Shown here: in pieces, positions 1-53,067 of the stretch
How positions within the stretch are numbered: the stretch's first letter is position 1
How the letters are laid out: every line of letters begins with the position of its first letter
Virus record (IMG/VR): IMGVR_UViG_3300043773_001180
Span: 1-53,067 of that record
Length of the DNA: 53,067 bases
Source: a virus
Strand: one strand, 5' to 3'
Notes under the pieces: generated by a model
Databases searched by the model: none
What the model saw: only the letters and a program-made list of their open reading frames with translations
Told to the model about the DNA's origin: nothing
Position numbers and translations under genes: made by a program

Positions 1-231
1 GACCCTGAAGTTCCTGATGACCCTGAAGTTCCTGATGACCCTGAAGTTCCTGATGACCCTGAAGTTCCTGATGACCCTGAAGTTCCTGATGACCCTGAAG
101 TTCCTGATGACCCTGAAGTTCCTGATGACCCCGAAGTTCCTGATGACCCTGAAGTTCCCGATGACCCTGAAGTTCCCGATGACCCTGAAGTTCCTGATGA
201 CCCTGAAGTTCCTGACGAACCTGCCCCAGAT
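1..231. repeat. 18-bp tandem repeats encoding GSSGTS
   Basis: About 12 head-to-tail copies of an 18-bp unit (gaccctgaagttcctgat), nearly identical, with isolated T-to-C changes. On the minus strand the unit encodes Gly-Ser-Ser-Gly-Thr-Ser, two collagen-like triplets, in frame with the fibre gene. The near-identity points to recent slippage expansion or homogenisation. The array continues past the left edge. Confidence 0.95.
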
Positions 232-3200
232 GCGGATAATGTTAGTATATTTCCACCAGAATCGAACGCCAAATACCCAGCAGGCGTACCTGGAAAAGAA
301 CTCGTTGATGTGTACTTAGTAAAACTAACTTGTCCGTTATTATGGTTTACCGAGAAATCTTCTGCTGTACTTGTGGTATCATTACCACGCATTATTCTAA
401 ATCGGTTTTGGTAATTATCTATATGTGAGGCAGAGACATAAGTATTCCCTGCTTGTAAAACTAATTGACCACCCTCTCCTGTTCCCCTTGCACCCAAATA
501 TAAATTTGCCTCATTGGATGTACTCGTTGTTCCAATAGCAAGTGTAACAGACGATTGTACAGACGATTGTGATATGGTTAAATACGTCGAAGCGGTTGCT
601 GCATTTGTAGTACCATCTGAAAATAATACACGTAAATTACCTGGGTTGTTTATAGTATTAAACCCAATACCAGAAGTTCCCGATGTTCCAGACGAACCAT
701 TTGCACCTGATGTTCCCGATGAACCATTTGCACCTGATGTTCCCGATGAACCACGTGTTCCCGATGTACCCGATGATCCAGTTTGACCAGATGTTCCTGA
801 AGAACCTGATGTTCCTGACGTGCCTGACGTGCCCGATGATCCAGTTTGACCTGATGTACCCGATGAACCATTCGCCCCTGAAGTTCCTGATGTACCCGAT
901 GAACCATTCGCCCCTGAAGTTCCTGATGTACCAGATGAACCATTTGCACCTGATGTTCCAGACGAACCATTTGCACCTGATGTTCCCGATGTACCTGATG
1001 TTCCTGACGTGCCTGATGACCCATTCTGACCTGATGTTCCTGATGACCCATTCTGACCTGATGTTCCTGATGACCCATTTACCCCTGATGTGCCTGATGA
1101 CCCATTCTGACCTGATGTTCCAGATGTACCCGATGATCCAGTTTGACCAGAGGTTCCAGATGTACCCGATGATCCAGTTTGACCAGAGGTTCCAGATGTA
1201 CCCGATGAACCATTCGCCCCCGATGTTCCCGATGAACCTGATGTTCCTGACGTGCCTGATGACCCATTTGCCCCTGATGTTCCTGATGAACCATTCGCCC
1301 CTGATGTTCCCGATGAACCATTCGCCCCTGAAGTTCCTGATGTACCATTTGCACCAGATGTTCCTGACGATCCACGTGTTCCCGATGTTCCCGATGAACC
1401 ATTTGCACCGGATGTTCCTGAGGAACCGGATGTTCCTGATGTACCAGACGAACCAGTTTGACCCGATGTGCCCGATGAACCACCTATCCCTGAAGTACCC
1501 GATGAACCAGTCTGACCTGATGTTCCCGATGATCCAGAACTACCGGACGTCCCTGACGATCCACTCTGACCAGATGTACCAGAACTTCCTGATGTGCCCG
1601 ATGTACCAAATGTTTGACCTGATGTTCCCGATGACCCAGATGCCCCAGATGACCCCGTTTGTCCTGATGTACCGGAAGTTCCACCACTTCCACTTCCACC
1701 ACCGCCACCAGATGTCCCTGCATAATAAACATTCCCATTTTCATCTACGGCACCTTTTATTATTATATGTTTACCATCCCATTTAACATACGATTGTCCA
1801 TTTAAATCAAAATCACAACCACAGTCTCCAGATAGTCCACCGCCCAAATCACCACCACCAACACCACCTCCCGGAGCCGATGGATCTATGGGTGCACCAG
1901 ATGAGCCACTACAACCAAGTAACATACTTGAATTATTACCAACGAGTGATAAATCAAATGAAGGAGGTGTAGTTCTAAAATCAATAAGAGAACCACACTC
2001 ATTTATCATTTGTATTGTTGTTTGTGAGTAATCGCCTGTATCATACGGATCACCGGTTGTAATACCGAATCCATAATTAGATGCAGTATCTGGGTATAAT
2101 AAGGTATGTTCAATGCCTTTGTATTTATGACTATGAATAGATGAACCTGATGTTACTCCATTTATGTTGGAATACAATACCATATTACTCTGTGTATATG
2201 GTGATAGGTAAACCGAACCTGTTATCATATTATCATCGCCATAAACAAATGCATTTCCACCACGAAAATAAATGTCATTTTTTATAACATTAAGATTTGT
2301 TTCAGTCATATTTGAGTTGAAAAACTGAACCTTGAATGTTAGATATTCATTTCTATGGTCTATCTTTAATGGAACATATAATCGTGTTCTGTTTGGACTA
2401 AACCCATTATCCAAATCTTCGATTATACGAACATTTCCTATTGCACATCCCGGCCTAATTATAAACTTCAATATACCCGTTCCATTTAAATCAACGGGTA
2501 TTTTCATTTCGTAATCTACAACCGTAGTGGAATCCTTACTCGACGTTGGTATTGATCCTATTAATTTTCCTATTGTGTTTGTATTTCCGAAAGAACTACC
2601 GGTAATGTATGCAGTTATACCCGGTCCACGATTATCTGCCGTTCTATCGTATATGGTATAATCGAATTTTAATCTGTAATCGGTATCGGTATAAAATGGA
2701 ATACTAAGGCTACTCGTCTGAACAAGTAATAATTCATCTGATCCAGACATAGCAGTTATTGGTGAAAGTGTTAGTCCCCCAAATATATCATCGTTAACAG
2801 TTACGATACTACCGGTTGGACCAGTTGGGTTTAATTTTTCAAGATTCCAATAATCTTGAAATCCCAAATTTGATAGTAATAATTCACTTGGATTGGAATG
2901 ACGATACGATAAATCACCATCGAATTTACCGATAGGATATTCTATAAAATTTGACGTAGTATCTGTTAAAATATTGTTAGGATTAACTTCTTCATCATAT
3001 ATTAACTCATAATCTGAATTTGTTTTGAATCTACTTTTACAGAAAACTTTAATGCGACTTACCTGACCGGAGTCTGGTGATAATCCATCTATATCAATTT
3101 TTGCGTATGACTTTATATTCTGTGTTATTAAGTGAGATACAGGTGCCCTTGAAAAAGTTACTTCATACGGTTGTGATTGTACGTATGTTAGTGGTAAATC

Positions 3201-3995
3201 ATATATGTAATATAGGTTATTTGGATTATATTCACTATATGTGTAAACTACCAACGGATCATTTAATTGAAGTTCAAACGGCGTGGGGACATTAACAACG
3301 GTACTTTTATAACTAAAATTGACCGCTTCCGAAAAAACAGGCTGTGTAATTTCACCTACATTTGGGAATTTAATTATGGCATTTTTATATTCTCTTTGAA
3401 AATTATTGTTGCCAGTATTAAGATACGGAATACCGTCTCTTAGGTAATAAGAGCCGGTTCCGGTTGCAGTTTCTGTTATAGTGTTTGTGGGAAATTTTTG
3501 TTCTATTATAGAAAAAATACGCTCTTCAACAGATACTGTGGGTTCTTCCAGATATATTACTTCCGAATTATTTTTCTTCTTCGGATTTACATATATTACG
3601 TGCTCATACTTAAAATTATTATCGGTTACTTCAGATTGTGGTAGTCTGATTAAATTCTCATCATAGAGTGATGATCCAATAAAAGTTATAGTACAATCAC
3701 CGGCGGGAGTTGTTTCGTAAATATAAACGACGGCAACAAGTGAACCATCATCTTCTTTTAAAGAAATTATTTCATGGTAAATCGGATTTCCGTTAACATC
3801 TAATATTTCTATATCAATCGGTTTTAATGGATTTAATCTAACCGAATTTGGTCTAAATTTAAATATATTTTTACCCGACGTGAATTGTTCGGGCATGAAA
3901 CTTATACGAAAAAACGATGGTGAGTTTAACGTATAATCTACAAACCGTGTGTTTATTGAAGTAAGATTTCTTTTATTTTTTTGTTTTATTAACAT
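1..3995 (-). CDS. Collagen-like tail fibre/adhesin protein (C-terminus beyond left edge)
   Basis: This reading frame is open from the ATG at 3995 to the left edge, more than 1,330 codons, so the C-terminus is missing. The ATG has a good ribosome site (AGAGG, five bases upstream). The first ~750 residues are non-repetitive, with beta-rich sequence typical of virion proteins. A glycine-rich stretch then leads into ~115 Gly-X-Y triplets (GTS, GSS, GAN, GQT) at about 651-1690, a ~130-residue globular spacer (about 232-650), and a second Gly-X-Y run reaching the edge. Gly-X-Y runs form collagen-like trimeric stalks in phage fibres, so I infer a trimeric host-contact fibre. The distal receptor-binding part is not visible. 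A TATATTTATA element lies 27 bp upstream. Function is inferred from architecture; exact virion location is unknown. Confidence 0.85.
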   Translation of the reverse strand, partial: MLIKQKNKRNLTSINTRFVDYTLNSPSFFRISFMPEQFTSGKNIFKFRPNSVRLNPLKPIDIEILDVNGNPIYHEIISLKEDDGSLVAVVYIYETTPAGDCTITFIGSSLYDENLIRLPQSEVTDNNFKYEHVIYVNPKKKNNSEVIYLEEPTVSVEERIFSIIEQKFPTNTITETATGTGSYYLRDGIPYLNTGNNNFQREYKNAIIKFPNVGEITQPVFSEAVNFSYKSTVVNVPTPFELQLNDPLVVYTYSEYNPNNLYYIYDLPLTYVQSQPYEVTFSRAPVSHLITQNIKSYAKIDIDGLSPDSGQVSRIKVFCKSRFKTNSDYELIYDEEVNPNNILTDTTSNFIEYPIGKFDGDLSYRHSNPSELLLSNLGFQDYWNLEKLNPTGPTGSIVTVNDDIFGGLTLSPITAMSGSDELLLVQTSSLSIPFYTDTDYRLKFDYTIYDRTADNRGPGITAYITGSSFGNTNTIGKLIGSIPTSSKDSTTVVDYEMKIPVDLNGTGILKFIIRPGCAIGNVRIIEDLDNGFSPNRTRLYVPLKIDHRNEYLTFKVQFFNSNMTETNLNVIKNDIYFRGGNAFVYGDDNMITGSVYLSPYTQSNMVLYSNINGVTSGSSIHSHKYKGIEHTLLYPDTASNYGFGITTGDPYDTGDYSQTTIQMINECGSLIDFRTTPPSFDLSLVGNNSSMLLGCSGSSGAPIDPSAPGGGVGGGDLGGGLSGDCGCDFDLNGQSYVKWDGKHIIIKGAVDENGNVYYAGTSGGGGGSGSGGTSGTSGQTGSSGASGSSGTSGQTFGTSGTSGSSGTSGQSGSSGTSGSSGSSGTSGQTGSSGTSGIGGSSGTSGQTGSSGTSGTSGSSGTSGANGSSGTSGTRGSSGTSGANGTSGTSGANGSSGTSGANGSSGTSGANGSSGTSGTSGSSGTSGANGSSGTSGTSGQTGSSGTSGTSGQTGSSGTSGTSGQNGSSGTSGVNGSSGTSGQNGSSGTSGQNGSSGTSGTSGTSGTSGANGSSGTSGANGSSGTSGTSGANGSSGTSGTSGANGSSGTSGQTGSSGTSGTSGTSGSSGTSGQTGSSGTSGTRGSSGTSGANGSSGTSGANGSSGTSGTSGIGFNTINNPGNLRVLFSDGTTNAATASTYLTISQSSVQSSVTLAIGTTSTSNEANLYLGARGTGEGGQLVLQAGNTYVSASHIDNYQNRFRIMRGNDTTSTAEDFSVNHNNGQVSFTKYTSTSSFPGTPAGYLAFDSGGNILTLSASGAGSSGTSGSSGTSGSSGTSGSSGTSGSSGTSGSSGTSGSSGTSGSSGTSGSSGTSGSSGTSGSSGTSGSSGTSG
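651..1690. repeat. Degenerate 9-bp-period collagen-like repeat tract
   Basis: Roughly 1 kb of 9-bp periodic DNA encodes consecutive Gly-X-Y triplets on the minus strand. Unlike the left-edge array, the copies are diversified, mixing GTS, GSS, GAN, GQT, GQN, GTR and GIG. This suggests an older expansion. Long open frames on both strands here are by-products of the periodicity. Confidence 0.93.
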
Positions 3996-4022
3996 AAACC
4001 TCTACATGAATAGTCCAATACC

Positions 4023-4032
4023 TATAAATATA
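4023..4032 (-). promoter_or_regulatory. Candidate phage late promoter element (TATATTTATA)
   Basis: The sense strand reads TATATTTATA, 27 bp upstream of the fibre start codon. The same 10-mer precedes four other operons (10106, 19353, 37117, 41158). No TTG -33 box at the host spacing is evident. Assignment to the phage late sigma factor is inference. Confidence 0.5.
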
Positions 4033-4050
4033 GAGTCCATGAAAACTACA

Positions 4051-7000
4051 TTAAAATCTAACCACCGAGAATCCATTTTCTTTATGAATATCTATAACAC
4101 TATCAACAATATCTCGTAAAGCATCAATATGTGATATTGTAAGAAGAAAATCAAATTGTGTCTTCATATACTCGAAGAACATACTAATAGAATTTAAATT
4201 ATCCGAATCCAATGTACCCCACCCTTCATCTATACCTATGAAATTTGGTCTTGGTAAGGAAGATATATTGATAAGGGCGGTACGAATTGCAAGTGAAGAA
4301 ATAAACTTCTCCATACCGGATGTCATTTCTAAAGGCCAATAATTTTCTGAATCATAGAGAATAAAGGTGTTTATAGATTTACCATCTGTATCGAATAAAA
4401 TTTCAAAGTCAACTATTTGAGATAAAATAGAATTTACTTCAGATTGTATTTTTGGTATTGCATCGGAAATAAGTTGATATGGAACTCCATTTCTATTTAC
4501 CGATTTTAAATAGTAATCGTAAGCAACATACTTCGATTCTAACTCCTGTAATTTCTTTATAGAATCTGTGGAGTCTTTTATAATCCTCTCCTGAATTTTT
4601 AGCTCACCATTAACATAGATAATTTCAGAATCTATTTTGTTAAATTCTTTGTTGTAATTATCTCGATTGTGTTCAAGAGTTTCAATTTTTACTTGTATTT
4701 TTTCATTATATCGTATATCGCTTTTATTTATAATAAATTTATGTATAAGTTCCTCTGTCTCGGACATCTTATTTAAAAATTTATCACAATTAGATTTATA
4801 CTTTGTAATAGAATTTTCTATTTCAGATACTTTTCGTTGGTCTGTTAAAATTTTCTTTTCTAATTCATTGAATGACTTTATAGATTCCGACGGATTTTGA
4901 ATAGAACCTATTTCAATTTCCACGTTATTGATTTCTGATCTGACTTCAAATAATTGTTTCTTCAAATCTAAAAGTATTTTTTCCGCGTTCTTTGCATCTT
5001 GAACAAACACATTATTAACACAATACTGACAATCTGGATCGTATTCATGTGTTGATAGATTATCCAATTTAGATTGATTGTGTGATATGTTTAATATTAT
5101 GTTTTCGGATGTATTTCGTAGATTGGTAAGTTTATTCTGTAATCCATCTAATTTTTTCTTATCTTCCAAAAGAATCGAATAATCTATGCCTTGTAATTTC
5201 TCCTGTTCCTTACTTAAATTATCGACTAATATATTGAGTTCGTCTTGTAATTTATTTACATTCTGTTCACACAATATATTTTGTTCGCCCAATTCTTTTT
5301 TAAGTTCAATTAAATCTTCAAGAGTTTGGCCAAGCAAACTTGTGTCTATTGGCTTTAAAGATTTTGTTAAAGATATTATCTTCTTATTGGTTGATTCAAT
5401 ACTCTTTTTAAGTTTATTTTTTTCAACACTTAAATTTGAAAGTTGTTCGGAAAATTCATTGTATTTTGTGTTTGCATCTGTTATCTTTGTGGAATAATCT
5501 TGGCGAGAATACTCTTTAATTAGAGTTTGTACCGATTTTATTTCATCAATCGCTATTGCATTTAATTCTTCAAACAAATTCAAATCAAGAAATTGTGCCA
5601 AAAGGTCTTTACGTTCACTTTGTGTCTTATCTATAAAGTTGGTATTGTTTCCTTGTAGAGAAAGTGCAGTTATAATAAAATCATCATACGTTCCAAGATA
5701 ATTTCGTATTGAAGAATTTGTACCATCTCTATCATCCCCATTCAGAGACTTTATTTCACCATTTTCTTCACACCAAAAATTAAGAGTTACTTTAACATTA
5801 CCTTGTTTATTCTTTTTACCAAAACGTTCTATGAAATAATCAACTCCGTTTATTTGAAATTGAAATTTACATCTAAAGTCATCTTTCTTATTATTTATAA
5901 TTTGTGATGCCTTATATGTTCTTGAACATTTATCAAATATACAAAACATAAGGGCATCCAATATAGAAGATTTACCACTTGCGTTGGATGCAAATATACC
6001 ATACGTTCCATTCATTTGGGAAAAATCAATCCAATTATTCGCCCCGTAGGAAAACATATTATCAAATTCAAATCTAATCGGAGTCCAAATAACATTTCTC
6101 AAAACAACATTTTGGTCTATCTGACGATTTATTTCTCTATTTATTTTACGAACCTCATCTACAACATCATCTTGAACAGAAAAATTCTTTTCCAAATATT
6201 CCGTTATTAATTTATTCTGATATTCAACATCACGAACATCACCGATTGAAATTTTTGTATTTGAATTTTCATCGGTTAAATTAGATGTCATTTTTTGAAT
6301 ACGAATATCATCTATTTTAATTAAGGATTTTAGTTTAGTTATCTGTTTAAATAATTGTGAATTTGATGTGTTGAAGGAACGAACTCGTATTCTATTATTT
6401 ATAGAAAAAGTAGTTGGTAAGTTTACAAATTTACCACCATCAACATCTATGGTATAGTATGCCCAATCGTTATTTATACGAACAAACTTAGAAGTACCAT
6501 CTAATAGATTCCAATTAATTATACCATGTTCCGTACCTTCCCCGAAGTTTTGTTGAATCAATGAACCTGCATACGCAAACTTAGAATTTGTATCTAAATA
6601 CTGGAATGAATGGATGTCACCGAACATACCATAATCAAATCCATCAAAACATTGTATATTTAATCTACTATTATTTATAGTATTTCCCGAACTAAGGTAT
6701 GCCCTATCCAAGGCACCATGATACAATACAATTTTTATATTATCACTTTTAACGTCATTTGCATAAATAAAATTATCGGGGTTCTCATGCACCGCGTTCA
6801 ATATAAAATCAACGCCACCGAGAGTATAGACCCCTGTATCTTTAAAATAAAAGAAGTCTGGTGTATCTATGGAATCTACGATTGGTGATAAAGCGTCCAA
6901 ACGATTACGGTTATTCAGATTCATATCGTGATTGCCGGCAATAAGAATCACAGGTGCAATATCGGCAAGGTTGACAAGAAAGTTTCTCGTCATTACGATA

Positions 7001-7221
7001 AGTTCTGGAGACATATCTGTTTTTGCATGAACAATATCTCCGGCAAGATAAATGATTGTGTTTTTATCTTGTTGGACTTGTTCTTTACAATAATCATATA
7101 CCCGATTGAATACTGACTCGTATTCATCGTGTCTCTTGAAATTACGAATGTGAACGTCAGCAATGTGAATGACGTTATCTACTTTGTTTACTCTGTTTGA
7201 ACTGAGTGTTTGATGTATCAT
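4051..7221 (-). CDS. Fused Mre11-Rad50 (SbcD-SbcC / T4 gp47-gp46-like) recombination nuclease
   Basis: This 1,056-residue protein joins both halves of the double-strand-end processing complex. The N-terminal part is an Mre11-type metallophosphoesterase: DVH (22-24), GD (61-62), GNHD (96-99), then YHGALD and FGDIH. The Rad50 part begins with a Walker A, ASNASGKSS, near 415. Long coiled-coil follows, with a zinc hook CQYC near 730, more coiled-coil, the ABC signature SGMEKF near 965 and Walker B FIGIDEGWG near 992. In T4 the two are separate genes, 47 and 46, supporting recombination-dependent replication and host DNA degradation. Walker A has Ala where Gly is usual at two positions, while the GKS core is intact. 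It lies in a tight group with primase, fitting a replication/recombination role. Confidence 0.93.
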   Translation of the reverse strand: MIHQTLSSNRVNKVDNVIHIADVHIRNFKRHDEYESVFNRVYDYCKEQVQQDKNTIIYLAGDIVHAKTDMSPELIVMTRNFLVNLADIAPVILIAGNHDMNLNNRNRLDALSPIVDSIDTPDFFYFKDTGVYTLGGVDFILNAVHENPDNFIYANDVKSDNIKIVLYHGALDRAYLSSGNTINNSRLNIQCFDGFDYGMFGDIHSFQYLDTNSKFAYAGSLIQQNFGEGTEHGIINWNLLDGTSKFVRINNDWAYYTIDVDGGKFVNLPTTFSINNRIRVRSFNTSNSQLFKQITKLKSLIKIDDIRIQKMTSNLTDENSNTKISIGDVRDVEYQNKLITEYLEKNFSVQDDVVDEVRKINREINRQIDQNVVLRNVIWTPIRFEFDNMFSYGANNWIDFSQMNGTYGIFASNASGKSSILDALMFCIFDKCSRTYKASQIINNKKDDFRCKFQFQINGVDYFIERFGKKNKQGNVKVTLNFWCEENGEIKSLNGDDRDGTNSSIRNYLGTYDDFIITALSLQGNNTNFIDKTQSERKDLLAQFLDLNLFEELNAIAIDEIKSVQTLIKEYSRQDYSTKITDANTKYNEFSEQLSNLSVEKNKLKKSIESTNKKIISLTKSLKPIDTSLLGQTLEDLIELKKELGEQNILCEQNVNKLQDELNILVDNLSKEQEKLQGIDYSILLEDKKKLDGLQNKLTNLRNTSENIILNISHNQSKLDNLSTHEYDPDCQYCVNNVFVQDAKNAEKILLDLKKQLFEVRSEINNVEIEIGSIQNPSESIKSFNELEKKILTDQRKVSEIENSITKYKSNCDKFLNKMSETEELIHKFIINKSDIRYNEKIQVKIETLEHNRDNYNKEFNKIDSEIIYVNGELKIQERIIKDSTDSIKKLQELESKYVAYDYYLKSVNRNGVPYQLISDAIPKIQSEVNSILSQIVDFEILFDTDGKSINTFILYDSENYWPLEMTSGMEKFISSLAIRTALINISSLPRPNFIGIDEGWGTLDSDNLNSISMFFEYMKTQFDFLLTISHIDALRDIVDSVIDIHKENGFSVVRF

Positions 7222-7261
7222 ATAAAACTACTAGATTTACACTATGTTGTTATTTTTTTGA

Positions 7262-7465
7262 TTACCGTGGTTTAGCACGATGTTTTACCTTACGCCAGAC
7301 GGCAGTGGAATATTGAATCATTCTCTTTTCAAATGCACCATTACGTCTTTCTCTGGTACGTTTGAGTTTCTTTTCAAATCTATCAATTCTGTAATCATAA
7401 CATTTCATCAAAACATTATCATAGATTTGTTTGGCTTTACCTATAAATGATTCTATTTGTTTCAT
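7262..7465 (-). CDS. Small basic protein of unknown function
   Basis: This 67-residue, strongly basic protein is rich in Arg and Lys (KLKRTRERR in the middle) and probably helical. Its ATG overlaps the primase stop codon as ATGA, so it is translationally coupled to primase, and the Mre11-Rad50 fusion follows 40 bp downstream. The position and charge would suit a nucleic-acid-binding accessory factor, but no family is recognised. Confidence 0.7.
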   Translation of the reverse strand: MKQIESFIGKAKQIYDNVLMKCYDYRIDRFEKKLKRTRERRNGAFEKRMIQYSTAVWRKVKHRAKPR

Positions 7466-8418
7466 ACTAATATCCTTTCTTTTATTAAATCGAATCCATC
7501 TACCGATTGGATGGTACTAATATACTGCGAAAATCTTTCAAAACCAAATTCATTTATATCTTTATCTGGAAGTTTTACCATACTCGTTTTAATTCCGTTT
7601 GAAGTCAACCACTCACAAATCTTTATGGAGTCCTTGATTGCATCATTATCAAGGGCAACAATAACTTTCGGTGGTTTACGAATGAGTATCTTTTCTTTTA
7701 GGAGAGGTTGTATTATTTTACCGAATAACGGAATAGTATTAAACCGAGCGGATATAGCATCAAAGACACCCTCAACGAGTGTAATAGGTTCATTCCAATT
7801 TATAAATGAATCAAATCCAATGATGTTTTTAGAAACCGGCGGATTTTTATATTTTGAATTTACGTCATCAAATATAGTTCTTGATACGAAGAAATTTAAG
7901 TTAAAGTTTTCATCATACGATGGAACGATGATTCTACCACCATAGGCACCAGTAGGACAATAACCGATATTATATCTGAAGATGTCTGTTGGTAATATAG
8001 AACGTGTCTTCAAGTAGGTTATTGCCTGTTTTAGTTGCATTGAAACTGATATGTCTGTTACAGATTTGAACTCGATGAGTTTAATAAATTCCGGCGGTAA
8101 TCTTAAATCTTCGTCTCGTTTACCACCCGGTGTATTAAAATTGTGTAGAGACTTTGTTTTTACTATCTTATTTAAAGATTCGTAGTGGTGTTTATCTACC
8201 TTTAATTTTTTAAACAAAGCATATATCGTTCCACCCTTTTCATTAGAGACCCAGCAATGCCAAAAGTTTTGGTTCTTAGAATTAGACTCTAAATTTATCT
8301 CTAACTTTGGTTTGTAGTGTGAAACAAATGGGGAAAAGAAGGAATAGTTGTTGCCGGAGGTCTTCTTTCCTTTACCTAAAACTTGTTCTAATAGATGTAA
8401 TAAGTCTGTGTTTACCAT
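7462..8418 (-). CDS. DNA primase, DnaG/TOPRIM type
   Basis: A 318-residue protein that should make RNA primers for lagging-strand synthesis. The N-terminal region has a reduced zinc-ribbon-like segment (FWHCWVSNEKGGT) like the CHC2-type primase finger, with few cysteines. The TOPRIM core is visible as TLVEGVFDA (Glu) followed by VIVALDNDA (Asp-x-Asp), the metal-binding residues. A longer frame from a TTG at 8436 is possible, but the ATG at 8418 is preferred because a host-type -7 box lies at 8426-8433, so the mRNA would be almost leaderless. No helicase domain is present; the helicase is presumably encoded elsewhere. First gene of the primase / basic protein / Mre11-Rad50 operon. Confidence 0.85.
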   Translation of the reverse strand: MVNTDLLHLLEQVLGKGKKTSGNNYSFFSPFVSHYKPKLEINLESNSKNQNFWHCWVSNEKGGTIYALFKKLKVDKHHYESLNKIVKTKSLHNFNTPGGKRDEDLRLPPEFIKLIEFKSVTDISVSMQLKQAITYLKTRSILPTDIFRYNIGYCPTGAYGGRIIVPSYDENFNLNFFVSRTIFDDVNSKYKNPPVSKNIIGFDSFINWNEPITLVEGVFDAISARFNTIPLFGKIIQPLLKEKILIRKPPKVIVALDNDAIKDSIKICEWLTSNGIKTSMVKLPDKDINEFGFERFSQYISTIQSVDGFDLIKERILV

Positions 8419-8425
8419 AGTGAAA

Positions 8426-8457
8426 CAAATATACAACTATTTGGGGGGATTTACAAA
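8426..8457 (-). promoter_or_regulatory. Bacteroidota-type promoter for primase operon
   Basis: In the sense direction, TTTG (8457-8454), 20 bp, then TATATTTG (8433-8426). This matches the Bacteroidota -33 TTTG / -7 TAnnTTTG consensus. The predicted start site falls within a few bases of the primase ATG at 8418, implying a leaderless or near-leaderless transcript. Confidence 0.75.
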
Positions 8458-8460
8458 TGA

Positions 8461-8994
8461 TTATTTTTGATGTGCAAAATCCCAAAGGTTTTTTAGTTCA
8501 TCAGATGAATGTGGAACTATATTTTCCAACTCACGTTCTTTTCTCTTTACAGAAGTTATCGAATACGTCTTTATTACCTTTACCTTACCAACTTCATTTT
8601 GTGGTAGAAATATCTCATTTCCAAATCCACGAGAAACCTGTTTTAGAAATTTTGGATCTACTTGTGATAAATCTAACAAAGCAGCAAAACCTCTACCCGT
8701 CTTTTTATAGTTGTCCAACCAGTTTTCTACATCACTGGTAATCATCAATCCCTTTGTTCCACCCTCACCACTACCCATAGAACTCATGTCTCGTGGCGAA
8801 TAATCGGAAGAAGGTTTGAAATCAGATGAATCGGTTATATGCCAATAATACCCGTGACCTATATCTACACTGAAGAATTTTTCGAATGACTGATAGTCGT
8901 TGAATTTCTTGGCGTGTGCAACCAGTACATTCAGAGGAAATCTGTTGTAATTTTTTTGAGTTTCCTCGTTCAATATGTCTTTGAGTTTTATCAT
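8461..8994 (-). CDS. Protein with capsid-targeting-like leader; possible ADP-ribosyltransferase fold
   Basis: A 177-residue protein beginning MIKLKDILNE, a leader shared with the next two genes. Its first 24 bases are identical to those of the gene at 9616. The body contains GYYWHITDSSDF, GLMITSDVENWLDNYK and GNEIFLP, a spacing reminiscent of the H-Y-E type ADP-ribosyltransferase fold; this is only a suggestion. The leader ends in Leu-x-Glu, the form of the T4 gp21 prohead-protease cleavage site that follows the capsid-targeting sequence of Alt and internal proteins. I infer a protein packaged in the head and injected. It is the last gene of a three-gene operon, starting 16 bp after its neighbour's stop. 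Confidence 0.75.
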   Translation of the reverse strand: MIKLKDILNEETQKNYNRFPLNVLVAHAKKFNDYQSFEKFFSVDIGHGYYWHITDSSDFKPSSDYSPRDMSSMGSGEGGTKGLMITSDVENWLDNYKKTGRGFAALLDLSQVDPKFLKQVSRGFGNEIFLPQNEVGKVKVIKTYSITSVKRKERELENIVPHSSDELKNLWDFAHQK

Positions 8995-9010
8995 GGTATA
9001 TTCACAATAC

Positions 9011-9616
9011 TTAGGTTGTTTGTATCTTTATTTTTCGTTCCCAACCACGTTCATATTTGGTTACACCAATGAGTTCCAGCTTAGAGTCGTCAACTACCGT
9101 GGTTTCCTGTTCATTCAAATTATTGAAGTAATCAAATGGTATCGCAACATTACGTGGCGGTGTCTTTACAACCACGACGTATGGTGTAGTTCCCATACCC
9201 TTTGTTGCACCAGGCGTATCTTCATCATACCAACTACTCGTTATATCCACTATATTTTCCAACTTTCCTTTGTCTGAGACCCAGTGTCTTCCCAACTCTT
9301 TTTTGTTCAAGTACCGTAAAGATTTCAACCACAGGACTCTGTATAGGATTCCCCCCTCTTCATAGTATTGGGCAACTTCATATAGATTTGATAATGCCTC
9401 AAATATGTAGTACGGCTCATATGAACCGTAGTAACTTCTTATACTACCGAGGTGTTTTTCTTCGATGTCCTTCTTTGTAATTTTCTCATTCCCGACTTGA
9501 ACTAACACGTCATCGGGTTTGTAGCTATTCCACTCTTTCGCGTATTCTTCTTCTGCCGAGTACTCGTGAAGTTTAGATGGATGCAATTCAGACAATATGT
9601 CTTTGAGTTTTATCAT
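9011..9616 (-). CDS. Putative ADP-ribosyltransferase (R-S-E type) with capsid-targeting-like leader
   Basis: A 201-residue protein starting MIKLKDILSE. Features suggesting an arginine-type ADP-ribosyltransferase are an early Arg in ILYRVLWLKS, a GRHWVSD segment, a central strand TPYVVVVKTP and a late Glu-x-Glu in NEQETTV. In R-S-E enzymes the ExE motif carries the catalytic Glu, and T4 Alt is a head-packaged enzyme that modifies host RNA polymerase. The shared leader ending in Leu-x-Glu supports the Alt analogy. The canonical Ser-Thr-Ser motif is not clear, so the enzyme call is tentative. No strong ribosome site precedes the ATG. Confidence 0.6.
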   Translation of the reverse strand: MIKLKDILSELHPSKLHEYSAEEEYAKEWNSYKPDDVLVQVGNEKITKKDIEEKHLGSIRSYYGSYEPYYIFEALSNLYEVAQYYEEGGILYRVLWLKSLRYLNKKELGRHWVSDKGKLENIVDITSSWYDEDTPGATKGMGTTPYVVVVKTPPRNVAIPFDYFNNLNEQETTVVDDSKLELIGVTKYERGWERKIKIQTT

Positions 9617-9635
9617 GGGAGATTTACAATAATAA

Positions 9636-10082
9636 TTAGTCGGCGTTTAATTTTGCCATCATCTGTTGTAAACGTAGTTTTCTTTCCGCCGCCGGATCTT
9701 CTTTTGTTTTATACTTGATATAACCAAACGAAACTAGAACATCAAACGTGTACTCCCAATCGTCCATGCCGGTGGACATCGTGTATGTTTTACCCTTGAA
9801 TGAAATTTTATTTACTCCAGATTTGTTCCAAGTACGAGATGGATCGTATGCCTTGGAAAGTTGCTTCCATGTCTTATCATCTACACGAAATTTATCAACA
9901 AACCACTTTTTAACATCACCATACCATTTTCGATAACCTTCTGTATTAGTGATGTTATAGCCTTTTTTGTGTGCATCTGGAAACAATGACTTATACATCT
10001 GTTTGTATTTCTCGTATGCTTCTGAATCTGTATTGGTCGAAATACTTACTGCCTCAGTTAGTATATCTTTCAACTTTATCAA
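9636..10082 (-). CDS. Unknown protein with the MIKLKDIL-E capsid-targeting-like leader (TTG start)
   Basis: A 148-residue protein whose leader reads MIKLKDILTE when started at the TTG at 10082. That TTG has a GGAG ribosome site six bases upstream. Starting at the earlier TTG (10094) would add four residues and place the site inside the gene. The leader codons differ from those of its two neighbours (AAG TTG against AAA CTC) while the residues are the same, so the peptide is under selection. The body is charged and Trp/Tyr-rich and matches no family I know. First gene of the leader-peptide operon, 23 bp downstream of a TATATTTATA element. Confidence 0.75.
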   Translation of the reverse strand: MIKLKDILTEAVSISTNTDSEAYEKYKQMYKSLFPDAHKKGYNITNTEGYRKWYGDVKKWFVDKFRVDDKTWKQLSKAYDPSRTWNKSGVNKISFKGKTYTMSTGMDDWEYTFDVLVSFGYIKYKTKEDPAAERKLRLQQMMAKLNAD

Positions 10083-10105
10083 TCGAATCTCCAAATATTA
10101 TATCA

Positions 10106-10115
10106 TATAAATATA
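10106..10115 (-). promoter_or_regulatory. Candidate phage late promoter element (TATATTTATA)
   Basis: The sense strand reads TATATTTATA, 23 bp upstream of the TTG start at 10082. It precedes the three leader-carrying genes, which are predicted to be packaged in virions, so late expression would fit. Confidence 0.5.
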
Positions 10116-10120
10116 CCCAA

Positions 10121-10528
10121 TCACAAACATTCATTCAACCATTCTTGTGGAATTTCTTTCTTTGACCATAACCAACCACGTTTCTCACAGAATTGGGCAT
10201 ACGTTGTTTTACTTCCCTTATAGAGTTTTGCATTTGGATTCTGAAAGACAAACCTGATGTCTATATTTGGATATTGATCAAATATCAGTTCCATCTTGTC
10301 TCTATCGGCTTTTACCCATCTACCTTTTGTTTCAATATACATCGTGTTACCACTTTTCTTTTGTAAAACAAAGTCAGGTGTGTAGGTGTGATTTGTGGCC
10401 GGTTTAATATACGAAAGTTTTTCTATTTCGTAACCGAATTTTTTTTTAGAGGTTTTAAGGGATTCATTTATGGTATCTTCAAGTCCCGATTTAAATCCAT
10501 GTTTTATGGCAACTGCATTTCTTTTCAT
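10121..10528 (-). CDS. Holliday-junction resolvase, T7 endonuclease I (gp3)-like
   Basis: A 135-residue nuclease resembling T7 gp3 over most of its length. Visible are an early Glu (SGLEDTI), YTPDF with the catalytic Asp, and YIETKGRW with the Glu-x-Lys pair, together the PD-(D/E)xK active site. Downstream, IRFVFQNPNAKLYKGSKT and YAQFCEKRGW match the T7 family pattern. The enzyme cuts branched DNA, resolving recombination intermediates before packaging. The ATG at 10528 is chosen over a TTG at 10540 that would overlap the previous gene. It lies directly after a structural gene, in the late-type operon starting at 19320. Confidence 0.92.
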   Translation of the reverse strand: MKRNAVAIKHGFKSGLEDTINESLKTSKKKFGYEIEKLSYIKPATNHTYTPDFVLQKKSGNTMYIETKGRWVKADRDKMELIFDQYPNIDIRFVFQNPNAKLYKGSKTTYAQFCEKRGWLWSKKEIPQEWLNECL

Positions 10529-10529
10529 C

Positions 10530-12272
10530 TTACGCGTCAAATCTAATTATAACATTCATGTCCACATCATCTCTTTTTTCAAGTGGAGATGACAACTTAG
10601 CAACAGCAACAAGGTCTCTTTTATCATTGTATAATCCAATAGTTGTTATGTATGGATTAAAGAAAGAACTTGTTGTATAATCTTCAACTTGAATGGCGTA
10701 TGGATTTTTATCTTTATACACACTCAAATTTGTGGTAAAATTAAATTCGGACTTTCTAATTTTACAAGTAATTTCGTGTTCATAAAAAGTTGCGGTACTA
10801 CGAAAACTTCCTGTGAATCCATAATCAAGATTTGAATAATCATAATTACCAGTTCTTCCTAAAAAGGCATTTGCATATTTTGGTCTTGGGTCTGATATTA
10901 TAGCAATACCACTTTTATAGAATATGTTACCAATTCTATCAGTTTGATAAGCATATCCATTTTGGAAACTATTATTTCCTAAATATGAAATTTCCGTTGA
11001 AGACAATCCTTTATTATAAATACGAATTTCGTCTAATGACCCCGAAAACATTTTATTCGTTGTACCATTACCACCTATAAAAAAGTTATTTTCATTCGTA
11101 ACGTTTGAATAAATACTAGATGATACTGATGCATTTAACACACCATCTACCCAAATTTCAAATTTACTCGCAGTTTTTTGACAAACTATATGGTGCCATT
11201 GATTAGTTGTTAATTGTGATGATGTTACTTCCTGTGTCTGTATTCCCGAACTTTGTCCAAATTTTAATTTATAAGGAGTTGCAGACGTTCTATTATCGAG
11301 TCTTATATCAAACGGATATTGTGATGATGGAATTTCTTCGTAAGAATTACCAACCGGTCTTCCTGTTTTACGCACATATTTAGTATCACCGTCTATTGAA
11401 GTTCTTTTATCAAACAAAGAATTGTATGTATAAACTTCATTTGATTGTGTGGGTGGTACATTTATCCAAAAACTAAATGCAAAATCCTTTTTGTATGTGA
11501 AATTAAAGTTAGATTGATTTCTAACATCAAAATACCCACCGGCTAATGCAACCGATACACCACTTGATTGTGAGGTATCAGTCGTTGGTATTCCACTCAA
11601 ATATGTTATTTGTTTTGGATTAACTATACTAATGGTATTATCGTGATTTGAAGTATCGAGAACATAATGTAGTAATTTATTTCTGAAATTATACTCTCTG
11701 TATTTCTCGTTAAATCCAACATTTAATAGAAGGTATTGACTATCAACAAATTTCGTGGTATCAAATGTAGTATCTACAATATCACCGTTTGAATTATCCA
11801 TTATATCGTAATTCAAAGAAGATGTTGTTGTATTAAAATTATGGAATTTAAATGTTCCACGTCGGATTCCTTCACCAAAAACCCCCTGTGGCATAGAAAA
11901 CATAGAACTTGATTCGGCGAGATACAAGTTACGATTAAATTCGGTCAATAACGTCGGGTCTTTATCTTTTCTATTATCTGTATAAAAATTATGGTCTAAA
12001 TAATACCATAGCATTTTTGGATCAACACTCTGTGTGGTAAATTGACGTGAATATAATGAAGATGATATATTTACAACATTACCATAATACAAGTGATTTT
12101 CAGGATATAAAACACGATATACGTTTATATCAAAATTTCTATAATAGTTTGAGTGAGAAACTTCTGTTTTTAATTCCCATTTTTTGTAAACTTCAAAAGG
12201 TTTAACAGTATAATCACCCTTTCTTAGTTTCTTCCAAACTAAACTTACTTTATTTCCAAATTGAAATGACAT
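10530..12272 (-). CDS. Virion protein with LamG-like domain and shared C-terminal module
   Basis: A 580-residue structural protein. Residues ~245-445 form a concanavalin/LamG-like jelly roll: FAFSFWINVPP, NQWHHIVCQK, FEIWVDGVLNA and GSLDEIRIYNKGLSSTEI. LamG-like domains often bind glycans, so surface attachment is plausible. The C-terminus (YITTIGLYNDKRDLVAVAKL, then a charged tail) is shared with the next four genes upstream. The N-terminal ~240 residues differ from those neighbours. It follows the 577-residue paralog with a one-base gap. I infer a tail or baseplate decoration protein built from a common anchor plus a variable domain. Confidence 0.8.
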   Translation of the reverse strand: MSFQFGNKVSLVWKKLRKGDYTVKPFEVYKKWELKTEVSHSNYYRNFDINVYRVLYPENHLYYGNVVNISSSLYSRQFTTQSVDPKMLWYYLDHNFYTDNRKDKDPTLLTEFNRNLYLAESSSMFSMPQGVFGEGIRRGTFKFHNFNTTTSSLNYDIMDNSNGDIVDTTFDTTKFVDSQYLLLNVGFNEKYREYNFRNKLLHYVLDTSNHDNTISIVNPKQITYLSGIPTTDTSQSSGVSVALAGGYFDVRNQSNFNFTYKKDFAFSFWINVPPTQSNEVYTYNSLFDKRTSIDGDTKYVRKTGRPVGNSYEEIPSSQYPFDIRLDNRTSATPYKLKFGQSSGIQTQEVTSSQLTTNQWHHIVCQKTASKFEIWVDGVLNASVSSSIYSNVTNENNFFIGGNGTTNKMFSGSLDEIRIYNKGLSSTEISYLGNNSFQNGYAYQTDRIGNIFYKSGIAIISDPRPKYANAFLGRTGNYDYSNLDYGFTGSFRSTATFYEHEITCKIRKSEFNFTTNLSVYKDKNPYAIQVEDYTTSSFFNPYITTIGLYNDKRDLVAVAKLSSPLEKRDDVDMNVIIRFDA

Positions 12273-12273
12273 A

Positions 12274-14007
12274 TTAGTTTAATCTCAATCTTACTTGAAA
12301 AATATATTCAGTACCAGCATTCTTTAAAAGAGGTTGTGGTAATTTACCAACTGCAACTAACTCGTTATTTCTATTGTAAAGACCAATAGATGTTATGTAT
12401 GAATTTGGTTCACGTCTGAACATTAAATTGTTTACTTCACCCTTACTACCGGTGATATACGTATAATTATTGGAATAATTAAACTCATAGTAATTTGCTC
12501 TACAAAAGTATGTTTCAACTAATGATTCTTCGGTAGAACGTGCAAAGAAAGAGCCGGTTTGGGTTCTGGATAAAGTTTGAACGGAAGAACCACTTATTGA
12601 GATAAAAAGTTTTCTAATATTATCACCATCAATAGATGCAGTAACTGTATTAAATGAACAAGATTGGTCTAACACCACACCGTCTAATATAATCAATCCC
12701 ATTTTTGGAAATACAATACCCCATGCATCATCATCGGTATCACCATATACACCTTCTTGTAAAGATCCAGATGTTACATAATAGTAGTCATATATTCCTT
12801 CACTATCGGTAATAACTTCGGCAGTATCTTTGCTTTCATCGATAAGGGTGTAAATTACATCAGAGGTTTGATTCAAACTAAAATTACTGCCAGTATTGTA
12901 TAATTGATTTGCACTTGATGAAAGTGGGGAAAGATATAATTGAAAATTACCCGGATCAAGTCTATCTTTAAATAAATCCCTATCTATTTGTATTGCATAA
13001 AAATAATCGCCATTTTTCCCATTCTTGAATTTAAATTTTCCTTTGTTTGTACCAAAGCATTCCAACAAATACTTTCTGTACATTGTTTTTGAAGGAAGTA
13101 AATCTTCTCCGTTTTCAATATACTTTGATCCAGACCCACTTATATGTGCAAAACTTATATCGAATTGATGATATGAGTCTTCGGAATTTTGTGGGTTATT
13201 ATAAATAGGAATATAATACTTTTTGTTTTTATCAGTTAGAGAACCGGTGTAAAATGTTGATAGTTTCTCATCCATACATTTAAACAAACCACGAGTTTTA
13301 TAGTTCATCGTCGGTACTGCATAATCAGATACTCGTGATAATTTTTTAAAACAATAAACGTCATCCTCATCTTCAGTTAAATCTTCGATTATCTGGTCTA
13401 TAAATTCAGAAAATGTATCTAATTCATCCATAACATCTTTATCCGGCGTCATAATTATTGCAGTTTTACTATCACCTATTATGTTAGATGTCAATGAAAA
13501 AGTTATCATGTCATCGCTATTTGTAATAACGATTTCAGTTGATGACGGAAAGTTGTTATTTTTTTGAAATTCGATATAACTTTGAATTAAAAAAAGTAAT
13601 TTTTCATTTGAAATGAAATTAATTTTTTTAGAATTTATCGTATAGTCTTCGGTTGGGTTTCCCGTTGCATTCAAGGAAATTCCTGTTAAACTAAGGCCTG
13701 ATTTTCTTAATTTAAGTTCGGAGATAGACTCTTTTATTTTATATGAAAGTTTTTCATATTCTATTTCCGGAGTAGAACCACCTGTAATATTGGATAAGAC
13801 AAATGTTTCAGGATATTTCTCAACCAAATCGATAAAAAATTTAATAGATACTTCTTCACAAAATCTATCCAACATATCCTCATGTATATCATTTTGATTT
13901 AATATAGATGGGAATGGGGTATTTTTTAGTGTATCAATTAACGTATAGTTATCAACATTTGTTAAATCCAACGTATCAATATTTAAGATGTTTCTGGCAT
14001 TATCCAT
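12274..14007 (-). CDS. Virion protein, member of five-gene paralog array
   Basis: A 577-residue protein. The first ~220 residues are unique, acidic and predicted largely helical. Residues ~230-577 follow the plan of the other paralogs: a segment with FAHISGSGS, a kinked region with YRKYLLECF, then FKDRLDPGNFQLYLSPL, GLIILDGVVLD, and the C-terminal TSIGLYNRNNELVAVGKL. Spacing to both neighbours is one base, so the array is translated as a block. No enzymatic motif is seen. Probably a tail/baseplate structural component; exact location unknown. Confidence 0.75.
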   Translation of the reverse strand: MDNARNILNIDTLDLTNVDNYTLIDTLKNTPFPSILNQNDIHEDMLDRFCEEVSIKFFIDLVEKYPETFVLSNITGGSTPEIEYEKLSYKIKESISELKLRKSGLSLTGISLNATGNPTEDYTINSKKINFISNEKLLFLIQSYIEFQKNNNFPSSTEIVITNSDDMITFSLTSNIIGDSKTAIIMTPDKDVMDELDTFSEFIDQIIEDLTEDEDDVYCFKKLSRVSDYAVPTMNYKTRGLFKCMDEKLSTFYTGSLTDKNKKYYIPIYNNPQNSEDSYHQFDISFAHISGSGSKYIENGEDLLPSKTMYRKYLLECFGTNKGKFKFKNGKNGDYFYAIQIDRDLFKDRLDPGNFQLYLSPLSSSANQLYNTGSNFSLNQTSDVIYTLIDESKDTAEVITDSEGIYDYYYVTSGSLQEGVYGDTDDDAWGIVFPKMGLIILDGVVLDQSCSFNTVTASIDGDNIRKLFISISGSSVQTLSRTQTGSFFARSTEESLVETYFCRANYYEFNYSNNYTYITGSKGEVNNLMFRREPNSYITSIGLYNRNNELVAVGKLPQPLLKNAGTEYIFQVRLRLN

Positions 14008-14008
14008 G

Positions 14009-16480
14009 TTACCAATTCAATCTTATTTTGATTAATAAATCATCATCCGATGTCTTCTTAATCGGTTTACTTAATTTTGCAACCGCCAAAAGTTCTCTCT
14101 TGTCATTATAAAGACCAACCGATGTAACGTATGTAGTAGGATCTTTTTGAAAACAAACATTTCTAAGTTTTCCTGAAGAAAATCCAGATAAATCAGATAT
14201 AAATGTTGGATTATTACTATAATTGGCATTTGGAGGTGAAACTCTCACAAAGTAATGATTTGTTGTTTTATATTTAACGTTTCTTGCCTTAATATGTGAA
14301 TTAAGAACACCCGAACCACTTATTGACGTAAATAATTTCATAGCATTATCACCAGCGATATTACTTCCCGTAACAGTATTAAAGTTCATCAATGAATCCA
14401 TCTTTGCCGGGTCAAATATCATAATACCGAGATTGGGATAAAATTTACCGTAAGTCGTTAACAATGAACCCGTACCACTCGAATGAATACCATCATTTAA
14501 ACTACCACTAACAATATCGTATGAAACGTATGGATCTTCACTACAACTTGTCAAATCAGACCTATCACCGGAATTATCAATAAAGGTGTATATTGTTGAA
14601 CCAGATGGTTGAACATTACTTCCGGTAAATACATTGTTGGCATAAGAATTACCATTTAACGGTCTAAGTGCAATTTCAAAATTACCAGGATCAATTCTAT
14701 CACTAAGTCCTGTACGATAAAAATTTATAGCATAAATATCTTCTGATTCAGATTCCACACCGGAAGAATAGAATTTAAATTTTCGTTCGGGTTCGTCTAA
14801 TGCAAGTAATCTATATTGTGAATATATTGCTCTTGTTGGCGTATCATTTGTTTCACCCGAAGATGCAATAGATCCAGAACCACTTACGTGTCCATAAGCA
14901 ACTGCAAAATATGGCGTAGAATCACAATCACAATCAGTTACTTCATAATAATATTCTTTTGAAGAAGTTGGTTGTGTAGAACTTGTTAAATAACAACTCA
15001 TAGATTGTGATAGATTAAATAAACCACGAGTATTTGCAGTTACTTTACCGTCAACAATATCCTTACCAAGCATTAATGGGTGATAAATTTTAATAGACTC
15101 ATCTTGACAGTCACCTCTAACGGAGAAAGGTACAAACGGGTCTAATCTACGACCGGGTGGTAAAACTAGTTTTGCAGGAAGTCCATCGGTATATGTTTCC
15201 GTTGAATATTTAAATTCAGTATCACCAGGACATTTTATTTTAACTCTAACTATGTTATATTGTTTACACCCACACGGGTCAGTTGGGTCATTCAATACAG
15301 AATCTTCTTCATAAATTTCTTCACATTGACATTCCTTTAGATTTCTCTTAGACTCATCAAACCTTTGTGAAATCCAAGTTGGGTCTGATTTTTGTGTTCT
15401 CAATACATTAATAATGTGCGTAAAAAAACACTCATTGTCTTGATACTGATATGTAAATGTTGATACAAATGTTGTTACTACGACTTGTCTGAATCCAACA
15501 AAACAAGTATTATTAGGTACTGAACTTAATTCAGAATCTGTATTAGTAGTTGATGATATTTCTCTAAAGCCCGTCTCGTCTATTCTAAAATACCCGGTGG
15601 GGATTTTTATATTTAAAAATTCCTCTTCTGTTACTTCTGGTTTTAAATTCCAAGTATCGTTACATGGGTCATCGCCACCACCTATTTTTCCACAATCTAT
15701 TTCACAATTTTTATTTGTGTTAACGGCATCATCAAATGGAATTATCGCCTGAGCAGAATTTGATATTGCATTTGCGTTTGTTGCCAACGATAGTGTTGTA
15801 TTTAAATCCCCACTCGTTGATACCTCATATAAAATTTTCCAAGTAAAGTTGTTTCTTCTACTTGAATTGTAGAAATTAGATAGAGATGTAAATCGTGTAT
15901 CGGTAAACACAGTTTTATTATCTAACACAGAAATCTTTGTTAAATTATTTGGGTCATAATCCCACACATTTGACCAAGATACCGCATCAAATTTTAATTG
16001 TTTTTTTCCACTTACACAATCACTATAATAAAGAAATTGAGATATATCAATAGTTGCAATTATTGATTTACTACCCGGTCCGATGGTTGTTATACCGGAA
16101 ATTCCACCAGATGTCTTATCACAGATTATATCGATATACAAGTTACATCCAGACCAATATGGATTTCCAAAGTAATAAACACAGGAATCTGTTGTGTTAT
16201 TGGTTGAAGATATTGGTGATATAGTATTTGTACCGCCGGTAGATGTAATTGTGGGTGAAAGAACGACTCCACGTTGAGATGGGGAATCGGCAATAGGACT
16301 TGGCATTATTGAATTTTGTTGAGCAAGTAAAACAGCAGATGCCGCTTCTTGTGCTGCCTTTTTTATAACATCAGTCTGTGATTGTTGTTGTAATAACAAC
16401 TGTGCATTCAAAATATTTTGAATTGCAAGATTTTGTGCCGAGTTCTGAACATCTAGATTATCTGTGATTTGGTTTGCCAT
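14009..16480 (-). CDS. Large virion protein, member of paralog array with Cys-rich N-terminal extension
   Basis: At 823 residues this is the longest of the paralogs. Residues 1-60 are Gln/Ala-rich and probably a helical oligomerisation segment. Residues ~100-480 are unique and contain many cysteines, several in close pairs (CQCEE, DPCGC, DCDCD). The C-terminal ~340 residues repeat the array plan: VAYGHVSGSGS, DTPTRAIYSQYRLL, LSDRIDPGNFEIALRPL, LGIMIFDPAKM and TSVGLYNDKRELLAVAKL. The cysteine clusters could bind metal, but this is not shown. Inferred to be a virion appendage protein sharing an anchor with its neighbours. Confidence 0.75.
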   Translation of the reverse strand: MANQITDNLDVQNSAQNLAIQNILNAQLLLQQQSQTDVIKKAAQEAASAVLLAQQNSIMPSPIADSPSQRGVVLSPTITSTGGTNTISPISSTNNTTDSCVYYFGNPYWSGCNLYIDIICDKTSGGISGITTIGPGSKSIIATIDISQFLYYSDCVSGKKQLKFDAVSWSNVWDYDPNNLTKISVLDNKTVFTDTRFTSLSNFYNSSRRNNFTWKILYEVSTSGDLNTTLSLATNANAISNSAQAIIPFDDAVNTNKNCEIDCGKIGGGDDPCNDTWNLKPEVTEEEFLNIKIPTGYFRIDETGFREISSTTNTDSELSSVPNNTCFVGFRQVVVTTFVSTFTYQYQDNECFFTHIINVLRTQKSDPTWISQRFDESKRNLKECQCEEIYEEDSVLNDPTDPCGCKQYNIVRVKIKCPGDTEFKYSTETYTDGLPAKLVLPPGRRLDPFVPFSVRGDCQDESIKIYHPLMLGKDIVDGKVTANTRGLFNLSQSMSCYLTSSTQPTSSKEYYYEVTDCDCDSTPYFAVAYGHVSGSGSIASSGETNDTPTRAIYSQYRLLALDEPERKFKFYSSGVESESEDIYAINFYRTGLSDRIDPGNFEIALRPLNGNSYANNVFTGSNVQPSGSTIYTFIDNSGDRSDLTSCSEDPYVSYDIVSGSLNDGIHSSGTGSLLTTYGKFYPNLGIMIFDPAKMDSLMNFNTVTGSNIAGDNAMKLFTSISGSGVLNSHIKARNVKYKTTNHYFVRVSPPNANYSNNPTFISDLSGFSSGKLRNVCFQKDPTTYVTSVGLYNDKRELLAVAKLSKPIKKTSDDDLLIKIRLNW

Positions 16481-16491
16481 AATTTTTTATA

Positions 16492-17526
16492 TTAAAAGTC
16501 TAATTTTACTTTAATTACAAGTTCCTTTTCAAAGGATTTTCTAACTGGTTTACTCAATTTTGCAACCGCCAAAAGTTGTTCATCATCATCATACAATCCA
16601 ATAGACGTTACATACGATTGTGGATCCAATTTCATAGAATCATATTTTAGTTTGGATGTACTACCTGAAAGAAAACTTGGGTTATTTGAATAATTAAATT
16701 CCCCGTTATACAATCTAACAAAGTAATATGTTGATGAAATTGCCTCACTTGTTCTTCCTTGAAAGGCATAATCTGTGTTATTGGCCATAGCACCACTAAT
16801 AGATGTAAATAACTTAAATGCGTTATCAAATCCACTAGCAGTTGCAGGAACTCGTTGTGTGCTAAAAGAAGCAGATGCATCAAGTGCCTTTCCATTTAAT
16901 ACAATTATTCCATTATCGGGATAAAATAAACCCCACGGAGTTGAATCTGATGTATAAATTCCATTTGTAATACTACCACTACGAATATTATAAACACGAC
17001 CACCTTGTTGTGCAAATTCCGTAGTAGATGTAGTTGCATCATCAATTAGAGTTATTTTATTGGCACCCGAACCGGATATTGAAAGTTGCCAGGTTTTCGT
17101 GTCCATTCTATCTTTAAAACGAGAACGATTTACATTTACAACGTAAACATACTCCGATGTTTCTCCGTTTTGGAATGTAAACATAGTTTGTCCTGCAGGC
17201 AACAATAATTGACGATATTGAGCATAAATTGCCTTTGTTGGATAATCGTATAGATTTTGACCCGATGATCCAGTTGATGACCCACTTCCCATTAAATCCC
17301 CGTATGCTATACTAAATTGTGCCTCTGCTCCTTGAATATTCGATTGACTATTGAATACCTCATAGTAATATCGTTTTTGATTAGCAGATTGTGCAGAACT
17401 CGTATAAATGGCATATAAAGATGCTTGGCTCTTAGACCAAAGAGGGGCTGTAACTATTTCTTTTTGATTTGGAGCAACGTCTGTTCCATCGATAAAAGGT
17501 TTAAATATTGGTGTAAATTCTGCCAT
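16492..17526 (-). CDS. Virion protein, minimal member of paralog array
   Basis: A 344-residue protein that is almost entirely the shared module: YYYEVFN, SIAYGDLMGSGS, YPTKAIYAQYRQLLL, FKDRMDTKTWQLSISGSG, NGIIVLNGKALDASASF, FKLFTSISG, then TSIGLYDDDEQLLAVAKL. It shows the plan without added domains. It aligns by eye along its whole length with the 368-residue neighbour upstream. Function unknown beyond a probable structural role. Confidence 0.78.
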   Translation of the reverse strand: MAEFTPIFKPFIDGTDVAPNQKEIVTAPLWSKSQASLYAIYTSSAQSANQKRYYYEVFNSQSNIQGAEAQFSIAYGDLMGSGSSTGSSGQNLYDYPTKAIYAQYRQLLLPAGQTMFTFQNGETSEYVYVVNVNRSRFKDRMDTKTWQLSISGSGANKITLIDDATTSTTEFAQQGGRVYNIRSGSITNGIYTSDSTPWGLFYPDNGIIVLNGKALDASASFSTQRVPATASGFDNAFKLFTSISGAMANNTDYAFQGRTSEAISSTYYFVRLYNGEFNYSNNPSFLSGSTSKLKYDSMKLDPQSYVTSIGLYDDDEQLLAVAKLSKPVRKSFEKELVIKVKLDF

Positions 17527-17530
17527 AATA

Positions 17531-18637
17531 TTAATACTCTAATTTTACAGTAATTGATAATTCGCCACTAAATGATTTCTGTATGGGTTTACTCATTTTT
17601 GCAATAGCAAGAAGTTCATTCCTATCATTGAAAAGACCAACAGATGTAATGTATGTAACTGGCTCATATTGAAACTTCGTATTTGATAGTTTACCACTTT
17701 GTGCCAAATCAGTTGAAGTTGAAGTATATGTTGGATTATTTGAATAATTAAAATCTTGGTTATAAATTCTAACAAAATAATAATCTTGCTCTTTAATATC
17801 AACAGCACGTGCAGTGAATCCACTATTAAGTACACCCGACCCACTTATCGATTTAAATAACTTCATTGAATTGTCACCGGCGATATTACTACCGGTCACG
17901 GTATTAAAACTTGCAGATGCATTTAGTGAAGCGGCATCTATAATAATAGTACCCAAATCTGGATAAACCAATCCATAATAATGTGGACTAGATGGATTAT
18001 AAATTCCACCTTCGATTGTACCACTTACAAGTGCTCTAACATTAGAAGGAATACCACCATAACCCAATGTATCGGTTGCATCACTTGAATCATCTATTAA
18101 AGTTATAACTATATTTGAAGATGAAACGGCAACGTTACTTCCTGTGTAAACTGAATTTGCATAAGCACCACCATTAAGACGAGCTAAAGATAATTCAAAA
18201 TTACCTGGATCTAATTTATCACCAAGTTTTACTCTATCAAAATTTATAGCGTAAAAATGTTGAATTTCAGTTGGTGTTGTGGTTGAATCTTTATGTTTAA
18301 ATGTTGTTTCATTCGGGTCAAGACACAATAATCTATATTGAGAATATATTGCACGTGTTGGTGTATCACTTGATTCACCACCTGAATTTAAAGAACCAGA
18401 CCCACTTATATGACCATAAGCAACTGAAAAAACTGATTGGTCGTTACACGTAGCGGACGAGGATAACCAAACTTGATAGTAATATTGTTTAGATGATGTA
18501 TTTTGTGTTGAACTAGTATAAAACGTTAAAAGTTCTCCCGCACCATCTGACCAAAGACCTCGTGTAAATATTACCTTTTCCGTTAAATTTTGTGATCTCT
18601 CAATCGGCTTATAAACATTTGATTTATCAATAGCCAT
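17531..18637 (-). CDS. Virion protein, first member of paralog array
   Basis: A 368-residue protein with the common plan: VAYGHISGSGSL, DTPTRAIYSQYRLLCL, LGDKLDPGNFELSLARL, LGTIIIDAASLNASASF, MKLFKSISGSG and TSVGLFNDRNELLAIAKM. It is closest by eye to the C-terminal half of the 823-residue protein; long stretches such as FNTVTGSNIAGDN are identical, indicating duplication. It follows the 212-residue protein after a 44-bp gap with no visible promoter, so it probably belongs to the operon starting at 19320. Confidence 0.78.
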   Translation of the reverse strand: MAIDKSNVYKPIERSQNLTEKVIFTRGLWSDGAGELLTFYTSSTQNTSSKQYYYQVWLSSSATCNDQSVFSVAYGHISGSGSLNSGGESSDTPTRAIYSQYRLLCLDPNETTFKHKDSTTTPTEIQHFYAINFDRVKLGDKLDPGNFELSLARLNGGAYANSVYTGSNVAVSSSNIVITLIDDSSDATDTLGYGGIPSNVRALVSGTIEGGIYNPSSPHYYGLVYPDLGTIIIDAASLNASASFNTVTGSNIAGDNSMKLFKSISGSGVLNSGFTARAVDIKEQDYYFVRIYNQDFNYSNNPTYTSTSTDLAQSGKLSNTKFQYEPVTYITSVGLFNDRNELLAIAKMSKPIQKSFSGELSITVKLEY

Positions 18638-18681
18638 ATTAATTCCTTTTTTAATTATTCAATGTATAACAAATTGTTAGA

Positions 18682-19320
18682 TTACGCCGCACTTATTGTT
18701 ACAGGTATAACCACTCTACCACCGGTATCATTTCCGGTAATAATAAGTTTTGTTGTTTTTTGTTCGCTAGTTGTGTTTGGTTTATATTGAAGTGTAAGAG
18801 TTCCAAGACCACCGGTTGCACTCACTTGCGCACTTACGGATGTTGCTATCTGATTGAATGAAGTGGTTGTTGGTGTTCCTTGAATCGTTACGAAGGTGGA
18901 ATCCAATATGGTAACTGTATATGATTTATTTAAATCACTTGGATTGGTTGTTTGACCATCACTTAAACTTGTAGAAATACTAATCACAGAAGTCTGTGAA
19001 GCGGCACTAAGTGTTACGGAACTAACATTGGTAGAAACAACCGGTAAATAAAGTTGACCTTTTGGAAGAGTAACTAGTTTGTATTTCATAACTTGTGTTT
19101 CGTCTGGAACTGCCTCTGTTACAGGCATACTTTCTATGGCAACACCATAATAGTTTTTACCAAGAGGGTGTGCAGGATTCCACAAATCATAATCTACCTC
19201 ATCATCTGCCAAGGCAAATTGTGTAATTTTAAAAGCATTTCTTCCTTGTGCGAGAAGCTCTCTACCCTTTTTAGTCAAAATAGCATCTACCGTGATTGAC
19301 GTGTTATCTAAATAACCCAT
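18682..19320 (-). CDS. Tail structural protein with C-terminal Ig-like domain
   Basis: A 212-residue protein. The N-terminal ~60 residues (DAILTKKGRELLAQG, FKITQFALADDEVDY, LWNPAHP) match a segment I recall from structural proteins of large myoviruses, placed beside baseplate genes. Residues ~100-212 are Ser/Thr-rich beta strands consistent with an Ig-like fold of the type displayed on virions. A strong AGGAG ribosome site precedes the ATG, and a TATATTTATA element lies 32 bp upstream, so it heads the paralog-array operon. Confidence 0.75.
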   Translation of the reverse strand: MGYLDNTSITVDAILTKKGRELLAQGRNAFKITQFALADDEVDYDLWNPAHPLGKNYYGVAIESMPVTEAVPDETQVMKYKLVTLPKGQLYLPVVSTNVSSVTLSAASQTSVISISTSLSDGQTTNPSDLNKSYTVTILDSTFVTIQGTPTTTSFNQIATSVSAQVSATGGLGTLTLQYKPNTTSEQKTTKLIITGNDTGGRVVIPVTISAA

Positions 19321-19352
19321 ATTATACTCCTAATGAAAATTGTTATTGTTAC

Positions 19353-19362
19353 TATAAATATA
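19353..19362 (-). promoter_or_regulatory. Candidate phage late promoter element (TATATTTATA)
   Basis: The sense strand reads TATATTTATA in the 58-bp gap before the 19320 ATG, the only sizeable gap in the structural region from 10500 to 31600. It is followed by AGGAG. This placement, upstream of seven co-directional genes, is the best single argument that the element is a promoter. Confidence 0.55.
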
Positions 19363-19378
19363 TGTTTCTAAAAAAATT

Positions 19379-22300
19379 CTAAATAAATGTAGTTGAAAAT
19401 CTTTGGTCAATGGTTATGATATTGGAATCAACGTCATACACTTCAACTACCGGCCTACCATCGGGAGTATCTGTACTATTCACCCCAATATCCGGACCTG
19501 TTATTTTTGAACCGGCAAATCTATGATTCCGAATTGATGTAGTTAAATTGGTTGGATTTAAATAACTCGATGTTACAAGAGTATAACTCGAATAATTACC
19601 GTTCACCAAATTCAAATCACTCGAATAAATAAACTCAAACGAACTATAATAATTATCCTGTGGATAGGATTCTATTTGTTCAAAGAATGCAGTTGAAATT
19701 GCAAAATCATTATCTATACCAATCCAACCCGGACCATATCCATAATCAGTTGAATCGGAACTTTTAGAAACATTTGTTCTTGCAAAATCTATTGAGAAAG
19801 AAGTTTCTAAATTTCCGTATTCCACTATTGTATTCGTTTCACTATACACATTTGAAGAATAAATATTGTTTATAATCGTTGATAACGGATTGTATTCTAA
19901 ATTTAAAGAACTTGTATTATCGTTCAGTACTATATTATATTTTTGATATTCTAACTTTGGCATCGGACTAATATCTATATCATCCGAATATTCCTCTATT
20001 CTAGTGGCATCAACTTCATTTTCAATATCATACTCACCTTCTATATTTTCAATAGAACTACCCTCATCGTCAAATCCAAACTTAACTACTGACACATACG
20101 AGTTTATGTTTACATGGGGAGTTATAGATGAAGAAACTTCATTTGTATCTTTAACCGTCTTATCAATCGAATCCGCACTAAAGTTTCTCAAAACTTTAAC
20201 TTTTGACCGTTCAAGTACATTTGGTTCAACTACCAATCCAAGTATTTCATTTACACGTGCCGGAAGTGTTTGTCTTATTTGGTCAAATACACTAAAATCA
20301 AATAAAGATATTAATCTTATGTATGCCCCAAAATCATTTTTGTTCGGATATTTTTGCCAGTATTCTCTCGCAAACCACTTTAATCTTGGATAGTCATCAC
20401 TATCTATGTTCGAGTATTCGCCAAAATAATCGTCTATTTCAGTATTACCTATTGCCTCGTATATGTCTTCATTTATTACACTCTGTGGTGAAAATGCAAC
20501 CATAAGTTTATTAGAATCTACTGAAAACTTATCAAAGGCAGAAACTTCAACTGTTCTCGTTGAATCTAATCCTGAAATTAGTGATCCAGAATCCACCCTA
20601 ACTTTTTCCGCAAACGGTGTGTTATTACCAACCGTTGCAACTTCCATATTATAGGTTTCAACTATGGATTCAAATGAACTCGATGTAAACCCATAAAAAT
20701 ATGCAGATTTTGAAGAACTATAAAAAGTTGAGTTTTTTTGATTTGGATGTGTACTGGATATACTACTAGTTACGGCTGCATCAAATTTTTGCCAAAACTT
20801 AAATTGTGCCTGTAAGTCATAAAATGATCCAGTATCTGTATTACTATTATATGCCCGGGCGGCAAGAACGTGATTATCGAATGCCTCTTCATTTAAACGT
20901 TCAGACCAGTATCTCAATTCATAAATAGATCCAGATAATATCTTATCGGTTTGTGAATTTGATCCTGAACCAATATAAAGTTGACCATTGGAAGCCCACG
21001 CTCTATTATAGACAGATTCGGTACTTCCTGTAATCGCTATACTTGCAGATTTTTCAATAACAATTTTTCCGTATTTTGCAGTCTTTAGAAAAATATCATA
21101 AACTTGATTTGAACCGGATGAATCATTTGATTCAGACCTACGAATCATAAGATTCAATGGAACATCATCATATAGAAACTCATCATAAAATGATGCAGAT
21201 TTATAGTTTGTACCATCCCCTATGTAAAATGTTAGTGTTCCTTTATCAACATCAGTTCCATTTTTATTCATGGTAACAAACCAATCAACACGAGAACCTG
21301 AATTTTTTTGTAGGAGTGTTTGATGTGGATCTAATGTGTAAGAATACAAATCATTCGGTTCCATTTTCCAACGAAACGTCAATGTTTCGGGGAAACTCCA
21401 ACTACCACTTGGATTATTTACTTGTTCCCACGGAACACGAACGTAATGTGCCTGTGTTGGTAGGGGATAACTGCCTCTAAAGTTTAAATAATACGTGTGT
21501 TTTTCCCACTCTGATTTTGGTATTATCCCCAAATCGGCATTATCAGGCCCACCGAACTCTCGTATAGTTAAAAGTGTTTGGGGAATACCATAGGCGGACA
21601 ATAATGCCTTTATAGAACGTGCAGTTCCTTTTGTTTTATAGATGTATGGAAGATTGTTGAGTATTCTTCTCCAAACTTCCTTTGTTCTTTCTTCTTCCGT
21701 TTTTGCAAAATACTTATTTACCGTTGTTTTACCCGTCCAAATTGGATCACCACTACCACTTACACCTAACGCATATTCCCAAAGGTCTTTTGCCTGTGTT
21801 CCGTGTGAAAGTGTCCAACCTAAATTCCGTGTTGCATCATATATTAAATCTTGTGAAAGTCCGTCTTTGGGGTGTTCTTGACGTGTATTCTTTTTAAATA
21901 TATGATTTGCATATAAATAAATAACGTCAAAATGTTGACCAACCATGTTTATAAACGTGGTGAATTGGTCATTCTGATCATCTTCAACTATATGTTCGGG
22001 TATAGATTTATTTAATGAATTATAATTTTTTAAATCGTAATTAGATGCAGAAACTATTAAATTAGAGTACCAATCATACGCTTCATTTGATCCGGTAGAG
22101 TATAATCTGTATTTTCCTTCTTTCGTTGAAATATGATAATTACTACCGGTTACTTCATATTTTGGAAAAGGAACTATCGATGCAGAATCCTGATTTGTAT
22201 AGTAGTTACTACCGGTTGTTTCGTAATATAACCATTTTTCAAATTCATCAAATCCAGATACCACCTTATCTCTAAGTCCTTTGACTTTTATTTTATTACT

Positions 22301-23305
22301 AGATAATGAGCCGGTATATGAATCCAATAAATCCAACTGATTATTGTAATATTCTACCAATCCAATTTTATAGTAAAAGTTATCAACTCTTTCTTCCGCA
22401 GACGAATAGAATATAAAGTTTGAAAAATCTCTGAAATCAATATTAAGTTTAACTTGTTCGTTACTTCCTGAAATGTATTTATTTAATATTTCCTGTGAAG
22501 TTTGCACATTTGCAGATAAAATATCATTCCAAGACTTGTAATCTGTTTCGGTGTTTATCCAATAATCATAATCTACTTCAAAATTTGGTCCACTAATATA
22601 GGGTAAATCTGTTTTTAATTGTTCGGGTATTATTGTTATAGTATCTATCCACGGCTTTACAACTTGTGATGAAATCCAACACGTAAATAATCGGTCAACG
22701 TCTGCTGGTAACTCTTCGTATAACTTAACATAAAGATATGTTGGATCACCATCGGATGTAACGTTTATAACGTCTATTATTTTATTTTCACCAAAATTAA
22801 TAACGATTGGTAATAAGTATTTAGACGGGTTTAAGTATGAAAGAATAAATTCACTTATTTGGGTTTTACCAATCGAATCACTTGATGTTTGTAATTTTAG
22901 TTTAAGTTCTTTTCGGTCACTCGATACACTTTCCACGAATAACCGTTGATTATTAAAATCACCAATTATATTTGTAAAAAAATTATAAACAATTTTATAT
23001 GTTCCCGGTGAAAGTGCAAGACCATTTTTACCTAAATCACGATGAACATCTAATGAAATTGTTTTATTATTAGAATTACTACTTTCTATTTTCCAAGAAC
23101 TTATATTATAGAGTGATCCAATATATGATGTATTTGGTAAAAACGTGTGTAACTCAATACTGTTAACAGACTTTTCATTTTCAGTAGTATATTCAAATTT
23201 AGGAACAATTATTTTCTTTTCTTGATTTAAATCAATACGTGCCCCACGAATAGAATTATTAGTAGATAAAATTTCTTCTATATTTTTATATTCAAAATTT
23301 GACAT
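19379..23305 (-). CDS. Large tail/baseplate protein with LamG-like domain
   Basis: A 1,308-residue protein. Around residues 450-600 lies a segment (INMVGQHFDVIYLYANHIF, then RRILNNLPYIYKTKGTARSI, KALLSAYGIP) characteristic of a large-phage tail protein family comparable to P2 gpI-type tail proteins. Residues ~625-825 form a LamG-like jelly roll (LTFRWKMEPNDLYSY, LMIRRSES, GSIYELRYWSERLNEEAF). The C-terminal third is Ser/Asp-rich without a recognised domain. It follows gp6- and gp25-like genes, so it is probably a wedge or peripheral baseplate protein linking to fibres. Confidence 0.8.
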   Translation of the reverse strand: MSNFEYKNIEEILSTNNSIRGARIDLNQEKKIIVPKFEYTTENEKSVNSIELHTFLPNTSYIGSLYNISSWKIESSNSNNKTISLDVHRDLGKNGLALSPGTYKIVYNFFTNIIGDFNNQRLFVESVSSDRKELKLKLQTSSDSIGKTQISEFILSYLNPSKYLLPIVINFGENKIIDVINVTSDGDPTYLYVKLYEELPADVDRLFTCWISSQVVKPWIDTITIIPEQLKTDLPYISGPNFEVDYDYWINTETDYKSWNDILSANVQTSQEILNKYISGSNEQVKLNIDFRDFSNFIFYSSAEERVDNFYYKIGLVEYYNNQLDLLDSYTGSLSSNKIKVKGLRDKVVSGFDEFEKWLYYETTGSNYYTNQDSASIVPFPKYEVTGSNYHISTKEGKYRLYSTGSNEAYDWYSNLIVSASNYDLKNYNSLNKSIPEHIVEDDQNDQFTTFINMVGQHFDVIYLYANHIFKKNTRQEHPKDGLSQDLIYDATRNLGWTLSHGTQAKDLWEYALGVSGSGDPIWTGKTTVNKYFAKTEEERTKEVWRRILNNLPYIYKTKGTARSIKALLSAYGIPQTLLTIREFGGPDNADLGIIPKSEWEKHTYYLNFRGSYPLPTQAHYVRVPWEQVNNPSGSWSFPETLTFRWKMEPNDLYSYTLDPHQTLLQKNSGSRVDWFVTMNKNGTDVDKGTLTFYIGDGTNYKSASFYDEFLYDDVPLNLMIRRSESNDSSGSNQVYDIFLKTAKYGKIVIEKSASIAITGSTESVYNRAWASNGQLYIGSGSNSQTDKILSGSIYELRYWSERLNEEAFDNHVLAARAYNSNTDTGSFYDLQAQFKFWQKFDAAVTSSISSTHPNQKNSTFYSSSKSAYFYGFTSSSFESIVETYNMEVATVGNNTPFAEKVRVDSGSLISGLDSTRTVEVSAFDKFSVDSNKLMVAFSPQSVINEDIYEAIGNTEIDDYFGEYSNIDSDDYPRLKWFAREYWQKYPNKNDFGAYIRLISLFDFSVFDQIRQTLPARVNEILGLVVEPNVLERSKVKVLRNFSADSIDKTVKDTNEVSSSITPHVNINSYVSVVKFGFDDEGSSIENIEGEYDIENEVDATRIEEYSDDIDISPMPKLEYQKYNIVLNDNTSSLNLEYNPLSTIINNIYSSNVYSETNTIVEYGNLETSFSIDFARTNVSKSSDSTDYGYGPGWIGIDNDFAISTAFFEQIESYPQDNYYSSFEFIYSSDLNLVNGNYSSYTLVTSSYLNPTNLTTSIRNHRFAGSKITGPDIGVNSTDTPDGRPVVEVYDVDSNIITIDQRFSTTFI

Positions 23306-23307
23306 CT

Positions 23308-24477
23308 TTACTTAATTTTTGATTTTATTTGAATTAATTCTGTTTTTATTTGATCTATTTCAGATAACTTCTTACGTAATTCTGTAATTTCCGCGTCTTG
23401 TTGATCATTGGTGGAATTTACATCATTAACTAGTGTAGTGGTTAAATCCTCAAGTGTTGATGAAATAGATGACATTTGTGATTGTATTGTTTTGTCTATC
23501 TCATTTAATTTTGTATCAATTTGTTCTTGAAGATTTTTATTACTTTCTTCTAATGTTTGAACAGTTTGATTTAAAATTGCACCTTCTTGTGATAATGCAG
23601 ACAATGATTCGTCCATTCTAACTTCGGCATCAATTTGACTCTGTATAATATCATTTTTAACTGATATAGTTTCCTCAAGTGATGCAATCTTCGCTCTTAA
23701 TGATGTCACCGAATTTCCATCTTGATTTATTAGATTGCTCAAATCACTTAAAAACTTATTAGTCTCATTATTATTACCGTTTATTTGGTCAATAGATGCC
23801 GCATCCGATGCCTTCTTCAATACACTATCCTCGGCAGTAACTGCATCTTGTAAAGATACAAATTTTGTTTCTATCATGTATCGAAAATCTGATAGCAAAA
23901 ATCTCTCGTCTAATAATGGTACTCGAAGTCTTCCTTTGTTTTTAAATATATTTTTAAACGATTGAATTATCCCATTGGTGTCCCTAACTATATCGGATTT
24001 CTCGTCATAATATTCTACTGAACTATCCGATATTAGTTTATCTAAAATGTCTCTTAACTCCTCTGATGGAAGTGTTCCGTTTTCAGATCCCGTTAATATT
24101 TTTCTGATTACAAAATTAAAAAATGGATCAATAGGGTCTGAATTTATATCACTTAAAGTGTTTGAAATATCTTCTATCGTACCGCCCGTATTTTTTATTT
24201 CTTTTAATTTAGATTTTAGTTTAATCTGTTCTTCTATGTATTTCTTTACATTTGAATAGTCATTAGAATTTTTAAAAGATTTGAATCTTTCAAGTAATAA
24301 AGTTTTCTCATTCTTTGTACTTATAATTTCTTTTCTTAAAGAAATACCTTCTCTACTAAAAAATTCTCTAAAATCATTTGGTGTATCGAATTTCAAATTC
24401 GGATATTGTTGGATTAAAGATCTAGATTGTGTTTCTGATATATTTTCAAGATATAAAAACTCTTCAATAGTAATCAT
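23308..24477 (-). CDS. Coiled-coil virion-associated protein, unknown
   Basis: A 389-residue protein, acidic and helical. Residues ~225-389 form a long heptad-rich coiled-coil (ASLEETISVKNDIIQSQIDA onward). The N-terminal half is charged and shows no motif I know. Its ATG overlaps the upstream stop as ATGA and the gene downstream starts two bases after its stop, so it is co-translated with tail proteins. A structural rod or assembly factor is plausible, but no family is assigned. Confidence 0.7.
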   Translation of the reverse strand: MITIEEFLYLENISETQSRSLIQQYPNLKFDTPNDFREFFSREGISLRKEIISTKNEKTLLLERFKSFKNSNDYSNVKKYIEEQIKLKSKLKEIKNTGGTIEDISNTLSDINSDPIDPFFNFVIRKILTGSENGTLPSEELRDILDKLISDSSVEYYDEKSDIVRDTNGIIQSFKNIFKNKGRLRVPLLDERFLLSDFRYMIETKFVSLQDAVTAEDSVLKKASDAASIDQINGNNNETNKFLSDLSNLINQDGNSVTSLRAKIASLEETISVKNDIIQSQIDAEVRMDESLSALSQEGAILNQTVQTLEESNKNLQEQIDTKLNEIDKTIQSQMSSISSTLEDLTTTLVNDVNSTNDQQDAEITELRKKLSEIDQIKTELIQIKSKIK

Positions 24478-25562
24478 CGTGTAACCTTAAAGTAGTAGTT
24501 GTTATCAAATATTTCGACGTTATCATCAGTTTCCGTTTTAACAACAACACGATAAAATCTTTCCGGTTGCAAGGAGTTCATCCAAATATTAAAATAACTA
24601 CTTGTACCGTCACAACTTATTTTGGAACCAGTTGTGTTAAATGGTATTATTATCTCATCGGTATGTGCATCTCGTATTTCATAATAAGAAGATGATGGTA
24701 AATAATAGTTCTTAACATAATAAGATTGTGTTGTGTATTGTTTCTGTGGGTATCTTGAATTACCATAGATTCTTATTTTTGACTTCTCATCCTGTGAATA
24801 ATATTTTTTAAGTTTAACATTTAATAAAGTATCATCGGAGTTTACTTTCGTTAAACTACCGGTTACAAACGATGAATCGTCCCAAACTATATGTAATTTT
24901 GGAACATATATGGTATTACTATCTGTTGAGAAGAATTTTAACACTGCATTTGTTTCATAGGATGATTCCATATCATCACCAAACTTTAAAATCATACCAT
25001 CATTATTCAACCCACCAGAACCAGTCACCCATTTATTTACAATCTTGGTAACATCCATGAAAATATCGGAAGACTCATAAGAAAATGATTGACTACATTC
25101 AACACTTCCAGTATTCCACCATGTTCCACCACCAATAGTTGAATAATATGATGAAGTTGCAGGTAGGGATGGTATATTCCATTCAGTTCCATTTATTTTT
25201 GAAAATCTATATTTCCAGGACACCCCATCAGTTATATTCGGAGTATTATAGTATTTACCCGTCCCATTTGTCCATGAAGAACTAACGGGATATGCATAGA
25301 CAGAATATTCTTGTGGTATTTCACGTACTTCTGCCGTTCTTAATTGTAAATAATATTTTACACTACCCGATGGTATTTTACCAGAATTTATGTAATCCTG
25401 TACCTCGGTTAGGTCGAATTTCATTAGTATTCTACTATTATATCGGTCGGTTTGGCCCACGGTTTCATGGGTTATTTCGATAATAGAATCTGTTCCAGAA
25501 TTTAAAGATTCTGTTTTTTCATATATGGTTGTGTCATATTTTGGGTAAATAGAATATATCAT
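24474..25562 (-). CDS. Virion protein with DNRLRE-like beta domain
   Basis: A 362-residue protein. The N-terminal ~210 residues (YPKYDTTIYEKTESLNSGTD, SRILMKFDL, YLQLRTAEVREIPQEYSVYA, DVTKIVNKWVTGSGGL, GMILKFGDD) resemble the DNRLRE / carbohydrate-binding-like beta sandwich found in surface proteins. The rest is beta-rich. It sits immediately downstream of the gp6-like wedge gene with an ATGA overlap, so it is likely a baseplate or tail-tip component. The domain likeness is by eye only. Confidence 0.65.
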   Translation of the reverse strand: MIYSIYPKYDTTIYEKTESLNSGTDSIIEITHETVGQTDRYNSRILMKFDLTEVQDYINSGKIPSGSVKYYLQLRTAEVREIPQEYSVYAYPVSSSWTNGTGKYYNTPNITDGVSWKYRFSKINGTEWNIPSLPATSSYYSTIGGGTWWNTGSVECSQSFSYESSDIFMDVTKIVNKWVTGSGGLNNDGMILKFGDDMESSYETNAVLKFFSTDSNTIYVPKLHIVWDDSSFVTGSLTKVNSDDTLLNVKLKKYYSQDEKSKIRIYGNSRYPQKQYTTQSYYVKNYYLPSSSYYEIRDAHTDEIIIPFNTTGSKISCDGTSSYFNIWMNSLQPERFYRVVVKTETDDNVEIFDNNYYFKVTR

Positions 25563-27472
25563 CCGAATGCCCTCACTCTACCTATAATATCATTATCTGG
25601 ATATTTTACCTCAAACACCGAAGGATCCAGTGAAGGAAATATAATACCATCTTTAGTTGCATTTGTAATATCGTAAACGTGTTTTGAATATCCCAACGTA
25701 GTATCGTATAAGTTTGTTATTCTAACATCAACAACCGTCTGAACTCCTGGTACTTTATCTATTTCCGTAAATAAATTACTTATCACGATTGGTTGATTGA
25801 TTTGCCATCTCTTAATATCAAAGTATTTTTTAAGTCTGTCTATACATCGAAGAACCACCTGATTTCCATTTTGGTCTGGTAACGTTATAATATCAAACTC
25901 AACACCTATGTTTATGATATATGCATCTTTTATATTAATAGCATCCGTTAAAATTCTATGATGATTTAAATACGTTTTAAGGTTTTCCTTAGTTGCATCA
26001 TTTATCTGAGTTAGTTTATTATTACCGTCATATCCTAATACATAAAAATTTAAAGCCAAATCATTTGAAACTCTATCACTATTATAGATAGACATATCTG
26101 TTAATTGAGTATCTTTAGTGATATATGCCTTTGCAATAGCACCATATTTTTGAGGCATACTATATGCACGTATAATATAATCTTCTTTCGTAACGGCACG
26201 ATTTTGTGAAGCAAAATATGCCAAGGCGTTTTGACGAATTTCATTATAATCTTCTTTTAATTTACCGCCTGTTGCAGGTTCAGGATTTGTTGTTGCAAGA
26301 CTTCCTACAACTTGTTCGTATAAAATTGGATCCAATCCTGTTTCATCTAATAAAATATTTCTGGATATAACACGTGTGAGTGTATCACTTGGAACATTAT
26401 CCTGTACACCACCACCAGTTGTATAATATATTGTTATAGTAGTGTTGTTTGGTGCCAATCCATAAGTTTTTGTGTATAGGAAATTAGAAGGGTCTATATC
26501 AATAGAAGGCGTACTATCTATACCCGTTAATGAATTTCCAACTAAATCTGGATTTGGGATAAGTAATTCATCATCAAGGTTAGATACACCGGCTCCAAAT
26601 TGAATTTCAAACGTCAATGCCGAATCACCTTCATGTTCGTGATTTTGTCTTGACGTGAATCTTCTTGATATTTTTCTAAGTTTCAGTAAGTATGGTGTTT
26701 CGTTTCTATGTGAACTCAACTCCGTATCATTTCTTGAAATGTTTGGGGTTGGTTCAAATATCGTATCTTGTGCTAAATACGGAACGTGATACCATTTATT
26801 ACCCTCTGTATCAATACCGTATAATATTTCAATTAAATTAGGTGCAGATAATGTAATTTTATCATAAGGTTTCGGTGAACCAAATGAAAACTCCTGACTT
26901 TCTATTACTCCGGATATTGCATTTACAGATTTTTTTAACAACCAAAATGTTACTTCATTGGTAATATCATCAATCTCATAAGGGGTTACTTCAGTTGGAT
27001 CAAAACTACTACTAAATTTAAAGTCCAAATAATCGGTTGTTCTAAATCTTGAACTTATATTATTTACATCGGATCCAACAACCATTCCGGGTTCTATTGC
27101 AAATGCGTAACTATAATCAGGAACAATTTCTCCATCTACTGTTTTAGAAGGAACTATCTGAAAAACATCCGTCTTTACACTCGCCGCTATGCTATTTTTA
27201 GGTTTATAGCCAAGTGATTGTGCTATATTTACAATATTGGAAGGTTCCGCTGCCTGTAAAATAAAAGATTCTTGTAATGCAACATCGGTATAGTACGATA
27301 AAACATCACCAACGTATGCAGCCATCTCCAAAAACATCATACCCGGCGAAGCTTCGTTAAAATCCTGGTATGTATTCGGAAAATAGTTTTTGGCAAAATC
27401 AATAAGATTTTGTTTTAAACTAACAAAATCCTTTGACATATACCTTATATCTTTTTTAATTAAATCAGCCAT
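25559..27472 (-). CDS. Baseplate wedge protein, T4 gp6-like / baseplate J
   Basis: A 637-residue protein. The N-terminus (MSKDFVSLKQNLIDFAKNYF, then NEASPGMMFLEMAAYVGDVL, SYYTDVALQESFILQA) is the hallmark of T4 gp6-like wedge proteins. The C-terminal part (YNEIRQNALAYFASQNRAVT, EDYIIRAYSMPQKYGA, IVISNLFTEIDKVPGVQTV) is typical of the baseplate J-like fold. In T4, gp6 dimers form the inner ring that holds the baseplate together and drives sheath contraction. The gp25-like gene directly upstream overlaps by eight bases, the same association seen across contractile-tail systems. Confidence 0.93.
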   Translation of the reverse strand: MADLIKKDIRYMSKDFVSLKQNLIDFAKNYFPNTYQDFNEASPGMMFLEMAAYVGDVLSYYTDVALQESFILQAAEPSNIVNIAQSLGYKPKNSIAASVKTDVFQIVPSKTVDGEIVPDYSYAFAIEPGMVVGSDVNNISSRFRTTDYLDFKFSSSFDPTEVTPYEIDDITNEVTFWLLKKSVNAISGVIESQEFSFGSPKPYDKITLSAPNLIEILYGIDTEGNKWYHVPYLAQDTIFEPTPNISRNDTELSSHRNETPYLLKLRKISRRFTSRQNHEHEGDSALTFEIQFGAGVSNLDDELLIPNPDLVGNSLTGIDSTPSIDIDPSNFLYTKTYGLAPNNTTITIYYTTGGGVQDNVPSDTLTRVISRNILLDETGLDPILYEQVVGSLATTNPEPATGGKLKEDYNEIRQNALAYFASQNRAVTKEDYIIRAYSMPQKYGAIAKAYITKDTQLTDMSIYNSDRVSNDLALNFYVLGYDGNNKLTQINDATKENLKTYLNHHRILTDAINIKDAYIINIGVEFDIITLPDQNGNQVVLRCIDRLKKYFDIKRWQINQPIVISNLFTEIDKVPGVQTVVDVRITNLYDTTLGYSKHVYDITNATKDGIIFPSLDPSVFEVKYPDNDIIGRVRAFG

Positions 27473-27965
27473 TATAAATTGCCTCTTCTATTGTTAAGTT
27501 GCCAGTATCTGATATAAATATCTGTATTGGTAAATATATGTTTGTTCCAGAAATAGATACCAGCAACTGAACAGATACGGCATGGTTATAATCATCCACC
27601 CTACCATCTTCTGACATATTTATATTAACATCGACTCGTTGAATCACAACATAAGGCATCCAAGTTGATATTGCAGATGATATTTCACTTTTTATTTTAT
27701 CAATAAATTCATCCTCACTATTTATATTCTCGAATAATATAAATTTCAAATCTGTTCCAAAATCCGGTTGCATATATCTCTCACCCTTTGATGTTAACAG
27801 TAGATTTTTTAAATTTGAAAATACTTGAGTTCTGTTTGTGTAACTACTATTGAATATACCACTCGGATTATTAAAAGGTAGTGTTACACCAATAGGAGTA
27901 GAACTTGTAAAATTAGATCCAGATATTTGTGATTCATTTGTTAATATTTTTCGTCTAAATCTCAA
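27465..27965 (-). CDS. Baseplate wedge protein, gp25-like (TTG start)
   Basis: A 166-residue protein matching the GPW/gp25 family: FNNPSGIFNSSYTNRTQVFS, LLLTSKGERYMQPDFGTDL, then SAISTWMPYVVIQRVDV and a strand-rich end. gp25 nucleates sheath assembly at the baseplate. The start codon is TTG at 27965, supported by GGGGAG seven bases upstream; no ATG lies near. Its neighbours are gp6-like downstream and the gp5-like spike two genes upstream, a standard contractile-tail order. Confidence 0.92.
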   Translation of the reverse strand: MRFRRKILTNESQISGSNFTSSTPIGVTLPFNNPSGIFNSSYTNRTQVFSNLKNLLLTSKGERYMQPDFGTDLKFILFENINSEDEFIDKIKSEISSAISTWMPYVVIQRVDVNINMSEDGRVDDYNHAVSVQLLVSISGTNIYLPIQIFISDTGNLTIEEAIYNG

Positions 27966-27968
27966 TTA

Positions 27969-28403
27969 TTATCTCCCCTTTTTTTCTTGAATTTTTGCCA
28001 TAAGTGCAGAATAATCACGAGTAAATGCCTTTGAAACTTCAGGTGACAACTCATCTACATCAACTCCACGTGGGGTTGCATCTACATAGTTTGTATTAAC
28101 AGAGTTTATCGAATCGGTTGTAAACGAAAGAGTGTTCTCATATCCCTCATCTATCCCCATACTTGCCTCCATAGAACGACGTGTTTCGTCTAATAACGCC
28201 TGAATACTTGACATACCTGTTTTAGACTTCTTCTGAACTGGTTTTTTCGTAGATTTACCGGCAGAATTTACAAGGTTTACACCGTGTGATATAACTTTAC
28301 GGTCATCCTTTCTGTTCGATTCATTTAACTTTTTATCAAGTGCATATTCTATTTCTTCACGAATAATAGAACGTATTTTTTTTAAAAAATTTTGACTATC
28401 CAT
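27969..28403 (-). CDS. Unknown protein in baseplate operon
   Basis: A 144-residue charged protein. The N-terminus (FLKKIRSIIREEIEYALDKK) is an amphipathic helix like the short N-terminal helices seen on many large-phage proteins. The middle is Lys/Ser-rich and low in complexity, the C-terminus acidic. It sits between a cell-wall-hydrolase-like gene and the gp25-like gene. A tail or baseplate accessory role is inferred from position only. Confidence 0.65.
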   Translation of the reverse strand: MDSQNFLKKIRSIIREEIEYALDKKLNESNRKDDRKVISHGVNLVNSAGKSTKKPVQKKSKTGMSSIQALLDETRRSMEASMGIDEGYENTLSFTTDSINSVNTNYVDATPRGVDVDELSPEVSKAFTRDYSALMAKIQEKKGR

Positions 28404-28413
28404 AATGACTCCA

Positions 28414-29844
28414 TTAATTTAGTGTTTTTATGATTTGTGACAAAGATTTATTTATATTCTTCTTGTTATTATTTACGGCAGAAAAATACTCATTCATTGT
28501 CTTTGTATTATTATGTTTTGCGTTTAATCTCTGTGCCGACCTATTTGGATTGCCGGTAATTTTTCCAAATACGATATAATCGTTTTCACCACAAAATGTT
28601 GATATTGTATTTTTTTTAACAGAAAACTGTGTTCCATTCCTGTCAACCCCACGTAATCCAGTATTACCACCTATTGTAATCATATTACCAGAATCGGATA
28701 GATAAACACACGTCTCTATGTGCGTTTTTGTTGGCCCTACTGAAACAGTTGCCATCGCCCAATCCAATCCAAGTAGATATTTTAATAAATTTTTCCCATT
28801 AGGTAGTAAATTACCATTTTTGTCAAAATGATACCCTTTTACAAATATTGCACATTTACCGTCACTATAATATTTCTCAGGTTTTTCTGGTAACCAGGAA
28901 TTTTGAAATTTTATTTTACCCTCATTGTCAATTATATTCGGTGGAGAATTTACCAATCCATTTGATACTAAAATTCTGTGATACCTGTCAACATCTGTTG
29001 TACCACTATATGTTTTTAATCCTGATCTACCTATTAAAAACTCAGTCCAAACACCACACCAATATGGTTCATCGGCCCAAGAAGGATTTTGTTGATACAA
29101 CCCGATTGCAGTATCTTTCCCACGATTGTAAACGTGTTTATCGTTTAATATCATCATGTGTTGTTCTGTATTTTCCTCGGCGATATAAGGAACTTTATCA
29201 TTGAATATACCTACCTGTGGTATATTCATTGCAATTAAAACATCCCACACCGAATCTATTGATATACCCTGTGTTAGTTTATTCCAATCTGCATCGAATT
29301 TATACTTAACATACCCTTTTATAGATTGTATGGACAAATTTTTCTCGTTTTCTTTTTTCCCGTAAGTGCCGGATGGACCTTCAACAGAACGATATGCCCA
29401 ATATGAACTATCATTTATTTTACCCTGCTCAATATAAGATGTAACACGTATATCTGTTGTAATTATTGGTGGATTTATTTTTGTATTTTTAACAACATCA
29501 CTCGTTTGTGCACCACTATTATCAACAGAAATTGGAGCAGATTCTGGCGACTTGGATGATTTATTTTTTACTTTTTTCTTTGAGATACCGGATGATTTAC
29601 TTGGAACAGATACGGATTCTTTAGGAACCGTGTTGGAAGATGTACCATCTTGTTTTCTTTTTTCTTCTTCTTCTTTTTGTTTTTTAATATTATCCAAAAT
29701 ATCCGAAAAATCGTCCATTCTTGAATCATCAATTAGTTTGGAAGAATCCACCTCATCCTCTATTACAACTGTTAAAAGTTTTAACTTTTCTTCTTTTGTA
29801 ACAACCGGATCTTCATTTTCTATTTGTGCAATTAAAAGTGGCAT
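28414..29844 (-). CDS. Tail-associated peptidoglycan hydrolase, CHAP/NlpC-like
   Basis: A 476-residue protein. Residues ~50-130 are a charged, Lys/Ser-rich linker. The C-terminal ~300 residues carry a likely cysteine peptidase/amidase: YWCGVWTEFLIGRSGL with a candidate catalytic Cys near 262, and THIETCVYLSDSGNMITIGG with a candidate His near 375, followed by GGNTG. This Cys-then-His arrangement, ending in an ITIGGNT strand, is usual for CHAP or DUF2272-like cell-wall enzymes. Next to the gp5-like spike gene, it probably takes the place of the T4 gp5 lysozyme domain in opening the wall during infection. Exact family not confirmed. Confidence 0.7.
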   Translation of the reverse strand: MPLLIAQIENEDPVVTKEEKLKLLTVVIEDEVDSSKLIDDSRMDDFSDILDNIKKQKEEEEKRKQDGTSSNTVPKESVSVPSKSSGISKKKVKNKSSKSPESAPISVDNSGAQTSDVVKNTKINPPIITTDIRVTSYIEQGKINDSSYWAYRSVEGPSGTYGKKENEKNLSIQSIKGYVKYKFDADWNKLTQGISIDSVWDVLIAMNIPQVGIFNDKVPYIAEENTEQHMMILNDKHVYNRGKDTAIGLYQQNPSWADEPYWCGVWTEFLIGRSGLKTYSGTTDVDRYHRILVSNGLVNSPPNIIDNEGKIKFQNSWLPEKPEKYYSDGKCAIFVKGYHFDKNGNLLPNGKNLLKYLLGLDWAMATVSVGPTKTHIETCVYLSDSGNMITIGGNTGLRGVDRNGTQFSVKKNTISTFCGENDYIVFGKITGNPNRSAQRLNAKHNNTKTMNEYFSAVNNNKKNINKSLSQIIKTLN

Positions 29845-29847
29845 AAA

Positions 29848-31212
29848 TTAACTCAAATTAGCCTCAGCGGTTTCTTGTTTATAAAAAGGGTCAACGGTTT
29901 GACGAGAATCACCCGATTGATTATTAGTTGGATTTGAATACTCAGTTGTATTTGATTCTTTACGAGCATTTGCAGCTGATTTATCCCTCGGAGATACTCC
30001 ACCGGGATTCTCGTTTAAAAACACGAGATTACTTGGTAACTCACGTAATCTTTGTCTTAATGCCTTAATATTTTTTTTAACTACGAAATAATCGGATGAA
30101 TTTATCGGCGGACCGGATGGACCAACTCCAGTTGGATGAGTTTCCATAGTAATATGTTCTATGAGTTTATCCACCGTATCACATAAATCACCCAACCATT
30201 CTAATGTTCTATCCCCCAATAAAACAGGAGAAACTGCATTTAAACCCAGACTTATCTTCTTACTTTCAATTTCTACAACTTGTCCTGCGTCAATAGAAAC
30301 AGCCTTTTCAGAAGATAAGCCAAGTCCTTCCTTTGCAAATGCAATTATTTCTTGTTTTTTTGCATTAAAAATCAATCTGTCAGACGATATTATAACCTGA
30401 TTTCCTGAAAAATTATTCTTGTTAAATAAATCAACACTTTTATCTTTTATAGAAGTTGTTATAGTGGATGCAGGTTTAAATCTAACTTCTTGTCCAGAAG
30501 TCATCCATATAGATGAATCATCTTCATCTATGTTTTCCAAAATAAATTCGTTAAAAGGTTTTCTATCCGGGTTTGTGCCATTTGATATAATTAAAATAGG
30601 ATTTCCCGTATCTCCCAATCCTTTTTTCCAAAAAGGTTTTATTGGATAAGTTTTTCGTTCGTCGATTGTTGACCCAAATCTTATAGATTGACCCCATCTC
30701 CCTTCTAACAGTATATCTCCTGAGTAAGGTTGTAACGGATAAACATCATTTCTTTCGGGAAATGCTGGATCTATCGTAGTCTCTACTGAAATCTTTTTAG
30801 ATTTTTTAACCGCTATTCCATCATTTGCGTCTTTTCTTGTTTGAGAATTGGATGGATTTGTTTTAGATAAAAATTCTGTTATACCCGGCAATCCATTATG
30901 GTGTACAGAACTTTGAATTGAGATAGGATTTGTATAATAGTATTCTTGACCTGTTCTTCCTGCACTATTATACGCAGTTGGGCCTTTTGTTAATAAAACA
31001 ACTTCACCCGATATTGGAATATTTTTTAGGTTGGCGTCTAACGCTCTTGCTTGTATTACGTCTCCACTTGCCTGTGAACCGAACGGACCAGTAATTTTAC
31101 ATATAATAGTGTAAAGTTTTTCTTTATTATTGCCAGTAAAATCTACATCTACAACTTCAGCTGTTATAAACTCATATTCCTGACCGTTTAATATCGTCTT
31201 TTGTGGATTCAT
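29848..31212 (-). CDS. Baseplate central spike/hub protein, gp5-like
   Basis: A 454-residue protein. The N-terminus includes an OB-fold-like segment (YTIICKITGPFGSQASGDVI, GEVVLLTKGP). The middle has GDILLEGRWGQSIRFGSTID and GNPILIISNGTN. Strands from ~255 to 330 (VRFKPASTITTSIKD, QVIISSDRLIFNAKK, VSIDAGQVVEIESKKISLG) look like a beta-helix spike, as in gp5/VgrG proteins. No lysozyme motif is present; the adjacent hydrolase gene may supply that activity. Its start overlaps the preceding gene by 41 bases. Confidence 0.78.
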   Translation of the reverse strand: MNPQKTILNGQEYEFITAEVVDVDFTGNNKEKLYTIICKITGPFGSQASGDVIQARALDANLKNIPISGEVVLLTKGPTAYNSAGRTGQEYYYTNPISIQSSVHHNGLPGITEFLSKTNPSNSQTRKDANDGIAVKKSKKISVETTIDPAFPERNDVYPLQPYSGDILLEGRWGQSIRFGSTIDERKTYPIKPFWKKGLGDTGNPILIISNGTNPDRKPFNEFILENIDEDDSSIWMTSGQEVRFKPASTITTSIKDKSVDLFNKNNFSGNQVIISSDRLIFNAKKQEIIAFAKEGLGLSSEKAVSIDAGQVVEIESKKISLGLNAVSPVLLGDRTLEWLGDLCDTVDKLIEHITMETHPTGVGPSGPPINSSDYFVVKKNIKALRQRLRELPSNLVFLNENPGGVSPRDKSAANARKESNTTEYSNPTNNQSGDSRQTVDPFYKQETAEANLS

Positions 31213-31561
31213 CTATTTTGATTTCCTCTTGACTATCGCTTATTGATTTTATTTCTTTTAGTAGAGCATCTTTTTCTTCATCTGTTAAAAATGAATTACC
31301 TTCTTCTACCTTGTTATTTACCGTTCGTTGGATTACCGCCGCCAATTTAACAAGATGTTCATCGTTCTTAACAGCGACTTCCATATAATCTTTGATAACC
31401 GGCACAAGAAGAGCAGCGTCACTTATATTTGTAATAAGTGGTTTTAAATCTGCTATAAGAAGATTAATTTGTCTATCTTTCTTCTTTTGGTTTTCGTAAA
31501 TATCTTTTAATAAATCCGAAAACTTTTTACTTCCAAATATTTCTACGTCTAAATTACTCAT
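31172..31561 (-). CDS. Small helical protein upstream of spike gene, unknown
   Basis: A 129-residue, mostly helical, charged protein (FSDLLKDIYENQKKKDRQIN, later FLTDEEKDALLKEIKSI). A GAGGA ribosome site precedes its ATG. Its last 41 bases overlap the spike gene in another frame, indicating translational coupling. No family is recognised. Position suggests a tail assembly factor or hub component. Confidence 0.65.
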   Translation of the reverse strand: MSNLDVEIFGSKKFSDLLKDIYENQKKKDRQINLLIADLKPLITNISDAALLVPVIKDYMEVAVKNDEHLVKLAAVIQRTVNNKVEEGNSFLTDEEKDALLKEIKSISDSQEEIKIDESTKDDIKRSGI

Positions 31562-31573
31562 AAATAAATATCC

Positions 31574-32302
31574 TCAATCGTTAATAATTTCTTGTAAATC
31601 AAACCATGATAAGGTGGTTATATCAACGCCGTCTGAATATTCTTTAAATAATCTGATATAAATTTCCTTTATCTTGGAAATAACGGCGGTAATGTATTGT
31701 GACTTCAATCCAGTTCGTTCACGAATTAAAATATAAATTGCCTTCTTATTATAGTTCTCTATATTATCTCTCGTTCTGAATAAATAAAGTACGGAATCTG
31801 CTATTTGAATATCTCTTTGTTTTTGAAAAACAGTTGCAAGATATTTGTCCATAATATCAACAAACATATCGATGAAATCTTTCTGTTCCTCTATTGATTC
31901 ACTACGGATAACTTCATTGATAATGTTACGTTCATCGTCAATCGCCTGTATATCATCTTTTGCTTTAAATTGATAATAGTTTTTATTGTTTTCAGCGATT
32001 AAATAATTTTTTGCAACAATAGAAAAATAAGAAAATGCCTTTCCACTATCGGCATTATATTTACAAAGTTTTTCATGTAGAAATGCAACAACTTCATGTT
32101 TAACATCCTCGTGTGATACATCGAAGTTATAGAATTTAAATCTATGTATCATTATTTCAGCGAGTTTATAAAATGCAGGATGTATTTTATCGGTGTATAT
32201 TATATTTCGGATAACCGGGTCATCACATTTATTATACTCTATTATCGCATTCTCGGTTTCTTGTGTGAAATAGACATTTTGTTTTTTCTTTGTTTTTACC
32301 AT
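31574..32302 (-). CDS. Late-transcription sigma factor, T4 gp55-like
   Basis: A 242-residue protein. Residues ~66-102 (VKHEVVAFLHEKLCKYNADS, GKAFSYFSIVAKNYLI) resemble sigma region 2, the part that binds core polymerase and melts the -10 element. The C-terminal part (YILIRERTGLKSQYITAVIS, KIKEIYIRLF) looks like a degenerate helix-turn-helix. This matches the gp55-like class, which directs late transcription with a sliding-clamp co-activator in T4. It probably recognises a phage-specific element; TATATTTATA, found upstream of virion genes here, is a candidate. It lies between ClpP and tail genes in a tightly packed run. Confidence 0.82.
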   Translation of the reverse strand: MVKTKKKQNVYFTQETENAIIEYNKCDDPVIRNIIYTDKIHPAFYKLAEIMIHRFKFYNFDVSHEDVKHEVVAFLHEKLCKYNADSGKAFSYFSIVAKNYLIAENNKNYYQFKAKDDIQAIDDERNIINEVIRSESIEEQKDFIDMFVDIMDKYLATVFQKQRDIQIADSVLYLFRTRDNIENYNKKAIYILIRERTGLKSQYITAVISKIKEIYIRLFKEYSDGVDITTLSWFDLQEIIND

Positions 32303-32304
32303 GA

Positions 32305-32661
32305 TTACTCCCCCGGTGTAGAACGTAAAGATCCCAAGAATGTATTAGAATCATCTAGCACCTCATCGTCTTGTTCTTGTTTAACATCAACATAACTCGC
32401 TATGTTGTTTATGATTGTTTTCAATTCTTTAAAGAAATAACCAACCTCGTCATCAGATTCAAATGACCCATTCCTATCTAATTGACGTAAATATGATTGT
32501 TGACTTAAAACTTTATTACGTATAGATAAAATAAATTCTTGATTTTCAGTAGATATTTCATCCAATTCGTCATAATTTTTTTCCAAATCATTATACTTTC
32601 TGTATAAATTTATGTTTATAAAAACAGAACAAATCAATAAAAATAAAACAATAAAATCCAT
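32305..32661 (-). CDS. Small membrane-anchored coiled-coil protein
   Basis: A 118-residue protein with one N-terminal membrane segment (DFIVLFLLICSVFININLY), then a helical, charged coiled-coil tail with an acidic end. It starts four bases after the ClpP-like stop and ends two bases before the sigma start. The topology would place the tail in the cytoplasm. No family assigned. Confidence 0.7.
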   Translation of the reverse strand: MDFIVLFLLICSVFININLYRKYNDLEKNYDELDEISTENQEFILSIRNKVLSQQSYLRQLDRNGSFESDDEVGYFFKELKTIINNIASYVDVKQEQDDEVLDDSNTFLGSLRSTPGE

Positions 32662-32665
32662 ACTA

Positions 32666-33325
32666 TTATCCTCTTTTTGTTTTATTCTTTGGTTGTATTA
32701 TTGTATCTATAACGCCAAGTTGAATGGCATCTTCGGGTGTAATATAGTAATCTTTTACTGTATTATCTACCCAAAACTTTCTATCTTTATTGGAATTTGA
32801 ACTCATTATCCCAACAATTATATCTTCCAATTTTTCCATGTGTTGAACATTTGCCTTCATATCTGATGACTTACCATAGATACCGGAAGACATCTCGTGA
32901 AACATAATTGTACTATTTTTAGATGCCGCTCGTATTCCTGTACCTGAACAAAGTAGTAGTGCCGCGGCAGACATCGCTCTTCCTCTACAAATAGTATTCA
33001 CTTTAACATCAAGACTTTCAATAAAGTCTATAATACCAAGTGCCTCATATACGTCACCACCGTCGGAATTTATTATAAGGTTGATTGGATTTTCTTTTTC
33101 TTCTTCAGGTCGTATGCGAAGTATTGCCTTTATTCTCAACATAACCTCGTAAAGAGTTCCGTCTGTAATATCACCGAACAATAATACACTCGAAGTTTCG
33201 GTGTCAATTCCGTACTCAATTTGAGTCAATGCCTCTTTCCATTTCAATGGAAGTTCTTGATTTGACATATCGGAATTAGTAATATTTTTTAATTGTTCCG
33301 GTTCATCGTCATATAAATTTTTCAT
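32666..33325 (-). CDS. ClpP-like serine protease
   Basis: A 219-residue ClpP/S14 family peptidase. The nucleophile lies in GRAMSAAALLL (Ser ~119) and the catalytic His in IMFHEMSSG (His ~143). A candidate Asp lies in KDYYITPEDAIQLGVID. The strand INLIINSDGGDVYEALGIID matches the ClpP oxyanion-hole region. The ATG at 33325 overlaps the preceding stop (TGATG) and is preferred to a TTG one codon earlier. Phage ClpP homologs can act in head maturation or in turnover of host or phage proteins; placement beside the late sigma factor does not decide between these. No Clp ATPase is in the window. Confidence 0.9.
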   Translation of the reverse strand: MKNLYDDEPEQLKNITNSDMSNQELPLKWKEALTQIEYGIDTETSSVLLFGDITDGTLYEVMLRIKAILRIRPEEEKENPINLIINSDGGDVYEALGIIDFIESLDVKVNTICRGRAMSAAALLLCSGTGIRAASKNSTIMFHEMSSGIYGKSSDMKANVQHMEKLEDIIVGIMSSNSNKDRKFWVDNTVKDYYITPEDAIQLGVIDTIIQPKNKTKRG

Positions 33326-33702
33326 CAACGCCCTCCCTTTTTGTTTTTTTTAAATTTCTTTTTACCAACACGTTTAGATACTTCTTCCATTATTTTATCA
33401 TTCATGGATTTTTCTTTAACAGTTTTCTTTTCTTTTTTTACTATTTCCGTCGGTGGTAATGTTCCAAATAACTTCTCTTGACATACACCTTTGTGATATA
33501 CATTACCTTCTTTATCAACAAACACGTTCATAAATTTCCATCCACGAGGATAACCATGATTTATTTTTTTCTCAGGATTTGGCAACATTTCGGCCGTACA
33601 CCTCCAACATAAAACTTTAACTATATGGTCGTCAACAAACACTTCTTCATAACAGCGTTTTTTACTAAGTGGTGAATTATTTTGACATAACAAATATTTC
33701 AT
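33325..33702 (-). CDS. Zinc-finger-like protein with basic tail
   Basis: A 125-residue protein with two Cys groups (LLCQNNSPLSKKRCYEE and VLCWRCTAEMLPNP), giving a C-x9-C ... C-x2-C pattern suited to zinc, and a strongly basic C-terminus (GKKKFKKNKKGGR). The CxxC-x-A-x-M-x-P segment is shared with the protein at 46908, suggesting paralogs. Probably nucleic-acid binding. Coupled to the ClpP-like gene by a TGATG overlap. Confidence 0.7.
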   Translation of the reverse strand: MKYLLCQNNSPLSKKRCYEEVFVDDHIVKVLCWRCTAEMLPNPEKKINHGYPRGWKFMNVFVDKEGNVYHKGVCQEKLFGTLPPTEIVKKEKKTVKEKSMNDKIMEEVSKRVGKKKFKKNKKGGR

Positions 33703-33717
33703 AAAAATAAATTAAAG

Positions 33718-34758
33718 TTATCTAACAAATGGCAATGCTCTTTTCCACGGATTATCAACACCATTATTATTGGTTTTGTCTTTTGTCTCTTCGTTATCCT
33801 CTATTTCATCATAAAATTTGTTTACATCTTCAGATTCTATGACATCATTAGATTCTTGTTCTTCAAATATACGAAAATCTTCATCATTATTCAAATTTAT
33901 TTTTTCTTCAATAGGTTCTTCTGATTTAGTTTCTTCCTCGATAGGACTGCCTACAATAACCGGTTGATTAGAATTTAAATGATTTGCAGCAACTACTAAA
34001 CTTATTGCAAGTGGGTCAAACACAATTACTAGAATTATAATAAACCAATTAACAACTATATCCATAGGTAATCCTGTAATACGACTAAGGTAAAGTAAAG
34101 GACCCAACTCTGATGAAAATGATTCGTTTGATATTGTCAATTTATTTTGTTCTATAATAGAAATAGAATCTGATAATGCAAATGATTTAGATGTCATCGT
34201 TGAAATCTCATTGTTCAAGAGTTCCGAAGACTTATCTATGGAAGATATATTTTTGGATAGATTACCGGTTCCTTTTTTTTGTGTAAGTTGTTGCGTGTAT
34301 GCATTCTGTTGAGATACTCGTATTTGGTCAAAAGATTTTAATCTATTTGTTTTTTCGTTTATGGCTACATCTAATTGTTTCTTTTGTTCCTCAAACAATT
34401 TTTTCTTTTGGTCAAGTAGTGTGGTTTCATTTTGTGCCTTGTAAATAACCTTTGCAGTTTCTTGGTAGGAGTTTGTTAGATACCCGTAAACACCGATAGA
34501 TGTTATAGACATTAACACAACTATAGCAGCAGACAAATAAAATTTTATACCTATCTTTATAGTCTTAAAATGATTATGTAGAAATGTGACAACCACAAGT
34601 TTAGATAGTTCTAACATTGCAGCCATACCAACAATAGACCATGAACCACCTGAAAATAATTTAGATATACCAAAGACAGAATAATATCCTGAAAATGTTG
34701 CTAATCCTATAGCACAAAACCAAATTAGATTTTTAAGATTAAAAACTCTGTTAAACAT
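33718..34758 (-). CDS. Multi-pass membrane protein with coiled-coil loop
   Basis: A 346-residue inner-membrane protein. Three N-terminal membrane segments (LIWFCAIGLATFSGYYSVFG; a middle one near 40-60; YLSAAIVVLMSITSIGVYGY) precede a long Gln/Lys/Ser-rich coiled-coil (~100-220). One more membrane segment follows (WFIIILVIVFDPLAISLVVA), then an acidic tail of ~90 residues. The layout recalls DUF4407-like phage and bacterial membrane proteins. A role in host envelope takeover is possible but not shown. Its start overlaps the UV endonuclease gene by eight bases. Confidence 0.72.
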   Translation of the reverse strand: MFNRVFNLKNLIWFCAIGLATFSGYYSVFGISKLFSGGSWSIVGMAAMLELSKLVVVTFLHNHFKTIKIGIKFYLSAAIVVLMSITSIGVYGYLTNSYQETAKVIYKAQNETTLLDQKKKLFEEQKKQLDVAINEKTNRLKSFDQIRVSQQNAYTQQLTQKKGTGNLSKNISSIDKSSELLNNEISTMTSKSFALSDSISIIEQNKLTISNESFSSELGPLLYLSRITGLPMDIVVNWFIIILVIVFDPLAISLVVAANHLNSNQPVIVGSPIEEETKSEEPIEEKINLNNDEDFRIFEEQESNDVIESEDVNKFYDEIEDNEETKDKTNNNGVDNPWKRALPFVR

Positions 34759-35662
34759 TTACACTCTCATACGTTTCACGATACTTAATTAAAGCAAGTT
34801 CTTTTGCCTTACATTCCAACATAACATCAACTTGTTGTGAATAAGTATCTATCTTTTCCAAAATATATTCCGCGTGTGCCTGTGGTTTATCTTTTTTGTT
34901 ACCCGTCTCTTTTTGTTTAGACGATGAGTAGTGAACGATGGGAGTTATATCATTTTTCCAAGTAGATGTGGCCATCTTCATTGCATCTTCCTCGGTTAAA
35001 CCACCTGTGTTAAAAATATGATGATGGTAGTCGAATACAATAGGAATACCTGTGTTATCGTGGATATACATCAAATCAGAAACATTGTACATATTTTGTT
35101 TATCATCGTTTTCAACGGTAAGACGTGACTTAACAGAGTCGGATAGTTTGTCAAAATTATCACAAAATCGTTTCATACTTTCTTTCTTATTACCATACGT
35201 ACCATTACAATGTATGTTAATTTTATTATATGGAGTTTTGGACAACCCCATTAAGTCAAATAGTTTACCATGAAGTTCAAGGTCAACTATTGTATTTTTA
35301 ACAACCTTATCGTTTGGAGAACAAAGAACATTAAAGGGACCGGGATGTGATGTTAGTCTAACACCGTTTTTGTTTGCATATTCACCAATTCGTTTCAATA
35401 TAATAGAAATCTCTTGAATATTCGGTAAATTCTCGATACCATATTCGGATGCCCAAGGCATCATATCAGAAGATACTCTAAAGAATTTTATGTTGTTTTG
35501 AACATTCCAATGTATAACAGTTTCCAAATCTTTTACATTTTGTAAAGATAATTCTCCCGCGTAATTTATACCACGTTGGAGAAAGGTCTTCTTTATCATA
35601 GACCGATTTGTTGTTATTTTTTGTTTCTTTAGAGTTTCACAGATACAAGCGTAACCTAACAT
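34751..35662 (-). CDS. uvsE: UV damage endonuclease UvdE/UvsE
   Basis: A 303-residue TIM-barrel DNA repair nuclease that nicks DNA 5' of UV photoproducts. The family features are clear: LGYACICETL at the start, FFRVSSDMMPWASEY, VRLTSHPGPFNVL, INIHCNGTYGNK, LTVENDD, IPIVFDYHHH, and VHYSSSK near the end. The His/Glu/Asp residues in these motifs bind the metal ions. Length matches the family. It has its own host-type promoter and heads the long packed gene run that continues through ClpP and the sigma factor. T4 uses unrelated DenV for this repair. Confidence 0.94.
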   Translation of the reverse strand: MLGYACICETLKKQKITTNRSMIKKTFLQRGINYAGELSLQNVKDLETVIHWNVQNNIKFFRVSSDMMPWASEYGIENLPNIQEISIILKRIGEYANKNGVRLTSHPGPFNVLCSPNDKVVKNTIVDLELHGKLFDLMGLSKTPYNKINIHCNGTYGNKKESMKRFCDNFDKLSDSVKSRLTVENDDKQNMYNVSDLMYIHDNTGIPIVFDYHHHIFNTGGLTEEDAMKMATSTWKNDITPIVHYSSSKQKETGNKKDKPQAHAEYILEKIDTYSQQVDVMLECKAKELALIKYRETYESVNV

Positions 35663-35692
35663 AGTTTACCTATTATATTGAATATTGTAGTA

Positions 35693-35724
35693 CAAATATA
35701 AGAAAAATATTTGAGATACACAAA
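35693..35724 (-). promoter_or_regulatory. Bacteroidota-type promoter for uvsE operon
   Basis: TTTG (35724-35721), 20 bp, TATATTTG (35700-35693) in the sense direction, about 30 bp before the ATG. The -33 box abuts the T-tract of the FISUMP terminator. As no other promoter is visible until 19353, transcripts from here could extend into the sigma and baseplate genes. Confidence 0.78.
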
Positions 35725-35752
35725 TAAAAAACCCATCTAAATTGATGGGTTT
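35725..35752 (-). terminator. Rho-independent terminator after FISUMP gene
   Basis: On the minus strand, AAACCCATC - AATTTA - GATGGGTTT forms a nine-pair stem and is followed by TTTATTTG. It lies 27 bp after the stop of the FISUMP gene. Confidence 0.88.
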
Positions 35753-35778
35753 AACACTAAATTCTTGTTAAATATTCA

Positions 35779-36441
35779 TTATAGTCCCGGAGGTGCAGTT
35801 GGATTATCGTAATCTTCACTTGGATTGTATTTGATACTTCCTGTCCATGAACCACTTGCAATAAGACGTATTGACAATCCCATAGTCATAGGGGTTGTTA
35901 CTGAAATCAAAGAACTATTCGACCAGTATGCTCTGTATCCAGGTGCAGTAGTTGCCGATGCAGAAGTTGCAGACCACCAATTAGAACTCCATTCCATATC
36001 AAAAAATTCACCAGTCTGTCTCATATAACCCGAAGGATTGCCATAGAAATAACTTGAATTGTCACCATTTCCATCGATGTCTTTATCTAAAGAACTCCAA
36101 TTTTCAGTATTCTTTAGTTTATACCCAGCTACTTTTTCCCCACCCAAATAAGTTACGAGTGCATTCCATTGTGTAGTTGTTGGTACTTTAAATTGTGCAT
36201 TTGGCACTATCTGTTTGGATGTTAATGATGCACTAACAACATACCAATTATAAAGTTTACCGTGTAAATCTCCATTGGAAGAATCGTCATTGTAATATCT
36301 CCATGCCGGAGTGCCGGCAGCACATAAACTTTCCCATTCTGCATCAGTCGTTGCGTGTTCGATTGGTGTTCCATCGGCAAAACAATCAACGTCTAAGTTG
36401 TGAGTGTCCCATTGTTGGGAACCTATTGTTACTATCGGCAT
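35779..36441 (-). CDS. FISUMP-domain protein (Fibrobacter succinogenes major paralogous domain)
   Basis: A 220-residue protein made almost wholly of the FISUMP domain: IGSQQWDTHNLDV, GTPIEH, AWRYYNDD, LHGKLYNWYVV, FKVPTTTQWNALVTYLGGE, VAGYKLKNTENW, YMRQTGEFFDMEWSSNWWSA, and GLSIRLIASG. The domain is typical of surface proteins of Bacteroidota and Fibrobacterota, often with lipoprotein signals; no signal peptide is seen here, so a virion-bound form is more likely than a secreted one. It is a single-gene unit with its own terminator and a near-match to the late element upstream (36476). It may bind cell-surface material, by inference. Confidence 0.85.
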   Translation of the reverse strand: MPIVTIGSQQWDTHNLDVDCFADGTPIEHATTDAEWESLCAAGTPAWRYYNDDSSNGDLHGKLYNWYVVSASLTSKQIVPNAQFKVPTTTQWNALVTYLGGEKVAGYKLKNTENWSSLDKDIDGNGDNSSYFYGNPSGYMRQTGEFFDMEWSSNWWSATSASATTAPGYRAYWSNSSLISVTTPMTMGLSIRLIASGSWTGSIKYNPSEDYDNPTAPPGL

Positions 36442-36475
36442 CTATATCTCCAAAATTATTAGGTAATTTGTTTAC

Positions 36476-36485
36476 AATAAATATA
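36476..36485 (-). promoter_or_regulatory. Near-match to late promoter element upstream of FISUMP gene
   Basis: The sense strand reads TATATTTATT (overlap form ATATTTATT G), one or two mismatches from TATATTTATA, 34 bp before the ATG. A GGAGA ribosome site follows. Weaker than the five exact copies. Confidence 0.3.
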
Positions 36486-36488
36486 AAC

Positions 36489-36519
36489 AAAAAAGGGAAA
36501 ACTCAATGTTTTCCCTTTT
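36489..36519 (-). terminator. Rho-independent terminator after hsp20
   Basis: On the minus strand, AAAAGGGAAAAC - ATTGA - GTTTTCCCTTTT gives a perfect 12-pair stem with a five-base loop and T-tract, starting 17 bp after the Hsp20 stop. Confidence 0.93.
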
Positions 36520-36535
36520 ATTGGATTAAATATTT

Positions 36536-37042
36536 CTATTCAATATCAATGTGTTTAATCTTATTTTCTTTCTTTACAATTTCATTTTTGGGAATTGAAA
36601 GTGTAAGAACTCCGTTATTATGTTTTGCAGAAACCTTATCGAAATTATAATCGTTATGATTTCTGATAACAAATGACCGCTCAAAATAAGATTGTTTTAG
36701 TTCACGGAGAATATAATTAACATTCTCTTTCTTCTCTGTTTTTTGTTTACCGGATATGGTGAGTGTTTTGGTATTATCCTCGTTATCCTTAATTGAAATT
36801 TTTACCTCTTCTTTAGATAACCCGGCAATTTCCGCAACAAAAGTAATTTCAGATTCACTTTCCATAATGTTCACCTTTGGGTAGGATGCCTTTTGAATTG
36901 CATCAATTCCAAACGTCTTTGAAAATTCAGGAAATGTTTTTGAAATTACGGTATCAAATACCCTATCGAGTGGTAGAAACGGGTCGCTCCATAATGTTGG
37001 ATTATAAAGAGACATTTGTTCGTATGAAGATTTGTTACTCAT
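36536..37042 (-). CDS. Small heat-shock protein, Hsp20/alpha-crystallin family
   Basis: A 168-residue chaperone. The alpha-crystallin domain spans ~50-150: PKVNIMESESEITFVAEIAG, LSKEEVKISIKDN, LTISGKQK, then YFERSFVIRN and HNNGVLTLSIPK, where the GVLTLSIPK strand is the family signature. A short C-terminal extension ends in IKHIDIE. Hsp20 genes occur in several T4-like phages and may aid virion assembly. It is a single-gene unit with a TATATTTATA element 74 bp upstream and a strong terminator. Confidence 0.93.
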   Translation of the reverse strand: MSNKSSYEQMSLYNPTLWSDPFLPLDRVFDTVISKTFPEFSKTFGIDAIQKASYPKVNIMESESEITFVAEIAGLSKEEVKISIKDNEDNTKTLTISGKQKTEKKENVNYILRELKQSYFERSFVIRNHNDYNFDKVSAKHNNGVLTLSIPKNEIVKKENKIKHIDIE

Positions 37043-37086
37043 AGTAAACTCCTATAAAAAATTAAACAATCAGTTAGACTTGTTAT

Positions 37087-37110
37087 TACCGACCCATTTG
37101 GCGTCGGTAT
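37087..37110. promoter_or_regulatory. Hairpin in the hsp20 leader
   Basis: TACCGAC and GTCGGTA form a seven-pair stem with a nine-base loop between the TATATTTATA element and the Hsp20 ATG. No T-tract follows on either strand, so it is probably not a terminator. A structured 5' leader, for mRNA stability or translational control, is possible. Confidence 0.4.
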
Positions 37111-37116
37111 ATTTGA

Positions 37117-37126
37117 TATAAATATA
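37117..37126 (-). promoter_or_regulatory. Candidate phage late promoter element (TATATTTATA)
   Basis: An exact copy in sense direction 74 bp upstream of the Hsp20 ATG, in the 118-bp gap between two genes. The leader would include the hairpin at 37087-37110. Confidence 0.45.
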
Positions 37127-37160
37127 GTTTGATTTAAATTTTCAAATTATAAGTTAGATA

Positions 37161-37568
37161 TTAACCACGAGATTTAGTAGTACGTTTAGGTTTGATAGTT
37201 GCAGGTTGTTTCTTAGTAGTTCTTGGGTAGTTATCAATAGGATTTGCCGTATTGGCCCTCGGTGTTCTAACTTTAGGGGTTCTCGATTTAGTTTCAACGG
37301 GTTTAGATGTGGATATTTCCGCAGTCTCGTATGTAAATGCCCCACCACCACGCCAATTATCGTTTGGATTTTCTTCTCCAATATAATGTTGTTTAAGTGC
37401 AGTAATCACGGCGTCCTTATCGGAAATAGTTTCACTAAGAGTTTGTATCTGGCGTCTGTTGTAATCGGAAATAGTTTCACTAAGAGTTTGTATCTGGCGT
37501 CTGTTGTAATACCAAAATCCAAGTCCAACTAAGAAAACAACGGTGAATAGTATAAGTAAATTAATCAT
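37161..37568 (-). CDS. Membrane-anchored protein with internal 15-residue duplication
   Basis: A 135-residue protein with one N-terminal membrane segment (LLILFTVVFLVGLGFWYY). Two identical 15-residue copies of the sequence YNRRQIQTLSETISD follow, then a Lys/Arg/Thr/Pro-rich basic tail. The topology (short outer end, basic inner tail) suggests a cytoplasmic nucleic-acid- or protein-binding tail. No family is recognised. It starts eight bases after the preceding gene's stop. Confidence 0.72.
   Translation of the reverse strand: MINLLILFTVVFLVGLGFWYYNRRQIQTLSETISDYNRRQIQTLSETISDKDAVITALKQHYIGEENPNDNWRGGGAFTYETAEISTSKPVETKSRTPKVRTPRANTANPIDNYPRTTKKQPATIKPKRTTKSRG
37421..37510. repeat. Perfect 45-bp tandem duplication
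   Basis: Two identical 45-bp units (37421-37465 and 37466-37510) lie inside the membrane-protein gene and keep the frame. Identity at every base implies a very recent event, or an assembly artefact. Confidence 0.95.
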
Positions 37569-37576
37569 AAAACTCC

Positions 37577-38173
37577 TTATTTTAAAATAGAAAAAATATA
37601 TTGGTTATTAGTACCATCACTAAATTTTTTAATAACTAGATTGTTGTAAATGACGGATAGTATCGAGAATAAGTATAGAATATTATATTCAAAGTCATCA
37701 CTTGTGTTTTGTTTCAGAGTAAATACAACTCGGCTACTAACTCGTTTAAAACACTCTTCAATGGTTCTTAGAATAAATTCGTATTGTCTATCTCCATATA
37801 GCATAGTATCGAATATACCTGTTATCAGGATAGACGAGGTATCTTCATTATTTTCAGAAAGAAAATCTTGCATCGATTTAAATGTAAAATCAAACTTTTT
37901 TCTTCTAATAAATGGATATAATTCACTATCCAGTAATTTAAATTTTTCTTCATCAACATCAACACCCTGATATGTATTGATGTAATTCGTAAATTCCGAT
38001 GAGTAATCATAGTTGTCTGACTTTTCTGCATTATGAATATTTTTTAAAAACATAAAGTCATCAAAACCTGCACCAAAATGTAGTATGTTATAGGGTGGAT
38101 AATCGTCATCATTCGACCATCCAAATAGTCCAAGTGAATCCGCAATACTATTAAATGTCAAAATGTTCGCCAT
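37577..38173 (-). CDS. Possible class I SAM-dependent methyltransferase-like protein
   Basis: A 198-residue protein. NILHFGAGFDDFMFL resembles a glycine-rich SAM-binding loop, GVDVDEEKFKLLD could be the acidic second strand, and SSILITGIFDTMLYGD could be motif IV, followed by RTIEECFKRVSSRVVFTLK. The order matches a class I methyltransferase, but the glycine loop is not canonical and no target motif is visible. Treat as a fold suggestion only. It overlaps the upstream gene by 23 bases. Confidence 0.6.
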   Translation of the reverse strand: MANILTFNSIADSLGLFGWSNDDDYPPYNILHFGAGFDDFMFLKNIHNAEKSDNYDYSSEFTNYINTYQGVDVDEEKFKLLDSELYPFIRRKKFDFTFKSMQDFLSENNEDTSSILITGIFDTMLYGDRQYEFILRTIEECFKRVSSRVVFTLKQNTSDDFEYNILYLFSILSVIYNNLVIKKFSDGTNNQYIFSILK

Positions 38174-38480
38174 CGAAGTAATCTCCTATGTTATTTTTTC
38201 TTCGTTTTTTAATTCTCGATTTCTTTTCAGTTGAATCGTAAAAATCTGCACGTAGTGGATGGGTTCTGTTTAAATTTTGAGTAAACTTTAAACTCAAGTC
38301 TGCCATTTCCCATGCAGTCTTAGGGTCTTTAGTGGGTGGTAAAAGATGTTCATCGGAAAGATTCACCCCGTTTGCTTCTATGTATAAGTTTTTCTGTGAA
38401 TCAAATCTCATCTTTGCGCCCGGGCATTTTCTTAGTACCTTTCGCATTACCTTTTCTAGTTCTGTCATTTTTGCCTTCAT
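38151..38480 (-). CDS. Unknown basic protein
   Basis: A 109-residue basic protein with AGAGGA five bases before its ATG. The ends are Lys/Arg-rich (RKVLRKCPGAKMRF; KKSRIKKRRKNN). Its first 80 bases overlap the gene upstream in another frame, an unusually long overlap for this genome. No family recognised. Confidence 0.65.
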   Translation of the reverse strand: MKAKMTELEKVMRKVLRKCPGAKMRFDSQKNLYIEANGVNLSDEHLLPPTKDPKTAWEMADLSLKFTQNLNRTHPLRADFYDSTEKKSRIKKRRKNNIGDYFDGEHFDI

Positions 38481-38721
38481 GGTTTCCTCTATCTTTTATT
38501 TCTAAGTGATACAACTTTTTTATAGCATCAATATTTTTTTGAATAATGATGCATTTTTCATATTCTTGTTTTTCTAAAAAGTAAATAAGCATATCATACA
38601 ATTCGTCTAATTTCTGAAATGTAGATATTGAATTTAATTCAAAATAGTAATTTGGGTTTTGGTTTAGAAGTTCCCAACTGAATAACAGAGAACTTTCATA
38701 CATTTTTTGAATCTTATCCAT
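38401..38721 (-). CDS. Unknown helical protein with basic tail
   Basis: A 106-residue protein, helical for ~75 residues (SLLFSWELLNQNPNYYFELN, then KLDELYDMLIYFLEKQEYEK), followed by a basic low-complexity end. The basic tail is encoded by the region that also codes for the start of the next gene. It overlaps ThyX by eight bases at its start. Unknown function. Confidence 0.65.
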   Translation of the reverse strand: MDKIQKMYESSLLFSWELLNQNPNYYFELNSISTFQKLDELYDMLIYFLEKQEYEKCIIIQKNIDAIKKLYHLEIKDRGNHEGKNDRTRKGNAKGTKKMPGRKDEI

Positions 38722-39370
38722 CTGTCTTTTTTTGTAGTGCCTCTGTTATATTTGGGAAATTTATTTTGAATATCTCGTTGATTTGATTTGCAATTTCACG
38801 GTGTTCCTTTTGGGTATCTTCGGATGTTCTCAATTCTAAGTAGTGCATCCACGAGCGAATATTGCCTTTCATATAGAGTGTAGTTTCTGTGGCGAGTGGA
38901 AGAATATCTCTAGCAACTTCCCGTGCTATACCGGCGTCAATCATTTCGTTGTAGAGTTTCAAGGATGCTTGGAAATGACCACTTACAATATCGGATAGTT
39001 TAACACCACCCACCCATTCAGGATTGTATAGTTCTGCAGATGATTGACGATTTTTTTGTGCTTGTTTACGGAGTTCAACATCTTGGATTGATGTGGCGGA
39101 AGAATACCGTTGTGAAAATTCTTGAAACGAAAATGATTTGTGACGAAGAATCTGTGCGGCAATAGAACGTCTTGTTACAATTTCAACGGTCATATCAACA
39201 AACTCAAACGGAGACCAATGTTTATGTGTAACTAAATAATTTATTAGTCTTGGTGCCGTTTCAAAATTCATTTGATTAGATGGGTTACTTACACGGGCAA
39301 CATACACGATAAATTCTTCTGGAGAAATGTCCATAGAAGGGTGTGTTATAGAAACTAATTTTACACTCAT
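38714..39370 (-). CDS. thyX: FAD-dependent thymidylate synthase ThyX
   Basis: A 218-residue flavoenzyme that methylates dUMP to dTMP using methylene-tetrahydrofolate, FAD and NADPH. The ThyX signature is RHKSFSFQEFSQRYS (76-90), a variant of RHRxxSxNExSxRYS with Gln for Asn. AREVARDILPLATETTLYM and IRSWMHYLELRTSEDTQKEH also match. The protein is of normal length and supplies dTMP for replication. It forms an overlapping pair with the 5'-nucleotidase upstream (39370), which fits a nucleotide-metabolism unit. Confidence 0.95.
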   Translation of the reverse strand: MSVKLVSITHPSMDISPEEFIVYVARVSNPSNQMNFETAPRLINYLVTHKHWSPFEFVDMTVEIVTRRSIAAQILRHKSFSFQEFSQRYSSATSIQDVELRKQAQKNRQSSAELYNPEWVGGVKLSDIVSGHFQASLKLYNEMIDAGIAREVARDILPLATETTLYMKGNIRSWMHYLELRTSEDTQKEHREIANQINEIFKINFPNITEALQKKTDG

Positions 39371-39822
39371 TAAAAATTTTCCTTTACAGAGAGATACTTT
39401 AAAACTTCTTTCCAGTTTGGGAATTTCGGACTACCGAAATGTATAAACTCACCACTAAATTCAGTTGAACCGTTTGCCGTTCTATCATCAATAAGATAAT
39501 TCCCCAAATTCAAAGACTTATTGTTTGATAGAATAAGTTTCTTATAAGCAATACTACCAAACTTTTCATCTATCCACAATCTCTTATCTATAAATGAACT
39601 TGGATTTTCCCATTCAGCAGTTGATAAAAAATAAACATTGAATTTTGTATTCAAGAAATTTACCGCATCATAGGCATCTGGAATCAATTCAAGGTCTCGG
39701 TAAAATCCAGGAGGAGTCGGTGGTATATGATACGGGTCTATCTTTCTTCCATACATTCTTTCCCATTTACCTGCAAAATCTGCAACAACCCCATCCATAT
39801 CAACGTAAACTATTTTTTTCAC
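39370..39822 (-). CDS. 5'(3')-deoxyribonucleotidase, HAD superfamily (GTG start)
   Basis: A 150-residue HAD phosphatase that dephosphorylates deoxynucleoside monophosphates. Motif I is YVDMDGVVADF with the nucleophilic Asp; YFLSTAEWENPSSF is the motif II/substrate loop, KKLILSNNKS the Lys region, and YLIDDRTANG motif III. The GTG at 39822, with GAGG seven bases upstream, is preferred to an ATG at 39864 that would add 14 unlikely residues and a 65-base overlap. Coupled to ThyX, it probably tunes dNTP pools. Confidence 0.9.
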   Translation of the reverse strand: MKKIVYVDMDGVVADFAGKWERMYGRKIDPYHIPPTPPGFYRDLELIPDAYDAVNFLNTKFNVYFLSTAEWENPSSFIDKRLWIDEKFGSIAYKKLILSNNKSLNLGNYLIDDRTANGSTEFSGEFIHFGSPKFPNWKEVLKYLSVKENF

Positions 39823-40036
39823 TATCAACCTCGTTATCAGTTTGTCCATCGAATACATTATCATCAGAATCTAAACTACTATTGATTTCGTCTATATTGA
39901 TTTTGTTCAAGTTAATTTTGTTTTGCCTACGATTTTTGTTTCTATCATAAGAATCTAACTTCTTTGATTTTGAAACTTCGTAACCGTCTTCAAACTTGGT
40001 CGTATTTGAAATACGTAATTTGTAATCCCGTCCCAT
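39800..40036 (-). CDS. Unknown small charged protein
   Basis: A 78-residue hydrophilic protein, basic in the first half and Asn/Asp-rich in the second. AAGAAG precedes the ATG. It overlaps the nucleotidase start by 23 bases, consistent with coupling. No family recognised. Confidence 0.6.
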   Translation of the reverse strand: MGRDYKLRISNTTKFEDGYEVSKSKKLDSYDRNKNRRQNKINLNKINIDEINSSLDSDDNVFDGQTDNEVDSEKNSLR

Positions 40037-40102
40037 CTTCTTATATCTAATGTATAATAATGTTACAACATACGAAAAAAATTTGTAATATCCAAATATT
40101 TT

Positions 40103-40402
40103 TTAAAATTTATTTTTGCTGTCACAACTAAATCGTTTCTTAACGTAATATGAAATAGTCTCATAATAATCTTTTTTGGACGGATTGTTTTTGATTGCAT
40201 TTTTCATATATTCATCCACCATATCATCATCTATATGATATGAAGAACTCGTGGTACTTTGATATTGCTTCAGTATGTTTTCAGTTGTTATGATTGCATC
40301 GTTTATATGAAACTCGTCATAATCTGAAATTTCTACTTTGTACTCTCGTAGTAAACCTTCCAAACGAAACATCCATTCAATATAATCATTTTTTACTTCC
40401 AC
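40103..40402 (-). CDS. Unknown small acidic protein (probable GTG start)
   Basis: A 99-residue protein (WMFRLEGLLREYKVEISDYD near the start, basic end KKRFSCDSKNKF). The open frame begins with GTG at 40402, overlapping the previous gene by 17 bases; the first in-frame ATG is ten codons further and has no ribosome site. The start is uncertain. No family assigned. Confidence 0.6.
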   Translation of the reverse strand: MEVKNDYIEWMFRLEGLLREYKVEISDYDEFHINDAIITTENILKQYQSTTSSSYHIDDDMVDEYMKNAIKNNPSKKDYYETISYYVKKRFSCDSKNKF

Positions 40403-40865
40403 CCTTTTTTAGTTTAATAAGTTGAATACTGGTAACGCCACCATCATCTGTGATTATGACATTATATCTTGATTGTATCAAAACACCATATAACCAACCC
40501 AAAAACGTATTTATCTCTTTTAGATATTGGGCATCATCATTTTTGTTATTGTCTGGAACTTTTTTATTTGAGTTAGGTAATTTACCGTCATCCTCTGAAA
40601 ATAAGTCTTCACCAAATAGGTCAAAATCATCTTGATTAGAATCGAAATCTGTGTTATCTTCGTTATTTTGTTCAGGATTGTTTTTAATATTATCACTTAT
40701 TTTTTTGATAATATCACGAATAATCTCTGAATCATATAGTCTATTAAATCTATCTAAAAAAAGTTTCTTCTGTTCTGCCGTCATCTTCTCACTACGTTTA
40801 CCACCCATATCAATCTCATAGTAATTGAGCATTGACTTAATTTTTTCTTTTTGATTTTTCGTCAT
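40386..40865 (-). CDS. Unknown protein with acidic linker
   Basis: A 159-residue protein. The N-terminal ~55 residues are helical and charged. A long Asp/Asn-rich linker (~62-105, with FDLFGEDLFSEDDG) joins it to a compact C-terminal region (YLKEINTFLGWLYGVLIQSR, then YNVIITDDGGVTSIQLIKL). A short acidic peptide with hydrophobics could bind a clamp or polymerase, but this is guesswork. It overlaps the upstream gene by 29 bases. Confidence 0.65.
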   Translation of the reverse strand: MTKNQKEKIKSMLNYYEIDMGGKRSEKMTAEQKKLFLDRFNRLYDSEIIRDIIKKISDNIKNNPEQNNEDNTDFDSNQDDFDLFGEDLFSEDDGKLPNSNKKVPDNNKNDDAQYLKEINTFLGWLYGVLIQSRYNVIITDDGGVTSIQLIKLKKGGSKK

Positions 40866-41124
40866 ATCCGTTTCCTACATGGGTTAAAGATTTTAAAACA
40901 TCATCGTACTCGTAATGACCATTTTGGATTTTTATCAATGAGTATTCTTTTATCGTTCTTAATAACTTTTCATTGTGATTACCAGATTCAATCAATTTTA
41001 AGAAAGATTCTTTTTGTGGACATATTCTACTACTGATACTGATTTGATTAGACTTAGTTAAAACCATATTTGTTCCAATCATTGAGAGTATAAACAATAT
41101 GGTGTATAATATAAATGTTTCCAT
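40837..41124 (-). CDS. Small membrane-anchored protein
   Basis: A 95-residue protein with one N-terminal membrane segment (FILYTILFILSMIGTNMVL) and a soluble, charged ~75-residue domain. A TATATTTATA element lies 33 bp upstream, so it opens the small-protein operon that leads to ThyX. No family recognised. Confidence 0.68.
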   Translation of the reverse strand: METFILYTILFILSMIGTNMVLTKSNQISISSRICPQKESFLKLIESGNHNEKLLRTIKEYSLIKIQNGHYEYDDVLKSLTHVGNGYDEKSKRKN

Positions 41125-41157
41125 GTAGTTTTGTATTTAGTTATGAAATCTTTTAGT

Positions 41158-41167
41158 TATAAATATA
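41158..41167 (-). promoter_or_regulatory. Candidate phage late promoter element (TATATTTATA)
   Basis: Exact copy, 33 bp upstream of the 41124 ATG and just downstream of the transglycosylase terminator, a natural place for a new transcription unit to begin. Confidence 0.5.
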
Positions 41168-41181
41168 CATGAGGTTGATAA

Positions 41182-41255
41182 TAAAAACAGGGCAGAAGAA
41201 CTTATTTGGTCGGTATATGTTTTTTGGTTATTACACCATATACGTTCTTCTGCCC
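41182..41255 (-). terminator. Long bulged-stem terminator after transglycosylase gene
   Basis: GGGCAGAAGAAC and its complement form a 12-pair outer stem (41190-41201 with 41244-41255). An inner seven-pair stem GTATATG/CATATAC is separated by an 11-base bulge on one side. In transcript order it is followed by TGTTTTTATT. The bulged design is unusual for a simple terminator. Confidence 0.75.
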
Positions 41256-41263
41256 ATAACATA

Positions 41264-41761
41264 TTACAATTTTGAAATCGCCGTTATATTTCTATTTTCC
41301 AATTCTACATTAAACCTCTTAGATACCTTCACCCAATACTTGTTAGTTTGGCGTTTACGGTCTCCATTCGGTCCACCATTCCACTTTCTTGCCATTACCT
41401 TAATATCAGTAACCGAGAGTGAATCCCAATTCATCTTGGGATTGTAGAATTTCTGGTAAATCCAAAACATTTCTTCCGATTTGTTTGGATTGTGTCTATC
41501 GGAAAGAGTAAATTGCTTTTTCAAACCACGAATCTTACAGATTCTATTTACCTCTTTCACCATTACGGGTTTGATTTGGATTACTCCAACCGAACCATCT
41601 TTGGATTTTGCTTTGGGATTGCCTTTTGACTCAACCCATGCAATAGACGAATACAACACATCTTTTACTGCCTCGTTCTTTTCAAAAGGTTTCATTGCCA
41701 CAAGGACAATTCCTATCATTAAAAAACAGATGAGTGTAACGTTTTTGCGCTTGTTGTTCAT
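41264..41761 (-). CDS. Lytic transglycosylase (SLT-like) with N-terminal membrane anchor
   Basis: A 165-residue protein starting at the ATG at 41761. A signal-anchor (VTLICFLMIGIVLVA) is followed by an SLT-like domain: IAWVESKGNPKAKSKDGSVG with the catalytic Glu, VIQIKPVMVKEV, and a terminal MARKWNGGPNG region. The domain cleaves glycan strands of peptidoglycan. The anchor directs it outward, so a lysis role is more likely than tail-borne entry. A longer frame to 41851 exists but would cover the palindrome and lacks a ribosome site. Confidence 0.82.
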   Translation of the reverse strand: MNNKRKNVTLICFLMIGIVLVAMKPFEKNEAVKDVLYSSIAWVESKGNPKAKSKDGSVGVIQIKPVMVKEVNRICKIRGLKKQFTLSDRHNPNKSEEMFWIYQKFYNPKMNWDSLSVTDIKVMARKWNGGPNGDRKRQTNKYWVKVSKRFNVELENRNITAISKL

Positions 41762-41801
41762 AATAAATCTCGCATTTGTGGATAATTTGTTTTCATTCTT
41801 T

Positions 41802-41835
41802 GTGTTACAAATTGTAACACAGGTGTTATTACAAC
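41802..41835. promoter_or_regulatory. Palindromic operator-like site upstream of transglycosylase gene
   Basis: GTGTTACAAATTGTAACAC (41802-41820) is a perfect 9-bp-arm dyad with one central base. A related shorter dyad, GTGTTATTACAACAC, follows at 41823-41837. They lie 40-75 bp upstream of the chosen start, where a repressor could act. No -33/-7 promoter is clear here, so the role is open. Confidence 0.5.
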
Positions 41836-41887
41836 ACATTATACCGACCATGTATAACTATGTTTTTTTCCGTAATATGTTTTGTTT

Positions 41888-42217
41888 TTAAATTAAGGTA
41901 TCTATTGTTTGTTGTTTATCAGTTGTGTTGTTCTTAGTATAAGCACCAAAGTCTTGGTCTGGTTTCTTCTTTACTTCCACCGTTTCTTCTTGAGATTCTT
42001 CCAGTAGGTTTACAAGTTCATTTGGGTCTATATCTCTGTATTGAGTCTCCAATACAGCGTGACAACAATACCAGTTTCCTTGATTGTCTTTTAACAATTT
42101 ATTTGTATTTAGTTCTTCGTGTATCAGATTCGCCTGTTCTTCTGTTGTGGTATTTCTTAATTTTCTAACTATGAAATAGATCTCATTATCTAGTTTAATA
42201 TAATTTCTTGTAAGCAT
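41888..42217 (-). CDS. Unknown protein
   Basis: A 109-residue protein with a compact N-terminal part (NEIYFIVRKLRN, then GNWYCCHAVLETQYRDID) and a polar, Lys/Glu/Thr-rich tail. The paired Cys next to Trp-Tyr is the only notable feature. It has a host-type promoter and a long AT-rich leader (~130 bp), so it may be independently regulated. No family recognised. Confidence 0.65.
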   Translation of the reverse strand: MLTRNYIKLDNEIYFIVRKLRNTTTEEQANLIHEELNTNKLLKDNQGNWYCCHAVLETQYRDIDPNELVNLLEESQEETVEVKKKPDQDFGAYTKNNTTDKQQTIDTLI

Positions 42218-42218
42218 A

Positions 42219-42310
42219 TAGTATTAGTATTATAGTAATATAGTATTATAGTTTAGATCTATAATTTAGATCTATAGTTAATATAGATATACTTAATATA
42301 AAGATCTAAT
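42219..42310. repeat. AT-rich leader with direct repeats
   Basis: A low-complexity AT stretch between the promoter at 42352 and the 42217 start. TTTAGATCTATA occurs twice in tandem (42252-42263, 42265-42276), each with an AGATCT palindrome, and AGATCT appears again at 42302. Variants of TATAGTATTATAG also repeat. In the transcript this would be a mostly unstructured or weakly paired 5' leader. Confidence 0.7.
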
Positions 42311-42326
42311 AGTTACAGTTTTTTAG

Positions 42327-42349
42327 GTGTACACTTTTTCCGTGTACAC
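42327..42349. promoter_or_regulatory. Paired GTGTACAC palindromes, probable operator
   Basis: Two perfect 8-bp palindromes GTGTACAC (42327-42334 and 42342-42349) are 15 bp apart, immediately downstream of the -7 box at 42352-42359. The predicted transcription start falls within the first site met. Such an arrangement fits a repressor blocking the start. The pair could also fold as one hairpin in RNA. Confidence 0.6.
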
Positions 42350-42351
42350 TA

Positions 42352-42383
42352 CAAAGATACAAAATTTTTCAATACGAGTCAAG
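42352..42383 (-). promoter_or_regulatory. Bacteroidota-type promoter
   Basis: CTTG (42383-42380), 20 bp, TATCTTTG (42359-42352) in sense direction, reading toward the gene at 42217. The spacing is identical to the other host-type promoters here. Confidence 0.75.
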
Positions 42384-42389
42384 CAAAAT

Positions 42390-42698
42390 TTATCGGATGT
42401 TCAAAATATTTTTAAGACGATGTTCTTTCTTCCAGCCTGCCTGATATTTTGAATCAGTATAGTAAATTACCAGGTCTGAACTGTATTTAGATTGTACAAG
42501 TGATACAGAGAAATTTGAATTGTATCTATCGGTTGTACGAAACCAAATTTGCTCTTGTTTTTTTGCCTCATACCTACTTTCAGTTTCCCAAACCCACAAG
42601 TCTGCCTCGTACTTGTTTTTGGTTACGAATACCTTATAGTCACCATTTTTGGTCGGTGAAATGAACACCAGTGACAAAATGACCAATATACTACCCAT
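42390..42698 (-). CDS. Secreted or membrane-tethered DUF6150-like repeat protein
   Basis: A 102-residue protein. A short hydrophobic N-terminus (GSILVILSLVFISPT) looks like a signal peptide without a lipobox. The rest consists of four short repeats: YKVFVTKNKYEADLWVWETE, SRYEAKKQEQIWFRT, RYNSNFSVSLVQSKYSSDLV and IYYTDSKYQAGWKKEH. This pattern of hydrophobic strands alternating with K-Y-x-A-D turns matches what I recall of DUF6150. The function of that family is unknown. Confidence 0.75.
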   Translation of the reverse strand: MGSILVILSLVFISPTKNGDYKVFVTKNKYEADLWVWETESRYEAKKQEQIWFRTTDRYNSNFSVSLVQSKYSSDLVIYYTDSKYQAGWKKEHRLKNILNIR

Positions 42699-42751
42699 AA
42701 AACCCCCATTTTACCCCTCTGGCGTCCTCGCCACGAGGTCAAAACCCCGAT

Positions 42752-42803
42752 AGGTATAGTTACCTATGGGTGTGAAAAAAAACCCCTTAAATTTTCAAAA
42801 TTT
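42752..42803. promoter_or_regulatory. Structured intergenic stretch (two small dyads)
   Basis: ATAGGTA/TACCTAT (about 42751-42768) and AAATTTTCAAAATTT (42789-42803) are perfect short dyads. The second and its flank (AACCCCTTAAATTTTCAAAA, continuing TTTGACG) resemble a segment at 47331-47358. No T-tract terminator is formed by either alone. Possibly regulatory. Confidence 0.4.
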
Positions 42804-42811
42804 GACGTATT

Positions 42812-42875
42812 GTAAGTGTTTGGGGTGTAAAGACTTACAAAAAACCCCGTAAGTCATTGATTTATATGAACTTAC
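42812..42875. promoter_or_regulatory. GTAAGTC/GACTTAC array, locus A
   Basis: Four 7-mers alternate in orientation: GTAAGTG (42812), GACTTAC (42832), GTAAGTC (42849), AACTTAC (42869). They form two GTAAGTN-N13-NACTTAC dyads. The second dyad is embedded in the terminator stem. The same words and spacing recur at 46315-46380 and 52956-52982. Confidence 0.55.
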
Positions 42876-42883
42876 GGGGGTTT
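42837..42883 (-). terminator. Terminator after the 42911 gene
   Basis: On the minus strand, AAACCCC(C)GTAAGT pairs with ACTTACGGGGTTT around a 15-base loop and runs into TTTTTTG. It follows the stop codon of the 135-residue gene by 27 bp. Confidence 0.8.
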
Positions 42884-42910
42884 ATCACATTTATACCAAC
42901 TACCAACTAC

Positions 42911-43318
42911 TTACATACCCATAAGGACATCTGGACGAACAATCATATCAATGTTTTCACCACCATCGTGAACCAATGCGTTCTGTTCATCCCAAGAAAT
43001 TATCCCATAACCATCCTGACATCCGTATCGTTGATAATATCCCTCATATTCCTCGAATGATTCGTGTGGATTAAATTGACTATCAAAAAACGGAACGTCA
43101 CCTGTTTCTCTCAATAGACTCTCTTCAAGAGAATTTATCTCTGACAAATAATTGGATTGTATTTCTTCCGGTTGATTGGAAATAATATCATACATTTCCA
43201 TACGAGTAGAAATTAAGTTAGTGTACTTGTCTTGTATTTGTTCTAACGAGTTACACATAACTACGTTTCTCCATTCATCCGAATAGGTTTCCTTTAATTT
43301 CTTAAAATTATTGTTCAT
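42911..43318 (-). CDS. Unknown acidic protein
   Basis: A 135-residue acidic, Glu/Asn-rich protein (helical ~1-80, then FFDSQFNPHESFEEYEGYYQ and ISWDEQNALVHDGG). The upstream gene overlaps its start by 11 bases, and a terminator follows. No family recognised; last gene of the operon led by the VWA protein gene. Confidence 0.65.
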   Translation of the reverse strand: MNNNFKKLKETYSDEWRNVVMCNSLEQIQDKYTNLISTRMEMYDIISNQPEEIQSNYLSEINSLEESLLRETGDVPFFDSQFNPHESFEEYEGYYQRYGCQDGYGIISWDEQNALVHDGGENIDMIVRPDVLMGM

Positions 43319-43514
43319 TGATATAGTCCACGATTTTCGATTCTGAAACTGTTTTTACTTCAAACGGCTCGGTTGACTTTGCAAGATACTTGTGAATCTT
43401 GACTTCCGCGTCTGTTACCGATACCGCGTTTACCATGTATGTTCTTGTTTGATTTTTGATTTTTCCTTTTTCATTTTCAATTTCAAACTGAACTTTTGCT
43501 ATGTAGAAAGACAT
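43308..43514 (-). CDS. DUF4494-like small protein
   Basis: A 68-residue protein: FYIAKVQFEIENEKGKIKNQ, YMVNAVSVTDAEVKIHKYL, then a short beta end. The central YxVxAVSVTDAE motif is what I recall as diagnostic for DUF4494, common in Bacteroidota and their phages. Function unknown. Shorter than typical members. Closely packed with its neighbours. Confidence 0.72.
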   Translation of the reverse strand: MSFYIAKVQFEIENEKGKIKNQTRTYMVNAVSVTDAEVKIHKYLAKSTEPFEVKTVSESKIVDYINEQ

Positions 43515-43516
43515 AA

Positions 43517-43765
43517 TTACTCCTTGTTATTATTACGAATGTGTATGTTAGTTAATTGTTTACTATTGAGTTGTATTTTTCCTGTTAGTGATTTTATGTT
43601 GTAGTAACCTTTCTCGGTTCCTACTGAATCATTTTTCACACCGATAATTGTTTCTCCATTCTCTTGTAGAATGTATGTTGGTATAAAGTGTATGGGTATC
43701 TCGTTGTATTCGTCTGTGTATTTTGCAAATACTTTTTTACCTATTGGTATTTCTTTGATATTCAT
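43517..43765 (-). CDS. Unknown small protein
   Basis: An 82-residue soluble protein with alternating strands (KVFAKYTDEYNEIPIHFIPT, then ETIIGVKNDS), probably a small beta barrel. Starts two bases after the previous gene's stop codon region and ends three bases before the DUF4494-like start. No family recognised. Confidence 0.62.
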   Translation of the reverse strand: MNIKEIPIGKKVFAKYTDEYNEIPIHFIPTYILQENGETIIGVKNDSVGTEKGYYNIKSLTGKIQLNSKQLTNIHIRNNNKE

Positions 43766-43766
43766 T

Positions 43767-44042
43767 TTATCTTACAAAGGGTTTTACAAAAACATTGTAG
43801 CCGAAAAACATAACAGGAAAGAGTAGTAAGGTGTATAGAAATAAATTACGGAAAACTAATTTATTACCTTCCAATTCTCGTATTCGGTTATACTTTGATA
43901 GTGAATTTATAAACTCATTACGAGATATATCTTTTCCAAATTTAGAATATACGCTTGGGTCTGATAAAAACACCATAGAAACCCCTTCACGTGAAGGGGT
44001 TTTCGACCAATTAAATGCCTGTGGTTTTGATTTCTTTTTCAT
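43767..44042 (-). CDS. Small tail-anchored membrane protein
   Basis: A 91-residue protein with a charged N-terminal ~65 residues and one C-terminal membrane segment (FLYTLLLFPVMFFGYNVFV). Such tail-anchored topology places the soluble part in the cytoplasm. The gene begins 22 bp after the VWA gene's stop. No family recognised. Confidence 0.66.
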   Translation of the reverse strand: MKKKSKPQAFNWSKTPSREGVSMVFLSDPSVYSKFGKDISRNEFINSLSKYNRIRELEGNKLVFRNLFLYTLLLFPVMFFGYNVFVKPFVR

Positions 44043-44064
44043 AGTAGTAATTCGTTGGTTAAAT

Positions 44065-46203
44065 TTATGCGGATAGCAATTTAGTATTGATAGATTTCGC
44101 GATACTTGTTATCTCGTTGGATGATGAAATACGAACGGCATTATCACCATAACATTCTTTCACCTCTGTCCAATCACGACCACCACTCCAACCACTTTGA
44201 ATAAAGTATGTTAGAAACTTTATACCATTACGTTGCATCTTTTTCATCTGTTGTTTAGAATGTTTCTGAGCAGCAGAACCGTTGTACAAAAACGTAGTAG
44301 AGTTTCTTGCAGAATACAACATATATGGCTGTCCATCACAAAGATTTATAAAATAAGCATCATTGTTACGTGATTGTGAAATTATCTCACTCATTATACC
44401 ATCAAAACACAATCCTTCTGGAGTTAGTCCGGTGCAATCTAATCTTGGGAATATATCTAAAATATCTCGAATACTATTTTTCTTTGAATCAAAGATATAC
44501 ATCAAATAAGGAATTTGTGTACTTGCCCCAAACCGATTACGTCGTGATGCATTTGAAGAATCAGAAAAGGTACTACGAACAGAAACTTGAATGTGTACAT
44601 TCGTTAACATTTTAGATACGGTTGCCATCATCGCTGCAAACTTCAATGATTCTTCCCACTTTGAACCTTGCATAGAACCCGATTGGTCAACCGATATGTG
44701 AATGTATGCGGGTTTATACGATGATATATTTATCTTTGAAAATACATCAAAGTTATCAAAACCAATTTCGTGTAACAATCGGTTATCCAATTTACCGCTG
44801 TCTAAACGTGTTGACTTTGTTACACGTTCCTCATTACGAACCTGAAGTTTCTTTGCGAGAATTTTTCCGTTTTTAACACCTTCCGATATAAGATTATATG
44901 CAAATGTATAACCCCAGCCGTTGGAATCTCTTGTTACACCATAAGGAAGTCCGGCACCACTATCCATAAAGATTTTGTTAACATTTCTTACAATGTAAAG
45001 TGGAACACCACTAGCATTATCGGAAGAAAACTCAGAGTTCTGTCCAACAATCTTTTTGTCCAAATCAATAGACGCAAATCCGGAGATTAACAAATTATCG
45101 TTTTTAGTTACAGACTTCTTTTTCAAAGTACCATTTGTAACTTCTAATTGTTTTTCATGTAATTTGTAAATGGTTTTTACCATAGAATCTGAAAGATTTT
45201 CCATCTGGTTAGTCTCGTTGGTATCTTCTGAATCCATGTCATTTTGAGATTCGTTGGTATCTTCTGAATCCATGTCATTTTGAGATTCGTTGGTATCTTC
45301 TGAATCCATGTCATTTTGAGACTTCTCATCGTTATCATTTGTTTCCGACGAATTATCTGTACCATTACTCGTATTGTTGGTAGTGGAAGGTTTTTCGTTT
45401 TCCAAATAGTGACGTATTGTACTAAAAATATCAAAGGATAGGTTTAGACGTTTATGGGTTTCATCCAAACGTGTGATATTTTGAAGGTCTATAAGTTTGA
45501 AGATTTCTTCTAACTTAGGTAGTGCCTTTAAGTTACGTTTTGGGTTACGGATATTTACAATGTGGTAAATGTAATTATCCCAATTAGGTACGGAGTATTG
45601 TAATGACCACATACCTTTAACGAGTTTATCACTACCAAAATATTTTTGGTACAACGCCGCATAATACCCACGATAACCAGGAGCTGCCTTGTACGTCATT
45701 GCATCAATATACAAATCTTCAATTACGTTAAAAATAGTTTTAACGAAGTATTGCTCTCTATAATCAAGAGCATCTATGAAATCACGTGAAGTCTTAAAAT
45801 CTGTATAAAGAATGTGTGATGATTCGTGTAAGGCAAGACCAACGGCGGTATCAAATTCTTTTTCCTGAATGTTCGCGGAAAGTGTTATAGTCTTACCGTC
45901 TGTGTAAGATTCACCCGTTGTGTGATACTTTACGGCTATATCATTTCGTCCTGTTAAGATACGAACAAAGTTTGAAATGGCACGTTGGTATTGAGCCAGT
46001 TGAAGATAGTCAAACTTCTTTTCCGTTTCTACGGATTTATAGTCATTGAAGAATGACTGTTTGCGGTCAAAGATACTATCCTTCAACCAATAGTTTGAAG
46101 ATTGGTATGAAGATTCACGTTTCGTCTGCCAGATACTTGAACGATTGTAACCAATCGTGCTTGACTTTTTATCTGAAAGAAACGAGTAGTTTGGCTTAGC
46201 CAT
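44065..46203 (-). CDS. Zincin-like and VWA-domain protein (CobT-like)
   Basis: A 712-residue protein with two recognisable parts. Residues ~124-128 are HESSH within GLALHESSHILYTDF, an HExxH zinc-metallopeptidase motif. After an acidic, Asn/Ser-rich linker comes a VWA domain with the metal-ion-dependent adhesion motif DQSGS near 504 (IHISVDQSGSMQGSKW), then later LDCTGLTPEG with the conserved Thr. Large phages often carry such proteins, sometimes with a MoxR-type AAA ATPase; none is seen nearby. The linker holds three copies of a 12-residue acidic repeat. Role unknown; a chelatase-like or chaperone-like assembly function is possible. It has its own host-type promoter. Confidence 0.85.
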   Translation of the reverse strand: MAKPNYSFLSDKKSSTIGYNRSSIWQTKRESSYQSSNYWLKDSIFDRKQSFFNDYKSVETEKKFDYLQLAQYQRAISNFVRILTGRNDIAVKYHTTGESYTDGKTITLSANIQEKEFDTAVGLALHESSHILYTDFKTSRDFIDALDYREQYFVKTIFNVIEDLYIDAMTYKAAPGYRGYYAALYQKYFGSDKLVKGMWSLQYSVPNWDNYIYHIVNIRNPKRNLKALPKLEEIFKLIDLQNITRLDETHKRLNLSFDIFSTIRHYLENEKPSTTNNTSNGTDNSSETNDNDEKSQNDMDSEDTNESQNDMDSEDTNESQNDMDSEDTNETNQMENLSDSMVKTIYKLHEKQLEVTNGTLKKKSVTKNDNLLISGFASIDLDKKIVGQNSEFSSDNASGVPLYIVRNVNKIFMDSGAGLPYGVTRDSNGWGYTFAYNLISEGVKNGKILAKKLQVRNEERVTKSTRLDSGKLDNRLLHEIGFDNFDVFSKINISSYKPAYIHISVDQSGSMQGSKWEESLKFAAMMATVSKMLTNVHIQVSVRSTFSDSSNASRRNRFGASTQIPYLMYIFDSKKNSIRDILDIFPRLDCTGLTPEGLCFDGIMSEIISQSRNNDAYFINLCDGQPYMLYSARNSTTFLYNGSAAQKHSKQQMKKMQRNGIKFLTYFIQSGWSGGRDWTEVKECYGDNAVRISSSNEITSIAKSINTKLLSA
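45216..45322. repeat. Three 36-bp tandem repeats in VWA gene linker
   Basis: Three nearly identical 36-bp units encode SQNDMDSEDTNE on the minus strand. They stay in frame and lie in the acidic linker, so length changes would be tolerated. Confidence 0.93.
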
Positions 46204-46237
46204 AGGTATAACCTTATATGATGATAAAATGTGAATA

Positions 46238-46269
46238 CAAAGATAAGTATTTTTTTGTTACCAACCAAA
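46238..46269 (-). promoter_or_regulatory. Bacteroidota-type promoter for VWA gene operon
   Basis: TTTG (46269-46266), 20 bp, TATCTTTG (46245-46238) in sense direction, 35 bp upstream of the ATG at 46203. Confidence 0.8.
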
Positions 46270-46309
46270 TAAATTTTTCAATGTGGAAAACTTTTTATGT
46301 GGTTGGGAT

Positions 46310-46381
46310 ATAAGGACTTACGTGTGTTTAGTGTGTAAGTCCTTATTTTATTAGACTTACGTTATAAATCGTTGTAAGTCT
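46310..46381. promoter_or_regulatory. Tandem hairpins / GTAAGTC array, locus B
   Basis: ATAAGGACTTAC (46310-46321) pairs with GTAAGTCCTTAT (46335-46346) in a perfect 12-bp stem. AGACTTAC (46353-46360) pairs with GTAAGTCT (46374-46381) in an 8-bp stem. The 7-mers begin at 46315, 46335, 46354 and 46374, a ~20-bp period. The two inner copies could also pair with each other, excluding both hairpins. It lies between the 46409 stop and the VWA promoter. Confidence 0.6.
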
Positions 46382-46408
46382 TTTGTTGCCAATAGGTTAT
46401 GATATATC

Positions 46409-46888
46409 CTATCCAAAGTAGATTTCTATTTTTGCCTCATTTTCATCGGTTACGATGGTATCGTACTCCCAGAGAATGTTATGGTGAAACTTGGAAATGT
46501 CCGCAATATGTTCTTTCATTTCTCCGTGGCTTCCATCGTCGTAATGTGTATCGAAGGATGAAAATATACTCTTGAAAAATTCCAATGTTTCATCCGCATT
46601 TTTCGATGCCGAATCATTCACTTCCATATATTCGTTCACCTTTTCTTTCAAGAGAGAATCATCCGTGAGAAAATACATACATAAGTTCATTGCATTTTCT
46701 ATCGTCTCTCGATTAAATTCCAAAGTAGAGCCGTTGCCGGAAACACCACCATCCGCAGCGGATGCACCCACCAACGTGTTGTAAAACAATGCTCTTCGTA
46801 GTTTGTTGAATGCACTGATTCGTAAATACGAAACTTCTTTAGGTTCTTCAGTTTTTGTTCTGATGTATGCAGATATATCGTGACCCAT
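46409..46888 (-). CDS. Unknown protein
   Basis: A 159-residue acidic protein with AAGGA before its ATG. MGHDISAYIR opens a compact domain; FNKLRRALFYNTLVGASAAD and ISKFHHNILWEYDTIV are notable stretches. No catalytic signature is apparent, and the family is not recognised. It is preceded by a Cys-rich AT-hook gene and followed by the hairpin array. Confidence 0.66.
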   Translation of the reverse strand: MGHDISAYIRTKTEEPKEVSYLRISAFNKLRRALFYNTLVGASAADGGVSGNGSTLEFNRETIENAMNLCMYFLTDDSLLKEKVNEYMEVNDSASKNADETLEFFKSIFSSFDTHYDDGSHGEMKEHIADISKFHHNILWEYDTIVTDENEAKIEIYFG

Positions 46889-46907
46889 AGGTATATTATT
46901 CCTTATA

Positions 46908-47225
46908 TTATCGTTTTACAGATACAACTTTTTTAACTTTGTTTTTACTACCGGCAGGACGACCTCTACGTTTCTTCTCACCATCTACCGAAGAAACGGT
47001 GGACTTTTTTACAACAGGGGCAGGCATCATCGTTGCAACACAGGAAGGACAAACGTATCTAACTATTCCATTTTGGTGTGGTATATTCGATTCACACTTG
47101 TTTCCGCCCCAATATGGGGTTTTGTTTTTGGTATTGTTGATACAATATATTTTACCACGTTTTACCTTCGATTGTTCGATAGGTAGTTTTTTTGTGGTTT
47201 TTGTGGGTTTACGTCCACGTTTCAT
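46908..47225 (-). CDS. AT-hook and zinc-finger-like DNA-binding protein
   Basis: A 105-residue basic protein. MKRGRKPTKTTKK and KKRRGRPAGSKNK are AT-hook-like (RGR-P), able to bind the minor groove of AT-rich DNA. The middle carries IYCINNTKN, NKCESNIP and YVCPSCVATMMPAP, a four-cysteine zinc-finger pattern. The CxxC-x-A-x-M-x-P piece is shared with the 33325 protein. It has its own promoter at 47271. I infer a phage DNA-binding or transcription protein; the fold is not certain. Confidence 0.75.
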   Translation of the reverse strand: MKRGRKPTKTTKKLPIEQSKVKRGKIYCINNTKNKTPYWGGNKCESNIPHQNGIVRYVCPSCVATMMPAPVVKKSTVSSVDGEKKRRGRPAGSKNKVKKVVSVKR

Positions 47226-47270
47226 AAGTTTTACCTTATATGTGAGAAATACACTACTTCATTTATTCTA

Positions 47271-47301
47271 CAAATTTAAGGGGTTATTACTAACATCACA
47301 A
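47271..47301 (-). promoter_or_regulatory. Bacteroidota-type promoter for AT-hook gene, inside a dyad
   Basis: TTG (47301-47299), 20 bp, TAAATTTG (47278-47271) in sense direction, ~45 bp before the ATG. An 11-bp perfect inverted repeat AGGGGTTATTA / TAATAACCCCT (47279-47289 and 47327-47337) brackets the -33 region. Confidence 0.7.
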
Positions 47302-47337
47302 TGAATTTTTCATTAATTTTTGTTAATAATAACCCCT
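47279..47337. promoter_or_regulatory. Long dyad overlapping AT-hook gene promoter
   Basis: The arms AGGGGTTATTA and TAATAACCCCT enclose a 37-base loop that itself holds ATGAATTTTTCAT. No T-tract follows in the leftward direction, so simple termination is unlikely. It could bind a regulator or form an attenuating hairpin in read-through RNA from the 47363 gene. Confidence 0.45.
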
Positions 47338-47362
47338 AAATTTCTTCAAATTTGACCTATCT

Positions 47363-47629
47363 TCAATCTTGCATATCCTCACCAAAGTTATATTGGTCTA
47401 TTTTATAGTGGTTTGGAAAGAACGAATCATCGTTGAATGCCGATTCATCAAACAATCTCTTCTCCATAATCATTTCTGTTATTTGAAGAAACGTGTTAAT
47501 CAACTGGTCTTCGTCTAATTCCATCAATTCCTGTTCACTACATTCCTCTACTTCCATACCGGAACTAGAATCCAATTCGTTGCACATTTCTATAATCGTC
47601 TTAACTATTTTGTTTTGTAGGTTTTCCAT
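47363..47629 (-). CDS. Unknown acidic protein
   Basis: An 88-residue acidic protein. The ATG at 47629, with AAGGA upstream, is preferred over an ATG at 47671, which would make a 71-base overlap with its neighbour. The sequence is helical and acidic (LMELDEDQLINTFLQITEMI), then Asp/Phe-rich. No family recognised. Confidence 0.62.
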   Translation of the reverse strand: MENLQNKIVKTIIEMCNELDSSSGMEVEECSEQELMELDEDQLINTFLQITEMIMEKRLFDESAFNDDSFFPNHYKIDQYNFGEDMQD

Positions 47630-47825
47630 CTGCATTTCCTTTTGAATGTTTAACTGATAAAATATCTTCAATATCTTGTCTTACTAATTCTCTTTCCACT
47701 CCATCTTCTATTACAACCATACCAAGAAATTTTTGGTAACGTAATATGGTTTCTATACCCATCCCACTTTCCCACATATTTACGAGGGAATCTTCGTTTA
47801 ACCTATGTACGATTAGTTTATTCAT
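47601..47825 (-). CDS. Unknown small protein
   Basis: A 74-residue soluble protein (NEDSLVNMWESGMGIETILR, RQDIEDILSVKHSKGN). It overlaps the exonuclease stop by eight bases at its start and the next gene by 29 bases at its end. Possibly a small helical regulator; no family recognised. Confidence 0.6.
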   Translation of the reverse strand: MNKLIVHRLNEDSLVNMWESGMGIETILRYQKFLGMVVIEDGVERELVRQDIEDILSVKHSKGNADGKPTKQNS

Positions 47826-48621
47826 TGGTAGATTCTACATCGAATATATCATCCATTCCTTTTGCCGCCCATTCATCCAACGTTTTCTTGTAAGATGATT
47901 CCATCTTATCTTCAGTCATTTCCCATGCAACACGAAGAGAAGAATCAACATCTCTCATGCAATATTCGTTGATACTTTCGGTATCATGGTCATCCCAAAA
48001 ACGATAACAAACCTGACGACCATCCATTTCTCCCATCTTTGGATTCTCTACACCCATAAGGTCACAGATTGTACCAAACCCACTCATACCATTCACACCA
48101 ACGTTCCAATAGTCATATAGGTCAATGTGTGGTACTTCCCACGGCTTCTTACCAACGGGTATAAGAGTACGATGTGGGTAAATCTTGTTCACCAACATTC
48201 GTTTGTAAACAAAGGGGATGTCGAAGTATTTTACCCTATATCCACCCAACGGGGCATCAATATTACCAAACAAGTTTCCTAGCACTCTGTTAAACTTTAA
48301 GAGTATTTCCTTGTCTGCATACTTCTTATCCATTCCATCATATTCATCCCAATCTTTAAATCCAAAGGTTTCTCCTTCAAACTTGTTTTCAGAGTAAATC
48401 TTCCAAGCGATTGATACTACTTGTCCGTGTTCGGGGTACAACATACCATACTCTTGATATGCAAATTCAGGAGTAACGTTTGGGTATTTTAAACTTGCAC
48501 GGTAAATAAAATCCTTTGCATTAAAAGGTTCCTTCTCTAAATATTCCTCGAAGGTTTTATATCTGGTTGTTGTTTCAATATCGAAGAATAATGTGCTAAA
48601 CAATTTAGATTTCTGTATCAT
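47818..48621 (-). CDS. 3'-5' exonuclease, PolB/DnaQ-like
   Basis: A 267-residue stand-alone exonuclease resembling the proofreading domain of family B polymerases. Exo I is FFDIETT (Asp14, Glu16), Exo II lies in GYRVKYFDIPFVYKRML, and Exo III is YCMRDVDSSLRVA near 220, giving the DEDDy set of four acidic residues with a Tyr. The protein is close in length to the PolB-related exonuclease family. It may serve DNA repair or degradation; a polymerase is not in this window. Followed by small coupled genes. Confidence 0.9.
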   Translation of the reverse strand: MIQKSKLFSTLFFDIETTTRYKTFEEYLEKEPFNAKDFIYRASLKYPNVTPEFAYQEYGMLYPEHGQVVSIAWKIYSENKFEGETFGFKDWDEYDGMDKKYADKEILLKFNRVLGNLFGNIDAPLGGYRVKYFDIPFVYKRMLVNKIYPHRTLIPVGKKPWEVPHIDLYDYWNVGVNGMSGFGTICDLMGVENPKMGEMDGRQVCYRFWDDHDTESINEYCMRDVDSSLRVAWEMTEDKMESSYKKTLDEWAAKGMDDIFDVESTNE

Positions 48622-48868
48622 GTTTTTTCTTTCTGTTTATGTGATAGATGATAAAGTACGTTCCAATAAGAATAATCATAAAACTAAGTGATAGTTTTAT
48701 ATCCGATAATAGTGTTAAAAAGAAAAGAATAGATAGTAACACAATCCATGTGGAGTTTGCAGTAACAAACCAACCAAGTCCTACCAAAAAAGAAATAATA
48801 CCTACAAAACTTATTAAACCTTTTTTATCTTCTTTTGATAACGACTTCCATTCATTTATGAGTTTCAT
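48605..48868 (-). CDS. Small multi-pass membrane protein
   Basis: An 87-residue protein with about three membrane segments (LISFVGIISFLVGLGWFV; WIVLLSILFFLTLL; FMIILIGTYFIIYHI) and a basic C-terminus (NRKKKHDTEI). It overlaps the exonuclease start by 17 bases. A holin is conceivable from size and topology, but nothing else supports it. Confidence 0.66.
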   Translation of the reverse strand: MKLINEWKSLSKEDKKGLISFVGIISFLVGLGWFVTANSTWIVLLSILFFLTLLSDIKLSLSFMIILIGTYFIIYHINRKKKHDTEI

Positions 48869-48871
48869 AGA

Positions 48872-49144
48872 TTATCCTTTATTACTATCTATAATTTTCT
48901 GTGAGTCTGTTTCTATCTTTAAAGTTACCCATGTTCCAATTACTGCACCAATAACTGAAAATAGAATATTCCAATGATTCTGAACAAAGTAAATTGTGTT
49001 AATAGCACCGAATGCCATAATAAGACCCGCGAGTAACGAAGAGGCAAGGGCATTCCCACTTGCTGTTCGTCTAACGTATAGTGCCCAAATCACGTCCAAT
49101 ATAAACGATGATGAAAAGCAAATGAGTGAAGAAAATAAATCCAT
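48872..49144 (-). CDS. Small multi-pass membrane protein
   Basis: A 90-residue membrane protein with three segments (SSLICFSSSFILDVIWALYV; ALASSLLAGLIMAFGAINTI; ILFSVIGAVIGTWVTL). The VRRTASGNALASS loop and the GAxIGTW motif are distinctive, and I recall similar short phage proteins, but no functional family is named. Just three bases separate it from the next gene. Confidence 0.68.
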   Translation of the reverse strand: MDLFSSLICFSSSFILDVIWALYVRRTASGNALASSLLAGLIMAFGAINTIYFVQNHWNILFSVIGAVIGTWVTLKIETDSQKIIDSNKG

Positions 49145-49155
49145 GTTTTATCCTT

Positions 49156-49980
49156 TTAGTTTGTTTTTGTAATCATATCCATATAGTATTTGTAAGTTTG
49201 GTGTTGTTGGAATACTTGTTTAATTTCATTTAACGCTATCTCTGCCTCTCCTTCTGTTTGGAAACAATTACCAAGATTGTATCGGTCACGAAACATAGCA
49301 CAATTTTGAATAGTGGTTGACTGACGGATTCTACCGATTTCGTCGATAAACCAATAAGATTTACCTTCATTTGGTTTCCAACGGGGTGGTACATACGGGG
49401 TAGGAACGTTAATAACAATCGGTCTCCATACGTCTCCGTCTTTAAATGCATCAAACCAATTTATCAGATGAACTTCATTATCTTCTCCAACTACCCATAC
49501 ATCACCATCTTGAAATCGTTGAGAGTTATATCCATCGAATCCACACGGCAGTCTATCGGTTATCCAACCATCGTTATCATCCATAGGGATGAACGGTTTA
49601 ACCGACCCCGACCACGAGTCCTTTCTATTGTCGTTTGTGTTTTTCTGTCCTGTTTCCCGTCTATATGTCACACCATCATCAGATTCCGTAATTGCCCCTG
49701 CCATAAAAAATCCACCACAGATTCTAAGCCACGGTTCATCGTCCTCTACACCTTCTTCAATCCAAAAATGAAATCCACCAGAATGATAACTTCCCTTAAA
49801 TACCGTTTCTTGTAACGCTTCTTCCAACATAACCCTAAACTCGGATTCCGTAACCGAATCACCCGGTGTGTGCCACCATTTCCAACGAACCGCTTTCATT
49901 GCTGTTACACATCGTTCGACTTCAAAGTATTCTTTTATAGACTGGACTTGTTCTCTTAAAACTTCACTTCTACTTAACAT
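49156..49980 (-). CDS. Two-domain protein ending in an ITDRLP-type module
   Basis: A 274-residue protein from the ATG at 49980, which has GGAGGAG nine bases upstream; a TTG at 49998 is less likely. The N-terminal ~145 residues (MKAVRWKWWHTPG, FHFWIEEGVEDDEPWL) are a separate domain. The C-terminal half (GWITDRLPCGFDGY, RWKPNEGKSYWFIDEIGRIR, YNLGNCFQTEGEAEIA) is the same module as the two short proteins upstream. The W-x-T-DRLP plus GNCFxTxxEAE module is widespread in phage and prophage proteins of unknown function. An internal anti-host or recognition role is speculation. Confidence 0.75.
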   Translation of the reverse strand: MLSRSEVLREQVQSIKEYFEVERCVTAMKAVRWKWWHTPGDSVTESEFRVMLEEALQETVFKGSYHSGGFHFWIEEGVEDDEPWLRICGGFFMAGAITESDDGVTYRRETGQKNTNDNRKDSWSGSVKPFIPMDDNDGWITDRLPCGFDGYNSQRFQDGDVWVVGEDNEVHLINWFDAFKDGDVWRPIVINVPTPYVPPRWKPNEGKSYWFIDEIGRIRQSTTIQNCAMFRDRYNLGNCFQTEGEAEIALNEIKQVFQQHQTYKYYMDMITKTN

Positions 49981-49984
49981 AGAT

Positions 49985-50095
49985 TTACTCTCCTCCAAAT
50001 AAATTTATAAATGCAACCAAGAATTTGTACGCAACCCATATTGTTCCTACTAAAACAGACAACATGAGAAGAATTGAAAATAGTAGTGAAATCAT
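49985..50095 (-). CDS. Very small membrane protein (36 aa)
   Basis: The frame runs from ATG 50095 to TAA 49985: one hydrophobic segment (ISLLFSILLMLSVLVGTIWV) and a short tail. AAAGGA lies six to ten bases before the ATG. Its final codons supply the GGAGGAG ribosome site for the downstream gene, which supports it being part of the operon. Function unknown. Confidence 0.6.
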   Translation of the reverse strand: MISLLFSILLMLSVLVGTIWVAYKFLVAFINLFGGE

Positions 50096-50123
50096 TTTTG
50101 TTTTCCTTTTGTATTACTGATAC

Positions 50124-50177
50124 TTAATAATTAGACTCTTTAGGGTTCGGCAGCCTGTCGGTTATCCACTCACTCAT
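50124..50177 (-). pseudogene. Truncated third copy of the ITDRLP gene
   Basis: The ATG at 50177 opens MSEWITDRLPNPKESNY and stops at 50124. The first ten residues match the two intact copies upstream, and the ATG sits in the same AATGAGTGA overlap as in the intact pair. The sequence then departs, so this is the 5' stub of a lost or never-completed copy. It might still be translated. Confidence 0.75.
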
Positions 50178-50553
50178 TGTTCAGCTCCTTATGATAGTTT
50201 AGTAATGTCTCACGCACACGTCGCGCGGCTTCTTGGGCTTGGGCTTGGGTTTTGAAACAGTTGCCGAAGTCGTATCGTCTGAGGAAACGATATTCGTTAT
50301 CCGTAGCAATTAAACGATGCTCAAAGCCGGAGTCGGTTACATAATGGTATAGTTGCTCACTCTCAGGCTTCCACCGCTGCGGCTCTGTCTTGACGTAGGG
50401 TTTTGGCATTGCTATGTGCGTCCAAGGTTGTCCGTGCAAAACTGTACTATAATGTTGGTTTTTAAGTCCATCACATACATAGTAAACCCAAACCGTTTGA
50501 TTTACATCTCCGTCTTCTTTAGTCGGCAGTCTATCAGTTATCCACTCACTCAT
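50170..50553 (-). CDS. ITDRLP-type protein, copy 2
   Basis: A 127-residue protein (MSEWITDRLPTKEDG, RWKPESEQLYHYVTDSG, NCFKTQAQAQEAARRVRETL, LLNYHKELNNE). It is a paralog of the gene upstream, and both ends are nearly identical between them. The start ATG overlaps the preceding stop. Codons here are visibly richer in G and C than those of surrounding phage genes, which suggests later acquisition. Function unknown. Confidence 0.78.
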   Translation of the reverse strand: MSEWITDRLPTKEDGDVNQTVWVYYVCDGLKNQHYSTVLHGQPWTHIAMPKPYVKTEPQRWKPESEQLYHYVTDSGFEHRLIATDNEYRFLRRYDFGNCFKTQAQAQEAARRVRETLLNYHKELNNE

Positions 50554-50923
50554 TGTTCAGCTCCTTATGATAGTTAAGTAAAAGTTCACGCACTCGGCTC
50601 GCAGCTTCCTGTGCCTGAGCCTCTGTTTGAAAGCAGTTGCCAATTGCATACCTATCATGATCACCACTAGTGCCTAGCCATGCATTGCTGAACACGCAAT
50701 GCGATACGACTGAGAAGTATATCTCGTTGACATTCGGCTTCCACCGCTGCGGCTCGGGCTTGACGTAGGACGCGGGGATTTTTATTGGCATCCAAGGCAT
50801 ACCAAGTTTAATTTCATTACGTCTTCTTAAATTTGGCAAGCCGACTATTTCCTGATACCACACAAGACCTAGAAACCCATCTTCGTATTTCGGCAGCCTG
50901 TCGGTTATCCATTCTGTATTCAT
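50546..50923 (-). CDS. ITDRLP-type protein, copy 1
   Basis: A 125-residue protein starting at ATG 50923 with AAGGA upstream (a longer frame to 50962 runs into the attC-like element). It shares EWITDRLP, RWKPNVNEIYFSVVS, NCFQTEAQAQEAASRVRELL and the identical end NYHKELNNE with copy 2, while the middle diverges. Also relatively GC-rich. Tandem duplication with diversification of the centre is inferred. Confidence 0.78.
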   Translation of the reverse strand: MNTEWITDRLPKYEDGFLGLVWYQEIVGLPNLRRRNEIKLGMPWMPIKIPASYVKPEPQRWKPNVNEIYFSVVSHCVFSNAWLGTSGDHDRYAIGNCFQTEAQAQEAASRVRELLLNYHKELNNE

Positions 50924-50956
50924 GTTGTTAGTCCTTATTCTAAATTTAACGGCACA

Positions 50957-51046
50957 TAACAAGGGTTTTGCGTAATAGCCCTATCAAGTGTCGTGGTTAA
51001 TTTTAAGTTTCTACTAAGGGCTACTACGCAAAGCCCTGATACGTTA
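50957..51046. repeat. attC-like imperfect inverted repeat
   Basis: A 25-29 bp arm (AGGGTTTTGCGTAATAGCCC core) at 50957-50981 pairs with a second arm at 51018-51046 (AGGGCTTTGCGTAGTAGCCC in reverse complement) around a 36-base loop, flanked by TAAC. The two cores differ at two positions that remain G-T pairable in RNA or single-stranded DNA. The overall shape resembles integron attC sites and related Bacteroidota intergenic repeats; the strict RYYYAAC/GTTRRRY core is not matched exactly. Confidence 0.6.
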
Positions 51047-51505
51047 TAGCCAATAGCTACCATTCACGGTCAACACCGACTTGTATGAAGTTAACACTTT
51101 CCGAATAATAACCACTTGATTCTCCGTACCAACGAATATCTACATAGCCTTTTATCGTTGCTAATTTGTAAAATGTCCAAGTACAAGAACCCCAATCATT
51201 TGCTTCTTTGGTTTTTTTAATGTCTTCTTCGGAAGTAGGTTCGTAGTTTGAAACTTCTTCGGCTGTTAATATTGGTGTTCCGATTAAGTCATTCAAATCT
51301 CCGTTAATATCTTCAATTAAAACACTTTCACAGCAATCTTGTCCGTGATACATTTTATATTGTGTTCCATCGTCAACGATAAAAATTAATTCATCGCCAT
51401 TGTTTTTAATTTCGGTAAGTGTTTTACCCACTAAGTCTTTAAATTCTGCCATTGTATTTGTTTTTAAATTAAGTTTCTACTAATCAATCCGCTACTGGCT
51501 ATAAC
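51003..51505. mobile_element. Cassette-like insertion carrying one gene
   Basis: A 15-bp direct repeat, TTAAGTTTCTACTAA, occurs at 51003-51017 and 51469-51483 (466 bp apart). Just inside and outside lie inverted copies of a 15-mer: GTTATAGCCAATAGC at 51043-51057 and its near-complement GCTACTGGCTATAAC at 51491-51505. The single gene between them (51057-51452) starts and stops close to these ends. This is how a gene cassette or small mobile unit would look. No recombinase is visible. Confidence 0.5.
51057..51452 (-). CDS. DUF7448-like protein in cassette-like unit
   Basis: A 131-residue acidic protein: [58 protein letters not shown], then [20 protein letters not shown] and YYSESVNF. The G-D-D-G-T-Q-Y-x-M-Y-H-x-Q-D-C-C-E stretch is what I recall for DUF7448 proteins of phages and Bacteroidota; function is unknown. 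It has its own host-type promoter and a long leader, and is bounded by repeats, so it was probably acquired as a unit. Confidence 0.72.
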
Positions 51506-51568
51506 AGCAACCTTTCCATCACGAATTACTTTTTCCATAGTTTTGTTGTGTTATTGATTAACGATGTA

Positions 51569-51600
51569 CAAATATAAGTAAAAAAATCCAAACCACCAAA
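51569..51600 (-). promoter_or_regulatory. Bacteroidota-type promoter for cassette gene
   Basis: TTTG (51600-51597), 20 bp, TATATTTG (51576-51569) in sense direction. It lies outside the repeat-bounded unit, so the inserted gene is driven by a promoter next to the insertion site. The leader is ~110 bp and includes the inverted 15-mer. Confidence 0.78.
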
Positions 51601-51700
51601 TTTATTTTTTAAACCCTTACACGGTAAGGAGTTAGATAAAGTTTTCCATAGCAAAAAAATTGACCTCGATAAAAAAACCGGTTTAACGCCCTATTATTAA

Positions 51701-51825
51701 CCCCCTCCCCCTAGGGGGTTTACGGGTAATTATACCCCCCGATCTACCCCCCCTAGACCCCCCTATTTTAGGGGTGCGCAGACCATATACCCTAGATCTA
51801 CCCTATTTAGACCCCATACCCCCCC
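51701..51825 (-). other. G-tract region with G-quadruplex potential
   Basis: On the minus strand there are nine runs of three to seven G in 125 bases (51825-51819, 51815-51812, 51803-51801, 51792-51790, 51763-51758, 51753-51747, 51740-51735, 51711-51707, 51705-51701), including three 6-7 G runs separated by four and six bases. GATCTA repeats lie between runs. CCCCCTAGGGGG forms a palindrome at its lower end. The first runs overlap the metallopeptidase stop codon. The rest of the 350-base gene-free stretch (51453-51802) holds the cassette leader and promoter. Confidence 0.7.
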
Positions 51826-52324
51826 TATTAAACCTACCCATTCTTCGGGGAAACATGGTTTCCAGTACCGCATGGGTACATTGTACGTCATATACGGATG
51901 CTATATGATTGGCTTCTACCTCATACGGATTGTTTTTATAGCCCATGCTATTGTTCCAACGGTAATACCAGTTACCTTTACGTGGTTGTAGGTAGTGCGT
52001 GTATTCATGTATGATAGAATTAGCAAGGTTGTATATTGTTTTGTGGCCTTGTATTCTTACCCGGATAATGTTTTCATCTGTTAGGTATTCCGCCCAAACT
52101 CCTTCACTTTGTAGTTCTGTGCAGTTCCAAGTCCATTCTATTTGAGGTAAGTTTCTTCTTGGCTTACCCAACGTTTCCTTACACCATTGTAAGGTTAGGG
52201 ATAAGAAGGTATCTATTTCGGCTTCGGTTAAGTTACCGCCCAAATGATACATAGGTATAGTCTTGCTACGCTTGGGTGTATGAGTTGGTAGTCTTAGTTT
52301 CTTTAGACGTTTGGTTTTAAGCAT
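51803..52324 (-). CDS. Zinc metallopeptidase-like protein (SprT/zincin type)
   Basis: A 173-residue protein. NSIIHEYTHYLQPR (HEYTH near 106-110) is an HExxH zinc site, followed by NPYEVEANHIA, whose Glu is a likely third ligand. This H-E-x-x-H ... E pattern suits small zincins such as SprT- or IrrE-like peptidases. The N-terminus is basic and the C-terminus Gly/Arg-rich. Its ATG overlaps the upstream stop, with a ribosome site shared in sequence with its neighbour. It may cleave a host or phage regulator; the target is unknown. Confidence 0.78.
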   Translation of the reverse strand: MLKTKRLKKLRLPTHTPKRSKTIPMYHLGGNLTEAEIDTFLSLTLQWCKETLGKPRRNLPQIEWTWNCTELQSEGVWAEYLTDENIIRVRIQGHKTIYNLANSIIHEYTHYLQPRKGNWYYRWNNSMGYKNNPYEVEANHIASVYDVQCTHAVLETMFPRRMGRFNRGGMGSK

Positions 52325-52517
52325 TACCGGCCCTTTCTTGTCTTATGGGTAATTGTAGTCCACCACCAACAGAGTTCCCCACGGAGTCCAACACGGAGTT
52401 CCACACGGAATACTCCACGGAGATCAACACGGAGTTCCACACGGAGTTCCGCACGGAGTTATACATGGGGATCTCCACAGATTCCAAAATCTTATGTCTA
52501 ACATTCTCTAAGTTCAT
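52317..52517 (-). CDS. Tetrapeptide-repeat protein (xNSV repeats)
   Basis: A 66-residue protein. Residues ~19-50 are eight four-residue units: YNSV RNSV WNSV LISV EYSV then WNSV LDSV GNSV. The 12-bp DNA period (cacggagttcca-like) is clear at 52372-52470. I recall short xSV repeats in Bacteroidota proteins and phages, but no function. A regular four-residue period could form a beta solenoid or a stacked strand. It starts directly after the stop of the gene upstream (TAAATG). Confidence 0.72.
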   Translation of the reverse strand: MNLENVRHKILESVEIPMYNSVRNSVWNSVLISVEYSVWNSVLDSVGNSVGGGLQLPIRQERAGNA

Positions 52518-52847
52518 TTACCGGCCCTTTCTAAGGTTAGACTTCCATAGATATTGGAATACGTTAGCCCATCCTATTCCATTCGGAAAGTCATATTTCC
52601 AAAAGGTTTTTGTACCGAAATGTTTTGAGGTAACTGTTTCAGGTTTACCACCCAACATACCACGACCAACTGAATCAAACCACATAAGGAATCGTCTATA
52701 CTCTTGTAGTATATTGATTCCATAACAGAATGATTGAACATACTTCCTAGCCTCTGGATAGGTCTTTAGGAATTGAATGACATCTTGTTCAGATACCACG
52801 TGAACTATGTATTGTTCCGAGGCGGGCGGGAGTTTACGTCTTCTCAT
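52518..52847 (-). CDS. Unknown protein, first gene of right-end operon
   Basis: A 109-residue basic protein (SEQDVIQFLKTYPEARKYVQ; FWKYDFPNGIGWANVFQYLW). No catalytic motif is seen and no family recognised. It has a host-type promoter upstream, and its stop is joined to the repeat-protein start. Expected to be early, by promoter class only. Confidence 0.66.
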   Translation of the reverse strand: MRRRKLPPASEQYIVHVVSEQDVIQFLKTYPEARKYVQSFCYGINILQEYRRFLMWFDSVGRGMLGGKPETVTSKHFGTKTFWKYDFPNGIGWANVFQYLWKSNLRKGR

Positions 52848-52884
52848 GTGTGTGTAATAAGTGAATAGTCTTTTTTACCGAATA

Positions 52885-52915
52885 CAAATCTACGAAATGT
52901 TTGGGACATTACCAA
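52885..52915 (-). promoter_or_regulatory. Bacteroidota-type promoter, leftward
   Basis: TTG (52915-52913), 20 bp, TAGATTTG (52892-52885) in sense direction, 38 bp before the 52847 ATG. Confidence 0.75.
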
Positions 52916-52955
52916 TTAATTTTTGTTCATATACCAAATTTTTTTTCTTTTTGAG

Positions 52956-52982
52956 GTAAGTCATTGAGTTTATTGGACTTAG
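52956..52982. promoter_or_regulatory. GTAAGTC-N13-GACTTAG dyad, locus C
   Basis: GTAAGTC (52956) and GACTTAG (52976) have the same 20-bp spacing as in the arrays at loci A and B. The intervening bases (ATTGAGTTTATTG) also resemble locus A (ATTGATTTATATG). It sits midway between the leftward promoter at 52885 and the rightward one at 53014, a natural place for a shared regulator. Confidence 0.55.
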
Positions 52983-53013
52983 GAAAAATGAACAAAGATT
53001 AATCAAAAATTGT

Positions 53014-53044
53014 TTTGGTATTCATAATCTCTTCCGTATCTTTG
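53014..53044 (+). promoter_or_regulatory. Bacteroidota-type promoter, rightward
   Basis: TTTG (53014-53017), 19 bp, TATCTTTG (53037-53044) on the plus strand. It is the only plus-strand signal recognised and implies a divergent transcription unit beyond the right edge. No start codon is visible before the end. Confidence 0.7.
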
Positions 53045-53067
53045 TATTGTAAGTTTAACCACACACA

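What the first reader, a model, noticed from the sequence alone, without database searches (positions are those of the whole stretch)
8461..10082. Three adjacent proteins share a capsid-targeting-like leader MIKLKDIL[NST]E
The leader ends in Leu-x-Glu, the form cut by T4 prohead protease gp21 after the capsid-targeting sequences of Alt and internal proteins. Two copies share 24 identical bases; the third uses different codons for the same residues, indicating selection on the peptide. The bodies are otherwise unrelated, and the operon has a late-type element. This suggests a set of head-packaged, injected effectors.
Basis: partly seen in the sequence, partly recalled or inferred. Interest (0 to 1): 0.85.

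Follow-up and report, generated by a model that had tools for sequence, protein, structure and literature searches.

The report
Shared packaging tag on phage cargo proteins
Three neighbouring proteins of this uncultivated T4-like virus begin with the same ten-residue tag, which very probably loads them into the virus head and is then cut off; the same tag sits on dozens of unrelated proteins in related viruses, so it may let one read from sequence alone which proteins such viruses carry inside the particle and inject.

Summary
Three adjacent minus-strand genes start MIKLKDIL[N/S/T]E and their bodies are unrelated. The claimed late element is not: TATAAATA at 10106 points the wrong way and is at chance frequency.

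The capsid-targeting reading survived every computational test. (1) The tag occurs on 182 distinct proteins in about 88 body clusters; a scrambled pattern of equal degeneracy has 1 hit in all IMG/VR, the tag at least 120. (2) It is 10 residues with hydrophobics at 4, 7 and 8 and Glu at 10, matching T4 IPII/IPIII, whose residues 4/7 target and 8/10 are processed. (3) When Glu10 was not required it was present in 77 of 91; in 7 of the rest a short shift restores [LI]-x-E. (4) A gp21-type protease was found in all eight tag records of 115 kb or more and in the closest named relative, Mel-JY01. (5) Tag genes often sit just downstream of gp21. (6) In the window they are gain/loss cargo between an endonuclease and a primase. 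(7) Relatives of one cargo family in other phages carry other shared tags.

Not shown: packaging, cleavage, injection, body function, or the protease of this very phage (a fragment). Verdict: a new variant of the T4 CTS/internal-protein system.

The parts
8965..8994 (-). leader of P1, MIKLKDILNE
8461..8994 (-). cargo P1, 177 aa, body of unknown family (weak suspicion of an HY-type ART: YYWHIT ... GNEIF)
   Evidence: no Pfam or PDB match, PHROG at best E 0.03; 98% homologue next to primase in L002
9587..9616 (-). leader of P2, MIKLKDILSE
9011..9616 (-). cargo P2, 201 aa; shares LYRVL and E-x-E with the X169 cargo of L002 (R-S-E ART-like suspicion)
   Evidence: (E 0.04)
10053..10082 (-). leader of P3, [M]IKLKDILTE, TTG start, preceded by GGAGA
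9636..10082 (-). cargo P3, 148 aa, unknown body; 65% identical orthologue in G070/L003 with GTG start
9618..9629 (-). 12-bp cassette-boundary repeat TTGTAAATCTCC, before P2
8445..8456 (-). 12-bp cassette-boundary repeat TTGTAAATCCCC, before primase
10121..10540 (-). endonuclease, upstream border of the cargo hot spot
   Evidence: phrog_945, E 1e-45; synteny
7462..8436 (-). DNA primase, downstream border of the cargo hot spot
   Evidence: phrog_47, E 1e-28; synteny

Best explanation
MIKLKDIL-x-E is a capsid-targeting sequence (CTS). While the prohead core assembles, the leader (residues 4 and 7 in particular) binds the scaffold/core, so proteins carrying it are built into the prohead. The phage's gp21-type protease then cuts after Glu10 ([L/I]-x-E|) when it matures the head; the propeptide leaves and the mature body stays with the packaged DNA and enters the next host with it. 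The bodies are exchangeable cargo, probably early-acting effectors and anti-defence or host-modifying proteins (P2 and P1 perhaps ADP-ribosyltransferase-like), gained and lost at hot spots such as the endonuclease-primase junction here. Shown: the leader, its spread over unrelated bodies, Glu10 / [LI]-x-E conservation including shifts, its presence on a conserved prohead-operon protein beside gp21, the protease in long related genomes, and cargo turnover. Inferred: packaging, cleavage, injection, and the functions of P1-P3.
For: Position-by-position match to T4 IPII/IPIII MKTYQEFIAE (read from NC_000866) at the residues reported to target (4, 7) and to be processed (8, 10), and to gp21's L/I-x-E rule (PMC9026906). 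182 unique leader proteins in 88 body clusters, 183 N-terminal matches against one chance site; scrambled control 1 hit vs at least 120; reversed-pattern control 1 vs 32. 138 distinct leader DNA 24-mers among 184 sequences. With Glu not required, Glu10 in 77 of 91, and 7 of the remaining 14 regain [LI]-x-E by a short shift. Peptidase_S77 in 19 of 39 leader records and 8 of 8 of at least 115 kb. A conserved protein just downstream of gp21 bears the leader in several genomes, and further leader genes lie between gp21 and gp22; of 23 leader stretches that hold gp21 all are on its strand and 19 lie 0.8-4.4 kb downstream. T4 gp23 E65|A66 aligns with QL[LIV]xE|[ASVT] in the related MCPs. Hot-spot cargo turnover. 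HY-ART relatives in other phages carry other leaders shared by their neighbours; where the leader ends in [LI]-x-E the record has S77, and the two phages with ...LAVA/LALA leaders give no S77 hit.
Against: No virion proteomics for this group was found. The window is a fragment without the head genes, so its own protease is not seen. Some leader bodies are lysozyme-like or M23 peptidases, which need not be injected. Mel-JY01 has only two close leader genes and the 42%-identical immuto phage none, so the leader is not universal in the group. Structure prediction of P1 and P2 failed (mean pLDDT 48 and 36), so no body function is supported.
Confidence: 0.84

Rival explanations
1. The leader targets proteins to the prohead core, but they act as structural or assembly parts and are not injected effectors.
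For: The largest leader cluster is a conserved protein encoded between gp21 and gp22, like T4 core proteins gp67/gp68 which are degraded, not injected.
Against: Most leader bodies are sporadic, lie at gain/loss sites and some match enzyme families (Nudix, RNase_T, zeta toxin, ART, RimK, 2H ligase), unlike assembly parts.
Confidence: 0.2
2. The shared start is a nucleic-acid feature: an AT-rich translation-initiation region, or 5' ends homogenised by recent gene conversion or duplication.
For: P1 and P2 share 24 identical bases; a 12-bp repeat flanks cassettes.
Against: 138 distinct 24-mers among 184 leaders; P3 and its orthologue differ at synonymous sites only; Glu10, or a shifted [LI]-x-E, is kept; the spread covers about 88 body clusters.
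Confidence: 0.04
3. The leader addresses proteins elsewhere, for example to the tail/baseplate or to a membrane or compartment in the infected cell, and is not processed.
For: In the window the genes follow tail-fibre genes; some bodies resemble cell-wall hydrolases.
Against: No hydrophobic signal-peptide stretch; the [LI]-x-E end equals the prohead protease rule; association with gp21, not with tail genes, elsewhere.
Confidence: 0.08

Closest known systems
T4 internal proteins IPI/IPII/IPIII with their capsid-targeting sequence (Tequatrovirus)
   Same: 10-residue N-terminal leader shared by unrelated bodies, hydrophobic 4/7/8, Glu10, L/I-x-E; genes variable between relatives (PMC3012670, PMC12373910).
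   Different: Different leader sequence (MIKLKDILxE, not MKTYQEFIAE); distantly related, largely uncultivated T4-like phages; far larger and mostly unrecognised set of bodies; P1-P3 matched no T4 IP family in Pfam or PHROGs.
T4 Alt (head-packaged ADP-ribosyltransferase, Alt/VIP2 R-S-E clade)
   Same: Leader ending in an E motif cut by gp21; P2 and X169 share an R in LYRVL and an E-x-E, as R-S-E ARTs do.
   Different: No profile match to Alt or any ART family for P1-P3; the body assignment is only a motif.
phiKZ/SPN3US head proteins with long propeptides (prohead protease family S80)
   Same: Ejection proteins with N-terminal propeptides removed after Glu (PMC5694885).
   Different: Several of those propeptides exceed 100 residues; here it is 10, and the protease found is S77 (gp21 type).
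Polyvalent proteins / MuF-linked phage effectors
   Same: Predicted head-packaged, injected enzymes incl. ARTs, Nudix and 2H (PMC5512222, PMC9503650).
   Different: There many domains share one long polypeptide or ride on MuF/portal; here many separate small proteins share one short address tag.

Membership tests
T4-type CTS / internal-protein system | Short N-terminal leader shared by otherwise unrelated proteins | tested here: met
T4-type CTS / internal-protein system | Hydrophobic residues at 4 and 7 (targeting), L/I at 8 and E at 10 (processing) | tested here: met
T4-type CTS / internal-protein system | gp21-type prohead protease in the same genome | tested here: inconclusive
   Window is a fragment; present in all eight long leader records and in the closest named relative
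T4-type CTS / internal-protein system | Protein found in the virion with the leader removed | not testable with these tools
   needs virion proteomics
T4-type CTS / internal-protein system | Delivered into the host with the DNA | not testable with these tools
   needs infection experiments
T4-type CTS / internal-protein system | Expressed late with head genes | tested here: inconclusive
   Genes follow tail genes on the same strand; the claimed late motif is on the other strand and at chance level
T4 IPI/IPII/IPIII protein families (bodies) | Sequence homology of the body | tested here: not met
   P1-P3 have no Pfam or PHROG match to such a family
Alt-type / R-S-E ADP-ribosyltransferase (P2) | R-S-E catalytic triad in an ART fold | tested here: inconclusive
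   Conserved YR and E-x-E with X169; no Pfam/PDB match; AF2 model pLDDT 36
HY-type ART (P1) | H-Y-[EDQ] ART fold or profile match | tested here: not met
   No Pfam or PDB match; low-confidence model with no PDB match

The most novel reading that the evidence does not exclude
Tailed phages use lineage-specific packaging 'dialects': each lineage has its own short N-terminal tag, tuned to its scaffold and protease (MIKLKDILxE here; MKIxNLYESLLEE in Slicko01; MKIQLAVA in Lu11; MExxLALA in HRDY3), and exchangeable injected-effector bodies such as HY-type ARTs move between lineages by acquiring the local tag. Reading the tag would list a phage's injected effectors from sequence alone.
Probability: 0.5. 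Interest if true: 0.87.

Novelty: new variant of a known kind. Interest (0 to 1): 0.78.

Why it matters
Which phage proteins are carried in the head and injected is unknown for nearly all phages. A short tag, readable from sequence and shared by dozens of unrelated families in an abundant T4-like group known mostly from metagenomes, gives a direct list of candidate early effectors (anti-defence, host takeover), gives many hypothetical proteins a likely location and time of action, and predicts exact mature N-termini that one proteomics run could confirm. The hot-spot turnover suggests an arms race like that of T4 IPs against GmrSD enzymes.

Tried and rejected
AlphaFold2 on P2 (3 sequences) and P1 (2 sequences): mean pLDDT 36 and 48, unusable; Foldseek of the P1 model found nothing better than E 1.4. 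Pfam/PHROG/PDB searches of P1-P3: no significant family (a TIR match of P3 at E 0.05 is below the cut-off). Close relatives of P3 in viral contigs by pattern: none (one found later through L003). PADLOC on the leader proteins: best hit a generic DEDDh exonuclease, no recognisable defence system. PF03420 in 30 window relatives: none, but these are 11-60 kb tail-region fragments. Named phages with homologues of P1 or P2: none. Literature search for the leader string: no paper (open-access full text only). The late-promoter claim: rejected. Virion proteomics of Mel-JY01 or immuto: none found. PaBG, a Lu11 relative with a virion protein list, was not matched to leader genes.

Full report
OBSERVATION. 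Three adjacent minus-strand ORFs begin with MIKLKDILNE (P1, 8461-8994), MIKLKDILSE (P2, 9011-9616) and, from a TTG start preceded by GGAGA, [M]IKLKDILTE (P3, 9636-10082). P1 and P2 share 24 identical bases; P3 uses AAG/TTG/GAT/CTA where they use AAA/CTC/GAC/TTG. No other ORF in the window fits. Bodies do not match each other. The 'late-type element' fails: TATAAATA at 10106 is on the + strand, pointing away from the operon, and the motif is at chance level (17 vs 11.6 +/- 3.4).

MORE THAN CHANCE. A scrambled peptide of identical degeneracy (MLIDKLKIxE) gave one in the whole collection (one permutation only). A relaxed pattern in 37 records gave 32 matches against one for the reversed control, and 31 of the 32 lie at an ORF start. 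Across all held loci 183 of the matches are N-terminal and one chance site is not; the 182 unique proteins fall into 88 body clusters by blastp at 1e-3 (57 singletons; remote homology would merge some). In an alignment of 86 representatives only leader positions are conserved. 138 distinct 24-mers encode the leader in 184 sequences, and P3 differs from its L003 orthologue only synonymously, apart from the free residue 9 and the start codon. Selection is therefore on the peptide.

THE END OF THE LEADER. A scan without the Glu requirement gave Glu at residue 10 in 77 of 91 distinct proteins. Of the other 14, seven show a shift that restores [LI]-x-E: MIKLKDILLSE (twice)...ILINE...ILLQE...ILLNE...DILLE...SILDE. 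That is the prohead protease rule: T4 gp21 cuts after L/I-x-E; the first 10 residues of IPIII suffice for packaging, residues 4 and 7 matter for targeting and 8 and 10 for processing (PMC9026906). The T4 record reads MKTYQEFIAE for IPII and IPIII. MIKLKDILNE is the same length with L4, I7, L8 and E10.

PROTEASE AND HEAD OPERON. G000 is only the 53,067-base record, so the phage's own head genes cannot be seen. Peptidase_S77 (PF03420) is present in 19 of 39 leader-bearing records and in all eight of at least 115 kb. The window's gp6 is 51% identical to that of two such records (G028 and G007) and 76.6% to Microcystis phage Mel-JY01, which encodes the protease and T4-like head genes. In the head operon (terminase, portal..., gp21, core protein, S21, gp22, gp23) the conserved protein just downstream of gp21 itself begins with the leader or a variant: MIKLKDILKE, MANIKLKDLLNE, MSKRIKLKDILNE, MAKLKDLLKE. 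Of 23 leader stretches that also hold gp21, all leader genes are on its strand and 19 lie 0.8-4.4 kb downstream; 8 of these are the core protein and 11 are other proteins. In an alignment with T4 gp23 the E65|A66 cleavage site falls on QL[LIV]xE|[ASVT] in the related MCPs.

CARGO TURNOVER. In the window P3-P2-P1 lie between an endonuclease and a primase. In six relatives and in Mel-JY01 this junction is empty (20 bases in the six). Elsewhere it holds other leader genes: P3'+P2' (L003), an unrelated 169-aa protein + P1' (L002), a 154-aa protein (L060, L112), a 205-aa protein (L054/L314), another (L313). A 12-bp repeat TTGTAAATC[TC]CC, which includes the last codon and stop of the endonuclease in L310, stands before P2, before P1' and before the primase, and occurs only twice in the window, both times at cassette borders: short-homology cassette exchange is a likely route (inference). 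G025 carries an array of seven leader genes at 9136-14438, interrupted by one gene with a weaker match.

DIALECTS. Homologues of one cargo family (YHFT-type; weak Tox-ART-HYD1 match, E 0.011) occur in other phages with other leaders shared by neighbouring genes: MKIxNLYESLLEE on adjacent genes of Alishewanella phage Slicko01, MKIQLAVA in Pseudomonas phage Lu11, MExxLALA in HRDY3; MKKFNEFANELAE in Vibrio phage K566 was seen once, and MxK[FL]xxLLFE in LR756508 twice. In an unbiased count of N-terminal 4-mers the leader is the top word in Slicko01 and Lu11 and tied for the top in HRDY3. Records whose leader ends in [LI]-x-E contain S77; Lu11 and HRDY3, whose leaders end in Ala, give no S77 hit. 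This fits a tag matched to each lineage's maturation protease; the proteases of the Ala group were not identified.

WHAT THE BODIES DO. Unknown for P1-P3. P2 and the 169-aa cargo share LYRVL and E-x-E, as in R-S-E ARTs; this is a suspicion, since profile searches and AF2 gave nothing. Across the leader set Pfam finds lysozyme, M23, RimK, Nudix, RNase_T, ART exoenzyme, 2H ligase, zeta toxin and NT5C domains. The cell-wall hydrolases caution against calling all bodies cytoplasmic effectors.

VERDICT. Capsid targeting with gp21-type cleavage is the best explanation (0.84); it works like the T4 CTS system and meets its sequence-level features, while the experimental features are untested. Known kind, new leader, new phage group, and a scale of cargo that I found described nowhere (open-access literature only).

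Noticed in passing
window 8445-8456 and 9618-9629 (-); L310:16488; L002:5065 and 5616; L003:3951: 12-bp repeat TTGTAAATC[TC]CC at cassette borders, in L310 containing the endonuclease's last codon and stop; possible short-homology site for cargo exchange.
   Followed up: partly
G003:C1:71514-72392 and W04 (LR756508):156507-158102: The Peptidase_S77 match is split into two parts within one open frame (367 and 576 aa): an in-frame insertion, possibly an intein or extra domain, in the prohead protease of two large phages.
   Followed up: no
Lu11 (JQ768459) 159400-163007; HRDY3 (PQ015379) 103512-104824: Adjacent genes share other N-terminal leaders (MKIQLAVA, MExxLALA) and neither genome gives a PF03420 hit; may reflect a protease with another specificity.
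   Followed up: partly
window 49156-49998, 50170-50553, 50546-50962 (-): Three neighbouring paralogues share the block W-I-T-D-R-L-P and a second block NCF.T...A.
   Followed up: no
window 44065-46203 (-) and 37161-37568 (-): Short in-frame peptide repeats: SQNDMDSEDTNE-type repeats three times, and YNRRQIQTLSETISD twice.
   Followed up: no
head operons of L147, L242, L250-L253, L292: A ribosomal protein S21-like gene (annotated RpsU in Mel-JY01) sits between gp21 and gp22.
   Followed up: no
L008, L031, L055: Lysozyme-like and M23-peptidase proteins bear the same leader; head-packaged cell-wall hydrolases, or a sign that the tag is used more widely.
   Followed up: partly
window 35779-36441 (-); Mel-JY01 155528-156169: 'Major paralogous domain' protein of a kind I associate with Bacteroidota (own knowledge), while the closest named relative is recorded from a Microcystis culture; the host of this group is unclear.
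   Followed up: no

Follow-up and report, generated by a model that had tools for sequence, protein, structure and literature searches.

The question raised by this DNA was why the word GTAAGTC, or its complement GACTTAC, recurs at three intergenic loci (A, B and C) of a single viral contig, whose 53,067 nucleotides constitute the window analysed here. An earlier note had listed ten such 7-mers in alternating orientation at steps of 17–20 bp, and had proposed sites for a dimeric regulator or a replication-related element. The repeat was real, and the alternation was reproduced, with steps of 20, 17 and 20 bp at locus A, 20, 19 and 20 bp at locus B, and 20 bp at locus C. The size of the unit, however, had to be revised. 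As read from the sequence, the true repeat unit is a 27-bp imperfect dyad, GTAAGTC-N13-GACTTAC (in fuller form GTAAGTCSTTGA-NNN-TCAASGACTTAC), and the GTAAGTC words are its half-sites. Seven of the ten listed 7-mers were exact, at 42832(-), 42849(+), 46315(-), 46335(+), 46354(-), 46374(+) and 52956(+), while three differed by one base (GTAAGTG at 42812, AACTTAC at 42869 and GACTTAG at 52976).

Taken alone, the 7-mer was rejected as evidence, its statistics being weak: the window contained 11 exact copies against 4.5 expected, a count reached in 2 of 100 shuffles, and the remaining four exact copies were isolated within long ORFs. When the window was scanned with a profile of the dyad, four positions and no others came out as clear dyads (42812, 42849, 46295 and 52956), and the same profile returned none in 40 Markov shuffles of the window. 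Two further dyads (46335 and 46374) were recognised by eye in the same array at locus B, not by the profile. The window thus holds two dyads at locus A, three at locus B and one at locus C, every one intergenic. They are listed below, with no strand assigned to the dyads as such:

42812..42838, dyad A1, GTAAGTGTTTGGGGTGTAAAGACTTAC (profile scan; syntenic in five relatives)
42849..42875, dyad A2, GTAAGTCATTGATTTATATGAACTTAC (profile scan)
46295..46321, dyad B1, degenerate and promoter-proximal, minus-strand GTAAGTCCTTATATCCCAACCACATAA (profile scan; in fixed register to a DnaA-like box)
46335..46360, dyad B2, 26 bp, GTAAGTCCTTATTTTATTAGACTTAC (sequence)
46374..46400, dyad B3, degenerate, GTAAGTCTTTTGTTGCCAATAGGTTAT (by eye; below the profile threshold)
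52956..52982, dyad of locus C, between two divergent promoters, GTAAGTCATTGAGTTTATTGGACTTAG (sequence and profile scan)

Equal frequency in coding DNA, or absence elsewhere in the phage and from its relatives, had been named beforehand as results that would speak against such an element; the dyads were found to be intergenic and present in relatives. Comparison of contigs and plasmids shows that this DNA element is conserved in many phages and in some plasmid transfer origins (oriTs), and that it lies mostly between genes. The strict pattern AAGTCSTTGANNNTCAASGACTT matched 80 stretches of viral contigs, for which we estimate a chance expectation well below one, and related contigs held 643 copies in 1.06 Mb, compared to one in shuffled sequence. 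Among the searched phage contigs of 100–148 kb, 10–26 copies were present per contig, and the copies within one phage, such as G002, all faced the same way. Bacterial genomes of 2.7–3.6 Mb, preselected for having a dyad, carried 1–8 copies each, and no dyad was found in 5,426 E. coli genomes. Both the R388 and the R7K oriT carry the dyad.

Several other matches were set aside. The inverse arrangement, GACTTAC-N12-14-GTAAGTC, yielded mostly unrelated single sites among the viral matches listed, and many matches to AGGACTTAC...GTAAGTCCT were ordinary terminators, often at tRNA genes. BLAST matches in Septimatrevirus, Azobacteroides phage ProJPt-Bp1 and a microvirus were intergenic and near chance (E 0.1–6), and were not taken as evidence; those in mycobacteriophage HNH genes were coding and at chance level. 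A literature search by sequence returned only Stenotrophomonas phage DLP6 and an ICEclc primer as relevant.

A palindrome of this kind could act as DNA or as a folded transcript. In the 643-copy set the two arms varied nearly independently, with Watson-Crick pairs about as frequent as expected at most stem positions and in small excess at positions 1, 5 and 8. In DLP6 the single arm TCAACGACTTA occurs in intergenic DNA, mostly in pairs; it is repeated directly at a spacing of 25 bp and precedes sigma70-like promoters. Because the arms are nearly independent and DLP6 carries direct repeats, DNA half-sites were preferred to RNA hairpins. The hairpin explanation, which would make the dyads intrinsic terminators, RNase sites or cruciforms, or else shuffling cassettes like the PeSL of T4-type phages, was considered very unlikely. 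It gains from the ready folding of the palindromes, from the cassette arrangement between small genes, and from AAGTCCTTGATTTTCAAGGACTT with T-runs serving as a tRNA terminator in some phages (L215, L235 and others). It gains also from locus A, the only locus of the window resembling a terminator on folding, where the minus strand has a GC clamp and a T-run: dyad A2, together with its flanking CCCC/GGGG and TTTTTT, can be folded as a terminator hairpin after the minus-strand gene 42911-43318. Yet relatives lack the T-run at locus A, a locus kept at the same position in five of them, and locus C folded no better than shuffles. Changes in the arms are mostly uncompensated, DLP6 has its direct repeats, and G002 often has a separate GC-rich terminator beside the dyads. 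No Rfam match was found at the dyads. The PeSL cassettes, as reportedly described by Arbiol et al. in 2010, combine a sigma70 promoter with stem-loops and stand between small variable genes, the stem-loop acting as terminator. They resemble the present arrays as repeated promoter-bearing cassettes between small genes, whereas the dyads in G002 stand apart from GC-rich terminators and would act as paired half-sites, not as terminators.

That loci B and C adjoin host-type promoters, as had been suggested earlier, was confirmed by promoter scans. A sigma70 scan of the window showed no excess and was discarded as promoter evidence, so host-type TAnnTTTG promoters were used instead. The following elements were located:

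46282..46290, minus strand, DnaA-box-like 9-mer TTTTCCACA, with AAAG between it and B1 (register the same in relatives)
46265..46269, minus strand, -33 element TTTGG of the promoter of the 712-aa gene (sequence)
46238..46245, minus strand, -7 element TATCTTTG (TAnnTTTG), 36 bp past the box (sequence and promoter scan)
44065..46203, minus strand, gene of 712 aa, function unassigned, read from the locus B promoter
52885..52892, minus strand, -7 element TAGATTTG belonging to the promoter that reads leftward from locus C (sequence and promoter scan)
53037..53044, plus strand, -7 element TATCTTTG belonging to the promoter that reads rightward from locus C, the gene lying beyond the contig end (sequence and promoter scan)

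No recognisable promoter was detected by the scan at locus A, either in the window or in relatives. With this exception, the promoter scans place the arrays of Bacteroidota-type phages on the upstream side of host-type promoters, which point away from the array. An outward -33/-7 pair was present in 13 of 28 flanks and an inward one in a single flank, against 0.18 expected. For the 132 arrays of the large phage group, sigma70-like promoters were outward at 41 and inward at 9, with 17.5 in shuffles. The Bacteroidota-type layout, shared by locus B of the window, is dyad-AAAG-TTWTCCACA followed by -33/-7. The sequence at 46282-46290 matches the TTWTCCACA DnaA box, and the 4-bp gap was identical in all nine box-dyad neighbours. 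All 11 composite copies having a -7 element placed it 27/28 or 36/37 bp past the box, two distances that differ by 9–10 bp, or one helical turn. The box was found in many, though not all, Bacteroidota-type arrays.

This register also invites a replication reading, in which dyad and box together would form an oriC-like or DnaA-regulating site; IHF and DnaA act together at oriC and datA. The AT-rich flank of locus B and the occurrence of the dyad in plasmid oriTs agree with it. No DnaA box, however, was found at locus A or C of the window or in arrays of non-Bacteroidota phages, and G003 has several modules per genome, each tied to a promoter, a distribution that fits transcription better than a single origin. 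The replication reading was judged very unlikely.

Since unrelated phages and plasmid oriTs share the dyad between genes, in most cases directly before a promoter, a conserved DNA-binding protein probably lands on it. The dimeric regulator first suggested was supported as to kind by the dyad symmetry, the nearly independent arms, the DLP6 direct repeats and the fixed promoter geometry. It may be IHF, a protein of the host that bends DNA, or a protein related to IHF. The exact IHF consensus WATCAANNNNTTR occurred at least once in 291 of 503 unique dyads; in the window, A2 holds it exactly (AATCAATGACTTA, minus strand), C with one mismatch, and B has none within one mismatch. The unconstrained centre was TA in 54 of 87 cases, against 38.8 expected and a maximum of 50 in 2,000 shuffles. 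The locations are also those of IHF sites: upstream of promoters, in oriT and beside a DnaA box. Ordinary IHF sites, by contrast, are asymmetric, often with an A-tract, and leave N4 between TCAA and TTR unspecified, whereas the dyad is symmetric and its N4 is strongly conserved (SGAC; 0.86–1.60 bits at the GTC/GAC positions), which argues against plain IHF. In Bacteroidota-type phages, copies deviate from TCAA, and GTAAGTC is the better conserved of the two. Exact matches are missing at two of the three window loci, and absence from E. coli genomes would be odd for a favoured IHF site. In the R388 and R7K oriTs, the sole match to WATCAANNNNTTR within one mismatch falls inside the dyad, and IHF binds the R388 oriT (PMC3264647). 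The shortest step between neighbouring dyads, 34 bp, is near the ~35 bp of an IHF site (PMC8421141), but the 25-bp spacing of the DLP6 half-sites appears too tight for two IHF dimers side by side. A phage-encoded HU/IHF was rejected as binder, as none of 27 array-bearing records encoded a PF00216 protein. No link emerged between the sites and the AT-hook protein at 46908.

In a close rival, credible if somewhat less favoured, a dedicated dimeric transcription factor would use the dyad as operator or activator site, in the manner of the dispersed operators of SPbeta or mycobacteriophage L5; the factor would be encoded by the phage or belong to an uncharacterised host family. The best conserved block is indeed GTAAGTC, the N4 region of the IHF site; copies are many per phage and, as in G002, face one way within a phage; the sites lie upstream of -35/-33 and are helically phased; and E. 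coli chromosomes lack them. Nevertheless, the R388-type oriT carries the same dyad with no phage factor there, and phages of probably very different hosts have it in common. All-against-all BLAST and phmmer clustering revealed no regulator family common to DLP6, the large phage group and the Bacteroidota group; these contigs are mostly fragments, and a shared phage-encoded binder could therefore lie outside them.

The reading preferred here, with a probability of about 0.5, takes the GTAAGTC clusters as arrays in which a 27-bp DNA dyad is repeated, each a site upstream of promoters where a protein binds and the DNA is probably bent. Its first two steps are shown by the sequence: a conserved, mostly intergenic element whose arms act as separate half-sites, and Bacteroidota-type arrays (locus A excepted) set upstream of outward host-type promoters, many with a DnaA-box-like 9-mer at the fixed gap and the -7 element at one of the two distances. 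Very likely, the bound protein would control how small early-type genes are transcribed, through phased contact or through bending. Slightly below even odds were given to a host-encoded binder from the DNABII class (IHF or, in Bacteroidota, a relative of HU), proposed because the half-site contains WATCAANNNNTTR and the dyad resembles a symmetrised IHF site. More tentatively, in Bacteroidota phages host DnaA on the adjacent box might tie early transcription, or the start of replication, to the host.

A broader proposal, which we regard as doubtful, is that the dyad is a control site universal to mobile elements. By convergence or by exchange, dsDNA phages and conjugative plasmids without common descent may have come to use one 27-bp dyad that exploits a conserved host DNA-binding protein to fire early genes, with Bacteroidota phages adding host DnaA as a second sensor. 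If true, phage early transcription would be wired to the initiator of host chromosome replication. Many of the phage and plasmid genes that are the first to act after entry into a new host have no known function, and a marker upstream of their promoters that unrelated elements have in common would help to define early regulons in metagenomic phages. It would also provide a usable promoter architecture for Bacteroidota phages, and would make testable the idea that phages start infection by taking over DnaA and a conserved DNA-bending protein of the host.

Among known systems, the stoperators of cluster A mycobacteriophages are 13-bp asymmetric phage-repressor sites present in many copies in short intergenic gaps and oriented with transcription; the dyad is alike in these intergenic, transcription-oriented copies and differs in sequence. 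SPBRE of Bacillus phage SPbeta, a 15-bp motif bound by MrpR, a phage repressor with a tyrosine-recombinase fold (PMC10516654), likewise repeats one sequence at many intergenic promoter regions, but belongs to one phage, while the 27-bp dyad is common to unrelated phages and plasmids and its binder is putative. For DLP6, Peters et al. (2017, PMC5349666) used PHIRE to predict 25 'phage promoter' motifs, of which 22 stand in pairs ahead of gene clusters. A tandem half-site query found 25 places in DLP6 by BLAST, and the half-site is very probably the published motif, because the number of places, the pairing and the intergenic position before promoters agree with that paper. There the motif was treated as a promoter of one phage, with no link to other phages, oriT, a DnaA box or a binder (PMC5349666). 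The arrangement in DLP6, direct repeats at 25 bp, differs from the 27-bp dyads observed elsewhere.

The GTAAGTC-type words at intergenic loci A, B and C, in alternating orientation and at 17-20 bp steps, were borne out by the sequence; seven of the ten copies listed were exact, and those at 42812, 42869 and 52976 were one-base variants. The actual unit at these loci is a 27-bp imperfect dyad, GTAAGTC-N13-GACTTAC.

Dyads in the window
42812-42838, locus A, dyad
42849-42875, locus A, dyad
46295-46321, locus B, dyad
46335-46360, locus B, dyad B2 (26 bp), assigned by eye
46374-46400, locus B, dyad B3, assigned by eye
52956-52982, locus C, dyad

The window, a 53-kb viral contig, carries T4-type baseplate genes and Bacteroidota-type promoters. 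Scanning with a profile derived from other phages recovered four dyads, all intergenic, versus none in 40 shuffles. Both locus A dyads were kept in five syntenic relatives; no promoter was found at this locus in the window or in these relatives, and folding as a terminator was possible in the window only. The locus C dyad, between divergent promoters, is flanked symmetrically by a 16-bp inverted repeat (ATTAATTTTTGTTCAT at 52915-52930, ATGAACAAAGATTAAT at 52988-53003); a similar ATTAATTTTTGTTCAT lies beside a dyad in L104 (contig G010).

The earlier note's dimeric binding site near promoters stood, while its scale was wrong: the dyad is a recurrent regulatory element of phages and some plasmids. 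The strict pattern AAGTCSTTGANNNTCAASGACTT matched 80 viral-contig stretches (chance estimate well under one), and the contigs examined held 643 elements per 1.06 Mb, versus 1 after shuffling. Phage contig G002 carried 43 copies within 11 kb, mostly paired at exact 42-bp steps; contigs of 100-148 kb carried 10-26 each (≤3 mismatches), the listed copies falling mostly within a single stretch of some 10 kb. In six bacterial genomes picked for having a dyad, 1-8 copies were present, and a single-copy query of 5,426 E. coli genomes gave no match. Apart from the promoter prediction for Stenotrophomonas phage DLP6, no earlier description was found. In G002, a tmRNA match (L182:8522-8585) adjoins a tRNA gene and a dyad pair.

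Among 503 unique dyads, changes in one arm were almost independent of those in the other; paired changes were in slight excess at positions 1, 5 and 8. In cultured DLP6, a single arm, TCAACGACTTA, is directly repeated at 25-bp spacing ahead of sigma70-like promoters; in the genome part inspected, every repeat was intergenic by the annotation. On these two grounds, the dyad is best read as DNA half-sites, not a hairpin. The DLP6 motif was located at 25 places, in agreement with the 25 "phage promoters" reported using PHIRE, 22 of them in twos (PMC5349666). In one group of related phages (L215, L224, L235, L237, L254, L258, L273, L280, L281), AAGTCCTTGATTTTCAAGGACTT with a T-run forms a terminator-like hairpin, several adjoining a tRNA gene; the core sequence is that of the dyad, the role apparently another.

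In Bacteroidota-type phages, the dyad is part of a defined composite promoter, rigidly laid out in many copies as dyad, AAAG, the DnaA-box-like TTWTCCACA, 3 or 13 bp, TTTGG and TAnnTTTG; the box may indicate a role for DnaA. At 13 of 28 array flanks in this group, a TAnnTTTG promoter with its -33 TTG points outward (0.18 expected, one inward). The dyad probably acts in transcription. In each of the 11 composite copies that include a -7, this element lay either 27/28 or 36/37 bp beyond the box (36 bp at locus B); these copies come partly from related phages and hence are not fully independent. A 9-10 bp offset between the two classes is the pattern expected if a bound protein were helically phased with RNA polymerase. 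In a large phage group (including G001, G002, G006 and G007), an outward sigma70-like promoter stood at 41 of 132 arrays (17.5 expected, 9 inward). Many arrays of G001, G006 and G007 (L180, L183, L184, L276) are flanked by sigma54-like sites, TTGGCACG-N4-TTGCW, often in convergent or divergent pairs, with GGGGCCCC spacers in G006 and G007. Two more dyad-like sites lie in the sole other long non-coding gap of Bacteroides thetaiotaomicron phage BT638P6 (L295:21311-22271); this phage offers a culturable test system.

On plasmids, the dyad adjoins nic in the oriT of IncW plasmids R388, pIE321 and R7K and of Bordetella plasmid BPP5P1, and in Falsochrobactrum it adjoins a similar sequence. R388 and R7K differ symmetrically at positions 8 and 20; dyad symmetry is therefore maintained.

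The binder may be a host DNABII protein (probability roughly 0.45). The half-site (W)ATCAASGACTTA includes the IHF consensus WATCAANNNNTTR (PMC8942017), whose sole match in the R388 and R7K oriTs, even with one mismatch allowed, lies within the dyad, and host IHF binds the R388 oriT specifically (PMC3264647). The unconstrained dyad centre favours TA (54 of 87, 38.8 expected), yielding TATCAA on one arm. An IHF site spans 35 bp with kinks 9 bp apart (PMC8421141). The minimum step between neighbouring dyads, 34 bp, is close to that length. If the kink step lies at TCA|A, the mirrored dyad steps would also be 9 bp apart. No HU/IHF protein is encoded by any of the 27 array-bearing records, of which four are complete and named. 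Counting against IHF, the N4 bases of its consensus are conserved in dyads, Bacteroidota copies relax TCAA, and the DLP6 repeats, at 25 bp, stand too close together for IHF to bind side by side. A dedicated unknown regulator is a somewhat less probable binder.

A clear AT-hook (RGRPAGSKNK) marks a small basic protein encoded at 46908-47225, which matches nothing in Pfam or PHROGs. A collagen-like repeat gene at 1-1900 (minus strand), with GC far above the rest, extends past the contig end. Tandem duplications occur within a 712-aa gene (45215-45325, 71-bp self-match) and within another coding region (37419-37510, 47-bp self-match).

Follow-up and report, generated by a model that had tools for sequence, protein, structure and literature searches.

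Repeats around a DUF7448 gene in a Bacteroidota phage: the probable remnant of an integron-type cassette array

One small gene of a viral genome is flanked by both direct and inverted repeats and is followed by a hairpin, which raises the question of whether it entered this genome as a unit and, if so, which of the repeats mark its ends. The gene lies in IMG/VR record IMGVR_UViG_3300043773_001180, whose positions 1 to 53,067 are referred to here as the window. A preliminary description had read it as an integron-type single-gene cassette of the kind seen on Bacteroidota chromosomes, bounded by the direct repeats and carrying the hairpin at its 3' end. The window also encodes baseplate-wedge, primase, SbcC-like and thymidylate-synthase genes of phage families, and neither an integrase nor a complete array was found within it. 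On the minus strand, the locus reads GTTATAGCCAGTAGC, leader, DUF7448 gene, GCTATTGGCTATAAC, 82-nt hairpin, GTTATGTGCCGTT and the next open reading frame (ORF), and its parts are as follows.

51464..51538, minus strand: 24-codon ORF, of which the first 17 codons resemble the start of a 102-111 aa phage protein (MEKxIRDGKVAV)
51490..51505, minus strand: R' core site of the DUF7448 cassette, GTTATAGCCAGTAGCG, pairing over ~16 nt with R'' at 51043-51058
51469..51483, minus strand: second copy of the direct repeat, in the leader immediately upstream of the DUF7448 start codon; present in locus L004 and, with one change, in locus L003
51057..51452, minus strand: DUF7448 gene, 131 aa, cargo of the first cassette (PF24240, E 3e-31)
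51043..51058, minus strand: R'' inverse core site of the DUF7448 cassette, AGCTATTGGCTATAAC, assigned by core-site pairing
50961..51042, minus strand: attC-like hairpin, 82 nt between AAC and GTT, assigned by folding, near-identical copies and linkage to the downstream gene
51003..51017, minus strand: first copy of the direct repeat, part of the attC loop (minus strand TTAGTAGAAACTTAA) and conserved in the loop of other copies
50945..50960, minus strand: R' core site of the next (second) cassette, GTTATGTGCCGTTAAA, unchanged after the hairpin in most other copies
50546..50923, minus strand: cargo of the second cassette, ~125 aa counted from ATG, assigned from the ORF and repeats D2-D4

The inverted 15-mers noted earlier at the ends of the gene (51043-51057 and 51491-51505) are real and 93% complementary. 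They correspond to the two core sites of the DUF7448 gene, GTTATAGCC... and ...GGCTATAAC, which pair over ~16 bp; the one exception to this R'/R'' pairing is a conserved G.T at position 11. The R' site is identical to those of L003 and L004, where copies of the gene (97% and 93% identical) have the same core sites. Membership of the DUF7448 family, also proposed from the outset, is well supported by the PF24240 profile score of 108 bits, above the gathering cut-off of 27; to our knowledge, no function has been assigned to this family. The 15-bp direct repeat (TTAAGTTTCTACTAA) likewise exists as two exact copies 466 bp apart, but these copies do not mark the ends of a unit as had been supposed. 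Instead, they represent a motif that occurs in the attC loop and in the leader, and the leader copy is retained in L004 and L003 together with other hairpins. The DUF7448 copies in these two loci have one upstream hairpin in common and differ in their downstream hairpins, none of which is that of the window, and the gene still keeps its pair of core sites there. The leader (CAGTAGCGGATTGATTAG...AAACTT; 51464-51505) is also similar to long attCs of L051 and L079 in their left arm and loop, a likeness that is perhaps a relic of cassette formation.

The hairpin itself has arms at 51018-51037 and 50962-50981, with a 4-nt bulge on the 5' side of the minus strand. As described previously, it is imperfect, and it folds better than shuffled sequences on both strands, with -19.8 kcal/mol for the minus strand (z -3.8; none of 200 shuffles as good) and -18.5 kcal/mol for the plus strand (z -3.4; 1/200 as good). 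No match was found in Rfam. The search for further copies that had been recommended was productive: a 20-mer from the hairpin arm matched 56 viral stretches, and alignment placed a near-identical hairpin, including its loop, in 51 viral and 9 bacterial loci with unrelated flanking genes. Between these loci, the gene ahead of the hairpin differs, and the common DNA begins with the hairpin and ends at the AAC behind the next gene. This indicates that the hairpin moves together with its downstream gene. In L022, L023 and L051, for example, 326-338 bp are in common at 98.8-99.7% identity in different contexts, and the edges of the hairpin-plus-gene unit fall at the hairpin start and the AAC end. 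Judged by this linkage, the window hairpin belongs to the following 125-aa ORF and not to the DUF7448 unit, to which it had been assigned. The loci L083 and L084 are from a cassette array in a metagenome-assembled genome labelled Candidatus Nitrosotalea, an archaeon, which is probably a mis-binned phage or Bacteroidota contig.

Scanning of the loci yielded a common rule for a unit, in which ~16 nt of R' (GTT[A/G]N6G..) are complementary to R'' (..TN6[T/C]AAC) and position 11 is a G.T mismatch in the large majority of units. There were 177 such units in 616 kb of array loci, versus none in 510 kb of unrelated viral loci and two in shuffled sequence, and 81 tandem unit pairs in phage array loci, versus none in either the background, which comprised array flanks and unrelated viral loci, or shuffled sequence. 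Hairpins between tandem units are mostly ~82 or ~118 nt, and in phage units an attC-like hairpin of ~82 or 118 nt lies 5' of the gene on the coding strand. Several defining features of integrons were found in these arrays: each R'' is complementary to the R' of its own cassette, single-gene cassettes follow one another in tandem with an attC-like site for each (both in phage loci and in chromosomal arrays), and the attC forms an imperfect hairpin in which the extrahelical bases lie asymmetrically on one of the strands. Recombinase homologues that are more diverged (35-49% identity) were dropped as a negative control, as arrays are present there too. We favour the reading that these are integron-type cassettes, each with one gene between inverted core sites (GTT[A/G]N6G...TN6[T/C]AAC), which would be moved by a site-specific recombinase; together with the history proposed below for the window, this sequence-based reading is given a probability of roughly 0.8. 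Were the hairpin merely a transcription terminator or a 5' leader with coincidental repeats, its location between genes would be expected, as would the frequent presence of phage start codons inside long hairpins. Such a role is nevertheless highly unlikely given the paired core sites with their conserved G.T, the empty 510 kb background and the movement of whole units.

Units of this type are arranged in Bacteroidota genomes beside a tyrosine recombinase with a length of roughly 350-400 aa. In 13 loci, 70-106 bp separate the 3' end of the recombinase from the first cassette, the junction (ATATAAACnAG/TT[A/G]) forms an attI-like site, and no units were detected in 87 kb of sequence flanking the chromosomal arrays. 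Homologues of the recombinase (E below 1e-40) are present in 82 of 247 genomes sampled across the phylum. In alignments, the protein matches Xer recombinases as well as the two ends of VchIntIA, and it lacks the roughly 40-residue IntI insert, with 27 aa where VchIntIA has about 69 aa; the R-to-H spacing is about 91-92 aa in nearly all members in which it could be read. Absence of the IntI-specific additional domain counts against the integron-type reading, and the TIGR02249 score is below the cut-off. A TIGR02249 (IntI) search matches all 14 control genomes and was hence excluded as evidence. NCBIfam places the family in NF040815, 'site-specific tyrosine recombinase/integron integrase', and an attI-like site next to the integrase, where the first cassette joins, was found on chromosomes and in phages alike.

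Only 3 of the 41 hairpin-bearing viral records have a PF00589 recombinase, which also counts against the favoured reading, since most phage arrays would then need a recombinase from elsewhere. A search with the phage recombinase lineage identified 260 relatives in viral contigs, and units were present in 39 of 57 phage integrase loci checked. Almost all of these (110/113) are upstream of the integrase and on its strand, the last AAC precedes the integrase start codon by 51-54 bp in 22 loci, and most loci feature an attI-like site (AAC/TAnTATATGTA). Many integrase-less phage arrays end in an AAC/TAnnnTATAnnCGC-like sequence, with CG at the expected place in 52% versus 18% in the background. A quick tree separated phage from chromosomal integrases with 3 changes versus 32 in shuffles, with unsure placement of long-row branches, and the phage integrases thus appear to be a separate lineage. 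Terminase matches were obtained in 14/41 and 7/40 records, so a good part of these viral records, at least, are tailed phages. Among cultured phages, Polaribacter phage Leef_1 has three units upstream of its integrase, which together with a further AAC end ~55 bp before it, Polaribacter phage P12002L has four units, and Cellulophaga phage Ingeline has an integrase match and no units.

The association with recombinases also bears on whether the units could instead be a MITE or a single-stranded, HUH transposon-like element that a hairpin-recognising Y1 transposase moves. A subterminal hairpin at one end, a short conserved end motif and the lack of a visible target duplication are in keeping with such an element. 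This explanation is scarcely credible, however, as tyrosine recombinases stand at a fixed spacing beside the arrays in >30 loci and the matched inverted ends are gene-specific, unlike the fixed ends of transposons.

Phage and chromosomal units differ in polarity, for which the strand with the G.T pair served as the reference. Of 303 callable phage units, 297 have their gene on the folded attC strand and 6 on the opposite one, versus 3 and 67, respectively, of 70 chromosomal units; the samples were chosen differently and the loci are partly dependent, so these counts describe these sets and are not probabilities. Phage units found by site or DUF7448 (155 same strand, 4 opposite) agree with those found by integrase (142 same, 2 opposite), and the chromosomal sets comprise 44 opposite and 2 same, and 23 opposite and 1 same. 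Extra unpaired bases, mostly 3-4 nt, are on the same side in 74/74, 55/55 and 29/30 attCs, with phage and chromosomal orientation alike, and the orientation is therefore not dependent on the G.T rule alone. In addition, the G.T strand folds better with the core boxes (partly by construction) and mostly without them. Since phage genes are on the folded strand, the phage attC lies upstream of its gene, whereas an attC 3' of the gene, as in integrons, was found on chromosomes and not in phages. The original comparison with cassettes of Bacteroidota chromosomes thus holds for the kind of unit and fails for the coding strand relative to attC, which is the opposite one.

The predicted start codon falls inside the attC in 27/40 and 22/42 long phage attCs, versus 0/33 and 0/18 short ones. 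Long attCs in L061, L063 and L051 encode the start codon and the first codons, providing attC-encoded N-termini of cassette genes. We consider it rather probable that Bacteroidota phages own an integron lineage whose tyrosine recombinase is not an IntI and has the attI immediately upstream, whose cassettes are reversed and whose attC serves as a mobile 5' leader able to carry the start codon.

Under the favoured reading, a cassette would be excised as a circle, in which R'' and R' would pair as a long stem enclosing the hairpin. A recombinase of the phage family or of the host would cut the folded strand at the AAC/GTT core, and the cassette would be inserted at attI or at another attC. With the phage gene on the folded strand, the attC would travel upstream and could supply the leader of the gene. 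Phages may thereby swap small accessory genes, such as those for methyltransferases and DUF proteins, one by one. Alternatively, the genes could spread only by homologous recombination between phages, with the hairpin and its flanks as anchors and the hairpins themselves as relics or terminators. Many phage arrays without an integrase would fit this, as would a chimeric hairpin in the L050/L067:1098 region, whose fusion inside the loop (CTTGATAGGGC) suggests homologous exchange between attCs. Homologous recombination as the sole route is nonetheless unlikely, as the units end precisely at core sites, the paired N6 at either end is particular to each gene and the spacing to dedicated integrases and attI-like sites is constant. 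On chromosomes and in other phages alike, units of this kind stand in a row next to a tyrosine recombinase of XerA/IntI type and are preceded by an attI-like site.

What happened in the window can be read from its junctions. The DUF7448 unit meets the 17-codon phage-gene start exactly at the GTT of R' (codon 12 of the ORF). The 102-111 aa phage protein with a matching start is known from Erwinia and Vibrio phages (tblastn E 3e-4 in the window), and the remainder of this interrupted gene is absent from the window. The second cassette has no matching R'' nearby, and the start of its cargo recurs as two more partial tandem copies downstream. Missing R'', partial tandem copies and an interrupted phage gene together imply insertion followed by decay, with no intact array. 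One attC and two cassettes, the second incomplete, were found in the window, while a CALIN has at least two close attC sites and no integrase, an arrangement seen in many related viral loci. We accordingly regard the window as probably a degraded two-cassette remnant of an integron-type array inside a phage gene of a Bacteroidota phage, with the joint probability given above. Several observations in the window count against this. Both an integrase and a complete array are missing, and the DUF7448 unit has lost the upstream hairpin of its own. Contrary to what a plain hairpin-first unit predicts, its junction falls at R' instead of at the beginning of a hairpin. Related phages lacking exactly this segment, which the preliminary description had called for, were not found: the search for direct relatives of the window phage that might reveal an empty site gave a best relative of 36% identity, and none for the 280-aa neighbour.

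Integrons have chiefly been described as platforms of bacteria, with IntI as the defining enzyme, and Xer enzymes resolve dimers at dif. Chromosomal integrons (IntI/attI/attC) resemble the present arrays in their one-gene cassettes, an inverse core complementary to the core of the same cassette, a folded attC with an asymmetric bulge and an attI beside a tyrosine recombinase, and the homogeneous sites are reminiscent of Vibrio VCRs. Unlike chromosomal integrons, the recombinase here lacks the IntI additional domain, the R boxes pair over ~16 nt with a conserved G.T, and in phages the gene is on the folded strand, the attC is 5' of the gene and the array is upstream of the integrase. The array recombinase belongs to the XerA/XerC-like sequence family (NF040815) and differs from its other members in adjoining cassette arrays and attI-like sites, and DUF7448 (PF24240), a protein family, appears here as cassette cargo. 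The system can be regarded as a variant of the integron kind from which two classical features, the IntI domain and (in phages) the 3'-side attC, are missing.

Bacteroidota are listed among the phyla with integrons (PMC8618304), and integron cassettes in phages are already known: Qi et al. (2023; PMC9892861) report phage-borne integrons and CALINs in 21 phages, with attC-bearing cassettes that include those of Polaribacter phage P12002L with methyltransferase genes. In that study, IntI1 recombined some phage attCs, one of them from P12002L and not necessarily a unit counted here, and divergent attC directions in P12002L are mentioned (PMC9892861); the parts consulted describe no phage-specific integrase lineage, common core-site rule or reversed polarity. 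Our literature search, which was partial and excluded preprints, returned no description of a phage-owned recombinase lineage with an upstream attI, of reversed cassette polarity or of an enzyme that serves integron-type arrays while lacking the IntI insert.

That attI and attC arrays adjoin a recombinase lacking the insert is relevant to the questions of why the insert is needed and of how Xer enzymes gave rise to integrons, and the reversed, phage-owned version would give phages a new means of exchanging small genes, for example those for methyltransferases. If this is correct, some phage 'integrases' taken as signs of lysogeny would be cassette integrases, which puts in question the habit of calling phages temperate by an integrase gene alone. 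The integrase of Leef_1 was taken as a sign of a possible temperate life style in the isolation paper (PMC8776804). As Leef_1 and P12002L are cultured, the system is directly testable.

Other repeats were also apparent in the window. Three neighbouring minus-strand ORFs (49156-50962) share repeated segments (ITDRLP... and GNCFxT.AxA), and the second-cassette cargo is partly duplicated in tandem; a DUF551 protein in the Leef_1 array region (L334:5166-5366) has a start similar to these ORFs. At 52357-52493, a tandem 12-bp repeat (ACGGAGTTCCAC-like) of about ten copies encodes NSVxNSV-like repeats in a 66-aa minus-strand ORF. Positions 1-2000, where the GC content is above that of the rest of the window, feature long GSSGTSG-type repeats in a 1331-aa ORF, which look like a tail-fibre or collagen-like repeat.
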